64,000 nucleotides of DNA, taken from contig NZ_LUFH02000006.1 of assembly GCF_001586785.1 (NCBI RefSeq), positions 1-64,000 on the forward strand, written 5' to 3'. Both the position numbers and the translations under genes were made by a program. Below the pieces are notes generated by a model. It had not been told where the DNA came from, ran no database searches, and saw only the letters and a list, made by a program, of their open reading frames with translations. This document shows positions 1-64,000 of the stretch, one piece after another; positions within the stretch are counted from its first letter, which is position 1, and every line of letters starts with the position of its first letter. Origin of the DNA: Sphaerospermopsis aphanizomenoides BCCUSP55. Its GTDB lineage: Bacteria > Cyanobacteriota > Cyanobacteriia > Cyanobacteriales > Nostocaceae.

Positions 1-57
1 GGCAGGGGAGGCAGGGGGAGAATAATCTATTACCTTTTGCCTTTTTTCTGTTACCTT

Positions 58-89
58 CTGTCACCTGTCACCTGTCACCTGTCACCTGT
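58..89. repeat. Heptamer repeat (GTCACCT)n at the trhO 3' end
   Basis: About four copies of the heptamer GTCACCT. Read on the minus strand (AGGTGAC) the array encodes the last residues and the TGA stop of trhO. The same heptamer recurs at seven other places in the window, nearly always at the 3' end of a minus-strand gene. Confidence 0.9.
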
Positions 90-970
90 AACTGATACTG
101 TTTCCATTTCTCCTGTTGTCGCGCTCTTTTTTCTGCTGTCAAGCTATCAAAACAGTGAGGACAGGAAATGCCTTCTTCATACTTGGGTGAGGTTTTGTCG
201 TCTTCCGCAATGGGATGTCCACAACAAAAGCATAATTCATAATTTCCCTCTTCTAAGCCGTGACGAACTGCAACTCGTTCATCAAAAACAAAACATTCTC
301 CTTCCCACAAACTTTCTTCGCTGGGTACTTCTTCTAAATATTTGAGAATGCCACCTTTGAGGTGATAAACTTCTTCAAAGCCTTGGTTAAGCATATAGGA
401 TGAGGCTTTTTCGCAACGAATTCCACCAGTACAAAATAAAGCGACTTTTTTATGTTTTTGAGGGTCTAGATTATTACTCACGTATTCCGGAAATTCTCTG
501 AATATTTGCGTTTGGGGATTTTCTGCCCTTTTGAAAGTACCAATACTGACTTCATAATCGTTACGAGTATCAATTACTGTCACTTCTGGGTCAGAAATTA
601 AATCATTCCATTCCTGCGGATTAACGTAAGTTCCGACTTTTTCATTGGGGTCAACTTCTGGTATTCCCAAAGTCACAATTTCTTTTTTTAACCGCACTTT
701 CATTTTGCCAAAGGGTTGGGTGTCTGTGTAAGATTCTTTATGTTCTAAATCTGCTAACCGTGAGTCACTACGCAGAAACGCTAAAACAGTATCAATAGAT
801 TGACGAGAACCAGCAATAGTCCCGTTAATTCCTTCCTTTGCTAGTAACAGTGTCCCCTTGATGTCTTGTTCCTGACAAAAAGACAATAAAGGTGCTTGTA
901 TTTCCACATAGTCAGGTAAACTGACAAATTTATACAGGGCAGCTACAACTAAAATATTTTTTGGTGTCAT
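68..970 (-). CDS. trhO: tRNA uridine(34) hydroxylase, rhodanese family (TrhO/YceA)
   Basis: Product of 300 residues. An N-terminal alpha/beta domain is followed by a rhodanese domain (about 120-220) with the active-site loop CTGGIRC; the likely catalytic Cys is residue 180. A C-terminal Cys cluster (CFCCGH, then CPHC, about 247-275) looks like a zinc site. In characterised TrhO proteins this family hydroxylates uridine 34 of certain tRNAs in an oxygen-dependent reaction, the first step to 5-methoxyuridine-type modifications. The ATG at 970 gives the expected N-terminus. The last residues, roughly QVTGDR, come from the heptamer repeat AGGTGAC that also supplies the stop, so the original C-terminus has probably been replaced. 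A tRNA gene lies upstream on the other strand. Function rests on family resemblance. Confidence 0.93.
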
Positions 971-1096
971 ATATTTACAAACAAAGAATATTAGGGTATT
1001 ATGTTGTCAAGATTTAAAATTAACCTTTTTTTAGTAAAAAAAGAAGCACTTTAATTTTGAATTTTAGATTTTGAATTTTAGATTTTGAATTGTTAC

Positions 1097-1169
1097 GGGG
1101 GATTAGCTCAGTTGGTAGAGCGCCTGCTTTGCAAGCAGGATGTCAGCGGTTCGAGTCCGCTAACCTCCA
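1097..1169 (+). tRNA. tRNA-Ala (anticodon TGC)
   Basis: A 73-nt cloverleaf. The anticodon stem CCTGC/GCAGG encloses TTTGCAA, giving anticodon TGC. The D arm starts GCTC and the T arm reads AGCGG-TTCGAGT-CCGCT. The acceptor stem contains the G3:U70 pair that marks alanine tRNAs and has one A-A mismatch at pair 6-67. The discriminator base is A. The CCA-like end is only C71-C72-A73, so CCA is not fully encoded. The convergent methyltransferase gene ends at the next base. Confidence 0.96.
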
Positions 1170-1802
1170 TTAATCACGTCTAAACACTAGCGATAGGTTG
1201 TTGGCTGGCATCTGGTAAGTTTTGTGCAGAGTCAGATTTTCGTTTTTGGCTGCCTGTACCACATCCTCTAAATTACGCACTCCCCACTCTGGGTTTTGCG
1301 ACTTTAACGACTCATCAAAAGCCTCATTACTGGGTGCAGTATGTCCTCCGTTGACTTTGTAAGGCCCGTATAAATAAAGGATACCACCATAAGGAAGAAT
1401 CCGCCCAGCCCCAGCCATGAGTCCCAGACAAGCTGACCAAGGAGAAATATGAATCATGTTAATGTTGACTATGGCGACAATTGGCGAGTCAATTATTGCC
1501 TCCTGTTCTACTGGCCAAATTGGTGACTTTGCATCTAAATCTATTGGTGGGTAAAGATTATCACTTTGAATTTCCCCTGACCAAGCTGTAATACTATCGC
1601 GTAATGTAGGGTTGGGGTCAGAAGGTAGCCATTTCAGAGGTGCTAGACAGGGTGCAAAAAATACTGCGTGTTCTCCTGTCCCACTAGCGACTTCTAAAAC
1701 AGTTCCATTTGTCGGTAATACTTGTGAAAGTACCTGCAAAATGGGTTCACGGTTGCGCTGGGTTGCTGGTGCGAATTGTTTTTCGTCTGGTGTTGTGTTC
1801 AT
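1170..1802 (-). CDS. DUF938 family SAM-dependent methyltransferase
   Basis: Product of 210 residues, matching the usual length of the DUF938 family. The SAM-binding motif I is visible as VLEVASGTGEHA near residue 35, followed by a conserved core (NINMIHISPW, about 115-125) and GPYKVNG near 147. The fold is a class I methyltransferase. The substrate is unknown, and proteins of this family are widespread and uncharacterised. The stop codon sits directly beside the end of the convergent tRNA-Ala, leaving no room for a separate terminator. The start ATG at 1802 leaves about 107 bp to the divergent acyltransferase gene. Family assignment is good; specific function is not known. Confidence 0.88.
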   Translation of the reverse strand: MNTTPDEKQFAPATQRNREPILQVLSQVLPTNGTVLEVASGTGEHAVFFAPCLAPLKWLPSDPNPTLRDSITAWSGEIQSDNLYPPIDLDAKSPIWPVEQEAIIDSPIVAIVNINMIHISPWSACLGLMAGAGRILPYGGILYLYGPYKVNGGHTAPSNEAFDESLKSQNPEWGVRNLEDVVQAAKNENLTLHKTYQMPANNLSLVFRRD

Positions 1803-1909
1803 ATTCTTTTAGCATTTAGTATCATAATTAATCATAATTAAACCAACAGAATAAATCTCAAATCAACTGCTTTCTTTTTACTTTTTTCGCTACATTACAG
1901 GAGAAAAAC

Positions 1910-3319
1910 TTGCCAAAATCAATTCATTCCACCCAACCCCCACTAAAATTTATTCCCCCACGCTTTAATCCTCTGATACTCAAGTTTATGTCTTTGTTTC
2001 TGCCCTTTATTATGCGGGTGAGAACTAGACCTTGGCTACCGGCAGGTATTGTGAAAATTGAAGCTAAAAATGCTGAAAACTTAGCTAAATTATACCAGGA
2101 ATTTCAAGCAGGGAAAATTCGCTTTTTAATTGCCTTTCGGCATCCAGAAGTCGAAGATCCCTTAACTATGTTATATTTACTTTCTCGGATTGTTCCTAAA
2201 GTAGCGCGTGAACAAGGAATTTCCTTAAAATATCCAGTCCACAGTCATTTTATGTATGAAAGAGGAATGACATTATGGGCAGGAAATTGGTTAGGATGGT
2301 TATTCTCTAAAGTTGGTGGTGTACCTGTGCGTCGGGGGAGAAAAGTAGACAGAAACGCTATTCAAATGGTGCGAGATTTATTTGCCAATGCAAAAATGCC
2401 CATTGCGATCGCACCAGAAGGTGGTACAAATGGTCATAGTGGGATTGTCAGCCCTTTAGAACCGGGTGTAGCACAGTTAGGTTTTTGGTGTGTGGAAGAT
2501 TTACAAAAAGCTAACCGTCAGGAAACCGTTTTTATCATTCCTATTAGCATTAAATATAGTTACGTTAACCCACCTTGGTCAAAAATAGATTGGTTGTTAT
2601 CAAAATTAGAAGCTGATAGCGGTTTACCTGTTACAGAAATTAATCAAACTGGAAAGCAGCCAGAAGAAATTTTATATCAGCGGATTTTGTATTTAGCTGA
2701 ATATTTAATTACGGAAATGGAAGAATTTTATCACCGTTTCTATCATCGAGATTTACCAGCAATTACTTCTGAAGCAACTACACCAGCTAATGAGGTGTTA
2801 ATTACCAGATTACATCGGTTAATGGATACAGCATTACAAGTTTGTGAACAGTATTTTAATGTTCAGGCGCAAGGTAGTTTTATTGATAGATGTCGGCGGT
2901 TAGAAGAAGCTGGATGGAATTATATTTATCGTGATGATATAGCAGATATTAATAGTTTACCACCATTCAAACGTGGTCTTGCTGACTGGGTAGCAGAAGA
3001 AGCAGATTTGCGAATGCAGCACATGAGAATAGCAGAAAGTTTTGTGGCGGTTACTGCTAACTATATCCAAGAAAAACCCACAGCAGATAGATTTGCGGAA
3101 ACAATATTATTAATGTTTGATATGCTGTCTCGCATTAAAGATTCAACCTTGCCCGGAAGACCACGTTTAGGTTTAAAACAAGCAATGATTAACGTAGGTG
3201 AACCGATTTGTGTCACTGAAAGATGGGAAGCTTGTCAAGGCAATAAACAGGCTTCAAGACAAGGAGTAAGTGATTTGACAAAGGATTTATTTGTGGCATT
3301 AGAGGAGTTGATTAAATAA
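1910..3319 (+). CDS. 1-acyl-glycerol-3-phosphate acyltransferase-like protein (PlsC superfamily)
   Basis: Product of 469 residues. The catalytic HX4D box is HPEVED (H78, D83). A second acyltransferase motif, APEGGTNG, lies near residue 170, and ISIKYSY around 215 probably ends the domain. The C-terminal half (about 230-469) is helical and not part of a minimal PlsC, so this is a long cyanobacterial variant. Hydrophobic stretches near the N-terminus fit a membrane-associated enzyme. Translation most likely starts at TTG 1910, because AGGAGA sits about 5 nt upstream and no better ATG precedes the domain. The expected role is acyl transfer to a lysophospholipid or related glycerolipid; the substrate cannot be read from sequence. 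It converges on the thioesterase gene across a heptamer repeat. Confidence 0.85.
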   Translation: MPKSIHSTQPPLKFIPPRFNPLILKFMSLFLPFIMRVRTRPWLPAGIVKIEAKNAENLAKLYQEFQAGKIRFLIAFRHPEVEDPLTMLYLLSRIVPKVAREQGISLKYPVHSHFMYERGMTLWAGNWLGWLFSKVGGVPVRRGRKVDRNAIQMVRDLFANAKMPIAIAPEGGTNGHSGIVSPLEPGVAQLGFWCVEDLQKANRQETVFIIPISIKYSYVNPPWSKIDWLLSKLEADSGLPVTEINQTGKQPEEILYQRILYLAEYLITEMEEFYHRFYHRDLPAITSEATTPANEVLITRLHRLMDTALQVCEQYFNVQAQGSFIDRCRRLEEAGWNYIYRDDIADINSLPPFKRGLADWVAEEADLRMQHMRIAESFVAVTANYIQEKPTADRFAETILLMFDMLSRIKDSTLPGRPRLGLKQAMINVGEPICVTERWEACQGNKQASRQGVSDLTKDLFVALEELIK

Positions 3320-3367
3320 GGTGTGGAGAAGCAGCGGTGCAGGGGAGAATAATCTCTTTCTTGCCTT

Positions 3368-3425
3368 CTGTCACCTGTCACCTGTCACCTGTCACCTGTC
3401 ACCTGTCACCTGTCACCTGTCACCT
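3368..3425. repeat. Heptamer repeat (GTCACCT), eight copies
   Basis: The longest run of this heptamer in the window. It lies between two convergent genes and encodes the Gly-Asp-Arg end and TGA stop of the minus-strand thioesterase. Confidence 0.93.
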
Positions 3426-4165
3426 AATATATCAGATATACTTTTCAATAAACCATTTTGATTTTGATTTGAATTAATAAAAAAGTGATTACCTTCAAAC
3501 ATTTGTAAAGAAAAAGCTGCTGTTGTATGTTCTTTCCATGCTTCTAGTTCATAATCAGCAAAGGTTGGATCTTGCAACCCACCAAATACGCTAATAGGAA
3601 AATCAAATGGTGGTTGATGTGTGTAAATATAAGTCTCTAACACCGTAAAATCAGCCCGCAGAATTGGCAAAAAAACTGCGATAATATCTTGATTTGCTGT
3701 CACTTCATCAGGAGTGCCATTATAATTAAGAATTTCTTGCCAAAACTCTGCATCTGGTAAGTTGTAAATTTTTCTTTTTGTGGGAGAAACTTGTGGTGCA
3801 TTGCGAGCAGATATAAATAGATGTAATGGAGTAAAATTATAATCTGACCGCAATAAACGAGTTAATTCAAAACTCACCAGTCCACCCATACTATGACCAA
3901 AAATTGCAAAAGGTTTATCTAAATAGGGAATGAGATTTTCTGCTATTTCCTGAACTAAAGGCTGCATTTTTGTGTAAAGAGGTAGTCGCATTTGTCTTCC
4001 CCTTCCTGGAAGTTCTATGGGACACACTTCGATAGTTGGAGGTAAATTTTTAGGCCAGGTGCGAAATATTGTCGCGCTACCACCTGCGTAGGGTAAACAG
4101 AATAAGCGTAATTTGGCGTTGGGGTTGGGTTTGGGACAAGTTACCCAGGAGTTGAAAGTGGTCAT
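3413..4165 (-). CDS. Type II thioesterase (GrsT family alpha/beta hydrolase)
   Basis: Product of 250 residues, the usual size for stand-alone thioesterases of polyketide and non-ribosomal peptide pathways. The nucleophile elbow is GHSMGG (Ser92). The triad is probably completed by an Asp in GLQDPTF (about 197) and the His in GNHFFIN (about 228). The N-terminal LFCLPYAGGSA motif is typical. Such enzymes remove misprimed acyl groups from carrier proteins. No modular synthase lies beside it; the nearest carrier protein in the window is the ACP of the 29-kb acyl cluster, and any link to it is inference. The last three residues, GDR, and the stop come from the AGGTGAC repeat. A short second copy of its start lies about 320 bp upstream. 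Confidence 0.9.
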   Translation of the reverse strand: MTTFNSWVTCPKPNPNAKLRLFCLPYAGGSATIFRTWPKNLPPTIEVCPIELPGRGRQMRLPLYTKMQPLVQEIAENLIPYLDKPFAIFGHSMGGLVSFELTRLLRSDYNFTPLHLFISARNAPQVSPTKRKIYNLPDAEFWQEILNYNGTPDEVTANQDIIAVFLPILRADFTVLETYIYTHQPPFDFPISVFGGLQDPTFADYELEAWKEHTTAAFSLQMFEGNHFFINSNQNQNGLLKSISDILGDR

Positions 4166-4274
4166 AGTGAAGTTGTTTATAATTGCCAGAGATTTCCCAA
4201 AAATTGGTACACTCCCAATCTAATATATGATTAAATGTATCCCAGATTTAAAAGTAAAATAAGTAAAATCCTTC

Positions 4275-4447
4275 ATGCGTCGGGACTCTATTTTTTACAA
4301 ACTGTTTCAACAATCTCCCACTTTACTATTTGAATTGTTGAAAAATCCACCAATAAATGCATTGTTTTGGAAGATTTGAGTGAAGCACTGTTAGATTTTA
4401 ACAGTTTAGCTGATTTGTCATCTTGGCTAGAGGCGCAAATCAATTAA
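4275..4447 (+). pseudogene. Collapsed Rpn/DUF2887 family nuclease gene with DUF4351 tail
   Basis: Two pieces of one gene are joined with most of the middle missing. From ATG 4275 the reading MRRDSIFYKLFQQSPTLLFE matches the N-terminus of the cyanobacterial DUF2887 (Rpn-family putative transposase/nuclease) proteins and stops at TGA 4377. In another frame, about 4364-4447 reads LEDLSEALLDFNSLADLSSW and ends in a stop, matching the DUF4351 tail of the same family. Full-length members have roughly 250-300 residues, so about 200 codons have been lost. No product is expected. The assignment is from remembered family consensus. Confidence 0.7.
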
Positions 4448-4449
4448 TA

Positions 4450-4490
4450 GGATCAGTTACCCACGAGTTAAAGGTGGTTTTGGTGGTCAT
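4450..4490 (-). pseudogene. Fragment duplicating the start of the thioesterase gene
   Basis: On the minus strand this stretch begins ATG and reads MTTKTTFNSWVTD, nearly the same as the start MTTFNSWVTC of the thioesterase ending at 3413. Homology stops after about 12 codons, where the Rpn-family remnant begins. It is either the 5' scar of a second thioesterase gene or a short local duplication. No coding function is expected. Confidence 0.65.
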
Positions 4491-4558
4491 AATGGGGTTT
4501 AATGTAGTAATAAGAATATTTAAATAGATTTTTTAGGCATATTCACTGACTCCCTATT

Positions 4559-6241
4559 ATGACAGGATTTGAACATCTGCCAGCCCCACTTGTTACCGCT
4601 GTAGTTGCTCCCATTGTGAAAACTGTCTGGGACATTATTACCAGATTAGGTCAAAATTTAACTGAAGAAGCAAAAAATGCCATTCCTACAGCTTGCGGGA
4701 AATATGAAAATAAATATAGAGAACGACACGGCATTCTCAAAGTATTGATAATGCGTGAACCTGTTAAGTTAGAGTCAGTCTATACAGCAGTGCAGTTTCT
4801 AAATGATGATGCTATCAGTAGTTTTGAATCTATCGAGAAATTAGAAGAATCATATCGTAAAGCAGAAAGCCGCAGGTTTAATTCTCAAGATTGTAAAAAA
4901 CCAGGAATTAAAGTTGCCAATGAAAAACCGTATTTGATGGTTCTGGGTCAACAAGGTGCAGGTAAGTCCACATTTTTAAGAAAGATAGGATTAGAAGAAA
5001 TCAAAGGTACACAAGGAGAATTTAAACATGACCGCATTCCTGTTTTTATCGAATTAAAGAGGTTTGCATCTAGCGAGATTAATATTGAAAAATTTATTAT
5101 TGAAGAATTTGATATTTGTGGTTTTCCCTTCCCAGAACAGGTTACGGCTAAAGCGTTAGAACAAGGTAAATTATTAATTCTTTTGGATGGGTTAGATGAA
5201 GTTCCAAATCAAAACTTAAATGAAGTTATAAATAAAATTCAAAGCTTTGTTGATAAGTATCATGAAAATCGCTTTATAATTTCCTGTCGTATAGCCGCTT
5301 ATCGCAATAATTTTCAACGGTTTACTGATGTGGCTATGGCTGATTTTGATGATGAACAAATTCAGCAATTTATAAAGAATTGGTTTCATGGAGAAAGTGA
5401 TCAACAGGCGAAAACAGGGGATAAATGTTGGGAATTATTGCAAAAGCCAGAAAATGAAGCTGCAAAAGAGTTGGCACACACCCCTTTATTGTTGACTTTT
5501 CTTTGTTTAGTTTATGACCGTTCCCAAAATTTTCCCAATAATCGCAGTGTGCTATATAAAAAAGCTTTGCGGATATTATTAGAAGAATGGGCATCTGAAA
5601 AGCGAATCTTACGAGATGAAATTTATCAAGGACTGCATACAGAATTAGAAGAGTTATTACTTTCAGAAATTGCCTATACAGGTTTTGAATCTAATCACCT
5701 GTTTTTCTCCCAACGGGAAATTGTTGAACAAATTAAAAAATTTCTAGCAAGTAACCTGAATGCACCACAGCATTTAGATGGCGAAAAAGTTTTAAATGCC
5801 ATTGCAGTGCAACAAGGAATTTTAGTAGAACGAGCAGAAGATGTATTTTCATTTTCTCATTTAACACTACAGGAATATTTAACGGCACAATATATTGATG
5901 ATCATCGCATAGTTGAAAAATTAGTCACTGAACACCTGACAGATGAACGCTGGAAAGAGGTATTTTTATTAGTTGCTGGGGTAATGCGGGGTGGTGCCGA
6001 TGATTTGTTGTTATTGATGGAAAAGGAAGCACAAAAATATATCAATACCGATAAACTACGAAATTTATTAAGTTGGGCGGAAGAAGTCACAGTAGGATCT
6101 CAAGGTGATTATAAACCAGTTGGGAAACGTGCAGCCGCAATTGCTTGTGGTTTTGTCAATATTAATGCAATAAAAAAGAACATAACAAAAGAGGGGGCTG
6201 AAGGTATTCAGATTCCTATTGCTAAGCTGTTGTGCATTTAA
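4559..6241 (+). CDS. NACHT-domain NTPase, 3' truncated by an insertion
   Basis: Product of 560 residues. A helical N-terminal region (1-120) precedes a NACHT NTPase domain with Walker A GQQGAGKS (130-137) and Walker B LLILLDGLDEVP (about 205-216). The downstream FSHLTLQEYLTAQYI segment (about 430) is the usual winged-helix end of bacterial NACHT modules. Bacterial NACHT proteins (STAND class) include antiphage sensors, in which a C-terminal sensor follows the NTPase. Here the frame stops soon after GAEGIQIPIAKL, inside a roughly 100-bp inverted-repeat element at 6223-6325. The probable missing C-terminus is the separate reading frame at 6343-6861. The gene is likely inactive or expressed as a truncated NTPase. 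A defence role is inference from the family. Confidence 0.82.
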   Translation: MTGFEHLPAPLVTAVVAPIVKTVWDIITRLGQNLTEEAKNAIPTACGKYENKYRERHGILKVLIMREPVKLESVYTAVQFLNDDAISSFESIEKLEESYRKAESRRFNSQDCKKPGIKVANEKPYLMVLGQQGAGKSTFLRKIGLEEIKGTQGEFKHDRIPVFIELKRFASSEINIEKFIIEEFDICGFPFPEQVTAKALEQGKLLILLDGLDEVPNQNLNEVINKIQSFVDKYHENRFIISCRIAAYRNNFQRFTDVAMADFDDEQIQQFIKNWFHGESDQQAKTGDKCWELLQKPENEAAKELAHTPLLLTFLCLVYDRSQNFPNNRSVLYKKALRILLEEWASEKRILRDEIYQGLHTELEELLLSEIAYTGFESNHLFFSQREIVEQIKKFLASNLNAPQHLDGEKVLNAIAVQQGILVERAEDVFSFSHLTLQEYLTAQYIDDHRIVEKLVTEHLTDERWKEVFLLVAGVMRGGADDLLLLMEKEAQKYINTDKLRNLLSWAEEVTVGSQGDYKPVGKRAAAIACGFVNINAIKKNITKEGAEGIQIPIAKLLCI

Positions 6242-6325
6242 TTTGTATAATTCTGGCGGGCAAGATACCCACCCCACAAGACTTAACCATTTTAGGATTA
6301 TAAACTTTAGGTGCGTAACAGCTTA
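6223..6325. mobile_element. MITE-like inverted-repeat element inside the NACHT gene
   Basis: The ends are imperfect inverted repeats about 30 bp long: TAAGCTGTTGTGCATTTAA at the left, and at the right, read in reverse complement, TTAAGCTGTTACGCACCTAA. Both arms continue to TATAA. No coding capacity. The element introduces a stop and a frame change between two halves of a NACHT gene. A target duplication is not clear. Confidence 0.6.
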
Positions 6326-6342
6326 ATGCTTATCTCTATTCC

Positions 6343-6861
6343 ATGCCAGTCAGTATCGCTGGTTATTATGATATTCCTATTCAGGAAATTATCAATTATT
6401 TCAAAATACGTCTCTCTAGCTATGCTCATGCAAATTTAAACTTTAGTAGCGACACCAAAACCAAAATTAAAATTTTCGCACAATTATACATTCAATCTGT
6501 GGCAACAACTAACGAAATTAAAAAGCTAGAAATTTTTAGTTGTCTTAATCTTGATGTTTTGATTAAGCGATTTAAATCTACAGAAGAACTAGTGACTGAA
6601 AGTAAGCAAGTAGAAGAAATGGATTTGACATTGATAGAAGAAATAGGTCAGTTCATAATTGGGTATATCCATGAAAATTGGTTAGCTTTTTTCAATCTCA
6701 CTTTAGAAATAGTTGATTTATCTGAGGAAGAAATAACAGCATTCAGTAATTATCTCTACGCTAATTATCTAATGATTAAATGTAAATATGCTGCGGTGCG
6801 GGTGTCTCCTACAACCTGGGAAGAAATAGAGGGGAGGATGTTGTTACCTCCAGATAATTGA
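6343..6861 (+). pseudogene. Separated C-terminal part of the NACHT protein
   Basis: Reads 172 residues. The start YDIPIQEIINYF and the end AAVRVSPTTWEEIEGRMLLP resemble the C-terminal region of long cyanobacterial NACHT proteins, as I remember them. It sits right after the insertion element, and its frame differs by one from that of the upstream NACHT ORF. In-frame ATG at 6343 could start an independent small protein, but no Shine-Dalgarno sequence is visible. Best read as the detached sensor end of the gene at 4559-6241. The alternative is a separate small protein. Confidence 0.6.
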
Positions 6862-6901
6862 GGGATAATAGGAAATAGGAATATAAACTACTAAAAACTT
6901 T

Positions 6902-7144
6902 ATGACTTCATTACAACAAGTTCTGAAAAAGAAAACTCTCACCTTAACAGCAATTTTGTATTGGGAGGATGATGTTTACGTTGCCGAATGTCCAGAGGTG
7001 GGAACTGCTAGTCAGGGAGAGACGATAGAAGAAGCTATTGCTAATTTGCAGGAAGCAACAGAACTGTATTTAGAGGAATTTCCGCTGTCTGAAAATGCAC
7101 CTCGTCGGTTACTGACTACATTTGAGGTGGCTACCAGTGCCTAA
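6902..7144 (+). CDS. hicB: HicB family antitoxin
   Basis: Product of 80 residues. The partial RNase H-like fold of HicB is recognisable from TAILYWEDDVYVAECPEVG and the following ASQGETIEEAIANLQEA segment, which form the beta-beta-alpha core. HicB neutralises the HicA mRNA interferase and usually represses the operon. The hicA start lies inside the last codons of this gene, an arrangement that couples their translation. Antitoxin-first order is common in cyanobacteria. The pair follows the broken NACHT gene and sits in the accessory patch of the window. Confidence 0.88.
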   Translation: MTSLQQVLKKKTLTLTAILYWEDDVYVAECPEVGTASQGETIEEAIANLQEATELYLEEFPLSENAPRRLLTTFEVATSA

Positions 7145-7388
7145 ATTACCGAGAATTAAACCCTCTGAGGTTATTTATGTTCTGCAACGTTTAGGCTTTG
7201 TCCAGGTCAGACAACGAGGAAGTCATGTAATTTTAAAAAAACAATTTGTACAGGAAGACGAGGAACAGAAAATCATCGAAGTTGGTTGTGTTGTACCATT
7301 ACATAACAAAACTGTAGCCGTAGGAACACTCAAAAGTATTCTCAATCAAGCTGGAGTTTCTGTTGAGGAGTTTCTAGAAAATCTCTAA
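7137..7388 (+). CDS. hicA: HicA family mRNA interferase toxin
   Basis: Product of about 83 residues from GTG 7137. This start is preferred to the further upstream ATG at 7122 because it gives the typical HicA beginning MPKLPRIKPSEVIYVLQRLGF and an 8-nt overlap with hicB. The double-stranded-RNA-binding-like fold and catalytic His are visible in RQRGSHVILKK. HicA toxins cleave mRNA when free of HicB. The final segment KIIEVGCVVPLHNKTVAVGTLKSIL matches the family. A hairpin terminator follows at 7458. Confidence 0.9.
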   Translation: MPKLPRIKPSEVIYVLQRLGFVQVRQRGSHVILKKQFVQEDEEQKIIEVGCVVPLHNKTVAVGTLKSILNQAGVSVEEFLENL

Positions 7389-7457
7389 AAAAGCCTTAAT
7401 GGTTAATTCCTAAAGTTTCTATCCCTCTACGTTTAGGTGAACAGACATAGAAGGTAA

Positions 7458-7484
7458 CTGGGGAATCATACCCCAGCAATTTTT
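7458..7484 (+). terminator. Hairpin terminator after hicBA
   Basis: A 6-bp stem CTGGGG/CCCCAG with a 7-nt loop is followed by CAATTTTT. It lies about 70 bp after hicA. The alkaline phosphatase gene is convergent, so the hairpin may serve the plus strand only. Confidence 0.6.
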
Positions 7485-7554
7485 GGCTTTTATTTTTCTA
7501 CTTTCAACAGATGATAAAACGTAGACAGTAAAACCCTTTTAACTCTGTCACCTG

Positions 7555-8892
7555 TCACCTACTTAATTCCTTCCCAAACAAAGACCGATACATCAACCGA
7601 TAAATATCTGTATTATCCACCGTTCCATTCAACAACCCAGCGTTAAAACCATGCGCTTTCGCTATAATTCCTCCGGCATTATCTCCAAAACCAGACCAAG
7701 AGATAGCAAAGGGAAAACGCCTACCTTGTTTATCAGGTGCAGAAATAAAAGGTAACGTTCCTGTTCCTTCTTTCCCATCCCAAGGTGCGCCATTTTTACC
7801 TTTTTCTGGTAAGGGTTTATCAAAGGGAAATTCTTTCTCTGTTGCCCCCACCAATTCTAAACCACCAGCGTCACTATCAGCGGCAGTTACTAATAAAGTC
7901 TTGGGGTTTTTCTCAATAAATTTCATTGCTACCCCAACAGCATCATCAGCACGTTTTAAAGCTGTGAGACAACCAATGGCATTATTATAATTACCGAAAT
8001 TATCTGTTCCTTCTTCTTCCAAAACAATCAAGAAATTTTTGCGTTTTTGCGATAATATCTTTAACGTTACATCCAATTGTTCTGCTACCGTTGGTGCAGT
8101 GGAAACATATAACGGTAAATTCTGTTTTTTCAAGTTTTCTTCTGTGTCGTCGTTGTAGGTGTCGTCAGCCGCAAAAATTCCTAACACCTTTTGGGTATTT
8201 GTTGGTAACTGCAATAATTCATCACGGTTGTAAACAACGGTGTAACCTTTCTTTTTCGCTATTTCTACTAAATTTAAATTATCGGTTCTTTGACTTTGTG
8301 CAGCAGTGCTATGTCTTCCGGCTACTCCTTTGGGAAGATACCACATTTCCCCACCACCTAAAATTACATCCGCACCAGATTCAACTATTTGTTTGGTGAT
8401 GTCTGCAAAATTACGACGACTTGCTGTTTTAGCTAAAAATGCCGCTGTTCCCGGTTCATGAATTACACCAGAATTAATAATAGCTGTTGCTTTTCCTGCA
8501 CTAATGGCTTCTTCCATAATTGTTTGCGGTTTCCCAGAAAGTGCGACTATCGGTTTACCGTTTTCATCCCACCCGAAAGAGTCAGCATTTACCTTTACCC
8601 CGGTAGCATGAGTCACTGCGCCACCGTTGGAAGTTGCAGATAATTGGTTTTTCATGTGTCCCAGGTAAACAGCCAAATTGGACATTTTATCCCAATTCAA
8701 CCTGCCATCTGCACCTTGGTAAAGTATCCTAGTTGCTCCCCAGTGAGCCGCACTTGTACCATCTGGATGGATGAAGATGACATTACCTTGGGTAGATGTA
8801 TTCTTAGCGAATATGTGTTGTTGGTAACTTAGGGCAAATATCAGAGCCAAAAGTATGAAACCAATAACTTTTTTATCCAATCGTTTGAACAT
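7555..8892 (-). CDS. Alkaline phosphatase, secreted
   Basis: About 445 residues from the ATG at 8892, chosen because it directly precedes a basic and hydrophobic signal peptide (MFKRLDKKVIGFILLALIFA). An upstream in-frame ATG at 8919 would add nine residues. Alkaline phosphatase motifs include HPDGTSAAH (about 42-50, with the nucleophile region), SGVIHEPGTAAFLA, and the metal-binding TAADSDAGGLE and DNAGGIIAKAHG segments. The enzyme should release phosphate from organic monoesters outside the cytoplasmic membrane. The final Ser-Arg and stop are made by the AGGTGAC repeat. I could not identify a convincing Pho box upstream. Divergent from the carotenoid oxygenase gene. Confidence 0.9.
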   Translation of the reverse strand: MFKRLDKKVIGFILLALIFALSYQQHIFAKNTSTQGNVIFIHPDGTSAAHWGATRILYQGADGRLNWDKMSNLAVYLGHMKNQLSATSNGGAVTHATGVKVNADSFGWDENGKPIVALSGKPQTIMEEAISAGKATAIINSGVIHEPGTAAFLAKTASRRNFADITKQIVESGADVILGGGEMWYLPKGVAGRHSTAAQSQRTDNLNLVEIAKKKGYTVVYNRDELLQLPTNTQKVLGIFAADDTYNDDTEENLKKQNLPLYVSTAPTVAEQLDVTLKILSQKRKNFLIVLEEEGTDNFGNYNNAIGCLTALKRADDAVGVAMKFIEKNPKTLLVTAADSDAGGLELVGATEKEFPFDKPLPEKGKNGAPWDGKEGTGTLPFISAPDKQGRRFPFAISWSGFGDNAGGIIAKAHGFNAGLLNGTVDNTDIYRLMYRSLFGKELSR

Positions 8893-9022
8893 TGTTTTAC
8901 ATTGAATATATACGTACAATCACAACATCAATTTCACATTCATACTTTAGTAGTATTTGGTTAAGAACTAATGATGGTTTTAAAAATTATCTATACAGGA
9001 GTATATAGAGGTATAAATTACC

Positions 9023-10468
9023 ATGCAGACAATTGATAAAAAGTCAACTAAAAAACCTTGGGCAAAAGCAATATCTCAACCTGCAACAGAATTTCCTCTC
9101 ACGCAATTACCTATTCTCGCAGGTAAAATTCCCGATGGGTTACGGGGGACACTTTACCGTAATGGACCTGCACGCTTAGAACGGGGTGGTGTGCCTGTGG
9201 GACATTGGTTTGATGGGGATGGGGCTATTCTCGCAGTGCATTTTACTGATGCAGGTGCTACCGGGGTGTATCGCTATGTGCAGACTACTGGGTATCAAAA
9301 AGAGGAAGCCGCAGGTAAATTTTTGTATGGTAATTATGGCATGACTGCACCGGGGGTAATTTGGAATCAGTGGATAAAACCTGTGAAAAATGCAGCTAAT
9401 ACATCGGTATTGGCACTTCCACATAAACTTTTAGCATTGTGGGAAGGTGGAAAACCTTATGCACTAGATTTACAAACTTTAGAAACTTGGGGCGAAGATA
9501 ATTTAGGAACTTTAGATCATGACTTCAGTTATTCTGCACACTATAAACAAGATCCATTTACAGGAGAAATTTTTAATTTTAGTGTTACTCCAGGATTAAA
9601 TGGCACACTAAATATTTATAAAAGTGACTCTACAGGACAAATTATCCAACAAGCCGCCTATCCACTCCAAGGAGTACCACTAATTCATGATTTTGTGTTA
9701 GCGGGACAGTATCTGGTATTTTTTATTCCCCCAGTGCGTTTAAATTTACTTCCTGTATTGATAGGATTAAGTAATTATAGTGATTCTCTAGAATGGCGAC
9801 CAGAATTAGGTACTGAGATTATGGTTCTCGACAAGGAAACATTATCTGTGGTGAGTCAAGGAGAAACAGAACCTTGGTTTCAGTGGCATTTTGCTAATGG
9901 TTATGTTGATGATAGTGGTGCAGTAATTGTGGATTTTCCTGGTTATGCAGATTTTCAAACTAATCAATATCTTAAGGAATTAGCTACTGGTGAAACCCAC
10001 ACTGCTGCTATCAGTAAATTTTTACGAGTTCAACTTGATCCCCAAACTGGCAAAGTAATTAAACATGAGCAACTTTTAGCTCGACATTGTGAGTTTACCA
10101 ATGTCCCACAACAAAATGTGGGTCAATTTTCTCGTTATACATATATGTCTATATTTCGAGAAGGAACTAACCCAAGTGAAGAGATATTAAATGCGATCGC
10201 TCGTTTTGACCACAAAACCAATACTCTCACAGAAGCAGACTTGGGAGAAAATCGCTATCCTTCCGAACCCCTTCACGTTACCGATAGCCAAAACCGTGAG
10301 CAAGGTTGGGTGTTAACAGTGGTTTATGACGGAAATTCCCATAATAGCGAAGTTTGGATATTTGATAGCGATCGCTTGGATGAAGAACCTGTTTGTAAAA
10401 TCGGTCTACCCAGTGTTATTCCCCATAGTTTTCACGGGACTTGGAAAGCAACAGGGGGTAGGGTGTAG
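9023..10468 (+). CDS. Carotenoid cleavage oxygenase (RPE65/CCD family)
   Basis: Product of 481 residues, the standard length of the family. Four His residues that bind the non-haem iron are in place: SAHY (H173), IHDF (H222), WHFANGY (H289) and SFHGTW (H471). The N-terminal signature LRGTLYRNGPARLERGG and the HWFDGDG segment are typical. The enzyme splits a double bond of a carotenoid or apocarotenoid with O2 to give aldehydes or ketones; the cleavage position cannot be told from sequence. GGAG lies about 22 nt upstream of ATG 9023, and a closer ribosome site is weak. The gene stands alone, with a repeat-rich spacer after it. Confidence 0.92.
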   Translation: MQTIDKKSTKKPWAKAISQPATEFPLTQLPILAGKIPDGLRGTLYRNGPARLERGGVPVGHWFDGDGAILAVHFTDAGATGVYRYVQTTGYQKEEAAGKFLYGNYGMTAPGVIWNQWIKPVKNAANTSVLALPHKLLALWEGGKPYALDLQTLETWGEDNLGTLDHDFSYSAHYKQDPFTGEIFNFSVTPGLNGTLNIYKSDSTGQIIQQAAYPLQGVPLIHDFVLAGQYLVFFIPPVRLNLLPVLIGLSNYSDSLEWRPELGTEIMVLDKETLSVVSQGETEPWFQWHFANGYVDDSGAVIVDFPGYADFQTNQYLKELATGETHTAAISKFLRVQLDPQTGKVIKHEQLLARHCEFTNVPQQNVGQFSRYTYMSIFREGTNPSEEILNAIARFDHKTNTLTEADLGENRYPSEPLHVTDSQNREQGWVLTVVYDGNSHNSEVWIFDSDRLDEEPVCKIGLPSVIPHSFHGTWKATGGRV

Positions 10469-10540
10469 GGTGTAGGGTGCAGGGGAAAAATTACTTCTTT
10501 CTTCTTTCTTCTTTCTTCTTTCTTCTGACTCCTGAACTCC

Positions 10541-10765
10541 TGATAGCGCAGCGTGGCGTTAGCCATACTCCTGAACTCCTGAACTCCTGATAGCGCAGCG
10601 TGGCGTTAGCCATACTCCTGAACTCCTGAACTTCTGATAGCGAAGCGTGGCGCAAGCCATACTCCTGATAGCGAAGCGTGGCGTTAGCCATACTCCTGAA
10701 GTGCGAAGCGTGGCGCAAGCCATACTCCTGATAGCGAAGCGTGGCGTTAGCCATACTCCTGAACT
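10541..10765. repeat. Tandem GCGAAGCGTGGCGTAAGCCATA / CTCCTGAA repeat block
   Basis: Six imperfect copies of TAGCGAAGCGTGGCGTTAGC followed by CATACTCCTGAACTC, preceded by TTCTTTC tandem copies (10496-10525). Two more copies lie at 20920-20990. The core is palindromic and its spacers vary in length. The long minus-strand reading frame through it is repeat-driven and not a gene. Confidence 0.9.
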
Positions 10766-10788
10766 CCTGAACTCCTAATCATGCCTCG

Positions 10789-11640
10789 ATGTTACAACTA
10801 AAACATCCCCAGAACAAAAAACCAGGGTGGTCTTTGGACGAGCGAGATCCAAAGTTCATCGAAAATCTCATGCCTCTATTGGGAATTTTGTATAACTACT
10901 ATTTTCGAGTCCAAACCAGCGGCTGGGAAAATATCCCAGAAGGAAAAATCCTCGTTGTTGGTTCTCACAATGGCGGTTTAGCAACCCCAGATACATCAAT
11001 GATGCTGTATGACTGGTTACGTCGTTTTGGGTTTGAAAGACCAATTTACGGTTTAATGCATCCCAAAGTCTGGCAAGTTTTTCCTCCAGCCGCAGAACTA
11101 GCTATGAAGGGTGGTGCAATTATGGCTCATCCGAAAATGGCCTATGCAGCTTTGCATTCGGGAGCTAGTGTCTTAGTTTATCCCGGTGGTCCGGAAGATG
11201 TATTTAGACCCCATCAAATGCGGGACAAAATCTATTTTGCTGAACGTCGCGGGTTTATTAAATTAGCACTACGGGAAAATGTACCCATTGTACCTGCAAT
11301 TTCCTGGGGAGCGCACGATACCCTCATTGTCTTGGCTGATTTATATGAAATTATGCAGCAATTCCATAAATGGGGGATGCCTTGGCTGTTTGATGTTGAT
11401 CCGCTAGTGTTCCCTATTTATCTGGGTTTACCCTGGGGTTTAGCTGTAGGTCCACTACCGAATATTCCTTTACCAGTGCGGATGTACACCAGGGTTTGTC
11501 CACCCATTGTTTTTGAACACTATGGAAAAGAAGCAGCAAGCGATCGCACTTATGTTAATGAATGCTATGAATTAGTCAGAAGCCAGATGCAGCAAGAATT
11601 GGATAATTTAATCAAATTAGCCAGTGAAGAAAGGGTGTAG
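10789..11640 (+). CDS. Glycerolipid acyltransferase-like protein (PlsC/DGAT-like)
   Basis: Product of 283 residues. A likely catalytic His is in VVGSHNGGLATPD (about 58-70) and a second motif is VLVYPGGPEDVFRPH (about 126-140). Together these place it in the lysophospholipid acyltransferase superfamily, in the branch sometimes annotated as diacylglycerol-acyltransferase-like. The region after 190 is rich in hydrophobic residues and Pro. Cyanobacterial members of this branch have been linked to acyl-plastoquinol or triacylglycerol formation; whether that applies here is inference. ATG 10789 fits the domain start; no good Shine-Dalgarno is seen because the upstream DNA is the repeat block. Confidence 0.8.
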   Translation: MLQLKHPQNKKPGWSLDERDPKFIENLMPLLGILYNYYFRVQTSGWENIPEGKILVVGSHNGGLATPDTSMMLYDWLRRFGFERPIYGLMHPKVWQVFPPAAELAMKGGAIMAHPKMAYAALHSGASVLVYPGGPEDVFRPHQMRDKIYFAERRGFIKLALRENVPIVPAISWGAHDTLIVLADLYEIMQQFHKWGMPWLFDVDPLVFPIYLGLPWGLAVGPLPNIPLPVRMYTRVCPPIVFEHYGKEAASDRTYVNECYELVRSQMQQELDNLIKLASEERV

Positions 11641-11720
11641 GGGGCAGGGGTGTGGGGTGTAGGGTGTAGGGTGTAGGGGTGCAGAGGTGCAGAGGAGAAT
11701 AATCTATTACCTTTTGCCTT

Positions 11721-11750
11721 CTGTCGCCTGTCACCTGTCACCTGTCACCT
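11721..11750. repeat. Heptamer repeat (GTCACCT)n after the Deg protease gene
   Basis: Four copies, one with a base change (GTCGCCT). The array begins a few bases beyond the TAG stop of the minus-strand protease gene. It is flanked on the left by tandem GTGTAGG units at 11652-11685. Confidence 0.85.
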
Positions 11751-11755
11751 ATTAC

Positions 11756-12946
11756 CTACTGTATCTCCTTCAACTCAGCAGTCCGCACTGAAAGTATTTG
11801 TGTCTGATTACCCCTTTGCACTTTTACCTGCAAAACTTGACCCAGACGGCTATCTTCCACAACTCTTTGTAATTGATCTGCGCTGGTAATTGCTTGACCA
11901 TCAATTTGGACAATTACATCTCCGCGACGGATACCCGCAGCAGCAGCAGGAGATTCAGGTACAACCCGCATCACTAAAACGCCGTTAACTTCAGGAATTT
12001 CAAATACAGAGTTGGGGTCAGTGTTATTTTGTTGAGCTAACTGGGGTGTTAATGTCACCATTTGCACACCTAAATAGGGGTGAGCAACTTTCCCATCTCG
12101 TTGTAATTGAGCAGCGATCGCTTTTGCTTTATCAATAGGAATGGCAAACCCAATCCCCATCGCATCTGCACGAATCGCTGTATTGATGCCAATTACTTCT
12201 CCTCCAGCATTCAATAACGGACCACCGGAGTTACCAGGGTTAATAGCAGCATCAGTTTGAATGAAGTCTAAACGTTTATCACTAATTCCCACTTGGGCGC
12301 TAGAACGTTTTAATGTACTAACAATACCTAAAGTAACAGTATTATCAAATCCTAAAGGATTTCCCACTGCGATCGCCCAGTCTCCCACCTGAACATTTTC
12401 AGAAGAACCCAAAGATGCCACAGGTAAATCATTACCAGCATTAATCTTGACCACTGCTAAATCAGTGACTTCATCAATACCTTTAACTTTACCTTCATAA
12501 GTGCGACCATCTTTCAGACGGACTGTCACCTTATCAGCTTGATCAACTACATGAGCATTAGTGAGAATTATTCCACTCTTATCGAGAATAAAACCAGAAC
12601 CTAGACCGCGTAATTGTTCAGTTGGTGACTGTTGGGGAAAACCATCACCAAAAAAACGCCGTAAAAAAGGGTCTTCCATAAAAGGATCAGTCCGACGAGT
12701 AATCGTCCGTTCTGTATCAATCCTGACCACAGCAGGTCCAACACGATTGACGGCAGCTGTCACAAAACTGCTGTTACCAATAGCTGCAACCGCAGGAGAT
12801 GACTTTTGAGCAACTACAGCAGGAGCGGGTTCAGCTTGAGATGGTAAAACTGCCAAAGAAGTAACCGTCAGCAGCACTCCTAGAAAAATTGCTAAAACAT
12901 GGGTACTTAGTTGGCGTATAGACCGAGGTAGTTTAAAAATTCGCAT
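11756..12946 (-). CDS. Deg/HtrA family serine protease with PDZ domain
   Basis: Product of 396 residues. The N-terminal basic stretch and hydrophobic segment to about residue 38 form a signal peptide or membrane anchor (QAEPAPAV follows). The trypsin-like domain has the triad H132 (LTNAHVVD), D162 (VTDLAVVKI) and S240 (NPGNSGGP). A single PDZ domain fills about 300-390 ([22 protein letters not shown]). This is the layout of cyanobacterial HhoA, HhoB and HtrA, which degrade damaged periplasmic or thylakoid-lumen proteins under heat and light stress. I cannot assign it to one paralogue. The neighbouring plus-strand gene begins about 450 bp away. Confidence 0.93.
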
Positions 12947-13398
12947 AATTCAGACAGGGTGTAAGGGTGTAAGGGTGTAGGGGTGTAAGGGTGTAAGGGT
13001 GTAAGGGAGAGAATCATCATATAGCAGTAGACAAGGTGGTTAGGAAATTCTCAAAAGCTAAAAGCTAGTGACAACAAGGGTTTTACTTTTGCCTTTTGCC
13101 TCTTGCATGAGTGCCTCTTGCCTCCCGCTATAACTCTTACCTTTTGCCTTTTACCTTCAGTTACCTGTTTCCTCTTCTAAATAGATAATTTATTCTGCAC
13201 AACTACTTAACGATTAACAAAATTGATTTACTGACTATCTTTAATCAAGTTAATGGAACATTCATTCACTCGGCTATTATGGAAATTTGCTAATTCCAGG
13301 TTCGGTTTTTACCCCAATCTTAGATTCAAAATTCAAAATCCAAAATCTCAAATCACTCTAGGTTACGATCTTAAATAACACCAAAACCGTGATCACCC
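12947..13398. other. Repeat-rich intergenic region without genes
   Basis: It holds six near-perfect copies of the octamer AAGGGTGT (12956-13009) and a stretch built of GCCTTTTGCC and CCTCTTGC units (13082-13165). It also contains a short repeated phrase of ATTCAAAATCCAAAATC type (13324-13352). A 30-bp segment at 13090-13125 recurs in inverted orientation near 33829. I see no coding frame. Promoters for the two divergent neighbours must lie here, but I cannot place them. Confidence 0.7.
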
Positions 13399-13812
13399 AT
13401 GAACGGATTAAACCGAGTAGCTGAAGAATCCTTATTTTCATCTCAGAAAGCAGAACACACACACAATCACGATCACAACCACGAACACAACCACCAACAT
13501 ACAGATCCTACTCCGGGACAGGTCGAGTCCGTTCATCCTCATGTGCATAGTGAGGAATCTTTACGGCGAATTGTGAACCGACTTTCACGAATAGAAGGAC
13601 ACATTCGCGGTATTAAGACCATGGTGCAACAAAACACCCCTTGTCCTGATGTTTTATTACAAATAGCCGCAGTCAGAGGTGCATTAGACAAAGTAGCACG
13701 AATTGTTTTAGATGAACATCTAACAGAATGTATAGGTAGAGCCGCACAAGAAGGGAATATAGATGTAGAGATTGCCCAACTAAAAGCCGCTTTAGACCGA
13801 TTTTTACCTTAA
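13399..13812 (+). CDS. CsoR/RcnR family metal sensor, InrS-like
   Basis: Product of 137 residues. The DUF156 helical fold runs from about 53 to 137 (RRIVNRLSRIEGHIRGIKTM). Candidate metal ligands are C82, H107 and C111, the pattern of the nickel sensor InrS and of copper CsoR proteins. A His-rich N-terminal tail (about 20-50, eleven or more His residues alternating with Asn, Asp or Glu) is suited to bind Ni or Co. The family represses metal export genes until metal binds. No exporter lies next to it in this window, so the target is unknown. Nickel is the favoured guess because of the His-rich tail. A short poly-A/poly-T hairpin follows the stop. Confidence 0.87.
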   Translation: MNGLNRVAEESLFSSQKAEHTHNHDHNHEHNHQHTDPTPGQVESVHPHVHSEESLRRIVNRLSRIEGHIRGIKTMVQQNTPCPDVLLQIAAVRGALDKVARIVLDEHLTECIGRAAQEGNIDVEIAQLKAALDRFLP

Positions 13813-13840
13813 AAAAAGGTTTTCCACCAAATTAACCAGT

Positions 13841-13897
13841 TGTCAATTGTCAATTGTCAATTGTCAATTGTCAATTATCCATTATCCATTATCCATT
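13841..13897. repeat. Tandem TCAATTG and ATCCATT heptamers
   Basis: Five copies of TCAATTG-type heptamers are followed by three of ATCCATT, typical short tandem repeats of Nostocales, in the gap between the metal sensor and the histidine kinase. Confidence 0.88.
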
Positions 13898-13942
13898 GAT
13901 CAAAACCTATGAACATATTTGTTGAGTTCCAAGTATGAAATA

Positions 13943-15493
13943 ATGATAGCAAAATTCAAGCAAGTTTGGCCTACATATTTATCTTTTCAAGGAAAGTACC
14001 AGATTATTTTCGTTTCTGCTGCGCTGTTTCTGTGTTTTGATTTAGGTGTTCTTGTCCCTAATTTTTTGATATCTTCTAAATTAAAGGAAGATGCGATAAT
14101 TATTAATTTGACTGGAAGACAGCGAATGTTGTCACAAAGAATTTCTAAAACTATATTGCAGCTACAAGTAGCAGAAAAAAATTCACACAATATCGCTCTG
14201 ATCAAGGATGAATTAACACAGGCTTATCGACAATTTGATGAAACTTTAATAGGATTAAAAACGGGTAAGACTGTAACTGGTAGTGATAATCAACCAGTAT
14301 TTATTCCAGCAATGACAGATGCTAAGGTTAAAAATCTACTCACGCAAGCAGAAACAATTTGGAATCCATATAAAGTCAAAATTGAATCTATTATTTTATC
14401 TAGAAATAAAATTTCTCCGCAGCCACTACAAAAAGCTATAGCCTATTCAAATGAACATAATATCAAATTACTAGACTTGATGAATCAGATCACTACAGAA
14501 CAACAAAAGATATCTAACAAGAGGACTTATGTATTACAAATTATTCAAATAACTGGGTTATTACTAGCCATAATCAATTTTTTTATCTTGCTTTTTCACA
14601 CCTTAAAAAATCTGACAATTAGTGATAATAAAATTCAAAACGCTCTCAAGGAAGTAGAAAAAACCCAAGTTCAACTCATCCAAAAAGAAAAAATGTCTAG
14701 TTTAGGGCAACTGGTTGCCGGAATAGCTCACGAACTTAATAATGCTATCAATTTCATCCATCCTAATCTTCCTCATGCTCAACGATACATGACAGATTTA
14801 TTGCAGTTAATCGAACTTTATGAAAAGTATCATCTTAAAAATGACACAGAAATAGAAATAAAAATTTTTACAAAACTAATTGATTTAAATTTTATCAAAT
14901 CAGATTTACCACAACTCATAAAATCAATGGAAGTCGGCACAACTCGTAGCCGCGATATTGTACTTGCCTTGAAAACGTTCTCGCACTGGGGCGAAACTGA
15001 CATCAAAACAGTTGATATTCATAAAGATATCGACAGTATTCTCATGATTCTGCAATGTCGAATAAATAATCAATCAAATTCCTCACCAATTCAAATTATC
15101 AAACAATATGGTCATTTACCTCTTGTAGAGTGCTATGCTGCAAAACTTAACCAAGTATTTTTTAATATTTTAACAAATGCGATTGATGCGATTGAGGCTT
15201 TAGGTACTCAAAAATTACCAAGAAATCCCCAAGTTTTTATTAAAACTAAATTAGTAGAAGCTAATTATATTTTAATTTCTATTGCTGATAATGGCATTGG
15301 TATTCCCAAAGAAAATCGGCACAGAATATTTGATCCTTTCTTTACCACCAAACCTGTAGGTAAGGGAACTGGTTTAGGATTATCTGTCGCTTACCAAATT
15401 GTTGAAGAACACAATGGTAAAATAAGCTGTTTTTCTAGTCCTGAAGAAGGTACAGAGGTTCAAATTCAGATTCCTATCAAAGTGATCGCTTAA
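13943..15493 (+). CDS. Sensor histidine kinase with PilJ-type sensor domain
   Basis: About 516 residues from ATG 13943; an in-frame TTG at 13919 could add eight. Two transmembrane segments (about 20-40 and 205-225) bracket a PilJ-type domain recognised by [20 protein letters not shown]. After a short coiled coil ([20 protein letters not shown]) come the phosphoacceptor H-box AGIAHELNN, an N-box [11 protein letters not shown], and the G boxes DNGIGIP and GTGLGLS. The kinase should autophosphorylate on His and pass phosphate to a response regulator, which is not encoded nearby. PilJ-type sensors detect small ligands such as nitrate in other bacteria; the ligand here is unknown. No good ribosome site discriminates between the starts. 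Confidence 0.88.
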
Positions 15494-15523
15494 ACAAAAC
15501 TAATTCTGATTACAGTTAAAAAG

Positions 15524-16333
15524 ATGATTTTAAAAAACTATCAATTTAATTATTCTTTAACAGGTAATCTGCAAAAACCGTTAATTCTTTTTTTACACGG
15601 TTTCATTGGTAATCTTCATGAATTTGATGCAGTTATAGAATTACTAGGAGAGGAATTTTCCTATCTCACCCTTGATATACCTGGACATGGTAAAACCCAC
15701 GTATTAGGAGGTGATGATTATTATAAAATGGAATATGTTGCCCAAGGCATAATCAACTTATTAGACGAACTCAAAATAGACAAATGCTTCTTGGTTGGTT
15801 ATTCAATGGGAGGAAGATTAAGCTTATATTTAACTTTACATTTCCCAGCAAGATTTATCAAAGTTGTCTTAGAATCTGCCTCAACTGGTTTAGCAACAGC
15901 AACAGAAAGATTAACCAGAATTAAAAGTGATTATCAAATTGCCAGAAAATTACTCAGAATCAGCAATAAAACAGATTTTCTTACTTTCTTGAACAACTGG
16001 TATAATCAGCCTATATTTGGTCATATAATAAATCATTACCAATATCAGCGCCTACTAGAAAGTCGATTAGATAATGAACCTGTAAAATAAGCCAAATCAT
16101 TGCAATTTATGGGTACTGGATACCAGCCTTCTTTATGGGAAAATATCAAAGAGAATCAAATACCTTTACTGTTAGTAGTTGGTGAAAATGATCAAAAATT
16201 TATAGATATAAATACAACAATTTTACACAGAAGTACAGTTGCTCAACTTAAAATAATTAGTCAAGCTGCACATAATACACACATAGAAAATACATTCGCA
16301 TTTGTACAGAATTTGCGTCAATTTTTGGGTTGA
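15524..16333 (+). pseudogene. menH: menH with an in-frame stop codon
   Basis: Reading from ATG 15524 gives an alpha/beta hydrolase: oxyanion HG in FLHGFIGN, nucleophile in GYSMGGRLSLYL, and, beyond an in-frame TAA at 16088-16090, the Asp region LLVVGENDQKF and the catalytic His in AAHNTHIEN. The two halves share one frame and would make one protein of about 269 residues, the normal MenH size (2-succinyl-6-hydroxy-2,4-cyclohexadiene-1-carboxylate synthase of phylloquinone synthesis). One base change would remove the stop. With the stop, the product lacks the acid and His of the triad. The lesion may be real, or a sequencing error. Confidence 0.8.
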
Positions 16334-16360
16334 GTCATTAAGTTCCTCCCCTGCATTCCC

Positions 16361-16381
16361 GTCACCTGTCACCTGTCACCT
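16361..16381. repeat. Heptamer repeat (GTCACCT), three copies
   Basis: Three exact copies. On the minus strand they encode the Gly-Asp-Arg end and TGA stop of the muramidase gene. Confidence 0.88.
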
Positions 16382-17049
16382 CTTCCAGGTGTAGGTTGAC
16401 TAGCAGCTTTTAATTCTTCTGCCAACACTTTCTGATAAACTTTAGGTAAAAACCGGGTATTAGAATTAGTTTCTATCCCATATCCTAAACTTGTCCAAGT
16501 CGGAGAAAGTATGCGTAAAACCTCATTTAACTTATTCTGACGCAGCAGTTTAGAAATATCAGTTCCCCAAACTTTTGCATCATTCAACCAACTATAAACA
16601 ACAATATCTTGATATTCAGGTTCAAAACTATAACTAGACCACAACATTACCTGAGATGGCTTGGGATGATAGCGAGGCGCAATGTCATACCAAGTAGTAT
16701 TAATAATTTGATATCTACCCGCAGCAGTAGAACAATTACCTGTATTGGGTCCAACTGTAATAGTCACACATATTTGAGGATGACGACTTAGGTCATTTAC
16801 TTGTTGACCACCATATAACAGAGAATAAGGACGTTTACTATTAGCTTCACTGAAGGAAATAGTCCGCATCAAGGCACGGATGTAAGGATCACCGTCTTTC
16901 ATCACTAAAGGAGGTTGTTTTCCTTCAAACACGGGATCAGAAGGCGAGTGCAAATCTCCAAAAATATACCATTGAAAAAGATACACAAAACCCAGAAGTG
17001 CGGCTATCGGGGCAATTAGTTTTTCTACACCTTTGAGTTTAAAAGTCAT
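16369..17049 (-). CDS. GH104 family muramidase with membrane anchor
   Basis: Product of 226 residues. One hydrophobic segment (about 10-27) suggests a signal anchor, so the enzyme should face the periplasm. The region from ISFSEA (about 65) through YSLLYGG, the Cys-flanked AAGRYQIINTTWYDIA (about 111-128) and the C-terminal helices resemble lambda-endolysin-type lysozymes of glycoside hydrolase family 104; the Glu of FSEA is the likely catalytic acid. It would cleave peptidoglycan, for example in cell-wall remodelling of a filament. The C-terminal GDR and stop derive from the AGGTGAC repeat. Not phage-associated here: the neighbours are housekeeping genes. Confidence 0.82.
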   Translation of the reverse strand: MTFKLKGVEKLIAPIAALLGFVYLFQWYIFGDLHSPSDPVFEGKQPPLVMKDGDPYIRALMRTISFSEANSKRPYSLLYGGQQVNDLSRHPQICVTITVGPNTGNCSTAAGRYQIINTTWYDIAPRYHPKPSQVMLWSSYSFEPEYQDIVVYSWLNDAKVWGTDISKLLRQNKLNEVLRILSPTWTSLGYGIETNSNTRFLPKVYQKVLAEELKAASQPTPGRGDR

Positions 17050-17099
17050 TAGTCAATTGTCAGTTGTTAGTCTCTTGTCAGTTTCTTCACTGTCACCTG

Positions 17100-17765
17100 T
17101 CACCTATTCCCTATTTGTTGAAATAACTCTTGGAAGCTTTTGGAGGGAGTTTCAGGTTTAGCGACAATTTCCACAATTTTATTGCGTGCGGCTGGTTCAA
17201 ACAAAGACTCGACACAAACCTGAGCCACTTTTTGCCGAGGTATGCTACCTTCAAACAAAGTATCTGCGCCTTGCATAACTATGGCATCTGAGTTATCTTC
17301 ATTCTTTAGTCCTCCAGGTCGGACAATTGTGTAAGTGAGGCCACTGTTCTGAATGTATTCCTCAGCTTGCTTTTTCCATACTAAAATTAGCCAAAACAGG
17401 TTAAGGGGATGAAAAAACTGGGACACACACAAAGAAGAAACCAAGATGAAATGCTCAATTTGCTTGGCCTTGGCTGCTGCAACTAAATTTTTCGTACCTT
17501 CAAAATCTACCCTGTAGGGTGCTGTTGGGTCAAAAGATGGACTTGCACCTGTGGCACAAAACAACACTGTACTATCACCCAATGCCGCAGCTAGGCTGCT
17601 TGCTTCTAACACATCACCTATAACTATCTCGACTTCAGGAGATAGAATTGCCTTGGCTTTTTCAGCATCCCGCACCAAAGCACGGACGGGAATATTCCTG
17701 GCTACTAACTCTTGTACTATGCGACGACCTGTTTCACCTGTTGCTCCTGCTACAAATGCTTTCAT
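17100..17765 (-). CDS. NAD(P)-binding Rossmann-fold protein (atypical SDR)
   Basis: Product of 221 residues. The nucleotide-binding motif GATGETGRRI begins at residue 8, followed by the basic ALVRDAEKA region expected of NADPH-binding atypical short-chain dehydrogenases. The family includes plant Tic62-like and cyanobacterial Ycf39-like proteins and quinone or flavin reductases. The Tyr-Lys catalytic pair of classical dehydrogenases is not evident, so a binding or regulatory role is possible. The end QIGNR plus stop lies in the same AGGTGAC-type repeat (17091-17105). The substrate is unknown. Transcribed away from the DUF1997 gene. Confidence 0.82.
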   Translation of the reverse strand: MKAFVAGATGETGRRIVQELVARNIPVRALVRDAEKAKAILSPEVEIVIGDVLEASSLAAALGDSTVLFCATGASPSFDPTAPYRVDFEGTKNLVAAAKAKQIEHFILVSSLCVSQFFHPLNLFWLILVWKKQAEEYIQNSGLTYTIVRPGGLKNEDNSDAIVMQGADTLFEGSIPRQKVAQVCVESLFEPAARNKIVEIVAKPETPSKSFQELFQQIGNR

Positions 17766-17944
17766 AATTGGCGCTATCCTGAGAAACTAATATGTGTTGA
17801 TTTCGTTCTTTATTGTAGTGATTATATGGAGTTGATGACAGATTAATGATTTTTTTGTGAAATTTGTATTTCTGTGAGAAAAAATCCTCCCTGATTGGGA
17901 ATCATTAATATAGACAAACTTGCAAATATACAAAAAGCTCATTT

Positions 17945-18604
17945 ATGGTTACAAACAACTGGGAATTTCAAAATTTGGAAATTACAGAATCAGTTTTACC
18001 AGTAGGTTCGAGTGTTGGGGTAGATGAAACAGTAGTAAAAGATGCTCATAGAGAACCAAGTAAATTTTATAGTCATCATCAAGACTGCATGGAAATGTAT
18101 GCCCCTCTGGAAAAGGTGGCTGAATATCTTAATACTCACTCTTCATGGTTTGCACGGTGCGCTGAACCCATGAGCGTACAACCTTTAGGTGAAAATGGTT
18201 ATGGGTTAGTAATTGGTAAGTTTGGTGCTTTCGGTTATGAAGTCGAACCAAAAATTGGTTTGGAATTGTTAGCCCCAGAGGAAGGTAAATACCGTATCCG
18301 TACAATTCCCATCCCTGACTATCAAGCCCCTGGTTATGATGTGGACTATAATGCGTGCATGGAATTAGTAGAAAGTTGGCCGGAGATGACACGGGTAGAA
18401 TGGAAATTAGATTTGATGGTTGAATTGCATTTTCCCAGATTTATTCAGCGATTACCACATTCGTTAATTCAATCTACAGGCGATCGCTTACTTCATCAAA
18501 TTGTCCGTCAAGTTTCGCGTCGCTTAACCCGTAAAGTCCAAGAAGATTTTCATCAATCTATCGGTGTACCTTTTCCTGTTAATTCTAAGAAAAAGCGTCA
18601 TTAG
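17945..18604 (+). CDS. DUF1997 domain protein
   Basis: Product of 219 residues. The core (about 40-200) has the conserved phrases YAPLEKVAEYLNTHSSWFARCAEPM-type start, GKFGAFGYEVEPKIGLELL, PDYQAPGYDVDYNACMEL, and the Pro-rich FPRFIQRLPHSLIQ, all characteristic of DUF1997, a family shared by cyanobacteria and plant chloroplasts. No transmembrane segment or known catalytic motif is visible. Function is unknown. The upstream gap of about 180 bp presumably holds its promoter. Family assignment is confident; no role is proposed. Confidence 0.83.
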   Translation: MVTNNWEFQNLEITESVLPVGSSVGVDETVVKDAHREPSKFYSHHQDCMEMYAPLEKVAEYLNTHSSWFARCAEPMSVQPLGENGYGLVIGKFGAFGYEVEPKIGLELLAPEEGKYRIRTIPIPDYQAPGYDVDYNACMELVESWPEMTRVEWKLDLMVELHFPRFIQRLPHSLIQSTGDRLLHQIVRQVSRRLTRKVQEDFHQSIGVPFPVNSKKKRH

Positions 18605-18684
18605 TAAAAATAGGGAATAGGGAACAGGGAACAGGGAACAGGGAACGTTTATTTTTATCCTGCCTCCTGCCTCCTGCCTCCTGC

Positions 18685-19155
18685 CTACGCTTGACTCAAA
18701 ATTTTGATCACAATTTCTACACCAGAGAAGGCTTGCCAAATAAATAGCCCTAAAATTCCGAAATTCAACAAAATATGAGTTGCCCGCGCCCAGTTTGCTC
18801 CTTTTTGCATAAAAGGGGAGAGGGAAGCAGAAAAGGCGATCAAACCTGTCATTCCTAAACCTGCTAACAGGTGGGGACCAACAAATAATTTGCCATTATT
18901 GATGTAGGTGACAGCCATACCTCCAATTGAACCAGCTACCATCAAAGCTAAAATGATGGATCCAATTTGGTGGTGTTTAATCGTATATTTGCCTTTAATC
19001 AGTTCTTTTCTTTCTTCTGCTGAAGCATTTCTGGTACGCTGCACTTGCAAACCCAAGTAAGCAGCATAGAGTGAAAGTGCCAATAGTATCCACATGATTA
19101 CTGGGTGAAGGAAGCTCAACCCAAATTTCACTGTTGGAGAAAGTTCCAGGTTCAT
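18685..19155 (-). CDS. DUF4079 family membrane protein
   Basis: Product of 156 residues with four predicted membrane helices (about 15-35, 63-82, 95-113, 127-147). Conserved His residues lie in or beside the helices (FLHPV, KHHQIG, GPHLLAG, ATHILL), a pattern reminiscent of b-type cytochrome or ferric-reductase-like proteins. The family is found in cyanobacteria and plastids. A haem-binding role is inference from the His spacing. Its gene ends next to a run of short tandem repeats (CTGCCTC, 18660-18685). Confidence 0.78.
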   Translation of the reverse strand: MNLELSPTVKFGLSFLHPVIMWILLALSLYAAYLGLQVQRTRNASAEERKELIKGKYTIKHHQIGSIILALMVAGSIGGMAVTYINNGKLFVGPHLLAGLGMTGLIAFSASLSPFMQKGANWARATHILLNFGILGLFIWQAFSGVEIVIKILSQA

Positions 19156-19522
19156 CGCCTTGTTATCCTAATTATTAAATCTTAATAAAAATTAGCATAC
19201 CTTGATTTGGCAGGTTACTCAATTTTGGATTTACGTTAGCGAAGCGTACGCAGCACAGCGAGTATTTTGGATTTTGGATTGACTCCACCCTCAAGTGTAG
19301 AGCTTGAAAATTTGGGATTTACGGACTCCGGGCTTATACCAAATTTTTTTAATCTAAAAACTAAAATTCCCAGTCACGGGTGACAAAAGTTCAGAACTCG
19401 ATATTTTCACAGTGTCTACCCGCTTGTTACAGTGATGAAAAAATCCTGGAAAAATTATGAACACGGAAACAGGACTTACACCCAGCCCTAACAGATAACT
19501 TCTGTGCGTAAGTCCTGTCAAT
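19156..19522. other. Intergenic region with repeats and a palindrome
   Basis: No gene is seen. The region carries a GCGAAGCGTACGCAGC phrase (19240-19260) flanked by two TTTTGGATT phrases, and near the end an inverted repeat at 19469-19518. The latter has 11-bp arms ACAGGACTTAC/GTAAGTCCTGT around 28 nt. It ends just before the stop codon of the minus-strand peptidoglycan-binding protein and could act as that gene's terminator or be a dispersed palindromic element. Confidence 0.7.
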
Positions 19523-20272
19523 CTAACGTTGTTGGGGTAAACGTCTGATAAAAGCTTCCCAAGTCGCACCACCAGCTATACCATCAGGTGTTAAACCATA
19601 ACGAATTTGAGCAGCTTTGAGAGCGGCTTCAGTGGTAGCACCAAAGTCTCCATCTATACTCCCTTTCAAAAAGCCCAAGTTTTGTAGTAGTTTTTGCAGC
19701 TTGACGACTTCTGAACCACGATTACCTAAACGCAAAATCGGCCATCCCTCTGCGGTGTATTGAATGCTGGGATTTTGCTGTTTAAGTGGAGTTGGTTGAA
19801 AAGCAGTATTGTTTTGATTGCGGGCAATGACACTTGGTTTTGGAGCAGTAGGTTTGGGTGCAAGTGTGTTATTAACTCTGGTAGGAACAGTGAAATTACC
19901 AGTTGATATAGGTGGAACAGGATTTGAAGAAGTAATAGTCGCCACTGTTGATACGCCGGGGAAAAGTTTTTGCCATGTGATCGCATCTACAACACCATCT
20001 GGATTTAAACCAGCTGCTTGTTTAAACTGGGAAACCGCCCTAGCTGTACCTTCTTGATAAACACCATCGACTGCACCTGTGTAAAAACCTAAAAGTTTTA
20101 GTGCAGCTTGAAGTTCAGACACCCGATCTCCTTGACTACCAATTTTTAGAGTAGGACGGTTAATGTTGCCTACTGTGCTAACTTGGGCAATTTTGGCTGG
20201 TGCAGCAAATACCGCTACTGCTGAAGTTGCAATGAGAATAGATGTGGCAGTATACAGAAGTAAGTAATGCAT
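19523..20272 (-). CDS. Secreted protein with two peptidoglycan-binding domains
   Basis: About 249 residues from the ATG at 20272, chosen over an in-frame ATG at 20296 because it begins the signal peptide (MHYLLLYTATSILIATSAVAVFAAP, cut after about residue 25). Two PG_binding_1 domains follow: one at about 45-105 (RVSELQAALKLLGFYTGAVDG) and one at about 185-245 (GSEVVKLQKLLQNLGFLKGSIDGDFG). They are joined by a Pro/Thr-rich linker. No catalytic domain is present, so the protein probably acts as a cell-wall ligand or accessory factor. Similar two-repeat proteins are common in Nostocales. Confidence 0.87.
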   Translation of the reverse strand: MHYLLLYTATSILIATSAVAVFAAPAKIAQVSTVGNINRPTLKIGSQGDRVSELQAALKLLGFYTGAVDGVYQEGTARAVSQFKQAAGLNPDGVVDAITWQKLFPGVSTVATITSSNPVPPISTGNFTVPTRVNNTLAPKPTAPKPSVIARNQNNTAFQPTPLKQQNPSIQYTAEGWPILRLGNRGSEVVKLQKLLQNLGFLKGSIDGDFGATTEAALKAAQIRYGLTPDGIAGGATWEAFIRRLPQQR

Positions 20273-20343
20273 AAAACGTCTCTCAGGTAAACACATTCAG
20301 CAATTTATAATAAGGAATAGTGAACAGGGGATTGAGTTGATAT

Positions 20344-20775
20344 TTAATGATTTTGGGAATTGAGGTTTTGTAAAACTCCCTGAAAATACTTACCCCATTC
20401 TGACGCTAAAGAAATTTCTGTAAAGGGAACACGAACTGATTTATTTAGTTCAGAAAATGAAAATTCTAACTCAATCACACGCCCTTTTTGGGGTGGATTT
20501 CCTATTTCTACTTGTTTGTTATCTATCAAAAATTTAATTTCCTGGACATCTAGTAAAGAAAAAGTTTCTAGTTGAATTGGTCCTTGGGGAGTGGGTTTTC
20601 CCCAGGTAACATCATTACCTTTTTGCCCTAAAACGGCATAAATATCATACTTAGCTCGTTCAAACTGTTCTGCCCAAAGGCGATATGCTTCAACTTTTTG
20701 ATACTCTTTTGAACCTTGCCAAGCTAACCAAAAAAATGCCACTAACAGGGGCAACCATAAAAGACCACGTTCCAT
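20344..20775 (-). CDS. Conserved protein of unknown function with N-terminal membrane anchor
   Basis: Product of 143 residues. A single hydrophobic helix (about 5-20, LLWLPLLVAFFWLAW) is followed by a soluble domain of alternating strands rich in charged residues. The orientation suggests an uncleaved anchor. I recognise no domain. It lies between the peptidoglycan-binding protein and the divergent subtilase, but spacing to either does not suggest an operon. The reading frame has normal composition and ATG 20775 is preceded by an AT-rich leader with tandem AATTCGT units. Confidence 0.7.
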   Translation of the reverse strand: MERGLLWLPLLVAFFWLAWQGSKEYQKVEAYRLWAEQFERAKYDIYAVLGQKGNDVTWGKPTPQGPIQLETFSLLDVQEIKFLIDNKQVEIGNPPQKGRVIELEFSFSELNKSVRVPFTEISLASEWGKYFQGVLQNLNSQNH

Positions 20776-21060
20776 AATTAATAATTCGTAATTCGTAATT
20801 CGTAATTGGATACAGGGAATTGGGGACTGGGGACTGGGAAATAGAATTTTTTAATTTTGTAAGGATTCAGGGAACAGGGAAGATAAAAGAAAAATGTTCT
20901 TCATCCTTCATTCTGAACTCCTGATAGCGAAGCGTGGCGTAAGCCATACTCCTGAACTCCTGATAGCGAAGCGTGGCGTAAGCCATACTCCTTCCTTTTA
21001 TCATTTTGAATTTTGAGTTATGGTAGTGTGCAAACTGACAAAGAGCGGTGATGAGTTGAT

Positions 21061-22908
21061 ATGAGAAGACTTATATTATTGGGCTTGTTTGTCATCGGGT
21101 TGGTTGCTGCCGTGTTCGGTTTCCTGAGTGTGCAGGGATTGGCAACCAAAGGTGAATTTGAGACAATTTTGCTGGATTTTCGGGAAGATATTCCAGCAGC
21201 GGTGATTAAACAAGACTTACAAGCGATCGCTCAACAATATAATGTTACACCCCGACTGGATAACCAATTTTCAGATGCTGATCATGTGTATATTATCAAA
21301 GGCGATCGCCAACGTTTGCAAGATTTAAGAAAATCTCCCTTTGCTAAAGCTACAGAGTTCATCGAACCAAATTATATTTACAGGACAGTCCCCACAGGCA
21401 AGGCCACAGCACTAGGTGAACTGTTCCCATCCCCAAACAATGACAATCCCAGTTCTTCATTAATTGGCCCTAACGACCAATATTACAGTAAGCAGTGGAA
21501 TCTGCACAAAATCGGCATAGAAGGCGCATGGACTCGCACCAAAGGCAGCAACATCACAGTTGCAGTCATTGACACAGGTATTACTCAGGTGCGGGACTTA
21601 GCTGAAACCAAATTTGTCAAAGGCTATGATTTCGTCAACGATACAGAAACAGCCAAAGACGACAACGGACATGGTACCCATGTAGCTGGTACAGTCGCCC
21701 AAAGTACCAATAATCAATATGGTGTCGCGGGAGTCGCTTACGAAGCCAGTCTCATGCCCTTGAAAGTGTTAAATACTGATGGTGCTGGTACAGTTGCCGA
21801 TATCGCCGAAGCCATCAAATTTGCCGCCGATAACGGTGCAGATGTGATTAACATGAGCTTAGGTGGTGGTGGTGAAAGCAAACTCATGCAAGATGCGATT
21901 GAATATGCCTACAAAAAAGGTGTAGTCATTATCGCCGCTGCGGGAAATGAAAGTACAGATGGGGCTAGTTATCCAGCCCGTTATCCTCATGTTATTGGTG
22001 TTTCTGCAATTGGCCCAGATGGAGAAAAAGCATCCTATTCTAACTTTGGTGCTGGTGTAGATATCTCCGCCCCCGGTGGTAGCGAAACAGGGACAATTCT
22101 CCAAGAAACCATTGATGAAAACGGCCAAGGCGTATTTTTGGGACTCCAAGGCACAAGTATGGCCTCTCCCCACGTTGCCGGTGTGGCAGCATTAATTAAA
22201 GCCGCCGGAGTCACAGAACCTGATGAAATTTTAAAAGTCCTCCAACAGTCAGCTAGAGTTATCCAAGACGACGGTTTAAATTATTACGGTGCTGGACAAC
22301 TGAACGCCGAAGCAGCAGTGAAATTGGCCAGCGAAGGACAAATTAGTTTTCCCGACTTTTTCCGGTGGTTGCGGGATAACGGCTATCTCAACCCCCGCTT
22401 TTGGATAGATGGCGGTGCTGTAGCTTTATTACCTAAGATTTTAATGGTCATAGGTTCTTACCTCCTCGCTTGGTTTTTACGGGTTTACTTCCCCTTCACT
22501 TGGAGTTGGTCTTTATCCAGCGGTTTAATTTTTGGTAGTTCTGGTTTATTCTTCCTGAAAGGATTTTATATCTTTGACCTTCCCCAGTGGCCTTTCCGGG
22601 TTTTGGGTAGTTCTATACCCGAACTAGGCAATAGTTTACAGGGAACAGGGGTTTTAAATCCTCTCTTTGCCAGTGTACTAATTCCCATCTTGTTAATAGT
22701 ATTGCTGTTAGGACATCCCAATTGGAAATGGTTTGCTGTTGGTTCTACCTTGGGAGTATCAGCTTGTTTAATAGTTAGTGCCATTTATGATCCCGCTGTT
22801 TGGGGATTAGGAGATGGTAACTTGGCGCGTATTTTCCTAATAGTTAATGCTTTACTGTGTTACGGACTAGCACGGTTAGCATTAAAAGACGAAAAACAAA
22901 TAGCTTAA
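21061..22908 (+). CDS. Subtilisin-like serine protease (S8) with C-terminal membrane domain
   Basis: Product of 615 residues. An N-terminal hydrophobic segment (about 1-28) leads to an inhibitor-like propeptide (about 30-110), then the S8 catalytic domain with D171 (VIDTG), H204 (DNGHGTHVAG) and S366 (GTSMASPHVAG). The oxyanion Asn is in AAGNES. After residue about 435 a domain with five or six hydrophobic helices follows (for example LLPKILMVIGSYLLAWF and VLIPILLIVLLLG), which is unusual for a subtilase and should anchor it in the membrane. Likely role: processing or quality control of exported proteins. Substrate unknown. Confidence 0.9.
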   Translation: MRRLILLGLFVIGLVAAVFGFLSVQGLATKGEFETILLDFREDIPAAVIKQDLQAIAQQYNVTPRLDNQFSDADHVYIIKGDRQRLQDLRKSPFAKATEFIEPNYIYRTVPTGKATALGELFPSPNNDNPSSSLIGPNDQYYSKQWNLHKIGIEGAWTRTKGSNITVAVIDTGITQVRDLAETKFVKGYDFVNDTETAKDDNGHGTHVAGTVAQSTNNQYGVAGVAYEASLMPLKVLNTDGAGTVADIAEAIKFAADNGADVINMSLGGGGESKLMQDAIEYAYKKGVVIIAAAGNESTDGASYPARYPHVIGVSAIGPDGEKASYSNFGAGVDISAPGGSETGTILQETIDENGQGVFLGLQGTSMASPHVAGVAALIKAAGVTEPDEILKVLQQSARVIQDDGLNYYGAGQLNAEAAVKLASEGQISFPDFFRWLRDNGYLNPRFWIDGGAVALLPKILMVIGSYLLAWFLRVYFPFTWSWSLSSGLIFGSSGLFFLKGFYIFDLPQWPFRVLGSSIPELGNSLQGTGVLNPLFASVLIPILLIVLLLGHPNWKWFAVGSTLGVSACLIVSAIYDPAVWGLGDGNLARIFLIVNALLCYGLARLALKDEKQIA

Positions 22909-22960
22909 ATAATTGTGTAATGGGGATCTGGGTAAAAAAGAATTAAAAAATCAAAAATTC

Positions 22961-23024
22961 TTCCCTATTCCCTATTCCCTATTCCCTATTCCCTATTCCC
23001 TATTCCCTATTCCCTATTCCCTAT
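22961..23024. repeat. Heptamer repeat (TTCCCTA)n, nine copies
   Basis: Nine near-perfect TTCCCTA units directly upstream of a small plus-strand gene. The same unit recurs at 42178-42217 upstream of the MFS transporter gene. Confidence 0.93.
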
Positions 23025-23032
23025 TTCTCATT

Positions 23033-23260
23033 ATGACTATTACAGTTACAGGCAAAATCGAACGTCGCAATATTGGACTTGGTGCTTGGGCATTTGTAAC
23101 AGATGAAGGTGTTACTTATGAAATTCCTAAAGGCACTGACAAAAACTTACTCAAGTCAGGACAAACAGCCAGAATTACAGGAAAAGTTCGGGATGATTTA
23201 ATGACAATTGCAATGATTGGTTCTGTTTTAGAGGTGCATTCTTTTGAAGTGATAACATGA
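23033..23260 (+). CDS. Small conserved protein of unknown function
   Basis: About 75 residues from ATG 23033. A longer frame from 22913 would translate the TTCCCTA repeat as repeated PIPYSLF and is rejected as an artefact. The protein (MTITVTGKIERRNIGLGAWAF start) is rich in beta-strand-forming residues, with GKVRDD and MIGSVLEVHSFEVI near the end; an OB-like barrel is possible. No motif gives a function. It is not clearly in an operon with the subtilase, whose stop is about 125 bp away across the repeat. Confidence 0.65.
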   Translation: MTITVTGKIERRNIGLGAWAFVTDEGVTYEIPKGTDKNLLKSGQTARITGKVRDDLMTIAMIGSVLEVHSFEVIT

Positions 23261-23412
23261 TTTTGTTGTCAGAATCAGGATGTCGAGGATTTTAGGATTT
23301 TCAGGATAAGAACGCAGATAAACGCAGATAAACGCAGATTGTCTGAATCAGGATATCCAGGATTTCAGGATTTTCAGGATGTTGAATTTATTAATTACTA
23401 CAAAATTCTTTT

Positions 23413-23462
23413 AGTCTGTTTTAACAGACTTTCGCTATGAGACTGGGAATTAATTCCCAGTC
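23413..23462. repeat. Double palindrome downstream of the HTTM-DCC gene
   Basis: Two hairpins lie side by side: AGTCTGTTTTAACAGACT (23413-23430) and a perfect 22-bp palindrome made of arms GACTGGGAATT/AATTCCCAGTC (23441-23462), separated by TTCGCTATGA. I recall this arrangement as a dispersed intergenic element of Nostocales. Its place 7 bp after a stop codon also suits a bidirectional terminator. Confidence 0.7.
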
Positions 23463-23469
23463 GGATTAA

Positions 23470-25275
23470 TTAATTACAAGACTGTTCCAATTTCAGCTTT
23501 TTCTCAACAGTTTGTTCTTCCCCTGGTGGTACTGTTCTTTCATCCATAAAATAAACGTCTAATTTTTCTAATTTTTCCCCTCCTTGATGTTTGTTATTCC
23601 AAGCACGACAGAGATATTTTCCATAAAAAGGATAAAGCTTTTTACCAATAGCACGATTTAGATTAATAAAATAGGTGCGCCATTGCATATTGCGATAAAT
23701 TGCACTTCTGACACCTAAACTTGGTTTATCCCAATTAACAGCATTGCCAAAGCGGAAAATATCAACTTCACTACCATTTTCTAGTTTTCCAGGAACAACG
23801 TGCCAACCATCATCTCTGGGAGGTGCAGGTGCAAAAATACTCCAAGATTGATCAAGTCTTGTTATTCGTCCCATAACTTCTGTGCGTTGCCAAATTTTCC
23901 GCTTAAATAAATCAGGAGCATAACTTTGAATATTCCAAATAGTAGCGTAAATTAAACACACTAAAGCTAAAAGAGTTAAAGTTTTGGATTTACGAACTTC
24001 CAGAGGACGGAATTTGAAAGGTTTAGTAAAATTACCAGCGAACTTACGATTAGATGCGATCGCTTCATAAAATTTTGTCCCTCCTGCCATCACTGGTTGC
24101 CAATTTAGTAAAGGCACTAAAAACTTAAATATAGGAGACAAACTCACCACATAAACAATGCCTTTAAATTTAAAATATCGCTTTCCTTGATAATCCTCAA
24201 TTACCCAAGAATTATTAGCCTCCATATCAGCATAAATATCAGGATATTCCTGCGCCATTAATAATGGTGTTCCTGGCAAAATTAACAGCGTGCGTAAGAT
24301 ATGCACTACTTTTTTACAGAAACCACAATCAGCATCAAAGTAAATCTTTAACCCTTGACGTGCGGGAGTTTGCAAACGCTTTTCCAAATAATCCCAAAAA
24401 GAACTAGGCAGAAAAGCCAACCAACTAAAGGTACTCAAAAATGGGAAAATGCCAATATTTAAAGTTAAACCAAATCCCAAATGCAGACCAATAAAAGTAA
24501 AAACCGTGATAGTTTTAAACAAGTTATTCCGAAAAGGAATAAAAATTGCTAATGGACCGATCCACTCCAACACCAAAGTAATTTGAGTGAATAGCTTCAT
24601 AATGGGCTGAAAATTCAGGAAAAAATGACCTAAATGAGTCACATATTGGTCAAAACTCAAAGCATAATAAACGGCATCACCATCAGTCCAAATGGGACTT
24701 TTAGATTTAATTGCAGCGGAAAAAATATAGATAAAACACTGCTGACACATCAGAGCAAAAGTTGCACCAGAAACCACTGTTGCTGGTAACTGGCGTTGAG
24801 AAGTATTCAGCGCACTGTCAAGGGAATAACGAGCGCCCCAAGGTAAAAACATCGCCCAAAACATGAGAGCGCGTAACACATCATCCCCAGCAAAAATCAA
24901 GGCTGGGTTACGATTGTGCATGGATATTAACAATACCCAAGATGCAATGGTAGCAACTCTAGTGCGATAACCCACCAACATTTGCAACGCGAAAAATGCT
25001 GCCAGTGCAAATAATAACACCTGAAAAATTGGTTCACCACTAATAGCGTGTAAAGACCAATGTCCAGTTTTAGCGATTTCCGCTAGTAAAGTGCGGGGAA
25101 GTACACCATAATCTGTGTAGTGGGCGGTGAGGTCACTAAAGCGAGTAAATAAATCTACGAGAATGATGATGGAAATACCGATGCGAAACGCAGCCAGCGA
25201 TCGCAAATCTAATCCTATAACGGTATCTAGTATTTTTCCCCAGGATGTTTTTGATGTTTCTTGTTGAGTAACCAT
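23470..25275 (-). CDS. HTTM (vitamin K carboxylase-like) membrane protein fused to a DCC thiol domain
   Basis: Product of 601 residues. The N-terminal part (about 25-300) has several membrane helices and the layout of HTTM proteins, relatives of vitamin K-dependent gamma-carboxylase (FRIGISIIILVDLFTRF, then ALMFWAMFLPWGARYSLD). A DCC domain (DUF393) follows, with the DxxCxxC motif DADCGFC (D314, C317, C320), a thioredoxin-like thiol site. A third segment (about 440-601) contains WSIFAPAPPRDDGWHVVPG, common at the end of HTTM proteins. Substrate unknown. It is last in a same-strand run of seven genes, just after an NDH-2-type quinone reductase. A redox link to quinones is only a hypothesis. 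Confidence 0.85.
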   Translation of the reverse strand: MVTQQETSKTSWGKILDTVIGLDLRSLAAFRIGISIIILVDLFTRFSDLTAHYTDYGVLPRTLLAEIAKTGHWSLHAISGEPIFQVLLFALAAFFALQMLVGYRTRVATIASWVLLISMHNRNPALIFAGDDVLRALMFWAMFLPWGARYSLDSALNTSQRQLPATVVSGATFALMCQQCFIYIFSAAIKSKSPIWTDGDAVYYALSFDQYVTHLGHFFLNFQPIMKLFTQITLVLEWIGPLAIFIPFRNNLFKTITVFTFIGLHLGFGLTLNIGIFPFLSTFSWLAFLPSSFWDYLEKRLQTPARQGLKIYFDADCGFCKKVVHILRTLLILPGTPLLMAQEYPDIYADMEANNSWVIEDYQGKRYFKFKGIVYVVSLSPIFKFLVPLLNWQPVMAGGTKFYEAIASNRKFAGNFTKPFKFRPLEVRKSKTLTLLALVCLIYATIWNIQSYAPDLFKRKIWQRTEVMGRITRLDQSWSIFAPAPPRDDGWHVVPGKLENGSEVDIFRFGNAVNWDKPSLGVRSAIYRNMQWRTYFINLNRAIGKKLYPFYGKYLCRAWNNKHQGGEKLEKLDVYFMDERTVPPGEEQTVEKKLKLEQSCN

Positions 25276-25335
25276 ATAAGTTTTTATTTAATAAACTCTT
25301 AGTCTCTTTGCGTCTCTGTGTCTCTGCGTGAGCAT

Positions 25336-26577
25336 TTATCTTCTTAGCAGTTTTTTAATTCCTTCTAATATCCATCTTTTAGCCACCTGCAATTTATGTT
25401 TTAAAGTGGGTAATCTTTGAATATAAACGCCTCTGCGAATGATACGAGCTAGACTACCATCTAAGGTAATACCAAAGCTAAAAACTACAGCATTCTTAAT
25501 ACCCAAAGTTAACATTTCTCCTAAATGTAAGTAGCTAAATGACTTTAATTTTCGTCCTGTAATTTTTGCCCAGATATTACGAGCCGCACAGGGGGCTTGT
25601 TGAAATGCTGCTTGGGCTGTAGCGGGAGATTCATTACCTTTAACGTCTCGAATTTCTGCCAAGTCTCCTAATACAAATACATCAGGATATCCTGCTAGTT
25701 GCAAAGTAGGAGTAGCTATAACTTGTCCTTGTTGATTATATTGACAATTTAAATCTTTTACCCATTGAATTGATTGATTTCCTCCTGTCCATAATACTAA
25801 ATCTGTTTGTAATTTCTGAGTTTTACCTTGATGATTAATCATAATTGCATTAGATTCAATTCTCTCAACAGAAGTATTCAAATCTATCTGCACACCTCTT
25901 TTTAATAAAGCTCTATAAGCTGCTGTTTGACAACCTTTAGGCAAAGTTTTGAGTATTTCATTGCCCCTATCAATTAAGCGAATTTCTCCCCGTTTTTTTA
26001 GTCTATCTGCCAATTTACAAGCTATTTCCACACCATTCGGTCCAGCACCTGCTACAGCTATTTTAATTACGGGAATATCAGATGCTTCCAAAATCCTTAA
26101 CCGTTCCTTTAAATATTCAGCATCTGCTAAAGTGCGAAAAGTTTGGGCGTATTCTGCCGCACCTGGGACTATATCTAATCTCGTTTCTTTACCGACAGCC
26201 AATACCAAAAAATCATAATTTAGTATTTCTCCACTTTCCAAAGTTACCAATTTTTGCTCTAAATCAACACTTTGAATTTCAGCTTGATAAAATTTGGCTT
26301 GACTATCAGACAACAACTTTTTATAAGTGGGTGCAACTTCCCAACTATGTAATTCTCCAGTTACCACTTCATAAAGTAAAGGGGTAAATAAAAAATGCTC
26401 CCGTTTTTCAATTAAAATAATCTCATAATTAGGCTGACGAAATTGAGCAAACTTCCCCAATTCTAAAGCCGTATAAAGACCACCAAAACCACCACCTAAA
26501 ATACAAATTCGCGTATGGGAATTAGTAGTATTTTTGTTTTTCAAATGCCCATTAATAAGCAACTTATCTATCTTCAT
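25336..26577 (-). CDS. Type II NAD(P)H dehydrogenase-like flavoprotein
   Basis: Product of 413 residues. FAD-binding motif LGGGFGGLYTALELG (about 27-41), a second dinucleotide motif VAGAGPNGVEIACKLADR (about 174-191) for NAD(P)H, and the C-terminal FAD motif VFVLGDLAEI (about 299) define a two-Rossmann NDH-2-type enzyme. Such enzymes pass electrons from NAD(P)H to quinones without pumping protons; a cyanobacterial relative reduces demethylphylloquinone. No long C-terminal membrane helix is obvious. It follows the SGNH-like gene by about 150 bp and precedes the HTTM-DCC gene by 60 bp, suggesting co-transcription with the latter. Confidence 0.88.
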   Translation of the reverse strand: MKIDKLLINGHLKNKNTTNSHTRICILGGGFGGLYTALELGKFAQFRQPNYEIILIEKREHFLFTPLLYEVVTGELHSWEVAPTYKKLLSDSQAKFYQAEIQSVDLEQKLVTLESGEILNYDFLVLAVGKETRLDIVPGAAEYAQTFRTLADAEYLKERLRILEASDIPVIKIAVAGAGPNGVEIACKLADRLKKRGEIRLIDRGNEILKTLPKGCQTAAYRALLKRGVQIDLNTSVERIESNAIMINHQGKTQKLQTDLVLWTGGNQSIQWVKDLNCQYNQQGQVIATPTLQLAGYPDVFVLGDLAEIRDVKGNESPATAQAAFQQAPCAARNIWAKITGRKLKSFSYLHLGEMLTLGIKNAVVFSFGITLDGSLARIIRRGVYIQRLPTLKHKLQVAKRWILEGIKKLLRR

Positions 26578-26725
26578 ATATATAATTCATACTTGATATC
26601 CATAGTTTGCTCCTTTGCGTCTTTACGCGAAATAAAATATATATAATTCCTAGATGAATCACCAACAAATTTATTCCCTATTCCCTGCCTCAATGAGTAT
26701 TTTATCAACCCATATAATGTATATG

Positions 26726-27652
26726 TTATTTAATATTTGCAGCTTTAAACTGCTCAACAAGTTCACTGGTGCGGGTACGACGACCATTAGGATTCAGATG
26801 ATAATGAGTATCAGCAAATAAACTAGAATCAGTCTTGACGTTTAAACTTTCTTTGTCATAAAGTACCGGGGCAATTTTTTCTAACTCTTCTGCTGTTTTA
26901 CGAATATTACCGAGAGTTAGAGGATCAGTGCTACCATAAATCCAAGAAAGTCCTAATACCAAAGTTGCTCCTTTGGCTTCAACTTCCTGTTTAAATTGTT
27001 GAATCCGCCGCAAAGAATGAGGAGAAACACTATTATTAATTGTTAATGACCACCATTTGCTCTTAGTCCGTTTTTTCATGACTGTCGGATCACCGTTAGC
27101 TGTCACGGGATCAGAATAATAACCAGTTAAACGGCCTTTTTCTATAACATCCAAAGATGATTTAGTTGCGGCTTTGAGAGTGGGTATACCTAACAACATT
27201 AAGTCTTGAGCGAGTTGCTTGGGGGGAACATTTCCCAAACCGGGTTTACCAATAGCAGCACCAAACTGGCCAGAGCGATCGCCAAAACCGTCATCATCTA
27301 GTAACAATAAATATTCAGGAATAAGTAGGACAATATCGCCTTTTTTGATCACATCAGAAACACTAGGCAAAATCACATCTAAACCGATAGGTCCATCAGT
27401 AGCTATGTTGATAGTAGGGATGCCTAATTTCTCTTGCATCAGTTTGGCATCGACGGTGTAATGAGCGCCCGAACCACCAACAACAAGAATACGTCGGGGT
27501 GCTTGTACTTCCTTAGCAATGGCCATTTTCTGCTCATACAACATTCGCACCCAGCTAAGTTCACCACCATAACGGGCATTGTAAAAATAACCAACACTCC
27601 AGGTTAAACCAGCAATCGCAAACCAACTAGAAAGTCTGAAAAACTTGTTCAT
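26726..27652 (-). CDS. SGNH-like protein partnered with an MBOAT acyltransferase
   Basis: Product of 308 residues with an N-terminal hydrophobic anchor (about 8-26), so the body is probably outside the cytoplasm. RRILVVGGSGAHYTVDA (about 53-69) is the first block of an SGNH-hydrolase fold with Ser in GGSGAH, and the Asp/His near the C-terminus (SLFADTHYHLNPNGR, about 277-292) resembles the third block DxxH. Proteins of this type pair with AlgI-like MBOAT proteins in O-acetylation of polysaccharides (AlgJ/AlgX roles). It lies about 100 bp after the MBOAT gene on the same strand. Enzymatic activity is inferred. Confidence 0.78.
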   Translation of the reverse strand: MNKFFRLSSWFAIAGLTWSVGYFYNARYGGELSWVRMLYEQKMAIAKEVQAPRRILVVGGSGAHYTVDAKLMQEKLGIPTINIATDGPIGLDVILPSVSDVIKKGDIVLLIPEYLLLLDDDGFGDRSGQFGAAIGKPGLGNVPPKQLAQDLMLLGIPTLKAATKSSLDVIEKGRLTGYYSDPVTANGDPTVMKKRTKSKWWSLTINNSVSPHSLRRIQQFKQEVEAKGATLVLGLSWIYGSTDPLTLGNIRKTAEELEKIAPVLYDKESLNVKTDSSLFADTHYHLNPNGRRTRTSELVEQFKAANIK

Positions 27653-27753
27653 AATTCGTAATTCGTAATAGTGCCTCCGGCACGCTGCGCGAACGTAATT
27701 CGTAATTCGTGATTTGTTATTAGTTTATTTGGCTGCCCTCTCAGCTTGGTTGT

Positions 27754-29217
27754 TTAAAACTCGAAGTAAATAAATGGAGAAGGTGTATTAGCTGCCAACA
27801 AAATAGTTAGCACTAATAAAACCCGTGACATCCAAGGAGAAACCAACAAATCATAGTCCGTTTCTCCTTGTCGCCAAACTCCAATTTGTTCCATCAGTAA
27901 TACTCCTATTGCCAGCACCAAAGTAAATACTAAAGCCGCTGCTCCATTCTCATTAAAGAATGTCAAAGCTTCACCCAAATTAGCTAAAGAATAATTCCAA
28001 GGAGTTATTAAAACTAACAGCTTTTGCATCAAGCGTCCTGTGTTTGTTTCCATAAAAAACAGACATCCCAGGATTACAGATCCAAAAGTTAAAGCCCAGG
28101 AAATAAACTGTGGCATCAGCAACTTCTGCTGTCCTAAAAATTTATAAAATGGTCGTCCAGCATAGCGCAATACTAGGAGTAATAAACCGTGATAAGCTCC
28201 CCACAAAATAAAGTTCCATGCGGCTCCATGCCAGAAACCAGATAAAGTAAAGGTAATAAAAAGATAAAATGGAGCATATTTCATGTTTTTGCCCATCAGA
28301 GGCAGAAAAACATAGTCTCTAAACCAAGTGCTAAGGGTAACGTGCCATCTGCGCCAAAACTCGTTAATACTCTGGGAAGTATAGGGAGCAAGAAAGTTAA
28401 GGGTTAATTTCACACCAACGAACTTTCCTAAACCTACAGCAATAAAACTATATCCACCAAAATCAAAATAAATTTGTAATGTAAACAAAAAGGCAAAAAA
28501 CCAAACTAACCAAGGATTATCAGCTTGCTCTAATTTGATATAAGGTGAAATATTATCTGCCAGGACAAACTTCATAAATAGTCCTAGAGATAACCACCGA
28601 AAACCCGATTCAAAATTATCATAAGTCAATTTGAATCTAAAGTTTTCAATCTGCGGAAACAAGTCTGCTCTCCGTTCAATCGGACCTGCTACCACTTGTG
28701 GGAAAAAGGAAACAAAGTTGACGTAATCTAAAGCCGCAATAGGTTGTTTTTTTCTGCTGGTGTATGAGTCAACTACAAACGCCACCATTTGAAATGTATA
28801 AAAAGACAATCCTGGAGGAATTGAACCCATCCCAGGAATAGACTTTGCTTGCCAATTTTCTGCTAACCCTGGAACTACTAAACCTAAAACATCTTCAACG
28901 AAAAAGTTGAGATATTTGAAATAAGCCAAGATAGCTATATCAATTACGATGACAATTGTAGCGATCGCCTTAGCTTTCCATTCTGTTTGTCTCAACATCA
29001 ACCACACCATGATGTAGTTGAAGATGATTTCACACATGAAAATAGCAAAGCTAGACTTGGAGGCGTTGACAAACAATAATAAGGACATAGCCGCCAAGCC
29101 CACCCCGTCAAAAGCACCTTTCCACAGGTTCAAAGACTTGGCAATATAGCGGACTGTAAAGTAAGGGATGCTGAAAAGTATTAGCACCCACCAAAAAGAA
29201 AACTCCGAAAAATTCAA
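27754..29217 (-). CDS. MBOAT family O-acyltransferase (AlgI-like)
   Basis: Product of 487 residues with about ten or more membrane helices. The family signature is clear: FVNFVSFFPQVVAGPIERRADLFPQI-type segment (about 165-190), the conserved WRRWHVTLSTWFRDYVFLPL segment (about 285-305) and the invariant membrane His in FWHGAAWNF (about 332). AlgI-type enzymes carry an acyl group across the membrane and give it to sugars, teichoic acids or peptidoglycan. Here the adjacent acyl carrier protein, dehydrogenase and acyl-AMP ligase suggest the donor is a longer chain loaded on the ACP, not acetate. That is inference from gene order. Confidence 0.93.
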   Translation of the reverse strand: MNFSEFSFWWVLILFSIPYFTVRYIAKSLNLWKGAFDGVGLAAMSLLLFVNASKSSFAIFMCEIIFNYIMVWLMLRQTEWKAKAIATIVIVIDIAILAYFKYLNFFVEDVLGLVVPGLAENWQAKSIPGMGSIPPGLSFYTFQMVAFVVDSYTSRKKQPIAALDYVNFVSFFPQVVAGPIERRADLFPQIENFRFKLTYDNFESGFRWLSLGLFMKFVLADNISPYIKLEQADNPWLVWFFAFLFTLQIYFDFGGYSFIAVGLGKFVGVKLTLNFLAPYTSQSINEFWRRWHVTLSTWFRDYVFLPLMGKNMKYAPFYLFITFTLSGFWHGAAWNFILWGAYHGLLLLVLRYAGRPFYKFLGQQKLLMPQFISWALTFGSVILGCLFFMETNTGRLMQKLLVLITPWNYSLANLGEALTFFNENGAAALVFTLVLAIGVLLMEQIGVWRQGETDYDLLVSPWMSRVLLVLTILLAANTPSPFIYFEF

Positions 29218-29351
29218 TTCACCATGCCTCCAACCTGTGAAATATAGGGAATAGGGAGGTGGGAAGATGGGGAGGTGGGGAGATGGGGAGAAAATTCTTT
29301 ACCTGTTCCCTGTTCTCTGTTCCTTGTTACCTTCTTTCCCAATCACCAATA

Positions 29352-29708
29352 TCAACTACCACTAATCTTGTTCCAAAGACCGCCCCAACCTTTACCTTGA
29401 GTAGCTTCTTCTTTAGGTTTGCTTGCAGCAGCAACTGGTTGAGCAGTAGTAGTTTCCGCTGGTGAAACACCAACTTCATCAACTAAATATTTAGCAGCTT
29501 TTTCAATAGTTGGATAGTCCCAAAGCAAGGTAGAAGGAAGTTCTGCATCCAGCCAATCTTCCATATCACCAACTATCGTCACAGAGTCAATAGAATCTAG
29601 ACCATAGCGTGTCAAAGGTTCAGTCACTTTAATAGTTTCAGCTTTGATTCCCAGTTGTTTAGCAATCTGGTTCACTAACCATCCTTGAATAGTATCAACA
29701 GCGTTCAT
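29352..29708 (-). CDS. Acyl carrier protein
   Basis: About 118 residues from the ATG at 29708, chosen because it begins just after the stop of the upstream dehydrogenase gene; an in-frame ATG at 29744 would overlap that gene. The phosphopantetheine attachment site is Ser39 in RYGLDSIDSV. The domain ends about residue 80 (KAAKYLVDEVG), and a 38-residue Ala/Thr/Pro-rich tail follows (PAETTTAQPVAAASKPKEE), ending in WGGLWNKISGS. The tail is unlike fatty-acid-synthase AcpP and marks a specialised carrier. It most likely holds the chain activated by the neighbouring acyl-AMP ligase. Confidence 0.92.
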   Translation of the reverse strand: MNAVDTIQGWLVNQIAKQLGIKAETIKVTEPLTRYGLDSIDSVTIVGDMEDWLDAELPSTLLWDYPTIEKAAKYLVDEVGVSPAETTTAQPVAAASKPKEEATQGKGWGGLWNKISGS

Positions 29709-29712
29709 AGTT

Positions 29713-31521
29713 TCAGGCTTGGAGTTGGAGTTTTGGAGTTGCATCTGTGCTAGTTTCCTGTGGTTGAGATTTTGCTAGTTGGAAAGGAACTATGGAAAAC
29801 ATCCGGTCTTCGTTATACAAACGAATCATTTCTTGAACTACACTACCGTCGTCAATTCTTCCAGGTAATGCTTTTGCTGGTCGTAAGTTTAACATTAGCC
29901 TACGTAAGCTAAGTGCTAACCACTCTCCATTAGCAAAAAATTCTCCCAGATGATTACGGTTATAAATCCATGTATACACACAGGAAGCAGCAGCGTGCAG
30001 TACACAGTATTGTTTTGCCATATCAAACAATTCTGGGTCTTGTTCATGACCAAACTGGAAGGTTGACTCGGTAATCTGCACATCCAGATTGTTTAGCTCT
30101 TCCCGCACTATGTCCGTTAAAGTAATGATTTGGTAGAGAGTATCTGGATTCAGATTAGAGTCGGTTTTTAGCTGCTCCAGTGATGCTAAAGCCAAGTCTA
30201 GTCCTTGTAAGACATCATCGCCGCCTCTATTAACTAACTCCAGTTTCTTGCCATCAAAGGCGGGCAAAGACTGTGTGAGGTCAAAAGTGGTAGCAAGCCG
30301 CCCGGACAAGGCTTCTAGCTTGCTGCCCGCGTTTCTGGCGCGAGATTTGGCTAACTGCCGTAGTTGTAGTAATAGGGCATGAAGATTTACAATCGTGCTG
30401 CCATCAAACATACTGATGATGGAATTATCCCGCAACACTTTCTGGAAAATGCCCCAGTCGTGTGCTTCCCGCATATAAAAGCGCGAACCTAGAACAACGG
30501 ATACATTCTGTACCACTGTTTCCAAGGTGGTGGTGACAAAATATTTCACCACTGCTGACCAAACGCTAATTTGTTCTGGCATGGTACTAAAACCACGTCC
30601 CACACCAAAGGTAGAACAGTCGCAAATCAAGATATCCAAAAACCCATCGGTGAGAGTGCGTCGGGGTTGGGGCATATCAAAGACTGTCTTACCATATAAT
30701 TTGCGTTCTATAGCAAATTTTAGAGTGGTACGCAAAGCTGTATCAGCCGCACCTTGGGAAAAAGCTGCACATAAGGCTCTAGTAATTTGGAAGCCTTTTA
30801 ATGCTATTTCCAATCCTGCACCTTCAGCCCCTAAGCGCATATATTCGGGAATAAAGCAGTTATCAAAGCAGATACCACTCATATCCGAACCGCGAATTCC
30901 GTGTGTCAGAATTTTGGGCAGATTACTATAGTTAGCTGGGTCAATTTTGCTCTTTTCCACCATGAATAGGGAAAGGCTACGGGGTCCCCCTTCTGGGTCT
31001 GTCCTAGCGAGTACAAAGGCAACTCCAGAACGGGTAGCGCGGTTAATTGGCCATTTTTCGCCGCTGAGGAGATAACCACCAGAAACTTTTCTGGCTTCCA
31101 TATCCCCACCCAACAAATCACTACCATGCGCTTTTTCTGAATAAGCTAAACACATAGTACCGTTGGCATCTTTCATAAAGCTGGATAGGATTTGCTTTTG
31201 CTCATCTGTTCCTGCCATCCAAACCAAGAATGACCAAAACATTGTAGTGAAAGCTATCCCTGCTGTTTGATCCCGCCGTGCAAGCACGCGCACAAAGGAG
31301 ATGAACTCGTCAAAACAAGTAAATTCACCACCGCATTCTGTGGGAATGTAGTAATGTTGGAGTTTCCAGTTATATAACCAGTCGATAATTTCCTGGGGAA
31401 ATTCTTCCTTCTCATCCAGGTCAATTACCTGTTGGAAGGACATCATACTCTCTGGATTACCAGGATCGCCTAAATCCTTTTCGAGTGCTTCGGCGACCCA
31501 AAATTGTTTGAGTAGCTGCAT
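29713..31521 (-). CDS. Acyl-CoA/acyl-ACP dehydrogenase
   Basis: Product of 602 residues, longer than ordinary acyl-CoA dehydrogenases (about 380). The N-terminal half is a standard flavin dehydrogenase: LAYSEKAHGSDLLGG (about 130-145), WPINRATRSGVAFVLAR, and FAIERKLYGKTVFDMPQPR (about 270-290). The C-terminal 200 residues form an extra helical domain. The enzyme should form an alpha,beta double bond in an acyl thioester. Since it lies 10 bp after the acyl-AMP ligase and 5 bp before the ACP, the substrate is probably the ACP-bound chain. Similar ligase-dehydrogenase-ACP trios occur in lipopeptide and alkyl-modifying pathways. Confidence 0.9.
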   Translation of the reverse strand: MQLLKQFWVAEALEKDLGDPGNPESMMSFQQVIDLDEKEEFPQEIIDWLYNWKLQHYYIPTECGGEFTCFDEFISFVRVLARRDQTAGIAFTTMFWSFLVWMAGTDEQKQILSSFMKDANGTMCLAYSEKAHGSDLLGGDMEARKVSGGYLLSGEKWPINRATRSGVAFVLARTDPEGGPRSLSLFMVEKSKIDPANYSNLPKILTHGIRGSDMSGICFDNCFIPEYMRLGAEGAGLEIALKGFQITRALCAAFSQGAADTALRTTLKFAIERKLYGKTVFDMPQPRRTLTDGFLDILICDCSTFGVGRGFSTMPEQISVWSAVVKYFVTTTLETVVQNVSVVLGSRFYMREAHDWGIFQKVLRDNSIISMFDGSTIVNLHALLLQLRQLAKSRARNAGSKLEALSGRLATTFDLTQSLPAFDGKKLELVNRGGDDVLQGLDLALASLEQLKTDSNLNPDTLYQIITLTDIVREELNNLDVQITESTFQFGHEQDPELFDMAKQYCVLHAAASCVYTWIYNRNHLGEFFANGEWLALSLRRLMLNLRPAKALPGRIDDGSVVQEMIRLYNEDRMFSIVPFQLAKSQPQETSTDATPKLQLQA

Positions 31522-31531
31522 AGTGTTCTCC

Positions 31532-33370
31532 TTAGTGGCTAACTTGCACTTGGTCTAGTAAGTTATCAACTTCTTTGGATAATTTGCGATAGTTGGCGCT
31601 GTATTTGGGGTTTTCACTCCAGTCATTTAATACTTCCAAATCTCCTGATAGGAAGTTGGTTTTACAAGCGCGACGCTGAATTTTGCCGCTAGATGTTTTG
31701 AGGATATTACCTGGTTTAGCTAAGACTACAGCATAAACTTGCAGTTCATGAATTTCGGCGATCGCCTGACGAATATCATTGATCACTTCTTCAGCTTGAT
31801 ATTCTTCAGGGTTGCGTTTTACTTCCTGCACAACCACCAATCTTTCTACTCCATCCGCCTCTATAGAAAAGGCTGCACCATAGTCAGGACGCAAACAAGG
31901 ATGAACTTGCTGCACTGTCCACTCGATATCTTGGGGATAGTGGTTAGTACCCCGGATAATAATTAAGTCTTTGATCCGTCCTGTAATAAACAATTCACCA
32001 TTTTTCATAAAGCCTAAGTCACCAGTTCGCAGGAATGGGCCTTCATTGGTATCAGATGTACGGGCGCGAAAGGTATTTTCACTTTCTTCTGGGCGATTCC
32101 AATAACCACCTGCCACACTAGGATCAGATACCCACACTTCACCCACTTCATTGGGTGGACAACGAGTCAGGTTTTCGGGGTCAACTATCGCTACCTGGGT
32201 ATCACACACCAGTTGTCCACATCCAGGAATAGCCCGGACACCATCACCCCAACCAGTAGCTTCTACAATTTTGTTTTTCTCAATTTCTGATGTTTTTACC
32301 AGACACAGTACTGGTGGTTGTTGTTTTGGACTAGTGGATACTAGCAATGTATCTTCTGCTAACCCATAGGCAGGTGCAAAGGTTTCCCAGCGGAAACCAG
32401 CAGGAGCAAATTTTTCAAAGAATTGTTCTAATACTCTAGGATTAATAGGTTCGGCGGCATTTCCTGCTGCTTGCCAACTACTCAAATCTAAGTTAGCCAC
32501 TTGTTCATCACTGATGCGGCTAACACATAATTCATAGGCAAAGTTAGGTGCTTGACTATGAGTACCACGATAGCGATCAATAGCTTCCAGCCAGCGCAGC
32601 GGCCGTTTGATGAATGCCAGGGGAGACATGATGTAGCAGGGATGTCCGTTGTATAGTGGTTCGGTTATACCTTCCACCAATCCATAATCGTGGAAGTAGG
32701 GCATCCAGGTGATGGAAACACTATCAGCATCGTAACCACAGGCTTTTTGTAGATAGGCGCAGTGGTGCATGATGTTGTGATGGCTGATCATCACTCCTTT
32801 GGGTGTAGAGGTAGAACCAGAGGTATATTGCAAATATGCCAAACTATCTGCACTAATTTGGGAATCTTGCCACTGATCTGCTAGTTGCAAATCAACGTCT
32901 TCCGTGGCAATCCATGTCATCTCTTGTAATTCAGAGAAATCTGATGCTGCTTCTTTGAGAATGTCTAGAAAGCTTTGATTGGTCAAAACAAAGGACGCAT
33001 TAGCATCTTCGACAATCGCCCGTAACCTAGGCAATGCCCGCTTTAATCGACCCGCATCTGGCGGTGGCACTGGTATAGCTATTACCCCTGCATAAAGACT
33101 ACCCAAGAAAGCTGCTATGACTTCCACTCCCTGCGGGTAGAGCAACAATGCCCTCTGCCCTTGAGCATTCTGTTGCTGTAACAATGCGCCAATAGCACGG
33201 GCTTGGCGGTCTAGTTCCTGATACGTTAACGGAGAACCTTCTTTTTTCCCATCTATGAGGAACGTATAGGCGAGCTTGTCCTGTTCATAGGTGGCACGCC
33301 AGCGTAGTAGTTCGACCAGGGTAGAGAAGTTTCTCATAGGGTAATTTTGGGTAGCTAGGCTTTGAGTCAT
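31532..33370 (-). CDS. Fatty acyl-AMP ligase (FAAL)
   Basis: Product of 612 residues. Adenylation motifs: YLQYTSGSTSTPKGVMISH (about 180-198), FAPAYGLAEDTLLVS (about 330), RTGDLGFMKNGELFITGRIKDLIIIRG (about 455-480) and a C-terminal Lys in LKTSSGKIQRR. The overall layout is that of FAALs, which make acyl-adenylates and load them onto an ACP instead of CoA; whether the FAAL-specific insertion is present needs an alignment. First gene of the minus-strand acyl cluster. An 11-bp inverted repeat at 33403-33426, just upstream, is a candidate operator or promoter element. Confidence 0.93.
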   Translation of the reverse strand: MTQSLATQNYPMRNFSTLVELLRWRATYEQDKLAYTFLIDGKKEGSPLTYQELDRQARAIGALLQQQNAQGQRALLLYPQGVEVIAAFLGSLYAGVIAIPVPPPDAGRLKRALPRLRAIVEDANASFVLTNQSFLDILKEAASDFSELQEMTWIATEDVDLQLADQWQDSQISADSLAYLQYTSGSTSTPKGVMISHHNIMHHCAYLQKACGYDADSVSITWMPYFHDYGLVEGITEPLYNGHPCYIMSPLAFIKRPLRWLEAIDRYRGTHSQAPNFAYELCVSRISDEQVANLDLSSWQAAGNAAEPINPRVLEQFFEKFAPAGFRWETFAPAYGLAEDTLLVSTSPKQQPPVLCLVKTSEIEKNKIVEATGWGDGVRAIPGCGQLVCDTQVAIVDPENLTRCPPNEVGEVWVSDPSVAGGYWNRPEESENTFRARTSDTNEGPFLRTGDLGFMKNGELFITGRIKDLIIIRGTNHYPQDIEWTVQQVHPCLRPDYGAAFSIEADGVERLVVVQEVKRNPEEYQAEEVINDIRQAIAEIHELQVYAVVLAKPGNILKTSSGKIQRRACKTNFLSGDLEVLNDWSENPKYSANYRKLSKEVDNLLDQVQVSH

Positions 33371-33402
33371 CTGACGACTCCGAAAATATTAGGGAATTTG
33401 AA

Positions 33403-33426
33403 ATAATATATAGCACTATATATTAT
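33403..33426. promoter_or_regulatory. Inverted repeat upstream of the acyl cluster
   Basis: Two perfect 11-bp arms, ATAATATATAG and CTATATATTAT, separated by CA, lie 33 bp before the start codon of the acyl-AMP ligase. The position suits a regulator-binding site or promoter. The arms are pure A/T apart from one base, so chance symmetry is possible. Confidence 0.4.
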
Positions 33427-34389
33427 GTTATTTGTACGGATAAAATTTATATGGTTATGTGATTGACTGTTTTTTGTTCTAATAATAAATCATTGTGACA
33501 TATAAGACTCATTTACTGAAGTATGTCTTCGGTATTTTTACTAAAAAATTAAATTCAATCCCCATGAGTAATTTGATAATTTCAGTGTATCTGAATTGGT
33601 ACAAGTAAGATTTCAGGTGTTTTTACTATTGTTAAGATTGTGGACGGCAGCAGAGATTAATGAATTTTTCGTAAAAATTTATTCTTGGGTGAACAATTAT
33701 TACAGTTATGTGCTTATAGGATGAAGGGGGTGTAGGGAACCCCATAATTAAAAACAGGGGTTTCCAGCAAGGACGCTGTATTTTTCGCACTATAGGAATC
33801 TGATTTGATATCTGAAATTATCTATGTAGGCAGGCAAGAGGCACTCATGCAAGAGGCAAAAGGGTTTTAGAGAATTTAGGTGTACGGAGTTTTTTCAAAA
33901 ATCAAATATTATTCCTATATACATCTTTTTTATGTTTCCATACTGAAAAGTAGCGGCTTTAAACCCTTTTGCCAGAGGGAAGAATTATTTTCTACAACCT
34001 TTTGCCTCCAGCAAGACAGCCTTTCTTCGGTACTCCCCTTTGAACCAATAACCTGATTTACGCTCAGAAGCTAATTATATAAAAATAATTAAGAATGAGA
34101 TTATATATCGCAGTAATCATTCTGAAGTCCCAACTAAGCCCCAAAATGAAGTGAAGGGTATGAAATCAGTGAACAGTTATCAAGGTGTATGATGTGGTGT
34201 AATAGCGCACCCACCCTACTAGCAATGGGAGGGAGACTTAAACCCAAATATTTTACTGATAAAGGAAGAAGTTTTACTTTTGGCAAATAACAAAGTTAAA
34301 CTGGTACTTCCCAGCTAGTAGCAAGTAAGGTAGAATATTGCTACAGCAAAATATTGACCAATTAATACGTAAATTGTGCTTTTACCTAC
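33427..34389. other. Long non-coding spacer before the NsiR1 array
   Basis: About 960 bp with no supported gene. It contains a GGGAACCCC/GGGGTTTCC hairpin (33734-33765), a copy of the GCAAGAGGCACTCATGCAAG phrase (33829-33862) that also occurs inverted near 13090, and AT-rich stretches. Short frames have no plausible start or composition. It probably holds promoters for the acyl cluster and read-through from the small-RNA array. Confidence 0.6.
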
Positions 34390-34445
34390 AAAAAACCCCC
34401 AGTAGGTGTTAGCCAGCCAGGGGAGATTAGTTATCAGGGTGCATC
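34390..34445 (-). ncRNA. nsiR1: NsiR1-type small RNA, copy 1
   Basis: On the minus strand the element starts near GATGCACCC and ends in a hairpin CCCCTGG/CTGGGGG followed by a U-run. Its promoter box TCCGGA lies at 34480-34485, about 35 nt upstream of the predicted start, with an AT-rich -10 region between. The ~56-nt size, tandem repetition and place upstream of hetF match NsiR1 of heterocystous cyanobacteria. Ends are predicted, not measured. Confidence 0.83.
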
Positions 34446-34757
34446 TACCAATTTAATGTTCTCAGGTGCTGGACAATCCTCCGGATAAATTTATTTCCTA
34501 GAATTTTGTTTTTTTGTTTTTGTCGGGGTGTAGAAGAGTAGGGTAGTAGAGAGGCAAAGGAGAATCATGTATCGCCTTGCCAACTCGTAATAGCGCAGCT
34601 TGGTCTATGGTTTCTAAGTCCTCGCAGCAGTTATAGCCATACTCCTAACTAGCAACTTACATTGTCAGAGGTGCTTTCACTAAGGCTTTAAAAATTCGTT
34701 TTTCGCTCTACTTCAGAATTTCTGTGGTTTGAGTTGACAGAGAGGTCAATTCTTAAT

Positions 34758-34813
34758 AAAAAACCCCCAGTAGGCTTTAGCCAGCTAGGGGAGATTAGTT
34801 ATCAGGGTGCATC
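34758..34813 (-). ncRNA. nsiR1: NsiR1-type small RNA, copy 2
   Basis: Nearly the same as copy 1 over more than 90 bp, including the promoter. TCCGGA is at 34848-34853; the terminator hairpin and U-run lie at 34758-34790. Differences in the hairpin loop keep the stem intact. Period from copy 1 is 368 bp. Confidence 0.83.
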
Positions 34814-35081
34814 TACCAATTTAATGTTCTCAGGTGCTGGACAATCCTCCGGATAAATTTTTGATAATCAGGGTATATGAGCATTTATTGAACAGCCGCC
34901 AGCAAACAAGATCAAACTTCTCTACCTGATGCAACGATAATGTCAACAATCTGGAGGTTTTAATTTGCTAGTATTGAGTTGGAAAATAAACATTAAATTG
35001 TCAAGGTAGCGTCTCGCTCTTAGCCTAGCTTAATGTTGAGTATTGAATGCTGACCAAGTTAGGATGATGAATACTAACCAA

Positions 35082-35136
35082 AAAAAACCCCCAGAGGTGT
35101 TAGCCAACTAGGGGAAATTAGTTATCAGGGTGCATC
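35082..35136 (-). ncRNA. nsiR1: NsiR1-type small RNA, copy 3
   Basis: TCCGGA box at 35170-35175. Terminator stem CCCCTAG/CTGGGGG (7 bp with one U-G pair) and at least six U. Identical to copy 4 through the transcript region. Confidence 0.83.
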
Positions 35137-35215
35137 TACTAATTTAATGTTCAAGAACTTAATTTCATCTCCGGATCAATTGAGGTGCATAATTACTGTT
35201 GTTTGTGAACCTAAG

Positions 35216-35270
35216 AAAAAACCCCCAGAGGTGTTAGCCAACTAGGGGAAATTAGTTATCAGGGTGCATC
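35216..35270 (-). ncRNA. nsiR1: NsiR1-type small RNA, copy 4
   Basis: TCCGGA box at 35304-35309. Transcript and hairpin the same as copy 3; the sequence between box and -10 region differs. Period from copy 3 is 134 bp. Confidence 0.83.
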
Positions 35271-35352
35271 TACTAATTTAATGTTCAGGTATTCAATCTG
35301 ATCTCCGGAAAAATTGGCGGACATTTCCATCATTGATATTTTTGAACCTCAG

Positions 35353-35407
35353 AAAAAACCCCCAGAGGTGTTAGCCAACTAGGGGAGATTAGTTATCAGG
35401 GTGCATC
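35353..35407 (-). ncRNA. nsiR1: NsiR1-type small RNA, copy 5
   Basis: TCCGGA box at 35452-35457. The transcript differs from copies 3 and 4 by one base or so, but the -10 region is altered (TTTAGATG in place of TAAATTAG), so strength may differ. Confidence 0.8.
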
Positions 35408-35483
35408 TACCATCTAAACGTTCCTATTTACTGTACTATGCTCCGGAAAAATTTCACCCGATGTAGGTGGTTGTCACTTACAG

Positions 35484-35538
35484 AAAAAATTCCTATGGCT
35501 AGTAGCTGCTTAGGGGAGTTAGTTATCAGGCTTGGATC
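35484..35538 (-). ncRNA. Degenerate NsiR1-like copy 6
   Basis: Keeps the CTGATAACT core, the U-run and a weakened hairpin (about 4 bp, CCTA/TAGG), but GATGCACC has become GATCCAAGCC and no TCCGGA box is present at the expected place. Probably not transcribed on its own. Confidence 0.6.
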
Positions 35539-35742
35539 TCCACACTGCTCGATTAAAGGTTAAAGGGGAAGGGTAAAAGATGAAGAAAAAACCTAGATTC
35601 TTTACCCTTTCACCCTTCTCTAAACCAACTTACAACTTCCAGGTTCTACACCGATTAGTATTGGTTGGTGTGGTTGTCCTGAATTTTTATGCTGAATGCT
35701 TAAGAAATTGTTGGGTCAAAGATTGCTTTTTTTGCCAAAATT

Positions 35743-35801
35743 AAAAAGAAAACCTCCGGTCGGTGTTAACCTACCAGAGGAGTTGAAGATCAAGGTGCAT
35801 C
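35743..35801 (-). ncRNA. nsiR1: Diverged NsiR1-type small RNA, copy 7, nearest hetF
   Basis: TCCGGA box at 35836-35841 and a GATGCACC start are kept. The hairpin has a new sequence, CCTCTGGT/ACCGGAGG, that still forms an 8-bp stem before a U-rich tail. Changes on both sides of the stem are evidence of selection on RNA structure. Confidence 0.75.
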
Positions 35802-35986
35802 TACCAATAAAGTGTTCTAGTTGGAAGTAATCCAATCCGGATAAAGTTGTATAAGCCAAAAAAGGCAAAACAACACCAAATCAGAAACATTCCTCACTAA
35901 TATTCATCTAAAGTATCAGCAAGAGGGAAGAATGACTAGAAACTTGTACGGTGGAAACCGGATTTAGGAGGCAAATAGGAGAAGTT

Positions 35987-38443
35987 GTGACCCAGGAATT
36001 TCACATTTCCGTAACTCCAGTAGGGCAAAATGACTACTTGGTGCGGACGGAACAAGTCGCACCTGGGGTGCCATTAGCAGAAGAACTGGTGACTTGGCCT
36101 GTGGCTGAGTGGTTAGCAGCAGCAGGACATCTGATGAATGACCCTTTACAGTTGGTGCTACAGGGAGATGCGATTGCCAGAAACTCTGTAAACTTGGTGG
36201 CACTGGGTCAACAATTATATAATGCACTGTTTCAAGGCACTCTGAGAGATAGTTGGATTACTGCCCAAGGTATTGCCCAGAATCAGCAGCAGGTACTACG
36301 CTTACGTTTGGGGCTAAAAGATACCAGGTTAGCGCGGTTGCCTTGGGAAGTGATGCACGCAGGCGATCGCCCTTTGGCCACAGGCCCTTATATTGCTTTT
36401 TCACGCTACCAGAGTGGAATTCCCTCCACATCACGACTACCAACACGCAATCTACCTACACCACAGGAAGAAAGCGGGGTAAAAGTTTTGATGGTCATTT
36501 CTTCCCCCACTGATCAAGTGCGTCTTGATTTACTCAAACAAGAAGCGATTAACCTGCAAGCGGAACTACATCGCCAAAACCCCCATGTAGAAAATGGTCA
36601 TTACCTGCCAGAAATTGATTTGACGGTTCTTGATCAACCAGGTAGGGAAGAATTAACTCAAGCCTTGGAACAGGGACGATATCACGTCCTTCATTACTCT
36701 GGTCATAGTAATGTGGGTGCGAACGGCGGAGAAATTTATTTAGTTAGTCGCAGAACAGGTTTAACAGAAACCCTGAGCGGTGATGATTTAGCAGGGTTGC
36801 TGGTGAATAATAATATCCAAATGGCGGTGTTTAACTCCTGTTTGGGCGCATATAGGGCAAAAGCTGATACATCTGGGGATACAGGAGAACGCAACTTAAC
36901 TGAAAGCTTGGTAAAACGCGGGATTAAAAGCGTTTTAGCGATGTCAGAACGGATTCCTGATGAAGTGGCGCTGACCCTAACACAATTGTTTTACCGTAAC
37001 TTAAGTCAGGGCTATCCTCTAGATTTGTGTGTGAGTCGGGTGCGTCAGGGTTTAATTTCTGCCTATGGTTCTCACCAAATGTATTGGGCGTTACCGATGC
37101 TGTATTTACATCGGGAATTTGAAGGTTTTCTCAGCCCACAAACTGGTGTGTCTACCAGTGGGGAGTTACTGAATGAATATCAGTCACCGATGGGAACATC
37201 TGCTAATGCGATGTATGCTTCAACAGATGATTTAGAAATGCCTTTAAATTTTGAGGATATGATGCCGTCTGGTTTAGCACGGGAGAGTTCTGAGCTAGAT
37301 TGGCTAGGAGATGATACTTGGGGGGATCTTTTAGATGAACCAGACTATGATCACCCTGGTTATGATGAAGATTCAGCGATTGTTGCGGATCTGTTTCGCC
37401 AATTGGGTAATCCACAAGTCCCCACGGCAGAAACTACCATGAAGGCAGAATTAGAGCCAGCTAAAGGAGAGAATAATCTTCAGGAAATGCAGTCTGCTGA
37501 GGTGGAAGAGGAAATTGATTTTTGGGGTGAGAAACCCAGTTCAGCAACAGCAGTTGAAAGTAATCAGGTAGTTTCTCCACAGATTCCATTAACCTCAATT
37601 CGCCAATCACGTCGCCGACGGCGACTATGGCCGATGCTTGGGATTGTGGGTGCAGGTGTGTTAGCTGCCATAATAGGTTTAAGCTGGTGGTCGCATCATC
37701 AAAAGTCAGCAAATCCCAAAATTCCACCGATTCCTCCCCAAACTGCTCCTAGCACTAAACAAGCACCGATTGATTTAAAAACATCTCCCACAGGTGTTGT
37801 CACTGCTACAGCTACAGAACAATTGAGTCAAGGTAACTTACAACCAGGTTTAGAAGCTGTAGAGGAACTGCTGAATCGTGGGGCTTTAGCTTCAGCAGAT
37901 ACCGCTTTAGCTCTGATCCCCGCCAAGCAAACTGAAGATCCATCTGTTAACTTTATCCGGGGAAGATTGGCTTGGCAATTTGCCCAAACCAGAGATAAAA
38001 AATACAGTGTTGATGATGCCCGACGTTATTGGGAAATTGCGGTGCGGGATCAGCCTAATTCTGTGTTGTATAATAACTCAGTGGGGTTTGCTTACTATGC
38101 AGAAGGAAATCTGAATCGGGCTAATGATGCGTGGTTTAAGGCCGTGAATTTAGCACTGAAGAACCAAAATACAAACTTGACAGCAACGTCAAATAAAAAT
38201 GGTATTCTGCCATCGGAAGCATTAACTTCTTATGCAGGGTTAGCCTTGGGTTTATATAAATCCGTAAATAATCAACCTGCTAATAAACAAACGCAATATA
38301 TGAATGAGGCGATTAAACTTCGTCAACTTGTAATTCAGAATGATCCAGTAAGTTTTACAGTAGATAAGTTATCTCAAAATTGGCTGTGGACAGATCAGGC
38401 GATCGCAGATTGGCGCTCTCTCCTACAACAACAGAGTAAGTAA
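35987..38443 (+). CDS. hetF: HetF, CHAT-domain protease for heterocyst differentiation
   Basis: About 818 residues from GTG 35987, preferred because AGGAGA lies 4-5 nt upstream; an in-frame GTG at 35951 would add 12. The CHAT (caspase-like) domain runs about 165-390 with the His-Cys dyad H240 (YSGHSN) and C285 (FNSCLG). A low-complexity acidic linker, one membrane helix (about 545-568, LGIVGAGVLAAIIGLSWW) and a TPR-like C-terminal region follow. In Nostoc, HetF is needed for heterocyst differentiation and its Cys is required. The long 5' region carries the minus-strand NsiR1 array, so small RNAs from it would be antisense to a long hetF leader. Confidence 0.9.
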   Translation: MTQEFHISVTPVGQNDYLVRTEQVAPGVPLAEELVTWPVAEWLAAAGHLMNDPLQLVLQGDAIARNSVNLVALGQQLYNALFQGTLRDSWITAQGIAQNQQQVLRLRLGLKDTRLARLPWEVMHAGDRPLATGPYIAFSRYQSGIPSTSRLPTRNLPTPQEESGVKVLMVISSPTDQVRLDLLKQEAINLQAELHRQNPHVENGHYLPEIDLTVLDQPGREELTQALEQGRYHVLHYSGHSNVGANGGEIYLVSRRTGLTETLSGDDLAGLLVNNNIQMAVFNSCLGAYRAKADTSGDTGERNLTESLVKRGIKSVLAMSERIPDEVALTLTQLFYRNLSQGYPLDLCVSRVRQGLISAYGSHQMYWALPMLYLHREFEGFLSPQTGVSTSGELLNEYQSPMGTSANAMYASTDDLEMPLNFEDMMPSGLARESSELDWLGDDTWGDLLDEPDYDHPGYDEDSAIVADLFRQLGNPQVPTAETTMKAELEPAKGENNLQEMQSAEVEEEIDFWGEKPSSATAVESNQVVSPQIPLTSIRQSRRRRRLWPMLGIVGAGVLAAIIGLSWWSHHQKSANPKIPPIPPQTAPSTKQAPIDLKTSPTGVVTATATEQLSQGNLQPGLEAVEELLNRGALASADTALALIPAKQTEDPSVNFIRGRLAWQFAQTRDKKYSVDDARRYWEIAVRDQPNSVLYNNSVGFAYYAEGNLNRANDAWFKAVNLALKNQNTNLTATSNKNGILPSEALTSYAGLALGLYKSVNNQPANKQTQYMNEAIKLRQLVIQNDPVSFTVDKLSQNWLWTDQAIADWRSLLQQQSK

Positions 38444-38521
38444 GTCTAGACATCAGAGCAAAAGAAAAATAAAATACACCAAACTCAAGTTAAACAAGTA
38501 GCTCTATAGTTACAGCTTTAG

Positions 38522-38917
<396 letters not shown>

Positions 38918-38938
38918 GTGCTGAATATTTAGAAATTG

Positions 38939-39008
38939 GGCGCTGTTGAATGAGGGTATGAGGAATTTTCAAGATTTTTCTTCATCTTTGAAATCAGCAG
39001 CGCCTTTT
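38939..39008 (+). terminator. Terminator after glnB
   Basis: Arms GGCGCTG (38939-38945) and CAGCGCC (38998-39004) pair exactly and are followed by TTTT. The 52-nt loop contains a smaller AAGAT/ATCTT hairpin. Confidence 0.7.
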
Positions 39009-39092
39009 ATGCTTTGGTTGTGCTATACTGAAAAAGTTATAGATTACGTAACGCATAACATTTACCATTATTTACAATATGTCTCCGTCAGA

Positions 39093-39119
39093 AAAATAGA
39101 AATTATAGATTATCACTAA
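39093..39119 (+). pseudogene. Possible tail of a lost HigB toxin gene
   Basis: Just before higA one frame reads KIEIIDYH and stop, very like the conserved VEIVDYH end of HigB/RelE toxins, at the spacing normal for higBA. No other HigB sequence is visible upstream. With only eight residues, chance cannot be excluded. Confidence 0.35.
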
Positions 39120-39130
39120 ACGAGAATTAT

Positions 39131-39442
39131 ATGGCACGTCCACCTATTCATCCTGGAGAAATTTTAGCTGATGAACTGCATGAATTAGGAATAAGTGCCA
39201 GTGAATTAGCTCGTTTGGTTCATGTCCCAAAAAATAGAATTACCGAAATAATTAATGGTAAAAGATCAATTACTGCTGATACCGCTTTACGCTTAGGACA
39301 ATTTTTCGGTACGAGTGCTGAATTTTGGATGAATTTGCAGAAAAATTATGAACTTAGACTTGCTGAACAAAAAATTGGTCAAGAAATTAAAGCAACTATT
39401 TCTCCTTGGATATCAACAAGAAATATGCAAGTTACAATCTAA
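39131..39442 (+). CDS. higA: HigA family antitoxin, apparently without toxin
   Basis: Product of 103 residues. The start ARPPIHPGEILADELHELGISASELA and helix-turn-helix VPKNRITEIINGKRSITADTALRLGQFFG are the HigA/VapI hallmark. It would bind its own promoter and neutralise a HigB RNase. No intact higB lies upstream or downstream; an eight-codon HigB-like tail sits 12 bp before it. The C-terminus (KATISPWISTRNMQVTI) looks slightly changed from the usual IKPL ending. It is probably an orphan regulator left by decay of a toxin-antitoxin pair. Confidence 0.88.
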   Translation: MARPPIHPGEILADELHELGISASELARLVHVPKNRITEIINGKRSITADTALRLGQFFGTSAEFWMNLQKNYELRLAEQKIGQEIKATISPWISTRNMQVTI

Positions 39443-39520
39443 AAGGGGCGAAGCATTCGGGTGAGTGTACTTCGCTCCTATGCCTTCGGCACGCTACGCG
39501 AACGTGGTTCGTTAAAATCA

Positions 39521-39751
39521 TTATTTATGCTGACGATTCCATAACCACAATTGTCCAGCAATATCAAAGTTTTTATTACCTGTATAACTTCCAGTAGGTG
39601 GCATAATAATTAACTCTCCCATTGCAGTTCGTTCTAATTGTAAATCTCGATTAGCAAGTGCTAAATCAACAAACTGCTCATGGGAAATATTCAGTGTCAG
39701 TGTAGTAGGGATATTCACAGCAATGGCTGAAGATAAGTTAGCTTGTGTCAT
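39521..39751 (-). pseudogene. Truncated Uma2 family (DUF820) nuclease-like gene
   Basis: About 76 residues from the ATG at 39751. LTLNISHEQFVDLALANRDLQLERTAMGELIIMPPTG is the N-terminal part of Uma2 proteins, which normally run to about 190 residues and have their PD-(D/E)XK-like catalytic residues further on. The frame ends at NRQHK next to a dispersed GCACGCTACGCGAACG repeat (39487-39503). The catalytic part is missing, so no nuclease activity is expected. Confidence 0.7.
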
Positions 39752-39852
39752 CCTTCCCTCCTGAAACTGGTACTTGTCTAGTATTAGTTCCAGATTAACA
39801 TTTAAACTTAAAATACAAGGCAACAGGCAATAGATAAGAAGTTATTCTTCTT

Positions 39853-39882
39853 CTGTCACCTGTCACCTGTCACCTGTCACCT
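39853..39882. repeat. Heptamer repeat (GTCACCT), four copies
   Basis: Immediately beyond the poly-His codons of the minus-strand chelatase-like gene; the TAG stop overlaps the first heptamer. Confidence 0.9.
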
Positions 39883-40996
39883 AATGATGGTGATGATGGT
39901 GAGTTAAAGCTAACTGTACATTAACTTCCTTAGCTTCCTCTTGCATCAACTCTGCAATGTGAACATTTGCCCATTCAGCAGCCATATCCAAAAATTGTGG
40001 ATCGTCGTTGACACAAGCCATTTGTAAATAATCAACACCAGAATGCTGTTTTTCTAAATCATGAATAATGTGATGAACATCCAACAGTGTTTCATGGTTT
40101 TCTGTAGCAAAACCAATCGGCATAAACATGATCACTTTTGCACCCAATTGAATGAGATTTTTTGCAGCTTGGGTTGCATTGGGTTGTGTCCATTCAATTA
40201 ATGGTGTGTCGTGGTTTAACCAACCTACAGAAATTAAAGGATAACGGTTAATTAACTTTTCTCTGACTAATTCGTAAAGTGCTTGACTCTCATCAATTCC
40301 TGATGTGAATCCTTTGGCTTTGTGAGGACAACCATGATTCATTAACACGATGCCAATTTGGGAAGGTAAGTAAGCATCTGCTAAGTCAGAGTTAATTTTT
40401 TCTTCTACCAAACGCGCCATTAAATTAATATATTCCGGCTCATTGTAGAAAGAAGGAATATAACGCATTCCTTTAACCCAATGTTCATCACCATCAGCTA
40501 ATTCAGCTAAAGCATTATTAACTTGTTCGATAGCTATACCACTGGTAAAAATAGAATCTACTACCAAAAGGGGATAAATTAAGATTTTTTCAAAACCTTG
40601 ATTTTTGATTTCTGCTAAAACTTGTTTAGGCAAAAAAGGAGCGCAAAAGTTAAAAGCTTTGAAAACTTGAACACCACCACCCCATTTATGTTGTAATTCG
40701 TGTTCAATTCCCGCCCGTTGCCGTTCAAAAATGGCATTATGTGGAGAGATGAAATCATGATGGGTGTGTCCCCACTCATGGCGGTCAAATAATGCCAACA
40801 GTTTTGCTAGGGGGGGATATATCCAAGTGGGTACTGGTGCAAATTTGGCTGTAAGTAGATTTAAAGCCTGTTCATTATAATTAGCGAAATCTTCGTAGCT
40901 TTCGACTTCACCGTAACCCATGAGCAATACAGCTATGCGGTCATGGCCTGGTAGATGCTCATGAGTATGTTGCAGTTTTTCTGGAGTTGCAACCAC
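39881..40996 (-). CDS. Ferrochelatase-family protein with a natural hexahistidine C-terminus
   Basis: Product of 371 residues. The N-terminal IAVLLMGYGEVES block and the later IGIVLMNHGCPHKAKGF and IMFMPIGFATENHETLLDV blocks are those of class II chelatases/ferrochelatases; the His of NHG and Glu of FATENHET are likely metal-site residues. Unlike the usual cyanobacterial HemH there is no C-terminal chlorophyll-binding helix. The protein instead ends LALTHHHHHH, which suggests metal storage or delivery. It may be a second chelatase with a different metal or a non-haem role. The TAG stop overlaps the AGGTGAC repeat. Confidence 0.85.
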   Translation of the reverse strand: MVATPEKLQHTHEHLPGHDRIAVLLMGYGEVESYEDFANYNEQALNLLTAKFAPVPTWIYPPLAKLLALFDRHEWGHTHHDFISPHNAIFERQRAGIEHELQHKWGGGVQVFKAFNFCAPFLPKQVLAEIKNQGFEKILIYPLLVVDSIFTSGIAIEQVNNALAELADGDEHWVKGMRYIPSFYNEPEYINLMARLVEEKINSDLADAYLPSQIGIVLMNHGCPHKAKGFTSGIDESQALYELVREKLINRYPLISVGWLNHDTPLIEWTQPNATQAAKNLIQLGAKVIMFMPIGFATENHETLLDVHHIIHDLEKQHSGVDYLQMACVNDDPQFLDMAAEWANVHIAELMQEEAKEVNVQLALTHHHHHH

Positions 40997-41262
40997 AATA
41001 GTTTCCTCAATATAACCAAAATGGCAAGTTTGGAAGTGGGAATGACTGTATCATTGCCCATACTCGTTCATTATTATCCCTTCCGGGGGGATAGGATAAA
41101 CATAAACATAAAAATATACATCCCAAGACATAGTGCGGTGATTTTGTTGTATAACAAGTACCTGAAAAACAAGACAAGACGCAGATTTACAGGGTGTCAG
41201 GGTGTATATTTAATATTTCTCACGAATGAAAATGACATTTTTAATTTCTCAGACATCCTCTA

Positions 41263-41393
41263 AGGGACTTCCAACTAAAAAAATATTCCATCGTTTGGGT
41301 CAGCAGGGGAAGCAGGGGGCGCAGGGGAGGAAGAATAATCTCATACTCATCTTGGTTCTCACTCATTGAATAATTTAATTTCTGGAAGTCCCT
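41263..41393. mobile_element. MITE, copy 1 of an inverted pair
   Basis: A 131-bp element with terminal inverted repeats AGGGACTTCCA/TGGAAGTCCCT. It is almost identical, in opposite orientation, to the element at 42054-42181: the two differ by a 3-bp indel and one base. No coding capacity. A TA next to the left end hints at, but does not prove, a TA target site. Confidence 0.85.
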
Positions 41394-41441
41394 AATCCAA
41401 AATCCAAAATCTAAAATCCAAAATCTAAAATCCAAAATGGC

Positions 41442-42014
41442 ATGAATATCATTATTTGCCCTGGCATCCATGAACCAAAATTAACGGAAAGTTTTATTGC
41501 AGAGTGCTTAAATCCAGCGACTGATGTAGCAATCAATCACAATGCAGTCAATATACTGAGTTTTCCAGGAGAAAGTATTTTAGCTTTATCAGCATTTCAT
41601 ATTGTGCAGTTTTTAGGCGATCGCCTCAGTAATAAGCTAGAATCGCCTGTTATATTCATTAGCTTTAGTGCTGGTGTAGTTGGTGCAATTATCGCTGCTA
41701 CCAAGTGGCAACTCTTGGGCGGTCATGTCAAAGCTTTTATCGCTATAGATGGCTGGGGAGTCCCACTATGGGGTAATTTCCCGATACATCGCTTGAGTCA
41801 TGATTATTTTACCCATTGGAGTTCTGCTATTTTAGGTAGTGGGGAAGATAATTTTTATGCAGACCCACCAGTAGACCATCTATCAATGTGGCGATCGCCC
41901 CAAACAGTACAAGGTCACTGGGCAGATCCTTCAACCAGATATTCTCAGCCCCAAAAATCCCTGAATGCTGCTGAATTCTTGCGTCTATTGTTAAAACGCT
42001 ATAAAGAAAAATAG
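41442..42014 (+). CDS. Conserved alpha/beta-hydrolase-like protein, bracketed by two MITEs
   Basis: Product of 190 residues. IIICPGIHEPKLTESFI at the N-terminus and VIFISFSAGVVGAIIAA (about 68-85) resemble the first strand and the nucleophile elbow (FSAG) of alpha/beta hydrolases, but the His and acid of a triad are not clear. Similar proteins occur across cyanobacteria without a known role. The gene lies between two nearly identical MITEs in opposite orientation, so the whole 920-bp unit could invert or move. RBS is poor; ATG 41442 fits the conserved start. Confidence 0.68.
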   Translation: MNIIICPGIHEPKLTESFIAECLNPATDVAINHNAVNILSFPGESILALSAFHIVQFLGDRLSNKLESPVIFISFSAGVVGAIIAATKWQLLGGHVKAFIAIDGWGVPLWGNFPIHRLSHDYFTHWSSAILGSGEDNFYADPPVDHLSMWRSPQTVQGHWADPSTRYSQPQKSLNAAEFLRLLLKRYKEK

Positions 42015-42053
42015 TTAAACCAACGTAACTGGAGAGAAGGGGAGAATAACTTA

Positions 42054-42181
42054 AGGGACTTCCAGAAATTAAATTATTCAATGAGTGAGAACCAATATGA
42101 GTATGAGATTCTTCCTCCCCTGCGCCCCCTGCTTCCCCTGCTGACCCAAACGATGGAATATTTTTTTAGTTGGAAGTCCCT
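42054..42181. mobile_element. MITE, copy 2 of an inverted pair
   Basis: A 128-bp element, reverse complement of copy 1 at 41263-41393, with the same 11-bp terminal repeats. The near identity implies recent movement or ongoing gene conversion. Confidence 0.85.
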
Positions 42182-42217
42182 ATTCCCTATTCCCTATTCC
42201 CTATTCCCTATTCCCTA
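42178..42217. repeat. Heptamer repeat (TATTCCC)n, about five copies
   Basis: About five TATTCCC units directly downstream of MITE copy 2 and a few bases before the MFS transporter start. Same unit as at 22961-23024. Confidence 0.88.
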
Positions 42218-42225
42218 AGTATCTG

Positions 42226-43473
42226 ATGTTTCCCACTGAACCGACGGCTGTTAATAGCGGCTTTGCCGCACTAGTAAAGAACCGCAATTTTATGCTGCTG
42301 TGGATTGGGCAACTGATTTCCCAGTTAGCAGATAAGGTTTTACTGATATTAATGATTGACTTATTAGAGAAAAAATATTTACCTGCCAACTTATCAGAAG
42401 GTACTGGGCGCTTTTATTTATATATGGCCTTTACCCTGCCAGCTATCTTTTTTGGTTCTGCTGGTGGTGTCCTTGTTGACAGAATGCCAAAAAAGCTGAT
42501 TATGGTTGGTTCTGATTTTGTGCGCGGATTCCTAACACTGTGTATACCCTTCTTACCACGGCAGTTAGGAATATTATTAGCACTAAATTTTGGGATCTCT
42601 ACGGTGACACAGTTTTTTGCTCCCGCCGAACAAGCTACTATTCCCCTGATGGTGAAACGAGAGAATTTGATGGCCGCTAATGCCTTATTTAGCAGCACCA
42701 TGATGGGAGCATTAATTGTCGGTTATGCTGTGGGCAAGCCTATTTTGAACTGGGCAGAATATCTTAACTTTGAATTTGGTAAAGAACTATTGGTTGGTGG
42801 TTTTTACCTTTTGTCTGCCATCATCATGCTACCGATTCATTTTCAAGAACATAGGCAGACTTCTGTAGCTAATCCTGTAACTGAATTCTTACAAGGTTGG
42901 CAGTATCTGAAAACAAATCGCCTCATCTGGAATGCCATGCTGCAAATTGTCGCTTTGTACTGCGTGTTTGCTGCTTTACTAGAATTATCTATTAGATTAG
43001 CTGCCAAGTTAAACCTAGAGCAAACTGATTTTAGCTTTTTTGTGGCGGCTGCTGGTGTGGGAATGGTTTTAGGTGCAGGAATTATCGGACATTTTGGGCA
43101 TCAATTACATCGTAAGCCTTTGCCTTTAATTGGTTTTGTATTTATGGCAGTGGCATTGGCAATGTTCATTTTTACTCAAAACCTAGCTTTAGTTCTGGGA
43201 TTGTGCGTTTTCTTAGGTTTAGGAGCAGCCCTAATTAACGTGCCAATGCAAACTTTGATTCAACAGCACACACCCCCGGCTATGCATGGTAAGGTGTTTG
43301 GCTTTCAAAATCATGCCATTAATATTGCCCTTTCTGCTCCTCTGTTGATTACAACCAAGCTAGTTAACGCCTTTGGCCTGTCATTAGTATTATGCGGCAT
43401 GAGTTTCACTGTCCTAGTGATCGGTTTTTGGACTTGGCATAATACCCGGAGAGTCTTGCAAGATTTGATTTAA
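42226..43473 (+). CDS. Major facilitator superfamily transporter
   Basis: Product of 415 residues with about eleven or twelve membrane helices. FMLLWIGQLISQLADKVLLI (about 25-44) and the loop DRMPKKLIMVGSDFVRG (about 85-101) are the MFS_3-type (enterobactin exporter-like) signature. The C-terminal half repeats the fold. An exporter of a small molecule is likely; the substrate is not visible. ATG 42226 is close behind a TATTCCC tandem repeat, leaving little room for a normal promoter, so transcription may enter from the upstream gene or MITE. Confidence 0.85.
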   Translation: MFPTEPTAVNSGFAALVKNRNFMLLWIGQLISQLADKVLLILMIDLLEKKYLPANLSEGTGRFYLYMAFTLPAIFFGSAGGVLVDRMPKKLIMVGSDFVRGFLTLCIPFLPRQLGILLALNFGISTVTQFFAPAEQATIPLMVKRENLMAANALFSSTMMGALIVGYAVGKPILNWAEYLNFEFGKELLVGGFYLLSAIIMLPIHFQEHRQTSVANPVTEFLQGWQYLKTNRLIWNAMLQIVALYCVFAALLELSIRLAAKLNLEQTDFSFFVAAAGVGMVLGAGIIGHFGHQLHRKPLPLIGFVFMAVALAMFIFTQNLALVLGLCVFLGLGAALINVPMQTLIQQHTPPAMHGKVFGFQNHAINIALSAPLLITTKLVNAFGLSLVLCGMSFTVLVIGFWTWHNTRRVLQDLI

Positions 43474-43607
43474 AAATTGTAGAATCATAGTCCATCTTTA
43501 AGCTGATAGATAGAGATTATTTCAGCATTTAGGGGAATTTTTAAATTAAAATGAAATTATAAATACAGAATCTAAGCCTTAACTTTAGTTATATTTTGAG
43601 GTTAACC

Positions 43608-45500
43608 GTGCGCTCGCCTTCTCAAATCACTCTCCCACAATCGGAAAATCACAAGCACTCCCACATTTCTAAATCGTCATCTGTTACTCCCACAAGGGAA
43701 ACTGGCGGTTTTGCTTTGCTAGATAGTCTCCTTCGTCATGGCGTTGAGTATATTTTTGGTTATCCCGGTGGGGCAATTCTTCCCATTTATGATGACCTGT
43801 ATAAAGTAGAAGCAACTGGGACAATTAAGCACATTCTTGTCAGACATGAACAAGGTGCTTCCCATGCTGCTGACGGCTACGCCCGTGCTACAGGTAAAGT
43901 AGGAGTGTGTTTCGGTACTTCTGGTCCTGGGGCAACAAACCTAGTCACGGGTATTGCCACAGCTTATATGGATTCTATTCCGATGATTGTGGTGACAGGG
44001 CAAGTACCACGGGCAGCTATTGGTACAGATGCTTTCCAAGAAACAGATATTTACGGTATTACTTTACCCATTGTCAAGCATTCTTATGTAGTGCGCGACC
44101 CGAAAGACATGGCGCGGATCGTGGCTGAAGCGTTCCACATTGCCAGTACAGGTAGACCAGGACCTGTGTTGATTGATGTTCCCAAAGATGTGGCTTTAGA
44201 AGAATTTGATTATGTGCCTGTAGAACCAGGTTCAGTGAAGTTACCTGGATATCGTCCCACTGTTAAAGGCAATCCTCGACAAATCAACGCAGCAATTCAG
44301 TTGATTAGAGAAAGTCGTAAACCCTTGTTATACGTTGGTGGGGGTGCGATCGCAGCTAATGCCCACGCAGAAGTCAAACAACTGGCAGAATTATTTAATA
44401 TCCCCGTCACCACCACCTTGATGGGTATCGGTGCATTTGATGAACATCATCCCCTGTCTTTGGGAATGTTGGGAATGCACGGAACTGCTTACGCTAACTT
44501 TGCAGTGACAGATTGCGATTTGCTGATTTGTGTGGGTGCAAGATTTGATGACCGGGTAACAGGTAAATTAGATGAATTTGCCTCCCACGCTAAAGTCATT
44601 CACATCGACATTGACCCAGCGGAAGTTGGTAAAAATCGCGTTCCTGAAGTTCCTATTGTTGGTGATGTCAAGAACGTTCTCAAAGACTTATTACGTCGAT
44701 GTCAAGATGCAAATAGTAAAGCTACACCTAACCAAAATCAAGAATGGTTAAACTTAATTAACCGCTGGAAACAAGATTATCCTTTGGTTGTGCCTCATCA
44801 TCCTGACAGCATTTCTCCCCAAGAAGTAATTGTCGAAGTTGGTGGCCAAGCACCGAACGCATTTTACACCACCGATGTCGGTCAACATCAAATGTGGGCT
44901 GCACAATTTTTAAAGAACGGGCCAAGACGCTGGATCTCCAGTGCAGGTTTGGGAACAATGGGTTTCGGTGTGCCTGCGGCGATGGGTGCGAAGGTGGCTT
45001 TCCCCGATGAAGAAGTGATCTGCATTAGCGGTGATGCCAGTTTCCAAATGTGCCTGCAAGAATTGGGAACATTATCACAGTATGGCATAAATGTCAAGAC
45101 TGTGATTTTAAATAACGGCTGGCAGGGGATGGTGCGTCAATGGCAACAAGCCTTTTACGGTGAGCGTTATTCCTGCTCAAATATGGAAGTAGGGATGCCA
45201 GATATTGAACTTTTGGCTCAAGCCTACGGTATCAAAGGCATGGTTATTCGCAACCGGGAAGAGTTAGCAGATAAAATTGCCGAAATGCTGGCACATAATG
45301 GCCCGGTAATTGTCAATGTTCATGTCACCAGAGATGAAAACTGCTATCCAATGGTAGCCCCTGGTAAGAGCAACGCTCAGATGTTTGGTTTACCCAAGCC
45401 AACACCCACAGCCACAGATGAGCCTGTTTATTGCAGTCATTGTGGTACTAAAAACCCAGCCAGTCATAATTTCTGCGCTGAGTGCGGAACTAAGTTGTAA
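43608..45500 (+). CDS. ilvB: Acetolactate synthase large subunit with C-terminal zinc ribbon
   Basis: About 630 residues from GTG 43608, chosen because GAGG lies 6 nt upstream. Acetolactate synthase motifs: [13 protein letters not shown] (about 50-65), [20 protein letters not shown] (catalytic Glu), [14 protein letters not shown], and the ThDP/Mg motif [15 protein letters not shown] (about 466-480). It makes acetolactate for Val/Leu/Ile synthesis with a separate regulatory subunit. Residues about 606-630 add [19 protein letters not shown], a four-Cys zinc ribbon not found in standard IlvB. It may serve partner binding or redox control; this is inference. Confidence 0.93.
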
Positions 45501-45673
45501 GTATCAAACTTCAGATCCCTGACTTCTTGAAGAAGTTGGGGTCTCGCCTTGACTAAACCACGTTGGGGCGGGGTGTGGGGTGTGGAGTTAATGTATGAAA
45601 AAAAGTAACAGCCTCTGTGATTTTATGCAATGATTTGGGAATCTTAGAAGTTAGCTAAATCATAAGGATATTT

Positions 45674-46144
45674 ATGTCTAAATCTGAGTTGGTAAAAAGC
45701 CACAGTGAAACTTCAGTTAAGCTAGAACCAGAAGCGGCGATCGCTATTATTGGACTGTTTTCATCTGCTACAGAAGAGGAAGGCATTATTTCCACGGAAG
45801 AATACCCGTTGGACGAAATGCTAGAAGGTATTGGAGTGTTTGAAGATTACGCTGAGGAAGATTTTGACAAATTAACAGCAACAGTCAACTCCTTGATAGC
45901 ACAAGAAAAAGTAGAGAATTTAATCCCTAGTGCGATCGCATCCTTAACAAAAAAGAATTATCGTGAAACTGCCTATATCATCGCTCTATTGGTGGTGGGT
46001 ATGGAGGAAGAGATACCTGAATCAGAACAAGAGTATCTATTTGAGCTTCAGGAAGCATTAAAAATTTCCGATGAGCGAGCAGAAGAACTAATAGATGAGG
46101 TGTTTGAAGAATATGAAGATGAAGAAGAGGAGGAAGAGGAATAA
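45674..46144 (+). CDS. Acidic TerB-like protein
   Basis: Product of 156 residues. The middle (about 18-125) is helical and resembles the tellurite-resistance TerB domain, for example EAAIAIIGLFSSATEEEGIIS and NYRETAYIIALLVVGMEEEIPESEQEYLFEL. The C-terminus is an almost pure Glu/Asp run. TerB proteins bind metals and work with membrane stress complexes; the role here is unknown. A strong hairpin terminator follows. Confidence 0.7.
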   Translation: MSKSELVKSHSETSVKLEPEAAIAIIGLFSSATEEEGIISTEEYPLDEMLEGIGVFEDYAEEDFDKLTATVNSLIAQEKVENLIPSAIASLTKKNYRETAYIIALLVVGMEEEIPESEQEYLFELQEALKISDERAEELIDEVFEEYEDEEEEEEE

Positions 46145-46198
46145 TTTGTCATATCGTTTTTTTGTAGTTGCACAATAACCCAGATAAATAATTTCATG

Positions 46199-46240
46199 TA
46201 GCTCATGATTAGCATTTTTTTTGACTATCATGGGCTTTTT
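46199..46240 (+). terminator. Terminator after the TerB-like gene
   Basis: Stem GCTCATGAT/ATCATGGGC (9 bp, one G-U pair) followed by TTTTT. A run of T in the loop is also present. Confidence 0.75.
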
Positions 46241-46297
46241 GCGTGTTAAATTAAAGAGATTATTGTTGTTTCCACCATCGTCACAGAGAGAAATTTT

Positions 46298-47761
46298 ATG
46301 ATATCTAAAAGAATTTCTATTAGCTTAATACTGCTATTTGTGAGTATTCACGGTGGTGTGAACCAACAAATAGTTCAAGCACAAACTCCAGTTACACCAA
46401 CTACTACAAAATATACTTGTTCTGCTCAATTAAAATCATCTATAGATAATATAATTAACCGTCCTGTATTTAAAAGGATGCGTTGGGGAATTTTGGTAAA
46501 ACCTCTATCATCTCCACAAACACTTTACAGTCGAGATGCGGAAAAATATTTTATTCCTGCTTCTGTAACCAAGCTATTTACAACAGCAGCAGCATTGCAA
46601 AAATTAGGAAAAGATTTTCGGATGCGTACATCTATTTATCAAGAAGCTGATGGTATTTTGCGTGTTGTCGGTAGAGGAGATCCCAGTTTAAAAGATGAGC
46701 AAATGAAAATATTAGCCAAGCAACTATATCAACAAGGTATTCGTGAAGTTGATCAATTAATTGCTGATGATAGTTATTTTCAAGGTGAAATAGTTCATCC
46801 TAGTTGGCAGTGGGAAGATGTACAAGCCTATTATGGCGCACCAGTCAATAGTTTGATTTTCAATGAAAATGCTGTTTTATTAACACTTTTACCTCAAAAA
46901 ATCGGTCAACCATTACGACTACAATGGGCTGACCCCACAGAAGCATATAAATGGAAAATTGAAAATAATTCTGTTACTGTTCAAGAAAATGAACCAGGTT
47001 CTGTGGAAGTAAATCGTGATTTAAAAGGGCAGATATTAGAGATAAAGGGAAAATTAGCTGTAAATGCAAAACCAGAAATTACAGCGTTGGCAGTTTTTAA
47101 TCCGGTTCAAAATTTGCTCATAAATTTTCGGATAAATTTAGCAATGGCAGGGATTAAAGTTAAACATACATCTAGCAAAAATGGTGGTAAAAATGAACAA
47201 GAAATAGCGGCGATTGAATCTCCACCTTTATCTGATTTAGTGGGAGAAACAAATAAAAATAGTAACAATTTGTATGCTGAAGTTTTACTTAGAACACTAG
47301 CTAATAAACAACCATTAGCAAAAAATAAAACTACTGCTGATGTAGGATTGGAAGTTTTAAAATCAACTTTAACTGAATTGGGAGTTGAACCTACCAGTTA
47401 CATTTTAGTAGATGGTTCTGGGTTATCTCGTAAAAATTTAATTAGTCCAGAAGCTTTGGTACAACTTTTGCAAATTATGGATAAATCTTCCCTAGCAGAA
47501 GTGTTTCATGCTTCTTTACCTGTTGCGGGTATAAGTGGTACTTTAAAAAATCGGTTTCTTAACACATCTGCCCAGGGAATTGTCCAAGCCAAAACAGGTA
47601 CAATGATGGGTGTAGTTTCTTTATCTGGATATGTCAATGGTTCTAATTATGAACCTTTGGTTTTTAGTATTATGGTTAATCAATCGGAACAACCTACAAG
47701 TGTGGTAAGGAAAGCAATGGATGAAATTGTGGTTTTATTAGCGCAGGTGAAGCGATGTTAG
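46298..47761 (+). CDS. dacB: D-alanyl-D-alanine carboxypeptidase/endopeptidase (PBP4/DacB, S13)
   Basis: Product of 487 residues with a signal peptide (about 1-28). Penicillin-binding motifs: SxxK in PASVTKLFT (about 87-95), SxN in NSNNLYAE (about 330) and KTG in AKTGTMMG (about 434-441). The extra domain between the first two motifs is typical of class C low-molecular-mass PBPs. The enzyme trims and opens peptidoglycan cross-links in the periplasm. The gene has its own leader after the preceding terminator. Confidence 0.92.
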   Translation: MISKRISISLILLFVSIHGGVNQQIVQAQTPVTPTTTKYTCSAQLKSSIDNIINRPVFKRMRWGILVKPLSSPQTLYSRDAEKYFIPASVTKLFTTAAALQKLGKDFRMRTSIYQEADGILRVVGRGDPSLKDEQMKILAKQLYQQGIREVDQLIADDSYFQGEIVHPSWQWEDVQAYYGAPVNSLIFNENAVLLTLLPQKIGQPLRLQWADPTEAYKWKIENNSVTVQENEPGSVEVNRDLKGQILEIKGKLAVNAKPEITALAVFNPVQNLLINFRINLAMAGIKVKHTSSKNGGKNEQEIAAIESPPLSDLVGETNKNSNNLYAEVLLRTLANKQPLAKNKTTADVGLEVLKSTLTELGVEPTSYILVDGSGLSRKNLISPEALVQLLQIMDKSSLAEVFHASLPVAGISGTLKNRFLNTSAQGIVQAKTGTMMGVVSLSGYVNGSNYEPLVFSIMVNQSEQPTSVVRKAMDEIVVLLAQVKRC

Positions 47762-48007
47762 TTTTATGTATGTCGTGAAAGGACTATCTCATTATAGTTT
47801 GCTTTTGTAAATTGCTTTATTTTCTAAAAAAAATAACAAAAAAATAACAAAGATATATTATAAAGGCAATTATGTACTCTAGCTTCAGTTGAATGTTAAT
47901 CTTAGGTTAGAGAATTTTTAGAAAATAGGAGTAAATGATTGCTTTTTGTTACTCTATTAATCAAATACTTAAGTTTTTACTAGACTAAATCTATACTGGA
48001 GATATTT

Positions 48008-49195
48008 ATGACTCTTAAACTCATATCGGCAAAAATCAAAAATTTTAAAAGCTTGGGAGATGTCGATTTAAATTTCCGAGATTTAACAATTCTAGTAGGA
48101 GCTAATGCTAGTGGTAAATCTAATTCTTTAGAAGCTCTAGGTTTTCTTAATAGACTTTTGATGGCTACAAAGCTACCTCCTATAGAGTATATGGATAGAA
48201 TTTTAAGAGTTGATCAAAAACAAATATTTTATGAAATTACTATAGAAGATGATGAAAATAATAAAGCAGAATATAGTATTTCAGTAAGTGTCAATGAAAA
48301 TAATACTTTAATTGATAAAGAGTATCTTTTAGTCAACGGAATTGAAGTAATTAATATTAATAATGGCAAAGGAATAGTAAATGATGAAAATGGCGAAAAT
48401 TCTCAAACATACCAATCAGATTCTGATGGTGATGGACTAGCATTAACAGATGCAGGTAAATATGGTAATAAACCGTTTACTAAAAAGTTGGCAAGCTATA
48501 TCAAAGATTGGAAATTTTATGATGTAGATCCTGATAGTGTCAGAATCTATCCTAGAATTCAAAAGAGAACTATAATTTATAAATCTGTACAAGGTGATGA
48601 AATAATACCTAGCCTTAATCCCAACGCTAGTAAAGCTCAAGAAATTCTACAGTATTGGGCTAAACATGATAAAAATAAATTTGATGAAATCAGTCAAGAA
48701 CTATATGACTGTCTCAACATTAGGTTAGATATAGTTGAAGAAAAAGATGAAAAGCCACTGATTACAGTGCTTGAAGAAGATGGTAAAAAAATAGCCTTAT
48801 CTAATATGTCAGATGGTACTTTGAGATTGATAGCTTATTTTATCCTGCTTTATCAATCTGATGTTCCATCTCTTATTGGTATTGAAGAACCTGAGAGAAA
48901 TTTTCATCCTGGTATTTTACAAGATATTGCTGATATGATCAAAAGGTTATCCAAGAGAACACAAGTTATTTTTACAACTCATAGTTCTCAATTACTTGAT
49001 TGTTTTTCTCCAGAGGAAATATCATCTGACATTTCGGTAATTCTTTTAAGTCAGAAAGGAGAAATTGGCACAAAAGCTTGTCTACTGGATAGATTAGCAG
49101 CAAGCCGAGATGATTTTTCAGATTGGATGAATGATTTTGGATTAGGTAGTGCAATTTATCATAGTCACTTAATTGAAGAAATTTTTGCTGGTTAA
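48008..49195 (+). CDS. AAA (AAA_21/RecF-like) ATPase of a two-gene cassette
   Basis: Product of 395 residues. Walker A is GANASGKS (31-38) after the KIKNFKSLGDVDLNF start typical of SMC/RecF-type ATPases. The signature LSNMSDGTLRLIAYFILL (about 258-275), Walker B IGIEEPERNFHP (about 292-303) and H-loop IFTTHSSQLLDC follow. Such stand-alone ATPases pair with a nuclease in several phage-defence systems (OLD, PARIS and AbiL-like). The next gene begins one base after this stop, so the two are surely co-translated. Substrate and trigger are unknown. Confidence 0.85.
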   Translation: MTLKLISAKIKNFKSLGDVDLNFRDLTILVGANASGKSNSLEALGFLNRLLMATKLPPIEYMDRILRVDQKQIFYEITIEDDENNKAEYSISVSVNENNTLIDKEYLLVNGIEVININNGKGIVNDENGENSQTYQSDSDGDGLALTDAGKYGNKPFTKKLASYIKDWKFYDVDPDSVRIYPRIQKRTIIYKSVQGDEIIPSLNPNASKAQEILQYWAKHDKNKFDEISQELYDCLNIRLDIVEEKDEKPLITVLEEDGKKIALSNMSDGTLRLIAYFILLYQSDVPSLIGIEEPERNFHPGILQDIADMIKRLSKRTQVIFTTHSSQLLDCFSPEEISSDISVILLSQKGEIGTKACLLDRLAASRDDFSDWMNDFGLGSAIYHSHLIEEIFAG

Positions 49196-49196
49196 T

Positions 49197-49916
49197 ATGC
49201 CAAGTGTTCGTCTTTGGGTGCCGGAATCCGATTATGATCGGGATGCAGTTTACTGTATTGCTAATAAAATAGTCATTTTTTATGGTCGTAATGATATAAA
49301 GATCACAATTGGCTCTAAACAAGGCTTTAATACAGCCATACATCCAAAAAATAAAGATGGTTTAAAGAAGGCAGTAAACAGTTACTTAAAAAATGATGAT
49401 TTAGTAATATTTCTTTTAGATTCAGATGGTAGACAATCCCAATCTCAAAGACGCAACGAAAAAAATTCTTTATTTAATCGAATTGAAGAGGTTGTTAACT
49501 CATTTGAAGGCAGAGTGAAATTTTTTCCGATGGTTCAAGAACTTGAAGCTTGGCTATTAGTTGATTGTTTAGGTATATGCTGCTACTTTACAAAAAATGC
49601 TGATAATCGAAAGAATAAAGAATGGATCAGATTTGCTAATAGTAAACAACGTGGCCAAACAGATTTGATAGCAGAAGCTGAAGCAGGGGGAAATGGTGCA
49701 AAAGAATGTTTGACGGAGTTATCAAACCAAATCTTAATTAAGAGCAATCCTCATCTTAAAGATAAACTTAAAAATTTAGAAGAAAGGAAATATCAAGAAA
49801 GTCAATCATTTAAAATTGCTGAATATATTGAGATTAATCATCAAACTCTAAACAAGAATCAATCATTGCTAGAATTTTCCCAATGCTTACAACAATTAGC
49901 TAATGGTCAACAATAA
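49197..49916 (+). CDS. DUF4276-like protein paired with the AAA ATPase
   Basis: About 239 residues from ATG 49197, one base after the ATPase stop; a frame from 49173 would overlap and is less likely. The sequence shows an acidic patch LVIFLLDSDGRQ (about 67-78) after an N-terminal strand, and a central FFPMVQELEAWLL (about 109-121), resembling DUF4276/TOPRIM-like proteins that follow such ATPases. The Glu and DxD residues could bind metal. A nuclease role is inference from the pairing, not proven by motif. Confidence 0.68.
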   Translation: MPSVRLWVPESDYDRDAVYCIANKIVIFYGRNDIKITIGSKQGFNTAIHPKNKDGLKKAVNSYLKNDDLVIFLLDSDGRQSQSQRRNEKNSLFNRIEEVVNSFEGRVKFFPMVQELEAWLLVDCLGICCYFTKNADNRKNKEWIRFANSKQRGQTDLIAEAEAGGNGAKECLTELSNQILIKSNPHLKDKLKNLEERKYQESQSFKIAEYIEINHQTLNKNQSLLEFSQCLQQLANGQQ

Positions 49917-50004
49917 TCTTACCCCAAATTATGCCAACAAATTATGTAAAAATTTGGGGATATTCTTCCTTATCTTCCTTACGTAAAAACCCTCAAACTA
50001 ACAA

Positions 50005-50667
50005 CTACAACAAACCCCGATAACGAATAAAAATCAAAACCACAGCCCAAGAACCTAACGCCACCTTCACAGCAACGATAATATTTAATATCGGCAAAAT
50101 TCCCCCACTAAATAATGCTCCTAACTCGCCATGTGGTAACTCGAACCCGGACAAAGTTATCACTGATAAAACGATAAAAACCAACACTGAAACCTTCTCC
50201 CAAGCAGCAGCGTGCCAACGTTGGTAAATATCCTGCATCCATTGATAGGATGAAGTAATTGCTATTAATCCTATCGCTGTTCCACCAGCTACACCCGCAG
50301 CAAAACCACCACCAGGACTTAAATGTCCTCTAATTGCTAATTCTATACCTACTAACGCTGCAATTGTCGCACCCAAACGAGCTAAAATTATGGATGGTTG
50401 ATCTTTGAATTGATAAATAGTGCAGGATGGATTTTCATTAGCTAATAAAAAATTACATCCCAGAATCGCAATAGTAAATACAATCACTTCAAAGATTGTG
50501 TCATAAAGGCGATTTCTGAAAATAATCCCTGATACCGCATTAACAACACCACTTTCCCTAACTACTGTTTCCGTGATAGAAATATCTGGTAAGTCAGATG
50601 CTGACTCAGGCATAATCAGCATTTTTACAAACAAAGCTATTCCAGCTAAAATGTAAACCCATTTCAT
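50005..50667 (-). CDS. mrpB: Mrp antiporter subunit B
   Basis: Product of 220 residues. An N-terminal part with two helices (about 1-90) precedes the MnhB core (RLGATIAALVGIELAIRGHLSPGGGFAAGVAGG, about 122-160). It is the last gene of a seven-gene minus-strand operon, and its start overlaps the stop of the DUF4040 subunit by 4 bp. MrpB is one of the membrane subunits of the Na+/H+ antiporter needed for salt and alkaline tolerance and, in cyanobacteria, linked to inorganic carbon use. Confidence 0.88.
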   Translation of the reverse strand: MKWVYILAGIALFVKMLIMPESASDLPDISITETVVRESGVVNAVSGIIFRNRLYDTIFEVIVFTIAILGCNFLLANENPSCTIYQFKDQPSIILARLGATIAALVGIELAIRGHLSPGGGFAAGVAGGTAIGLIAITSSYQWMQDIYQRWHAAAWEKVSVLVFIVLSVITLSGFELPHGELGALFSGGILPILNIIVAVKVALGSWAVVLIFIRYRGLL

Positions 50668-51230
50668 GTATGCTTCTCTCCTGAATCTGAAACATTGACA
50701 TAGTTTAAACTTGTGTTTTGTGATGAAATTTCACTTTCAATAATGTTATAAATGCGCTGTACTCTAATCGCAGTTTGGTAAGTTTCCTGTGTTTGATTAT
50801 TTGCTGTTAATGGCGCACAGGTAGCATGAACTTCTTTTTCCGTTAACGCCTTTTGCAAACACTGGTTACTGTTATAAGGTACGAGTTCTAAACGCATATA
50901 ATGTTTTTTGAAAATGCTGCGAAAGTCGTTGATAAGTTCTTGAAAATTGCTATCTTGATTTTTTTCTATTAATTGATTTTCAATCACACCTAAACGCAAA
51001 ACTAAGGATGAACGAACAGCAATTGCATAGAGGGCAATAGATAACATTGTTCCCATTAATGCTTCTGTTAAAGCCACATCTGCCGCCCCTAAAACTGCAT
51101 CTACCATCGCCGCTATTGCACCCAAAACCCCACGCAGAATTAAGGCGTGATAAGGGTTAACTTGAGTTACTAACATCCCCGCAGTTAGAGGTAACAAAGC
51201 AATAATTATATAGAGATAAGAATCATTCAT
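50664..51230 (-). CDS. mrpA: Mrp antiporter small MrpA-type (DUF4040) subunit
   Basis: About 188 residues from the ATG at 51230, chosen because it fits the membrane start MNDSYLYIIIALLPLTAG and overlaps the mrpG stop by 8 bp. The DUF4040 block LGAADVALTEALMGTMLSIALYAIAVR (about 46-74) equals the C-terminal part of large MrpA/MbhD. The NuoL-like body of MrpA is not here, as in other cyanobacterial Mrp operons. A soluble C-terminal region of about 100 residues follows. Confidence 0.78.
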   Translation of the reverse strand: MNDSYLYIIIALLPLTAGMLVTQVNPYHALILRGVLGAIAAMVDAVLGAADVALTEALMGTMLSIALYAIAVRSSLVLRLGVIENQLIEKNQDSNFQELINDFRSIFKKHYMRLELVPYNSNQCLQKALTEKEVHATCAPLTANNQTQETYQTAIRVQRIYNIIESEISSQNTSLNYVNVSDSGEKHT

Positions 51231-51501
51231 TTTTTGCCTCTTGAGTTGAACAATATGCGATGACATAACCAAGCATGGTATTCCAAATTGCTAAGGAAAT
51301 AAGTCCTAAAATCAGTAATGGCCATTCGCTGGGTATTTTCATTAAAAGTCCAACGATAATCAACATTGAACCCAGAGTATCTGTCACCGAAAGACCATGT
51401 AATTTGAATAATACTGATCTATTGCTGACTAAATGAGAAGTACCCCAAAACCAGAAAAATAAGCCTATGCCTATCAAGGTATAACTAATAATAGTAATCA
51501 T
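51223..51501 (-). CDS. mrpG: Mrp antiporter subunit G
   Basis: Product of 92 residues with three membrane helices. The phrase RSVLFKLHGLSVTDTLGSMLIIVGLLMK (about 29-56) is the MnhG/PhaG hallmark. It overlaps mrpF by 4 bp and the following subunit by 8 bp, so translation is coupled along the operon. Confidence 0.87.
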   Translation of the reverse strand: MITIISYTLIGIGLFFWFWGTSHLVSNRSVLFKLHGLSVTDTLGSMLIIVGLLMKIPSEWPLLILGLISLAIWNTMLGYVIAYCSTQEAKNE

Positions 51502-51755
51502 GCTTCATTTAACCTTCTTAAAATATGTGCTAATAACATGAAGCCGGCATTGCCAACACTCAACATAATTGCGGCTACTACACCTATCATCCAATCATCA
51601 CGCAAAACGGAAATGACTAAAATTATGATGGCTGATTTGCTAGAAGCACTGCCAAAAGCTAACATTTTCTGCCAAGTATCATCTGTTTTCCAAGCTTCAT
51701 AAATGGGGATAAGTAAAGCTGCAATCATGGCGATTAAAACTATTTCTAAATTCAT
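51498..51755 (-). CDS. mrpF: Mrp antiporter subunit F
   Basis: Product of 85 residues with three short membrane helices. The sequence PIYEAWKTDDTWQKMLAFGSASSKSAIIILVIS resembles the MnhF family. Gap to mrpE is 2 bp. Confidence 0.82.
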   Translation of the reverse strand: MNLEIVLIAMIAALLIPIYEAWKTDDTWQKMLAFGSASSKSAIIILVISVLRDDWMIGVVAAIMLSVGNAGFMLLAHILRRLNEA

Positions 51756-51757
51756 GA

Positions 51758-52156
51758 TTATCTACCCCTGGGTTTAATGTAGTGGACTTCATAAGAACCT
51801 TCTTCTTCGTGGTGTCTTACAACTATGGTTTTAGGTGTAAAAGTAATCAGAAATATATCTATGAAAACTAGAAGAGGAGAACGCTTCAGCTTCACTGTTT
51901 CCATGATAATTTCTTCTTGATTATGGGGACGCAAGATAATTTCAAATGCCTCCTTAAAAGCTACAGGAATAGCAACAAAAATTTGACTGCTCACCTTAAA
52001 CCATTCTGTTAATTTTTCTCTTGATGTGTAACCACGTGGTAAGATAAGGGCAATTGTTACGCCGATGATAATATTTATCAAACTCACATCAGAAGTGAGT
52101 AAAAACCAAATTGTTAATCTTAATATTAAATGTCCAATCATGCTAATACCATCCAA
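51758..52156 (-). CDS. mrpE: Mrp antiporter subunit E
   Basis: Product of 132 residues. Two N-terminal hydrophobic stretches and the MnhE phrases FLLTSDVSLINIIIGVTIALILPRG and FITFTPKTIVV are visible. The C-terminal soluble part ends HEEEGSYEVHYIKPRGR, as in the family. Its start overlaps mrpD by 19 bp. Confidence 0.86.
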   Translation of the reverse strand: MDGISMIGHLILRLTIWFLLTSDVSLINIIIGVTIALILPRGYTSREKLTEWFKVSSQIFVAIPVAFKEAFEIILRPHNQEEIIMETVKLKRSPLLVFIDIFLITFTPKTIVVRHHEEEGSYEVHYIKPRGR

Positions 52157-53571
52157 AACAGCAATATTAAAGTTAGACTCATGACACCAACCAAATGCTC
52201 AAATTTCTCCCATACACGGGGTATATATATTGCTAACTGTTTGAAAATCAAATGATATGCTAACCAACCAGCGGCGATAGTTATAATGGCTTTGAGAATA
52301 TCCGCAGTATTATAAGCCTGTAAATAGACTACATTTGCCGCAAATAAACCAGTGATTAAGAATATTACTGCTACCCAAAAACCGGGTTTTGCTTGCTGTT
52401 CATCATCTTTTTTATGGGGTAAAAAGATGAATTTAGCAAAGGATATGGCTGTACCTACTGCTGCCACATTCATGGCTATAAACTGCCAAGAAACTAAATT
52501 TTTCATGGTTAACACCTTTGCCCCAAAACCTGCCAACAAAGGAAAACCAGAAATTGATAAACTAGCTATCACTAAGGGTATCCAAATTGTTGTGTTAATA
52601 GATTTATATTGCAGTTCTTTAAAATTGCGACTGGGTAAAGAACCCGCAGTCAAAAATAAAGATGATTTTACTAATCCATGGGTGAGTGTATAAAAACCAC
52701 CTACTGCTGGTGCAGCCAAAATAAAGCCTAACTGGGATATGGTATGAAAAGCCAACATCCGTTTTGTGTCTTTTTCTAAAACGGCATAGGATACACCCAT
52801 TAAAGCTGTTCCTACACCTAAAATTATGACGATATTATTAATTTCTTCAGAAAGAAATGCACAACGTAATAAAGGTAAAACACTGGCTTTAACAACAATA
52901 CCTGAAAGTAAGGCAGAAACTGGTGTTTCTGATTCTGAATGTGTTAAAGGTAGCCATAAACCGGAGACAAAAATTCCAGCTTTAACTAATAGTCCGAGAA
53001 AAATTAATGCTAATGCTTCCGGTGGTGAACCTTTTAAACTTGCAAAACTAAAAGAATGATTTGTTTGATAAGCCAGCACTGCACCAACCAGATAAAATAA
53101 CATGGCTACATTGCTAACAAAAAGATAGCGTAAGCCTACCCAAATTGAGCGATCGCTACGGGAATATGCAATTAATAAAAAAGCAGCAATCCCACTTACT
53201 TCTAAGGCTACGTATAAACTGACGAAATCTGCACAGACAAAAGCAGCATTTAAGCTACCATGCACAAGCAGAGTTTGAGCATAGAAAAAAGCGTTTTTAT
53301 CACTACTCCAACAGTAGAAAACAACAGCAGCCGTCACCAAAGCATTGGTTAAAATAAAGTAGCCACTTAACTGATCAGCTTCTAAAGTCACACCGAAACT
53401 ATCCAGTAAATTCAGTTTTATCGGTGATGGTTCTAGAAATAGTTGTATAGCATAAGCTGCTGAAGCAATTGTTCCCCACAATGCCAAATGTCGGTTAAGT
53501 TGGGGAACTAAAAAAATGATGAACCCTAGAAAAAATGGGATGCCAATCCAAGCAATGGTAATTGTATTCAT
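52138..53571 (-). CDS. mrpD: Mrp antiporter subunit D (NuoM-like)
   Basis: Product of 477 residues with about 13 membrane helices. The proton-channel family shared with NuoL/M/N and NdhD/F is recognised by LYVALEVSGIAAFLLIAYSRSD (about 115-137, with the key Glu) and by HTISQLGFILAAPAVGG and THGLVKSSLFLTAGSL (His-Lys) in the second half. It is one of the ion-translocating subunits. It overlaps mrpC by 4 bp. Confidence 0.9.
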   Translation of the reverse strand: MNTITIAWIGIPFFLGFIIFLVPQLNRHLALWGTIASAAYAIQLFLEPSPIKLNLLDSFGVTLEADQLSGYFILTNALVTAAVVFYCWSSDKNAFFYAQTLLVHGSLNAAFVCADFVSLYVALEVSGIAAFLLIAYSRSDRSIWVGLRYLFVSNVAMLFYLVGAVLAYQTNHSFSFASLKGSPPEALALIFLGLLVKAGIFVSGLWLPLTHSESETPVSALLSGIVVKASVLPLLRCAFLSEEINNIVIILGVGTALMGVSYAVLEKDTKRMLAFHTISQLGFILAAPAVGGFYTLTHGLVKSSLFLTAGSLPSRNFKELQYKSINTTIWIPLVIASLSISGFPLLAGFGAKVLTMKNLVSWQFIAMNVAAVGTAISFAKFIFLPHKKDDEQQAKPGFWVAVIFLITGLFAANVVYLQAYNTADILKAIITIAAGWLAYHLIFKQLAIYIPRVWEKFEHLVGVMSLTLILLFWMVLA

Positions 53572-53903
53572 GGTGTGTTATTTTTCTCGATTTCGTTGCT
53601 TTCTAATGTGGGATTATCCCGTGCCAATTTCATCACACCGACTAGCATCAAAGCTTGAATCGAAAAACCGATGACGATTGCTGTTAAAATTACTGCTTGG
53701 GGAACAGGATCAGCGTAAATAGGTTTTTTCACCTCATCAAGAATGGGAGTAAATAAACCCTCTCGTGATGCAATAAATACATAAAAGGCAATCACCCCCG
53801 TACTCATCACATCCATTGAAACAATCTTCATCACCAGGTTTTTTTTGAGGATGATGCCGAAAAATCCGCACAGTATTGTTGCCAGTACGCACGCTTCTAA
53901 CAC
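53568..53903 (-). CDS. mrpC: Mrp antiporter subunit C (NuoK-like)
   Basis: Product of 111 residues with three membrane helices; ILKKNLVMKIVSMDVMSTGVIAFYV (about 17-42) and DPVPQAVILTAIVIGFSIQALML (about 65-88) match the MnhC/NuoK family. First gene of the operon mrpC-D-E-F-G-A-B. A 188-bp gap separates it from the divergent ATPase-like gene and should hold the operon promoter. Confidence 0.88.
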   Translation of the reverse strand: MLEACVLATILCGFFGIILKKNLVMKIVSMDVMSTGVIAFYVFIASREGLFTPILDEVKKPIYADPVPQAVILTAIVIGFSIQALMLVGVMKLARDNPTLESNEIEKNNTP

Positions 53904-54091
53904 GGGAATTACCTATTTAATAAGGGATAGAGGATGTGTCCCATACTTCTGTTAGAAGTTGGGAATGTGGATATTAGGTTTTATGTTCAGTTATTTAAAG
54001 TGTTAAATTACTAATAGCACGACTTTTTAGTGCCAACAACATTACTGCACTAAAATATTGCAATAGTTATCATAATTACACCAAATGATTT

Positions 54092-55219
54092 ATGTTGTCT
54101 TCAATAGCGCGAACCATAACCAGAGACGAGAAACCCGTGAACTTAAACTTATCTACTTCTTTACAATTAATTGGACGTTCATTAGAATTTCAGCGCATTG
54201 TAGAAATACTTGCACAGGATGGTGATTTGCTGATTACTGGAGTACCTGGAAGTGGAAGACGGACTTTAGTCAGAGTTGCAGCGCAGGAAGTGAGTGCTGT
54301 TGTCTTGGAGATAGACTGTATCCGCGCTACAGATGGCGAGAGATTTTTGCAATTATTAGCAGAAGCGATTAATCAAAATTGGGAAGCAAAAAAAATAGAA
54401 ACTTGGGTTAATCAAACCGCGAGTGACTTTTTTATATTTAATGCAGAAAGTAAACTTAAATTATTGCATTATTTGAATCAAAAACAGCTATGGCAAGCAT
54501 TTATTATTTTACTGGAACTATTACAAATTATGGCTGCTGATTTAAATCAGCGAGTAGTATTGATTTTACAGAGTTTCCCGCATATTCGTTCTTGGGATCG
54601 CAATAGTTTATGGGAATCAACCTTTAGACGCGAAGTCAAAGCAAACCCTAATGTTAGTTACGTTTTGCTGGCGACAATTGCTGAAACAAGCCATCATCAA
54701 GATGATAGTAACTACCCGCTAGAAGCCATCCAATTAGCTCCTTTAGCTAAAGATGTTTTAGCATTGTGGGCTAGAGAGATTTTGCATACAGAAAACCTCA
54801 AATTTGATCCTCATTCAAGAGCATTACAAATATTCTTAGATACAGTTCAGGGAAATATTGGCGATGCGATGGTCTTAATTCGCAGATTATTAAATTTGCA
54901 GCATTCACAAGGATTAATTACTGAACAAGAAGTCCAACAAGTAATTGAAGCCATCCTGAAAGATTTATCCATCACCTATGAATCTTTATTGATGTTATTA
55001 CCTGCAAGCCAAATACATCTTTTAGAATGTTTAGCTGTTGATCCTACAGACAAACCACAAAGTAAAGAATATATTCAAAAACATGGACTGTCTAGAGGCG
55101 GAAGTCTGCAAGGTGCTTTAACTGGGTTACAAAATAAAGGTTTAATTTACAGTGCTGAACAGGGTTATCGGTTAGCTTTACCTTTATTGGCTTTGTGGTT
55201 AAGACAACGGTTGAGTTGA
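54092..55219 (+). CDS. AAA-like protein with degenerate nucleotide-binding motifs
   Basis: Product of 375 residues from ATG 54092; an in-frame GTG at 54137 is an alternative. The N-terminal IGRSLEFQRIVEIL and Walker A-like GVPGSGRRT (about 49-57) show an ORC/STAND-type ATPase fold, but the Walker Lys is Arg and the Walker B strand RVVLILQSFP lacks an acidic residue. The C-terminal part (about 285-375) looks like a winged helix (SKEYIQKHGLSRGGSLQGALTGLQNKGLIY), so DNA binding is possible. It probably does not hydrolyse ATP. Divergent from the mrp operon. Confidence 0.65.
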   Translation: MLSSIARTITRDEKPVNLNLSTSLQLIGRSLEFQRIVEILAQDGDLLITGVPGSGRRTLVRVAAQEVSAVVLEIDCIRATDGERFLQLLAEAINQNWEAKKIETWVNQTASDFFIFNAESKLKLLHYLNQKQLWQAFIILLELLQIMAADLNQRVVLILQSFPHIRSWDRNSLWESTFRREVKANPNVSYVLLATIAETSHHQDDSNYPLEAIQLAPLAKDVLALWAREILHTENLKFDPHSRALQIFLDTVQGNIGDAMVLIRRLLNLQHSQGLITEQEVQQVIEAILKDLSITYESLLMLLPASQIHLLECLAVDPTDKPQSKEYIQKHGLSRGGSLQGALTGLQNKGLIYSAEQGYRLALPLLALWLRQRLS

Positions 55220-55305
55220 TGTCAGAATCAGGATTTTTAGGATGAAATAATCAAATTATCTAAATCAGAATTTAGAGAAAAATTCACAAACATATCTAAC
55301 AATTC

Positions 55306-55468
55306 GGGAGCATCCCCATGAAATAAAAAATAACCGCAGCAAAACGAAAAACTCTTTTCACCCATCTTAACTTTGTGTTCTTTGCGTGCTTTGCGGTTGA
55401 TTCATATCAAGCCTGGGAGCAATTGCCTTTCTTGCCAAAAAATCAACTTACACATTTGGGATGCTGCC
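55306..55468. mobile_element. MITE with 8-bp target duplication
   Basis: A 163-bp element with ends GGGAGCATCCC and, in reverse complement, GGCAGCATCCCAAATGTGTA. It is flanked by the direct repeat AACAATTC (55298-55305 and 55469-55476). The interior contains GCAAAGCACGCAAAGAACAC (reverse complement). A related element lies at 63031-63180. Confidence 0.85.
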
Positions 55469-55482
55469 AACAATTCTAACCA

Positions 55483-55872
55483 TCAATCATCCTCATATTC
55501 TGCCCAAGAATTAGGAGTTTCTGAAACTGCGACCTTAAGTTTTACATCCTGCGGTAATCGCTTTTTGGTTTCATCATAAATATATTTAGCAATCATCTCC
55601 GCAGTTGTTTCATATTCAGGAGGTAAAATTTCATTCAGAACACAATGATCTAAACCTCCTTGGGTGACATCTTTTTTAGCCCAACGTAAGCTTCTAAAAT
55701 CAGCAACCATAACGGGGTGAGGACAGTATTCTGAAGAATGTAACTGTGATGATTTTGCTTCGATTTTGACCCTATAAGTGTGACCATGCATTCTCCCACA
55801 AGGACCATTATAGTCTTTGATGTAGTGGGCGCTATCAAACGTGAATTCTGTTAATAATTTCCATTTGGGCAT
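55483..55872 (-). CDS. queD: 6-carboxytetrahydropterin synthase (QueD) family
   Basis: Product of 129 residues. Zinc ligands are the His of SAHYIK (about 15) and the two His of MHGHTY (about 29 and 31). The catalytic Cys is in GPCGRMHGH. The later DHCVLNE and SETPNSWAEYE (Glu) blocks complete the 6-pyruvoyltetrahydropterin-synthase fold. QueD turns dihydroneopterin triphosphate into the queuosine precursor. The other que genes are not in the window. Its 3' end faces a MITE. Confidence 0.9.
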   Translation of the reverse strand: MPKWKLLTEFTFDSAHYIKDYNGPCGRMHGHTYRVKIEAKSSQLHSSEYCPHPVMVADFRSLRWAKKDVTQGGLDHCVLNEILPPEYETTAEMIAKYIYDETKKRLPQDVKLKVAVSETPNSWAEYEDD

Positions 55873-55930
55873 TTTAATATCACCTCAATATAGTCATCCT
55901 GTTGAATTTGTTGAATTTATGGACTTACAG

Positions 55931-55993
55931 CAGTCAGTAGTTAAACCATTTTGGTAAATGGCTGTTTCACTCTTGTTTTGTACTGCATTCACC
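55931..55993. repeat. Left arm of a 62-bp inverted repeat
   Basis: Begins CAGTCAGTAG and contains TTGGTAAATGGCTGT; it matches in reverse complement, at about three bases in four, the segment 56281-56342. On the plus strand the ATG inside it opens a short frame (MAVSLLFCTAFTAYRL, then stop). Confidence 0.7.
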
Positions 55994-56165
55994 GCTTATC
56001 GGCTGTAATTGTCAACACAAAGAACTTTTAACAGGCAAAAGGAAAGTTTAACCTAAATTTGTACTGATGTTAACTCAATCTTTGCTTACGCCGTATGTCT
56101 TAGTAAGAAGATTGTGTATAGAAAAAATAAATTCCACTATATCTATCGGGTTGTGAATGTATAAT

Positions 56166-56315
56166 TTACTGTACCGCTTTACCATCAGACAAACAATCAT
56201 CAATCCAAAGTTGCTGTTCACTGCGATTAAGAAATCTAAATTTACAAACCTGCAACTGATCTACATACACGGTGTTGCTGGTCAATGAAGAAAAAAATAA
56301 GTGTGACACAGCCAT
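56166..56315 (-). CDS. Possible small protein of 49 residues
   Basis: Reads from ATG 56315 (MAVSHLFFSSLTSNTVYVDQ) to a stop at 56166, ending CLSDGKAVQ. The composition is that of a real protein, with an aromatic-rich middle CKFRFLNRSEQQLW. I recognise no family. A weak TTGGTAA precedes the start and no strong ribosome site is visible. The start lies in the right arm of the inverted repeat, whose left arm starts a similar but truncated frame. It may be a small gene of unknown role or part of a mobile element. Confidence 0.4.
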   Translation of the reverse strand: MAVSHLFFSSLTSNTVYVDQLQVCKFRFLNRSEQQLWIDDCLSDGKAVQ

Positions 56316-56342
56316 TTACCAAGATAGCTTTACTACTGACTG
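56281..56342. repeat. Right arm of a 62-bp inverted repeat
   Basis: Reverse-complement partner of 55931-55993. The two arms enclose about 290 bp. No target duplication seen. Confidence 0.7.
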
Positions 56343-56585
56343 AAAGTAGGGTATGAGGTTTAGGGACTAAATGCCCAGACCCTGCAAGTATCTATGCAGA
56401 AAGAGATAAAAATAGCTCTCGATACATATAGTGCTTTCAATACAGTGTCCTGATTTTTAACCTCTGATTTTTAATTATAGGATTCCCCACACACTACACC
56501 CCTTTCATTGCTGACTGGTGACTGCTGCTATCAAGTTTGAGTTATTTTCCCTAGGCAATTTTTCCATCCAACTTTAGGAGTACAA
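56343..56585. other. Intergenic region with no recognised feature
   Basis: AT-rich sequence between the inverted repeat and the His-box membrane protein. It presumably holds the promoter of that gene; I can place no element apart from TAGGAG six bases before its ATG. Confidence 0.5.
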
Positions 56586-57101
56586 ATGCTTGAGGCTATC
56601 GTTGTTGCTTGGTTGTTACTGTTTTTAGGCGATTTCCTGTCAACTTTCTTTTATCATGTACCTCAGCACGTTTTTGGTAGCCTTCATCTAACAACACACC
56701 ACTCTTGGAAAAAGGATTTTCGGCACTATGCTATTTTAACATTCAATTATCAGGTGCTTTTAGATGGTATATTAGGCGCACTACCATACCTGCTTGTAGC
56801 ATTATTCCTCTGGTCTTTCTCTCCTGTTGGTGTGATTTGTGGTTTGCTGTTAGGTCAGTTTCATGTGTGGTGGAGACATATCACAGCTTTAGGATGGCAA
56901 ACTCCTCAACTTGTCACTCTGTTATGTGGATTGCTATTTATCACCACTCCCGAACAACATTGGCTGCATCATCAAAAAACTAATTTGGGTTTTGGCGATA
57001 TTTTCACATTTTTTGACTACCCTGCTAAAACTTGGATGCGCTGGTTGCGCTTAGTAAGACTTCATTTACGTGATTATTCGGTACATCGTGCTTCTAGTTA
57101 A
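56586..57101 (+). CDS. Membrane protein with His boxes, fatty acid hydroxylase-like
   Basis: Product of 171 residues with four hydrophobic segments. His clusters HVPQHVFGSLHLTTHHSW (about 24-41), QFHVWWRH (about 96-103) and EQHWLHHQ (about 125-132) resemble the di-iron His boxes of the fatty acid hydroxylase/sterol desaturase superfamily, though it is shorter than usual. It would then oxidise a lipid in the membrane. TAGGAG lies 6 nt before ATG 56586. A terminator hairpin follows. Confidence 0.7.
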   Translation: MLEAIVVAWLLLFLGDFLSTFFYHVPQHVFGSLHLTTHHSWKKDFRHYAILTFNYQVLLDGILGALPYLLVALFLWSFSPVGVICGLLLGQFHVWWRHITALGWQTPQLVTLLCGLLFITTPEQHWLHHQKTNLGFGDIFTFFDYPAKTWMRWLRLVRLHLRDYSVHRASS

Positions 57102-57164
57102 GATACGGTACATAGTCGGTGATCAAAATTTATTAAGGGTGCCTTCTCAGCCTACAAAGATTTT

Positions 57165-57192
57165 AGCCCACCTGCGTGGGCTTTGATTTTTT
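57165..57192 (+). terminator. Terminator after the His-box membrane protein
   Basis: Seven-bp stem AGCCCAC/GTGGGCT with a 4-nt loop, followed by TTGATTTTTT. Confidence 0.8.
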
Positions 57193-57617
57193 AGCCTAAC
57201 TCAAAATATTTTAAACTTCAGCCTATTTTCTTATAATTTGTCGTGACTTAAGTAACATAAATTAGAAAAAACTAGATTATATTTTTACTTACAAAAATAC
57301 CTTTGCCAATTTGTCAAATATAGGGCTGAAAGCCAATAAAATCCTTACGAGATGAATAGGGTTGCCGGATTGGGGAAAGGGTATTTATTTTTACTTGGTA
57401 ATTAACAATTTACACATAACACTCAATACAACCAAACCTCTACTCATAACAGAAAGTCAATTTTTGGCAGAGTAGAGAGGTTAACCTTGAATAAACACCC
57501 ATAAAATAAAAAGTCATAAATTACCTTTTTGATATGGCAGACTTTGAAAATCAGGACTCCTAGAAGCCATATTGTTGCATAGCAAAATCTACCGATATGA
57601 AAATTTAAGGACAAAGT
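57193..57617. other. Leader region of the GGDEF-EAL gene
   Basis: No gene is seen. It contains an imperfect inverted repeat (57435-57482; arms about AACCTCTACTC and GAGTAGAGAGGTT), which could form a hairpin in a long 5' leader. AAGGA precedes the ATG at 57618. No known riboswitch pattern was recognised. Confidence 0.5.
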
Positions 57618-60263
57618 ATGGCAGAAAATGAACGGGATAAAATACGCCACCTATTGGTTGTCCGAGACCCAGAGGGACAGCGAACTATCCCGCTGTTAGA
57701 GGCTACTTACTCTTTGGGACGGGATACAAGAAACGCTATTGTTCTCCGTTCTCGGTCTGTATCGAGACAACACGCAATTTTACTGCGTGTCACTGTTCCC
57801 AATACCGAAAAATTTGGGTTTAGGATTATTGATGGTGACTTCAAAGGCAAAAAAAGTACCAACGGTATATATGTTAATGGCACTAAATGTTTTTCTCATA
57901 ACCTCCAGCATGGGGACATAGTTGCTTTTGGTAATCCCCAGGCCCAAGCTAAATATTATGCTATTTCCAATTTATCAGAAGAGGCATTTGGAGCTTCTTG
58001 TGAATCTGGAGACTTATCCGAATTTCTGCTGGCACAGGGAAATCCTGCTAATCCTTTTGATACTCTCATTGTTTATGATACCAACATTGACGGATCTGCT
58101 GATGCTGTTTTAACTCGTCTAGCCTCATTTCCAGAACTCATTCCTAATCCAATTATCGAAATGGATGCAGAGGGCAATGTTACATATTTGAATCCAGCAG
58201 CAGGGCTGAAGTTTCCCAGACTTAGGGAAATGGGCAAAGAGCATCCAATCCTAGCACAATTGCTAGATGCTGTTGCCAATCAAAAGGATAAGGATAATTC
58301 ATTTGTCCGAGAAGTGGAAGTGGGCGGAGAAATTTTTGAACAAGCGGTTCATTATTTACCAGAAAGTGATTTAATAAGAACATTTATTATTAGAGAAATT
58401 ACTGAACAAAAGCAAGCAGAGGCAGAATTACGGCAGCGCGATCGCTTGCTACAAGGAGTAGCTGAAGCTGCTAATTATCTACTGGCAGAAATGAATTATG
58501 AAATAGCAATAGAAAAAGCACTTGCTACCTTTGGTACAGCATCCAACAGCGATCGCATCTATCTTTTTCATAACCATCCCCATCACATCACAGGGGAAAT
58601 GGCAATGAGCCTACAGTTTGAATGGACAAAAACAGGGATTAAATCATGCCAAAATCATTGGCAAAATCATTGTTATCAAACTTCTGGACTAGAGCGTTGG
58701 TACACTAATTTATCCAAAGGAGATTTCATTAGTGGACTGATCGAAGAATTTCCCAATACAGAACAACAACTTCTGTGTCAAGACGAGATTCAGTCTCTCC
58801 TGCTTGTACCCCTGCGATTAGAAGAGGATTTTTGGGGCTACCTGGGTTTAGCAGATTGCACCTCACCGCGTCATTGGTCAACCCATGAAAAATCTAGCCT
58901 GTTGACTATGGCCGCCATTATCAGTGGCGCTCGTCAGCGTCAGCAGGTAGAAGCCAAAATTCGTTATCAAGCCCTACATGATCTACTGACCGACTTACCT
59001 AATCGGTTACAGTTTAATGATCTACTCACCAAAGCCATAGATCAAGCAATTGCAGAACAGAACACCTTAGCTGTTATCTTCCTGGATTTAGATCGTTTCA
59101 AAATTATCAATGATACTTTGGGACACACACTAGGAGACGAATTATTACAAAATGTCGCCCAAAGAATTAGACAATCGATCAGAACAAAAGACATTATTGC
59201 CCGTTGGGGAGGAGATGAGTTTACTCTCTTGCTGCCGCAAATTAATCAGAGTGAAGAAGTAGTCCAAGTAGCTACAAAAATTTTAGCAGCTTTGGAAAAA
59301 CCCTTTCATCTCCAAGGACACGAACTGTATATAAGTGCCAGCCTGGGTATTGCCATGCTCGATGAACACAGTTCTAATGTTGAAACCCTGATCCAACACG
59401 CAGATGCAGCTTTATATTATGCCAAGGACGAGGGTAGAAATAACTACCAGTTTTATAAAGCGTCACTGAGTACCAAAACGCCTGAACTCTTGAGTTTAGA
59501 GAAAAGCCTGCGTCATGCTCTCGAAAGAGACGAATTTCTGTTATATTATCAGCCACGAGTTAACATCATCACAGGAGAAATCACCGGGATGGAAGCTCTG
59601 TTACGCTGGTATCACCCAGAAATGGGAATAGTTGCCCCCAGCGTCTTTATTCCTCTGGCTGAAGCAAGTGGATTAATTATCCCTATCGGTGAATGGGTAC
59701 TCCAGCAAGCTTGCGCTCAAAATAAAGCTTGGCAAGATGCGGGATTCCCACCCATGACGATTGCAGTTAATCTTTCTCCCAAACAGTTCCGCCAACCCAA
59801 GCTAGTAGAAACAGTCGCGGCAATTTTAGCAGCAACAGGATTAGAACCGCGATTTTTAGAGTTGGAGATTACGGAAACAACTGCTATTGAGGATCTCAGC
59901 TTTGCCAAAACTGTGCTGCAAAATTTGGAGAAAATGGGCTTACTCCTTTCTATTGATGATTTTGGTACAGGCCATTCTGCGCTTTCTCGCTTACAAGCAT
60001 TGCCACTCCACAATCTGAAAATTGACAGGTCTTTTATCAGCGACTTGACAACAGATGATAGAGTAGCTCATATCATCAAAGCTATAGTTGTATTAGGACG
60101 CAGTTTAGGTTTAAGGCTGATTGCTGAAGGAGTTGAAAAGTTGGAAGAACTAAATTTCTTGAAGTCCATTAATTGTGATGATGTACAAGGATATTTTTTC
60201 TACAAACCACTTTCTGTCCAACAAGCAACGGAACTGATGGCCAGTAAAAAAAATAGCCAATAA
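57618..60263 (+). CDS. FHA-PAS-GAF-GGDEF-EAL signalling protein
   Basis: Product of 881 residues. An N-terminal FHA domain (about 12-110) has YSLGRDTRNAIVL and RSVSRQHAIL, the phosphothreonine-binding motifs. A PAS-like part (about 175-270) and a GAF domain (about 290-435) follow. The cyclase motif is intact, GGDEF at 531-535, with an inhibitory I-site RTKD five residues before it. The phosphodiesterase motif EAL is at 659-661, with DDFGTGHSAL later. The protein may make or destroy cyclic di-GMP. The FHA domain suggests control by a Ser/Thr kinase. Confidence 0.92.
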   Translation: MAENERDKIRHLLVVRDPEGQRTIPLLEATYSLGRDTRNAIVLRSRSVSRQHAILLRVTVPNTEKFGFRIIDGDFKGKKSTNGIYVNGTKCFSHNLQHGDIVAFGNPQAQAKYYAISNLSEEAFGASCESGDLSEFLLAQGNPANPFDTLIVYDTNIDGSADAVLTRLASFPELIPNPIIEMDAEGNVTYLNPAAGLKFPRLREMGKEHPILAQLLDAVANQKDKDNSFVREVEVGGEIFEQAVHYLPESDLIRTFIIREITEQKQAEAELRQRDRLLQGVAEAANYLLAEMNYEIAIEKALATFGTASNSDRIYLFHNHPHHITGEMAMSLQFEWTKTGIKSCQNHWQNHCYQTSGLERWYTNLSKGDFISGLIEEFPNTEQQLLCQDEIQSLLLVPLRLEEDFWGYLGLADCTSPRHWSTHEKSSLLTMAAIISGARQRQQVEAKIRYQALHDLLTDLPNRLQFNDLLTKAIDQAIAEQNTLAVIFLDLDRFKIINDTLGHTLGDELLQNVAQRIRQSIRTKDIIARWGGDEFTLLLPQINQSEEVVQVATKILAALEKPFHLQGHELYISASLGIAMLDEHSSNVETLIQHADAALYYAKDEGRNNYQFYKASLSTKTPELLSLEKSLRHALERDEFLLYYQPRVNIITGEITGMEALLRWYHPEMGIVAPSVFIPLAEASGLIIPIGEWVLQQACAQNKAWQDAGFPPMTIAVNLSPKQFRQPKLVETVAAILAATGLEPRFLELEITETTAIEDLSFAKTVLQNLEKMGLLLSIDDFGTGHSALSRLQALPLHNLKIDRSFISDLTTDDRVAHIIKAIVVLGRSLGLRLIAEGVEKLEELNFLKSINCDDVQGYFFYKPLSVQQATELMASKKNSQ

Positions 60264-60340
60264 GCAAATTGTCGGGTGTGGGGTAAAGTTTGTTACCCCT
60301 TCATGAAAAATTCTAATGACCCATTGCAGAGAAAATACTT

Positions 60341-60478
60341 ATGAACCGTTCAAAAATAGTTGCGATTATTACAGGTGCAATTTCCATTCTTTTGGCGATC
60401 GCCTATCTCATTATCGTTCAAATCCTTGATTATCGTGATATGCAACCCGCTCCTATCGGTTTAATCTTGTTTAGCTAA
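60341..60478 (+). CDS. Small membrane protein, 45 residues
   Basis: Starts MNRSKIVAIITGAISILLAI at ATG 60341 and stops at 60478. One hydrophobic helix (about 6-28) is followed by a short polar and Pro-containing tail (DYRDMQPAPIGLILFS). The composition is that of a genuine single-pass protein, and the frame contains a HIP1-like GGCGATCGCC. It lies between the GGDEF-EAL gene and ndhF. No Shine-Dalgarno is strong. Function unknown. Confidence 0.55.
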   Translation: MNRSKIVAIITGAISILLAIAYLIIVQILDYRDMQPAPIGLILFS

Positions 60479-60547
60479 AGATTTAGGCATTTTTCAGCAG
60501 AGGGGCAAAGAATCACCTTTGGATTTTAGATTTTGGATTGATCTATT

Positions 60548-60570
60548 CTGTCACCTGTCACCTGTCACCT
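60548..60570. repeat. Heptamer repeat (GTCACCT), three copies
   Basis: The only long copy of this repeat in the window that is not at the 3' end of a minus-strand gene. It lies in a spacer upstream of ndhF with no other recognised feature between 60479 and 60842. Confidence 0.85.
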
Positions 60571-60842
60571 CATCCAACTATAGATTCAAATCAATATTAT
60601 TTATTAGATATTCCAATCCATAGAACTATAAGAATAAATTAGAGGAAATATCGTGTATTTTTCTAATCAACTAATTCCTTTTTGGTAAAAATAAAGGTAA
60701 GCTATAGCTAACAATATTAAGCAAAGATAAATTTGCCTCAATTCCATCACTAGTAATCTACTTTTCATAATCAGAATCTACAGGGATCAACGAAAACTGA
60801 TTCTTTGTTAGTCATTTATAATACCAATATAGAGGTAAATTC

Positions 60843-62702
60843 ATGTTTGAGTCCTTGCTAGAGACCGTTTGGTTGGTCCCTTGCTACGCCTTATTGGGCG
60901 GTATTTTTGCCTTACCTTGGTCACCGGGAATTATTCGCCGCACAGGGCCAAGACCTGCTGGTTACGTCAATTTAATTATGACGTTACTATCTTTTTTGCA
61001 TAGTGTCTTGGCATTTTTCGCAATTTGGAATCATCCAGCTAAAGAGGTATTGATACCTTGGTTATCCACTGCTGGTTTAAACCTGACTATTAATCTAGAA
61101 ATATCTGCCATCAGTGTAGGTGCATTAATTGTGATCACAGGTTTAAATTTCCTCGCCCAAGTTTATGCTGTGGGTTACATGGAAATGGACTGGGGTTGGG
61201 GAAGATTCTATTCTTTATTAGGTTTGTTTGAAGCGGGTTTATGTGCATTAGCTTTATGCAATAACCTGTTCTTCAGTTATGTAGTTTTGGAAGTTCTGAC
61301 TTTAGGAACTTACTTATTAGTCGGTTTATGGTTTAGTCAACCTTTGGTGGTGACTGGTGCGCGAGATGCATTTTTAACCAAACGGGTTGGTGACTTGTTC
61401 TTGCTGATGGGAGTGCTGGGACTGTGGACTTTAGCCGGAACTTGGGATTATCAAGACTTAGCAATTTGGGCGCAAACTGCCAAAGTAGACCCGACAATTA
61501 TTACTTTGGTTTGTTTAGCGTTAATCGCTGGTCCAATGGGTAAATGCGCTCAGTTTCCCTTGCATTTGTGGTTAGATGAAGCGATGGAGGGTCCACTTCC
61601 TAGCACAATTTTACGGAACTCGGTGGTAGTTGCTACTGGTGCATGGGTATTGATTAAATTACAACCTGTGTTTAGTTTATCCCCTGTAGCTTCTTCGGCG
61701 ATGGTAGCTATTGGTGCTGTCACAGCTATTGGTGGTTCATTAATTGCGATCGCTCAAATTGACATCAAACGCTGTTTATCATATTCTGTCAGTGCTTACA
61801 TGGGATTAGTGTTTATCGCCGTAGGCACACAACAGGATGAAGCTGCATTACTATTAGTCCTCACTCATGCTTTATCTACCGCACTATTGGTAATGAGTAC
61901 CGGAGGAATTGTTTGGAATAGCGTCACCCAAGATGTAACCCAACTTGGTGGTTTATGGTCACGTCGTCCCATTTCCGGTTTAGCATTTATTGTCGGCACA
62001 TTAGGTTTAATTGGGTTTCCACCTTTGGGTAGTTTTTGGGCATTAATAGAATTAGCAGATGGGTTATGGGGAACTCATCCTTGGTTAGTGGGAATTATTA
62101 TTGCCGTCAACGCTTTAACTGCCTTTAGTTTAACCAGAGAATTTGGTTTGATTTTTGCTGGTAAACCTAAACAAATGAGTGAACGTTCCCCCGAAGCCAT
62201 TTGGTTGATGGTTTTACCAATGATGATTTTATTCGGCTTTGTTTTACATCTACCATTGGTGCTAGAAAGTTTATCTTTACTTCCCAGTTGGGCGACTTTA
62301 AATAAAGATGTAGCACTGCTGTTAATTTGGTCAAGTATTTTCGGTTGTAGCGTTAGCGCAGTCATTTATTTAGGCAACATTCCTAAACCAATACGTTTAC
62401 CCTGGCAAGGTTTACAAGACTTACTTGCTTACGACTTTTACACCCCCAAACTTTACAAAGTCACCATTATCTTTGGTGTTGCCCAACTTTCCAATTTAGC
62501 TGATATGGTTGACAGATTTGTAGTTGATGGAATTGTTAACTTTGTGGGTTTATTTTCCCTATTAGGTGGAGAAGGTTTGAAATACAGCACCAACGGACAA
62601 ACTCAATTTTATGCCCTGACAGTTTTATTAGGGGTTGGTGTTTTAGGTGCTTGGGTGACATGGCCTTTCTGGGGTTTACAGTTCATAGATTTAGTTTTTT
62701 AA
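60843..62702 (+). CDS. ndhF: NDH-1 subunit F of a CO2-uptake complex (NdhF3/F4 type)
   Basis: Product of 619 residues with about 16 membrane helices. It belongs to the NuoL/NdhF family: FFSYVVLEVLTLGTYLLVGLWFS (Glu in the first half), KCAQFPLHLWLDEAMEGPLP (about 238-257) and DIKRCLSYSVSAYMGLVF. The N-terminus with RRTGPRPAGYVNLIM is typical of the subunits in the CO2-hydrating NDH-1 complexes (with NdhD3/D4 and CupA/B), not of respiratory NdhF1. Gene order ndhF-ndhD supports this. Which of the two systems it belongs to cannot be fixed without the Cup gene, beyond the window. Confidence 0.9.
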   Translation: MFESLLETVWLVPCYALLGGIFALPWSPGIIRRTGPRPAGYVNLIMTLLSFLHSVLAFFAIWNHPAKEVLIPWLSTAGLNLTINLEISAISVGALIVITGLNFLAQVYAVGYMEMDWGWGRFYSLLGLFEAGLCALALCNNLFFSYVVLEVLTLGTYLLVGLWFSQPLVVTGARDAFLTKRVGDLFLLMGVLGLWTLAGTWDYQDLAIWAQTAKVDPTIITLVCLALIAGPMGKCAQFPLHLWLDEAMEGPLPSTILRNSVVVATGAWVLIKLQPVFSLSPVASSAMVAIGAVTAIGGSLIAIAQIDIKRCLSYSVSAYMGLVFIAVGTQQDEAALLLVLTHALSTALLVMSTGGIVWNSVTQDVTQLGGLWSRRPISGLAFIVGTLGLIGFPPLGSFWALIELADGLWGTHPWLVGIIIAVNALTAFSLTREFGLIFAGKPKQMSERSPEAIWLMVLPMMILFGFVLHLPLVLESLSLLPSWATLNKDVALLLIWSSIFGCSVSAVIYLGNIPKPIRLPWQGLQDLLAYDFYTPKLYKVTIIFGVAQLSNLADMVDRFVVDGIVNFVGLFSLLGGEGLKYSTNGQTQFYALTVLLGVGVLGAWVTWPFWGLQFIDLVF

Positions 62703-62775
62703 ATATCTATGATTTAGATAGACAAAATCAATTTAAAATAAGGAGTGATATTTTCATCGTGTTAAAAATAATCCA

Positions 62776-63283
62776 GTGAAAAATAAACAGCAAAAAATCA
62801 TCTTTCCCGGAGACATTTACTCCAATTAGGAACAGGTTTTATTGGTGCAGGAGTCGCTGTGAGTGTAGCTTCCAACTTAGTTACACCTGAAGTGGCTACC
62901 GCCCAAAATATTACTAACTTAATAGAGGCAATTAAGCCCGGAATTGAAAAATCTCAAGGACAACCAGGAGACAAACTAGGAAACACCTGTAAACCAAACA
63001 TTTGAGTGCAAATTGAAAACTTGAAATCTTGGGATCATCCCAAATGTGTAAGTTTATTTTTTTATTGAGGCCAAGACATGAAATGAACGAACCACGAAGG
63101 GACGAAGGACACGAAGGAAAGAAAGTTTTAGAGAGATTTTGCAGTGGGCAAGTTTATTTTTTCAAAATTGGGATGATCCCGAAATCTTCACCAGTCCTAT
63201 CAGAATTAATCATGACTAATAAACTCAAAATAGTCGGTGGTTATGACGATTTAGACACTGGTAAAGTCAGTTTAGTTAGTTAA
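62776..63283 (+). pseudogene. Decayed Tat-exported beta-carbonic anhydrase
   Basis: After GTG 62776 (KNKQQ) and about two frameshifts in short runs of A and T, the frame reads a twin-arginine signal, SRRHLLQLGTGFIGAGVA. It jumps after TPEVATAQ to NLIEAIKPGIEKSQGQPGDK, which matches the late part of beta-class carbonic anhydrases. A TGA stop (63003) follows. Then comes a MITE (63031-63180), and beyond it the C-terminus SPVLSELIMTNKLKIVGGYD resumes. The core with the zinc Cys-Asp-His-Cys residues is absent. It lies between ndhF and ndhD, a fitting place for a carbonic anhydrase. Confidence 0.72.
63031..63180. mobile_element. MITE with 8-bp target duplication inside the carbonic anhydrase pseudogene
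   Basis: A 150-bp element with ends GGGATCATCCCAA and its reverse complement. It is flanked by direct repeats GAAATCTT at 63023-63030 and 63181-63188. Subterminal AAGTTTATTTTTT is present on both sides. Related to the element at 55306-55468. Confidence 0.9.
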
Positions 63284-63364
63284 TTTAAATCAATTGGTAA
63301 AAGATAATTTAAGAAAACAATTACCAATTACCAATTAAAAATTACCCATTATCCATCATCAAAT

Positions 63365-64000
63365 ATGCTGAGTGTTTTAATTTGGTTGCCAATTATTGGT
63401 GCTACAATTATCGGATTTTTACCAGATACAATTATTCCTAAAACGAGAATTAGACTGGTATCTTTAACAATTGCTTTTTTAGTTCTGTTGTGGAATGTTT
63501 TTATACTGTTGAAATTTGATATCAATAGTCCAGGAATGCAGTTTCAAGAGTATTTACCTTGGAATGAAACTTTGGGGCTAAGTTATCAGTTAGGAGTTGA
63601 TGGGCTATCAATATTAATGTTGGTTTTAAACAGCCTATTAACTTGGATAGCTATTTACAGCAGTAGCCAAGATACCGAACGACCTCGGTTATTTTATTCC
63701 ATGATTTTATTAGTCAGTGGTGGCGTTGCTGGTGCTTTTTTAGCAGAAAATTTACTTCTCTTCTTCCTATTTTATGAACTGGAATTAATACCATTTTATT
63801 TATTAATTTCCATTTGGGGAGGAGAAAAACGTGCCTACGCTGGGATGAAATTCCTGATTTATACAGCAGTTTCCGGGGCGTTAATTCTGGCTACATTCTT
63901 AGGTGTTGTATGGTTAAGTGGTTCTCATAGTTTTGCCTTAGATGCTGTTACTACCCAAAACCTTTCTGCAGGAATGCAACTACTATTATTAGTGGGAATA
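63365..64000 (+). CDS. ndhD: NDH-1 subunit D of a CO2-uptake complex, 5' part
   Basis: Runs past the window end; 212 codons are visible from ATG 63365. MLSVLIWLPIIGATIIGFLP is the usual NdhD start. QLGVDGLSILMLVLNSLLTW and LLLFFLFYELELIPFYLLIS (with the conserved Glu) identify the NuoM/NdhD family, and GGEKRAYAGMKFLIYTA follows. With the upstream ndhF it should form the distal arm of a CO2-uptake NDH-1 complex. A third gene of the Cup type would be expected next but is not visible. Confidence 0.92.
   Translation, partial: MLSVLIWLPIIGATIIGFLPDTIIPKTRIRLVSLTIAFLVLLWNVFILLKFDINSPGMQFQEYLPWNETLGLSYQLGVDGLSILMLVLNSLLTWIAIYSSSQDTERPRLFYSMILLVSGGVAGAFLAENLLLFFLFYELELIPFYLLISIWGGEKRAYAGMKFLIYTAVSGALILATFLGVVWLSGSHSFALDAVTTQNLSAGMQLLLLVGI

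Follow-up and report, generated by a model that had tools for sequence, protein, structure and literature searches.

The array upstream of hetF in Sphaerospermopsis aphanizomenoides BCCUSP55 is, judged by its sequence, the known NsiR1 small-RNA cluster, which has a part in the formation of nitrogen-fixing cells in cyanobacteria, in the antisense layout known from Nostoc PCC 7120, and it is probably an amplified offshoot of a more widespread NsiR1 family whose origin predates heterocysts. A bolder reading, to which we give somewhat better than even odds, is that an ancestral HetR/HetZ-DIF1 circuit would have NsiR1 as its RNA output in essentially every HetR-bearing cyanobacterium, with a single-copy form between lgt and cobM, the hetF array as the amplified form, and a seed that is older and shared with a box-free small RNA between gatB and argJ. 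The array alone would be one more strain for a known system, and it is the link to HetR, the lgt-cobM copy and the gatB-argJ relative that are worth following.

According to PMC9045159, PCC 7120 carries 12 NsiR1 copies upstream of hetF with individual DIF1 promoters, and their transcription is HetR-dependent and heterocyst-specific. That paper describes an antisense position of the proximal copy relative to the hetF leader, and repression of alr3234, a hetP homologue, by the identical copies; repression of hetF has been shown in PCC 7120 too. The layout and function of this array are also documented in PMC8406250 and PMC3141674, and a 12-repeat NsiR1 array is reported for Nodularia (PMC3610870). 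The features of the BCCUSP55 locus are the following, the window being the whole 64-kb stretch of DNA that was analysed.

34388..34450, minus strand: NsiR1 copy, farthest from hetF (RF02399, 68.9 bits)
34480..34485, minus strand: TCCGGA (DIF1) box at -35
34756..34818, minus strand: NsiR1 copy (RF02399, 68.7 bits)
34848..34853, minus strand: TCCGGA box at -35
35080..35141, minus strand: NsiR1 copy (RF02399, 67.4 bits)
35170..35175, minus strand: TCCGGA box at -34
35214..35275, minus strand: NsiR1 copy (RF02399, 65.2 bits)
35304..35309, minus strand: TCCGGA box at -34
35351..35412, minus strand: NsiR1 copy (RF02399, 68.5 bits)
35442..35447, minus strand: TCCGGA box at -35
~35482..35545, minus strand: decayed NsiR1 copy, a partial member of the repeat (ends by eye)
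35745..35806, minus strand: hetF-proximal NsiR1 copy (nsiR1.1 position) with the variant seed CACCUUGAUCUUC (RF02399, 59.0 bits)
35836..35841, minus strand: TCCGGA box at -35
35987..38443, plus strand: hetF (NCBIfam NF045509, CellDiv_HetF, from residue 1, 1473.6 bits)

The preliminary description of this DNA had placed seven copies of an NsiR1-type small RNA on the minus strand here, upstream of and antisense to hetF, and this is borne out. With cmscan, six RF02399 (NsiR1) genes of 59.0-68.9 bits are found above the gathering threshold of 39 bits, all on the minus strand and with E-values of 4.4e-9 or better; the seventh copy is the decayed one, and the gene is a true hetF by its NF045509 score. 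The intact units are 62-63 nt long in the Rfam frame, instead of the ~56 nt given earlier, and their start-to-start spacing is 134-394 nt. A 103-nt repeat is present in five copies with 70-100% identity, and its copies in the array are not a matter of chance. Like the array of PCC 7120, this one consists of tandem small RNAs of about 60 nt antisense upstream of hetF, with TCCGGA at -35 and a divergent hetF-proximal copy (as described in PMC9045159, PMC8406250 and PMC6133370). It differs in being shorter, as had been suspected, with six intact copies and one decayed copy versus the 12 reported in PMC9045159.

The window contains eight TCCGGA sites, against a chance expectation of 6.42, and six of these fall inside the 1.45-kb array, 34-35 nt ahead of the 5' ends of the intact copies. 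The six boxes described earlier at about 35 nt before the predicted start are thus all found, one at -34 or -35 of each intact copy. At the remaining two sites in the window (486 and 11190) there is no NsiR1 match, by eye or with Rfam. The seventh copy has no Rfam match up to an E-value of 1, and by eye it has neither the 5' seed nor the box. The hairpin and U-run that had been assigned to all copies hold for the six intact ones, but the terminator hairpin of the seventh folds poorly (-7.3 kcal/mol, z +1.65). For the intact copies, the hairpin z values against dinucleotide shuffles are between -0.35 and +0.23 in four cases and -1.44 and -2.51 in the other two. Since four of the six are no better than their shuffles, it is the Rfam model and not stability that supports the structure, and fold stability was set aside as weak support for the copies. 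A generic sigma-70 and terminator scan recovers neither the NsiR1 promoters nor the NsiR1 terminators and gives fewer promoters than its own shuffles (2 vs 5.8), and for these reasons it was not used.

The likely start of hetF is the GTG at 35987, which has an AGGAG upstream, while the longest open reading frame begins at 35951. At this start, GTGAC(C/T)CAGGAATTT together with the upstream AGGAG is found in all seven Nostocaceae hetF loci that were read. The nearest copy carries the proximal variant of the seed in six of these seven loci, including BCCUSP55, and differs in G012, so that the specialisation of the proximal copy seems to go back a long way. In G001 and G009, two of the six, there is no exact box before this copy.

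We consider it very likely that the locus is of a Nostocaceae type in which each intact copy is a DIF1 unit of its own, the proximal one acting in cis and the others in trans. By analogy with PCC 7120, from which we infer expression and regulation in BCCUSP55, each intact copy would be a separate transcription unit of ~62 nt consisting of a DIF1 promoter, the 5' seed and a terminator hairpin. HetR/HetZ would switch on the DIF1 promoters in cells that start differentiation, and short NsiR1 RNAs would accumulate. The proximal copy would act in cis, as an antisense RNA against the leader of hetF, and dampen hetF translation. The other copies would be its trans siblings, with a seed that pairs with translation starts, the likeliest being those of commitment genes in the HetP family. 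The shared seed would in this way block the translation of HetP-like brakes, and the multiple copies would raise the dose.

A further proposal had been that the hetF leader is long and open to pairing with every copy. That the array is mainly such a cis-antisense device, with each copy pairing with a leader of ~1.6 kb, we regard as very improbable. All six intact copies do read against hetF, but in PCC 7120 transcription of hetF is reported to start at -256, which is within nsiR1.2 and leaves nsiR1.1 as the sole copy after it (PMC8406250), and the NsiR1 seed is common to loci far from hetF. The proximal copy of BCCUSP55 lies 181-242 nt before the GTG and the other intact copies 575-1599 nt upstream, and a hetF leader of the size found in PCC 7120 would hold only the nearest of them. 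The PCC 7120 start site and these distances make the pairing of every copy with one long leader doubtful, and the idea was rejected on these grounds. Identical NsiR1 copies are reported to be able to regulate hetF in part (PMC9045159), which means that the array copies may still act in trans. As for the proximal copy, PMC8406250 describes hetF-gfp fluorescence as little changed when nsiR1.1 is removed or its -10 box replaced. This is evidence against a strong cis effect, and the effect on hetF may accordingly be modest or only translational.

We now consider the trans targets that the cis-and-trans reading predicts. BCCUSP55 has four HetP-family genes. With duplex energies that ignore target structure, and in a test covering HetP genes only, the array seed is predicted to form duplexes that span the start codon and the sequence before it in two HetP paralogues, down to -16.9 and -19.9 kcal/mol, with 0-1 of 100 dinucleotide shuffles equally good. 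The hetF-proximal copy pairs less well, 9 of 100 shuffles being as good for each of the two paralogues. The array seed shows no special pairing with the other two HetP-family genes of BCCUSP55. HetP proper (hetPa) and hetPd were rejected as targets, their start-codon pairing being no better than that of shuffles. Among relatives, 44 of 45 HetP-family loci were scored, with L288 left out and the groups assigned by eye. Seed pairing near a candidate start codon, with no more than three of 100 mononucleotide shuffles as good, is found in nine of the 12 genes of the two HetP-paralogue groups (5/5 hetPb-like and 4/7 hetPc-like) versus 0/32 of the other HetP-family genes. In the remaining hetPc-like genes, pairing is absent for L280 and L282 and reaches only 7 of 100 shuffles for L285. 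The predicted pairing agrees with alr3234 being an NsiR1 target in PCC 7120.

Beyond the array, the BCCUSP55 genome has three RF02399 matches, of 51.4, 38.2 and 31.0 bits, and only the first of these is above the cut-off. By eye, these orphans carry the 5' seed of the array copies but different terminator stems. Two of them are:

L007 1109-1159 (G000 contig C189), minus strand: NsiR1-like small RNA between lgt and cobM, with TCCGGA box (RF02399, 51.4 bits)
L008 1501-1557 (G000 contig C154): NsiR1-like unit with TCCGGA, beside an ExoD-family gene (RF02399, 38.2 bits)

The flanks of the first are lgt (TIGR00544) and cobM (TIGR01465) by curated models, and with its Rfam score, seed and box this orphan qualifies as a member of NsiR1. 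Near the second, at ~1860-1915, there is a possible degenerate second copy.

The first 19 bases of the lgt-cobM copy were used as the query in a scan of named genomes, the box lying outside the pattern. At least 117 stretches carry this pattern, containing at least 126 matches. In 93 of the 126 matches listed (89 loci), both neighbours lie on the opposite strand within 1 kb, cobM on the upstream side and lgt on the downstream side; a further 24 (20 loci) have just one of these genes and nine (eight loci) have neither. An exact TCCGGA is found at -34 to -36 in 115 of the 126 matches listed and a one-mismatch version in the other 11. For the 120 distinct units with enough flank among these, the box is exact in 109 and at least five of its six letters are present at -35 in all 120, versus 0 at -50, 0 at -28, 1 at -21 and 1 at -14 when the same number of letters is asked for at control positions. 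The record titles listed include Planktothrix, Microcoleus, Tychonema, Oscillatoria, Laspinema, Symploca, Lyngbya and Coleofasciculus, which are non-heterocystous genera. The predicted lgt-cobM small RNA thus keeps both its gene neighbourhood and its box in genera with and without heterocysts. PCC 7120 is absent among the at least 117 stretches listed.

In one genome of the same family as BCCUSP55 (G013, a single contig of 3.76 Mb, HetR-positive), RF02399 is matched only twice. The lgt-cobM orphan accounts for one match and the other is, by its pattern, probably a gatB-argJ-type copy, so no hetF array was found in this genome.

An RNA said to resemble NsiR1 has been described in a non-heterocystous species, namely RNA162 of Limnospira indica PCC 8005; it is 57 nt long and, unlike the present case, is discussed in connection with the response to radiation and nitrogen (PMC8400943). 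Table 1 of PMC4734099 holds only small RNAs exclusive to heterocystous strains. A literature search combining NsiR1 and cobM returned no paper, but earlier NsiR1 papers may already mention orphan or non-heterocystous copies, and we make no claim that the wider distribution is unpublished.

When 29 orphans are aligned, six of the 12 predicted pairs change on both sides and yet stay paired, and all of these lie in the terminator stem. That the first 19 columns (A1) do not vary follows from the search patterns themselves and was excluded as evidence. This bears on another explanation, namely that the boxes matter and not the RNAs, the tandem TCCGGA promoters interfering with hetF transcription or titrating the DIF1 activator. 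The boxes are indeed palindromic, and NsiR1 units are found upstream of hetF-like genes also in other families (G027, G031 and G191, those of G031 having no exact box). However, the two-sided changes make the RNA look selected, an exact GTAGATGCACC is present in 40/40 stretches around RF02399 matches in distant genomes, and there are single-copy syntenic members away from hetF. A role of the boxes alone is therefore hardly credible.

The co-occurrence of NsiR1 (by RF02399) with HetR (by PF03574) was counted in two samples, in both cases ignoring the relatedness of the genomes. Among 388 genomes of the order of the source strain, with the genome lists transferred by eye, HetR is found in 236, and RF02399 in 280 at E <= 1e-3 and in 255 at E <= 1e-6. 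At the stricter threshold, 234 of the 236 HetR genomes have a match, the other two having weak ones (~1e-4). Of the 152 genomes of the order without HetR, 21 match at E <= 1e-6, 23 weakly only and 108 not at all. The class-wide sample has 242 genomes, at least 27 of them from the order by eye, and its lists were also compared by eye. Here RF02399 is matched at E <= 1e-3 in 123/123 genomes with HetR vs 5/119 without, and at E <= 1e-6 in 118/123 vs 3/119. A weak match below the cut-off is obtained even for the Escherichia coli control, so matches near E 1e-3 mean little. The RF02399 searches over 40 genomes had stricter filters, at the cost of weak matches, and limited scored candidates, which makes the per-genome counts lower bounds. 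The exact orphan pattern is present in 174 of the 388 genomes of the order, 166 of them HetR-positive, and the backwards control pattern gives 0 in every row.

It is possible, although we think it rather unlikely, that this co-occurrence reflects shared ancestry only, both genes marking one lineage with no functional coupling. Counts that ignore phylogeny would allow for this, and NsiR1 is kept where HetR is undetected in family f32 and in genus g83 of family f18 (loci L173-L178 and L188-L216). The promoter speaks for coupling, as it lies outside the Rfam model. The loci for the box counts were picked from the listed, mostly strongest matches and not at random. In 38 HetR genomes outside the order, the box at -35 is exact in 25 of 41 units and has at most one mismatch in 41/41, whereas the control positions -50, -28 and -21 give none and -14 gives five one-mismatch cases. 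Within the order, exact boxes drop from 68/75 units in 25 HetR genomes to 4/29 units in 15 genomes without detected HetR, five of which are less than 90% complete (65-89%). Since 11 of these 15 genomes belong to two families, the drop represents few independent events.

The link between box and HetR is, however, not a clean story. With G278 and G378 left out, units of the order without HetR have an exact box in 3/27 cases and at most one mismatch in 26/27, and G405, the sole HetR-less genome of the class sample that was read, has an exact box. In f18 (g83) and f32 the boxes are mostly one letter off (TGCGGA, TCCTGA, TCCCGA, ACCGGA), and in six HetR-less genomes of f18 the box is TGCGGA throughout. 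According to PMC7377430, DIF1 dependence runs more directly through HetZ.

We turn now to the third form, for which BCCUSP55 has the following feature.

L009 1501-1552, with a second copy at ~1783-1830 (G000 contig C218): box-free small RNA with the NsiR1 seed, gatB-argJ (two tandem copies by eye)

This type has the pattern AGUAGAUGCACCCUGAU(A/G)A and, after it, a GGAGAG stem. Of 195 genomes that were sampled in the order, 36 carry it, some of them without a HetR match. Sixteen of 34 such loci have gatB as the upstream and argJ as the downstream neighbour, on the same strand; in this search, nine of the rest are beside gatB only, one is beside argJ only and eight are beside neither. By eye, most sites have -10 boxes resembling TATACT or TATATT, and not even five of the six TCCGGA letters are found at -35 in any of the 36 units. 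Upstream, close to the -35 region, a palindrome similar to GGGGTGACACCCC is seen in many relatives. At seven loci the RF02399 scores are 28.8-39.4 bits, the highest being barely above 39. On these grounds the gatB-argJ small RNA is best classed as a relative of NsiR1 and not as a member: only the seed is common, the DIF1 box is lacking and the scores are, with one marginal exception, too low.

The seed, (U/A)(G/A)GUAGAUGCACCCUG, is common to the hetF array, the lgt-cobM and the gatB-argJ small RNAs. As it occurs in a boxless RNA, also in genomes without HetR, it is not tied to HetR, and it may be an old general-purpose seed that was put under HetR control and only afterwards came to be directed at hetF and hetP-like genes. 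The presence of NsiR1 relatives in nearly all sampled HetR cyanobacteria, including non-heterocystous ones, likewise suggests that NsiR1 may have begun with an older job. A parallel is PatX, which is reported in all HetR-containing cyanobacteria, as older than heterocysts and with a DIF1 promoter (PMC7761841); PatX is a protein or peptide and NsiR1 an RNA, so NsiR1 would be a second companion of HetR. The family-wide result bears on the question of what HetR does in cyanobacteria without heterocysts, where the function of HetR and patX is said to "remain a mystery" (PMC11298460). A boxed syntenic small RNA alongside HetR would offer a concrete readout in non-heterocystous strains, and the shared seed a route to targets.

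Finally, some observations can be added on the surroundings of the array. Downstream of hetF and on the same strand there is a P-II nitrogen regulator gene (38570-38917). Beyond it lie a gene for a helix-turn-helix protein and a ferrochelatase gene, the latter on the minus strand (39881-40996) and with a predicted C-terminus that ends in six histidines. The other flank of the array carries genes for an AMP-binding protein (fatty acyl-AMP ligase-like) and for an acyl-CoA dehydrogenase. A 25-nt inverted repeat (33839-33863 / 33998-34022, 80% complementary, 134 nt apart), possibly a small mobile element, is found between the array and the first of these two genes.
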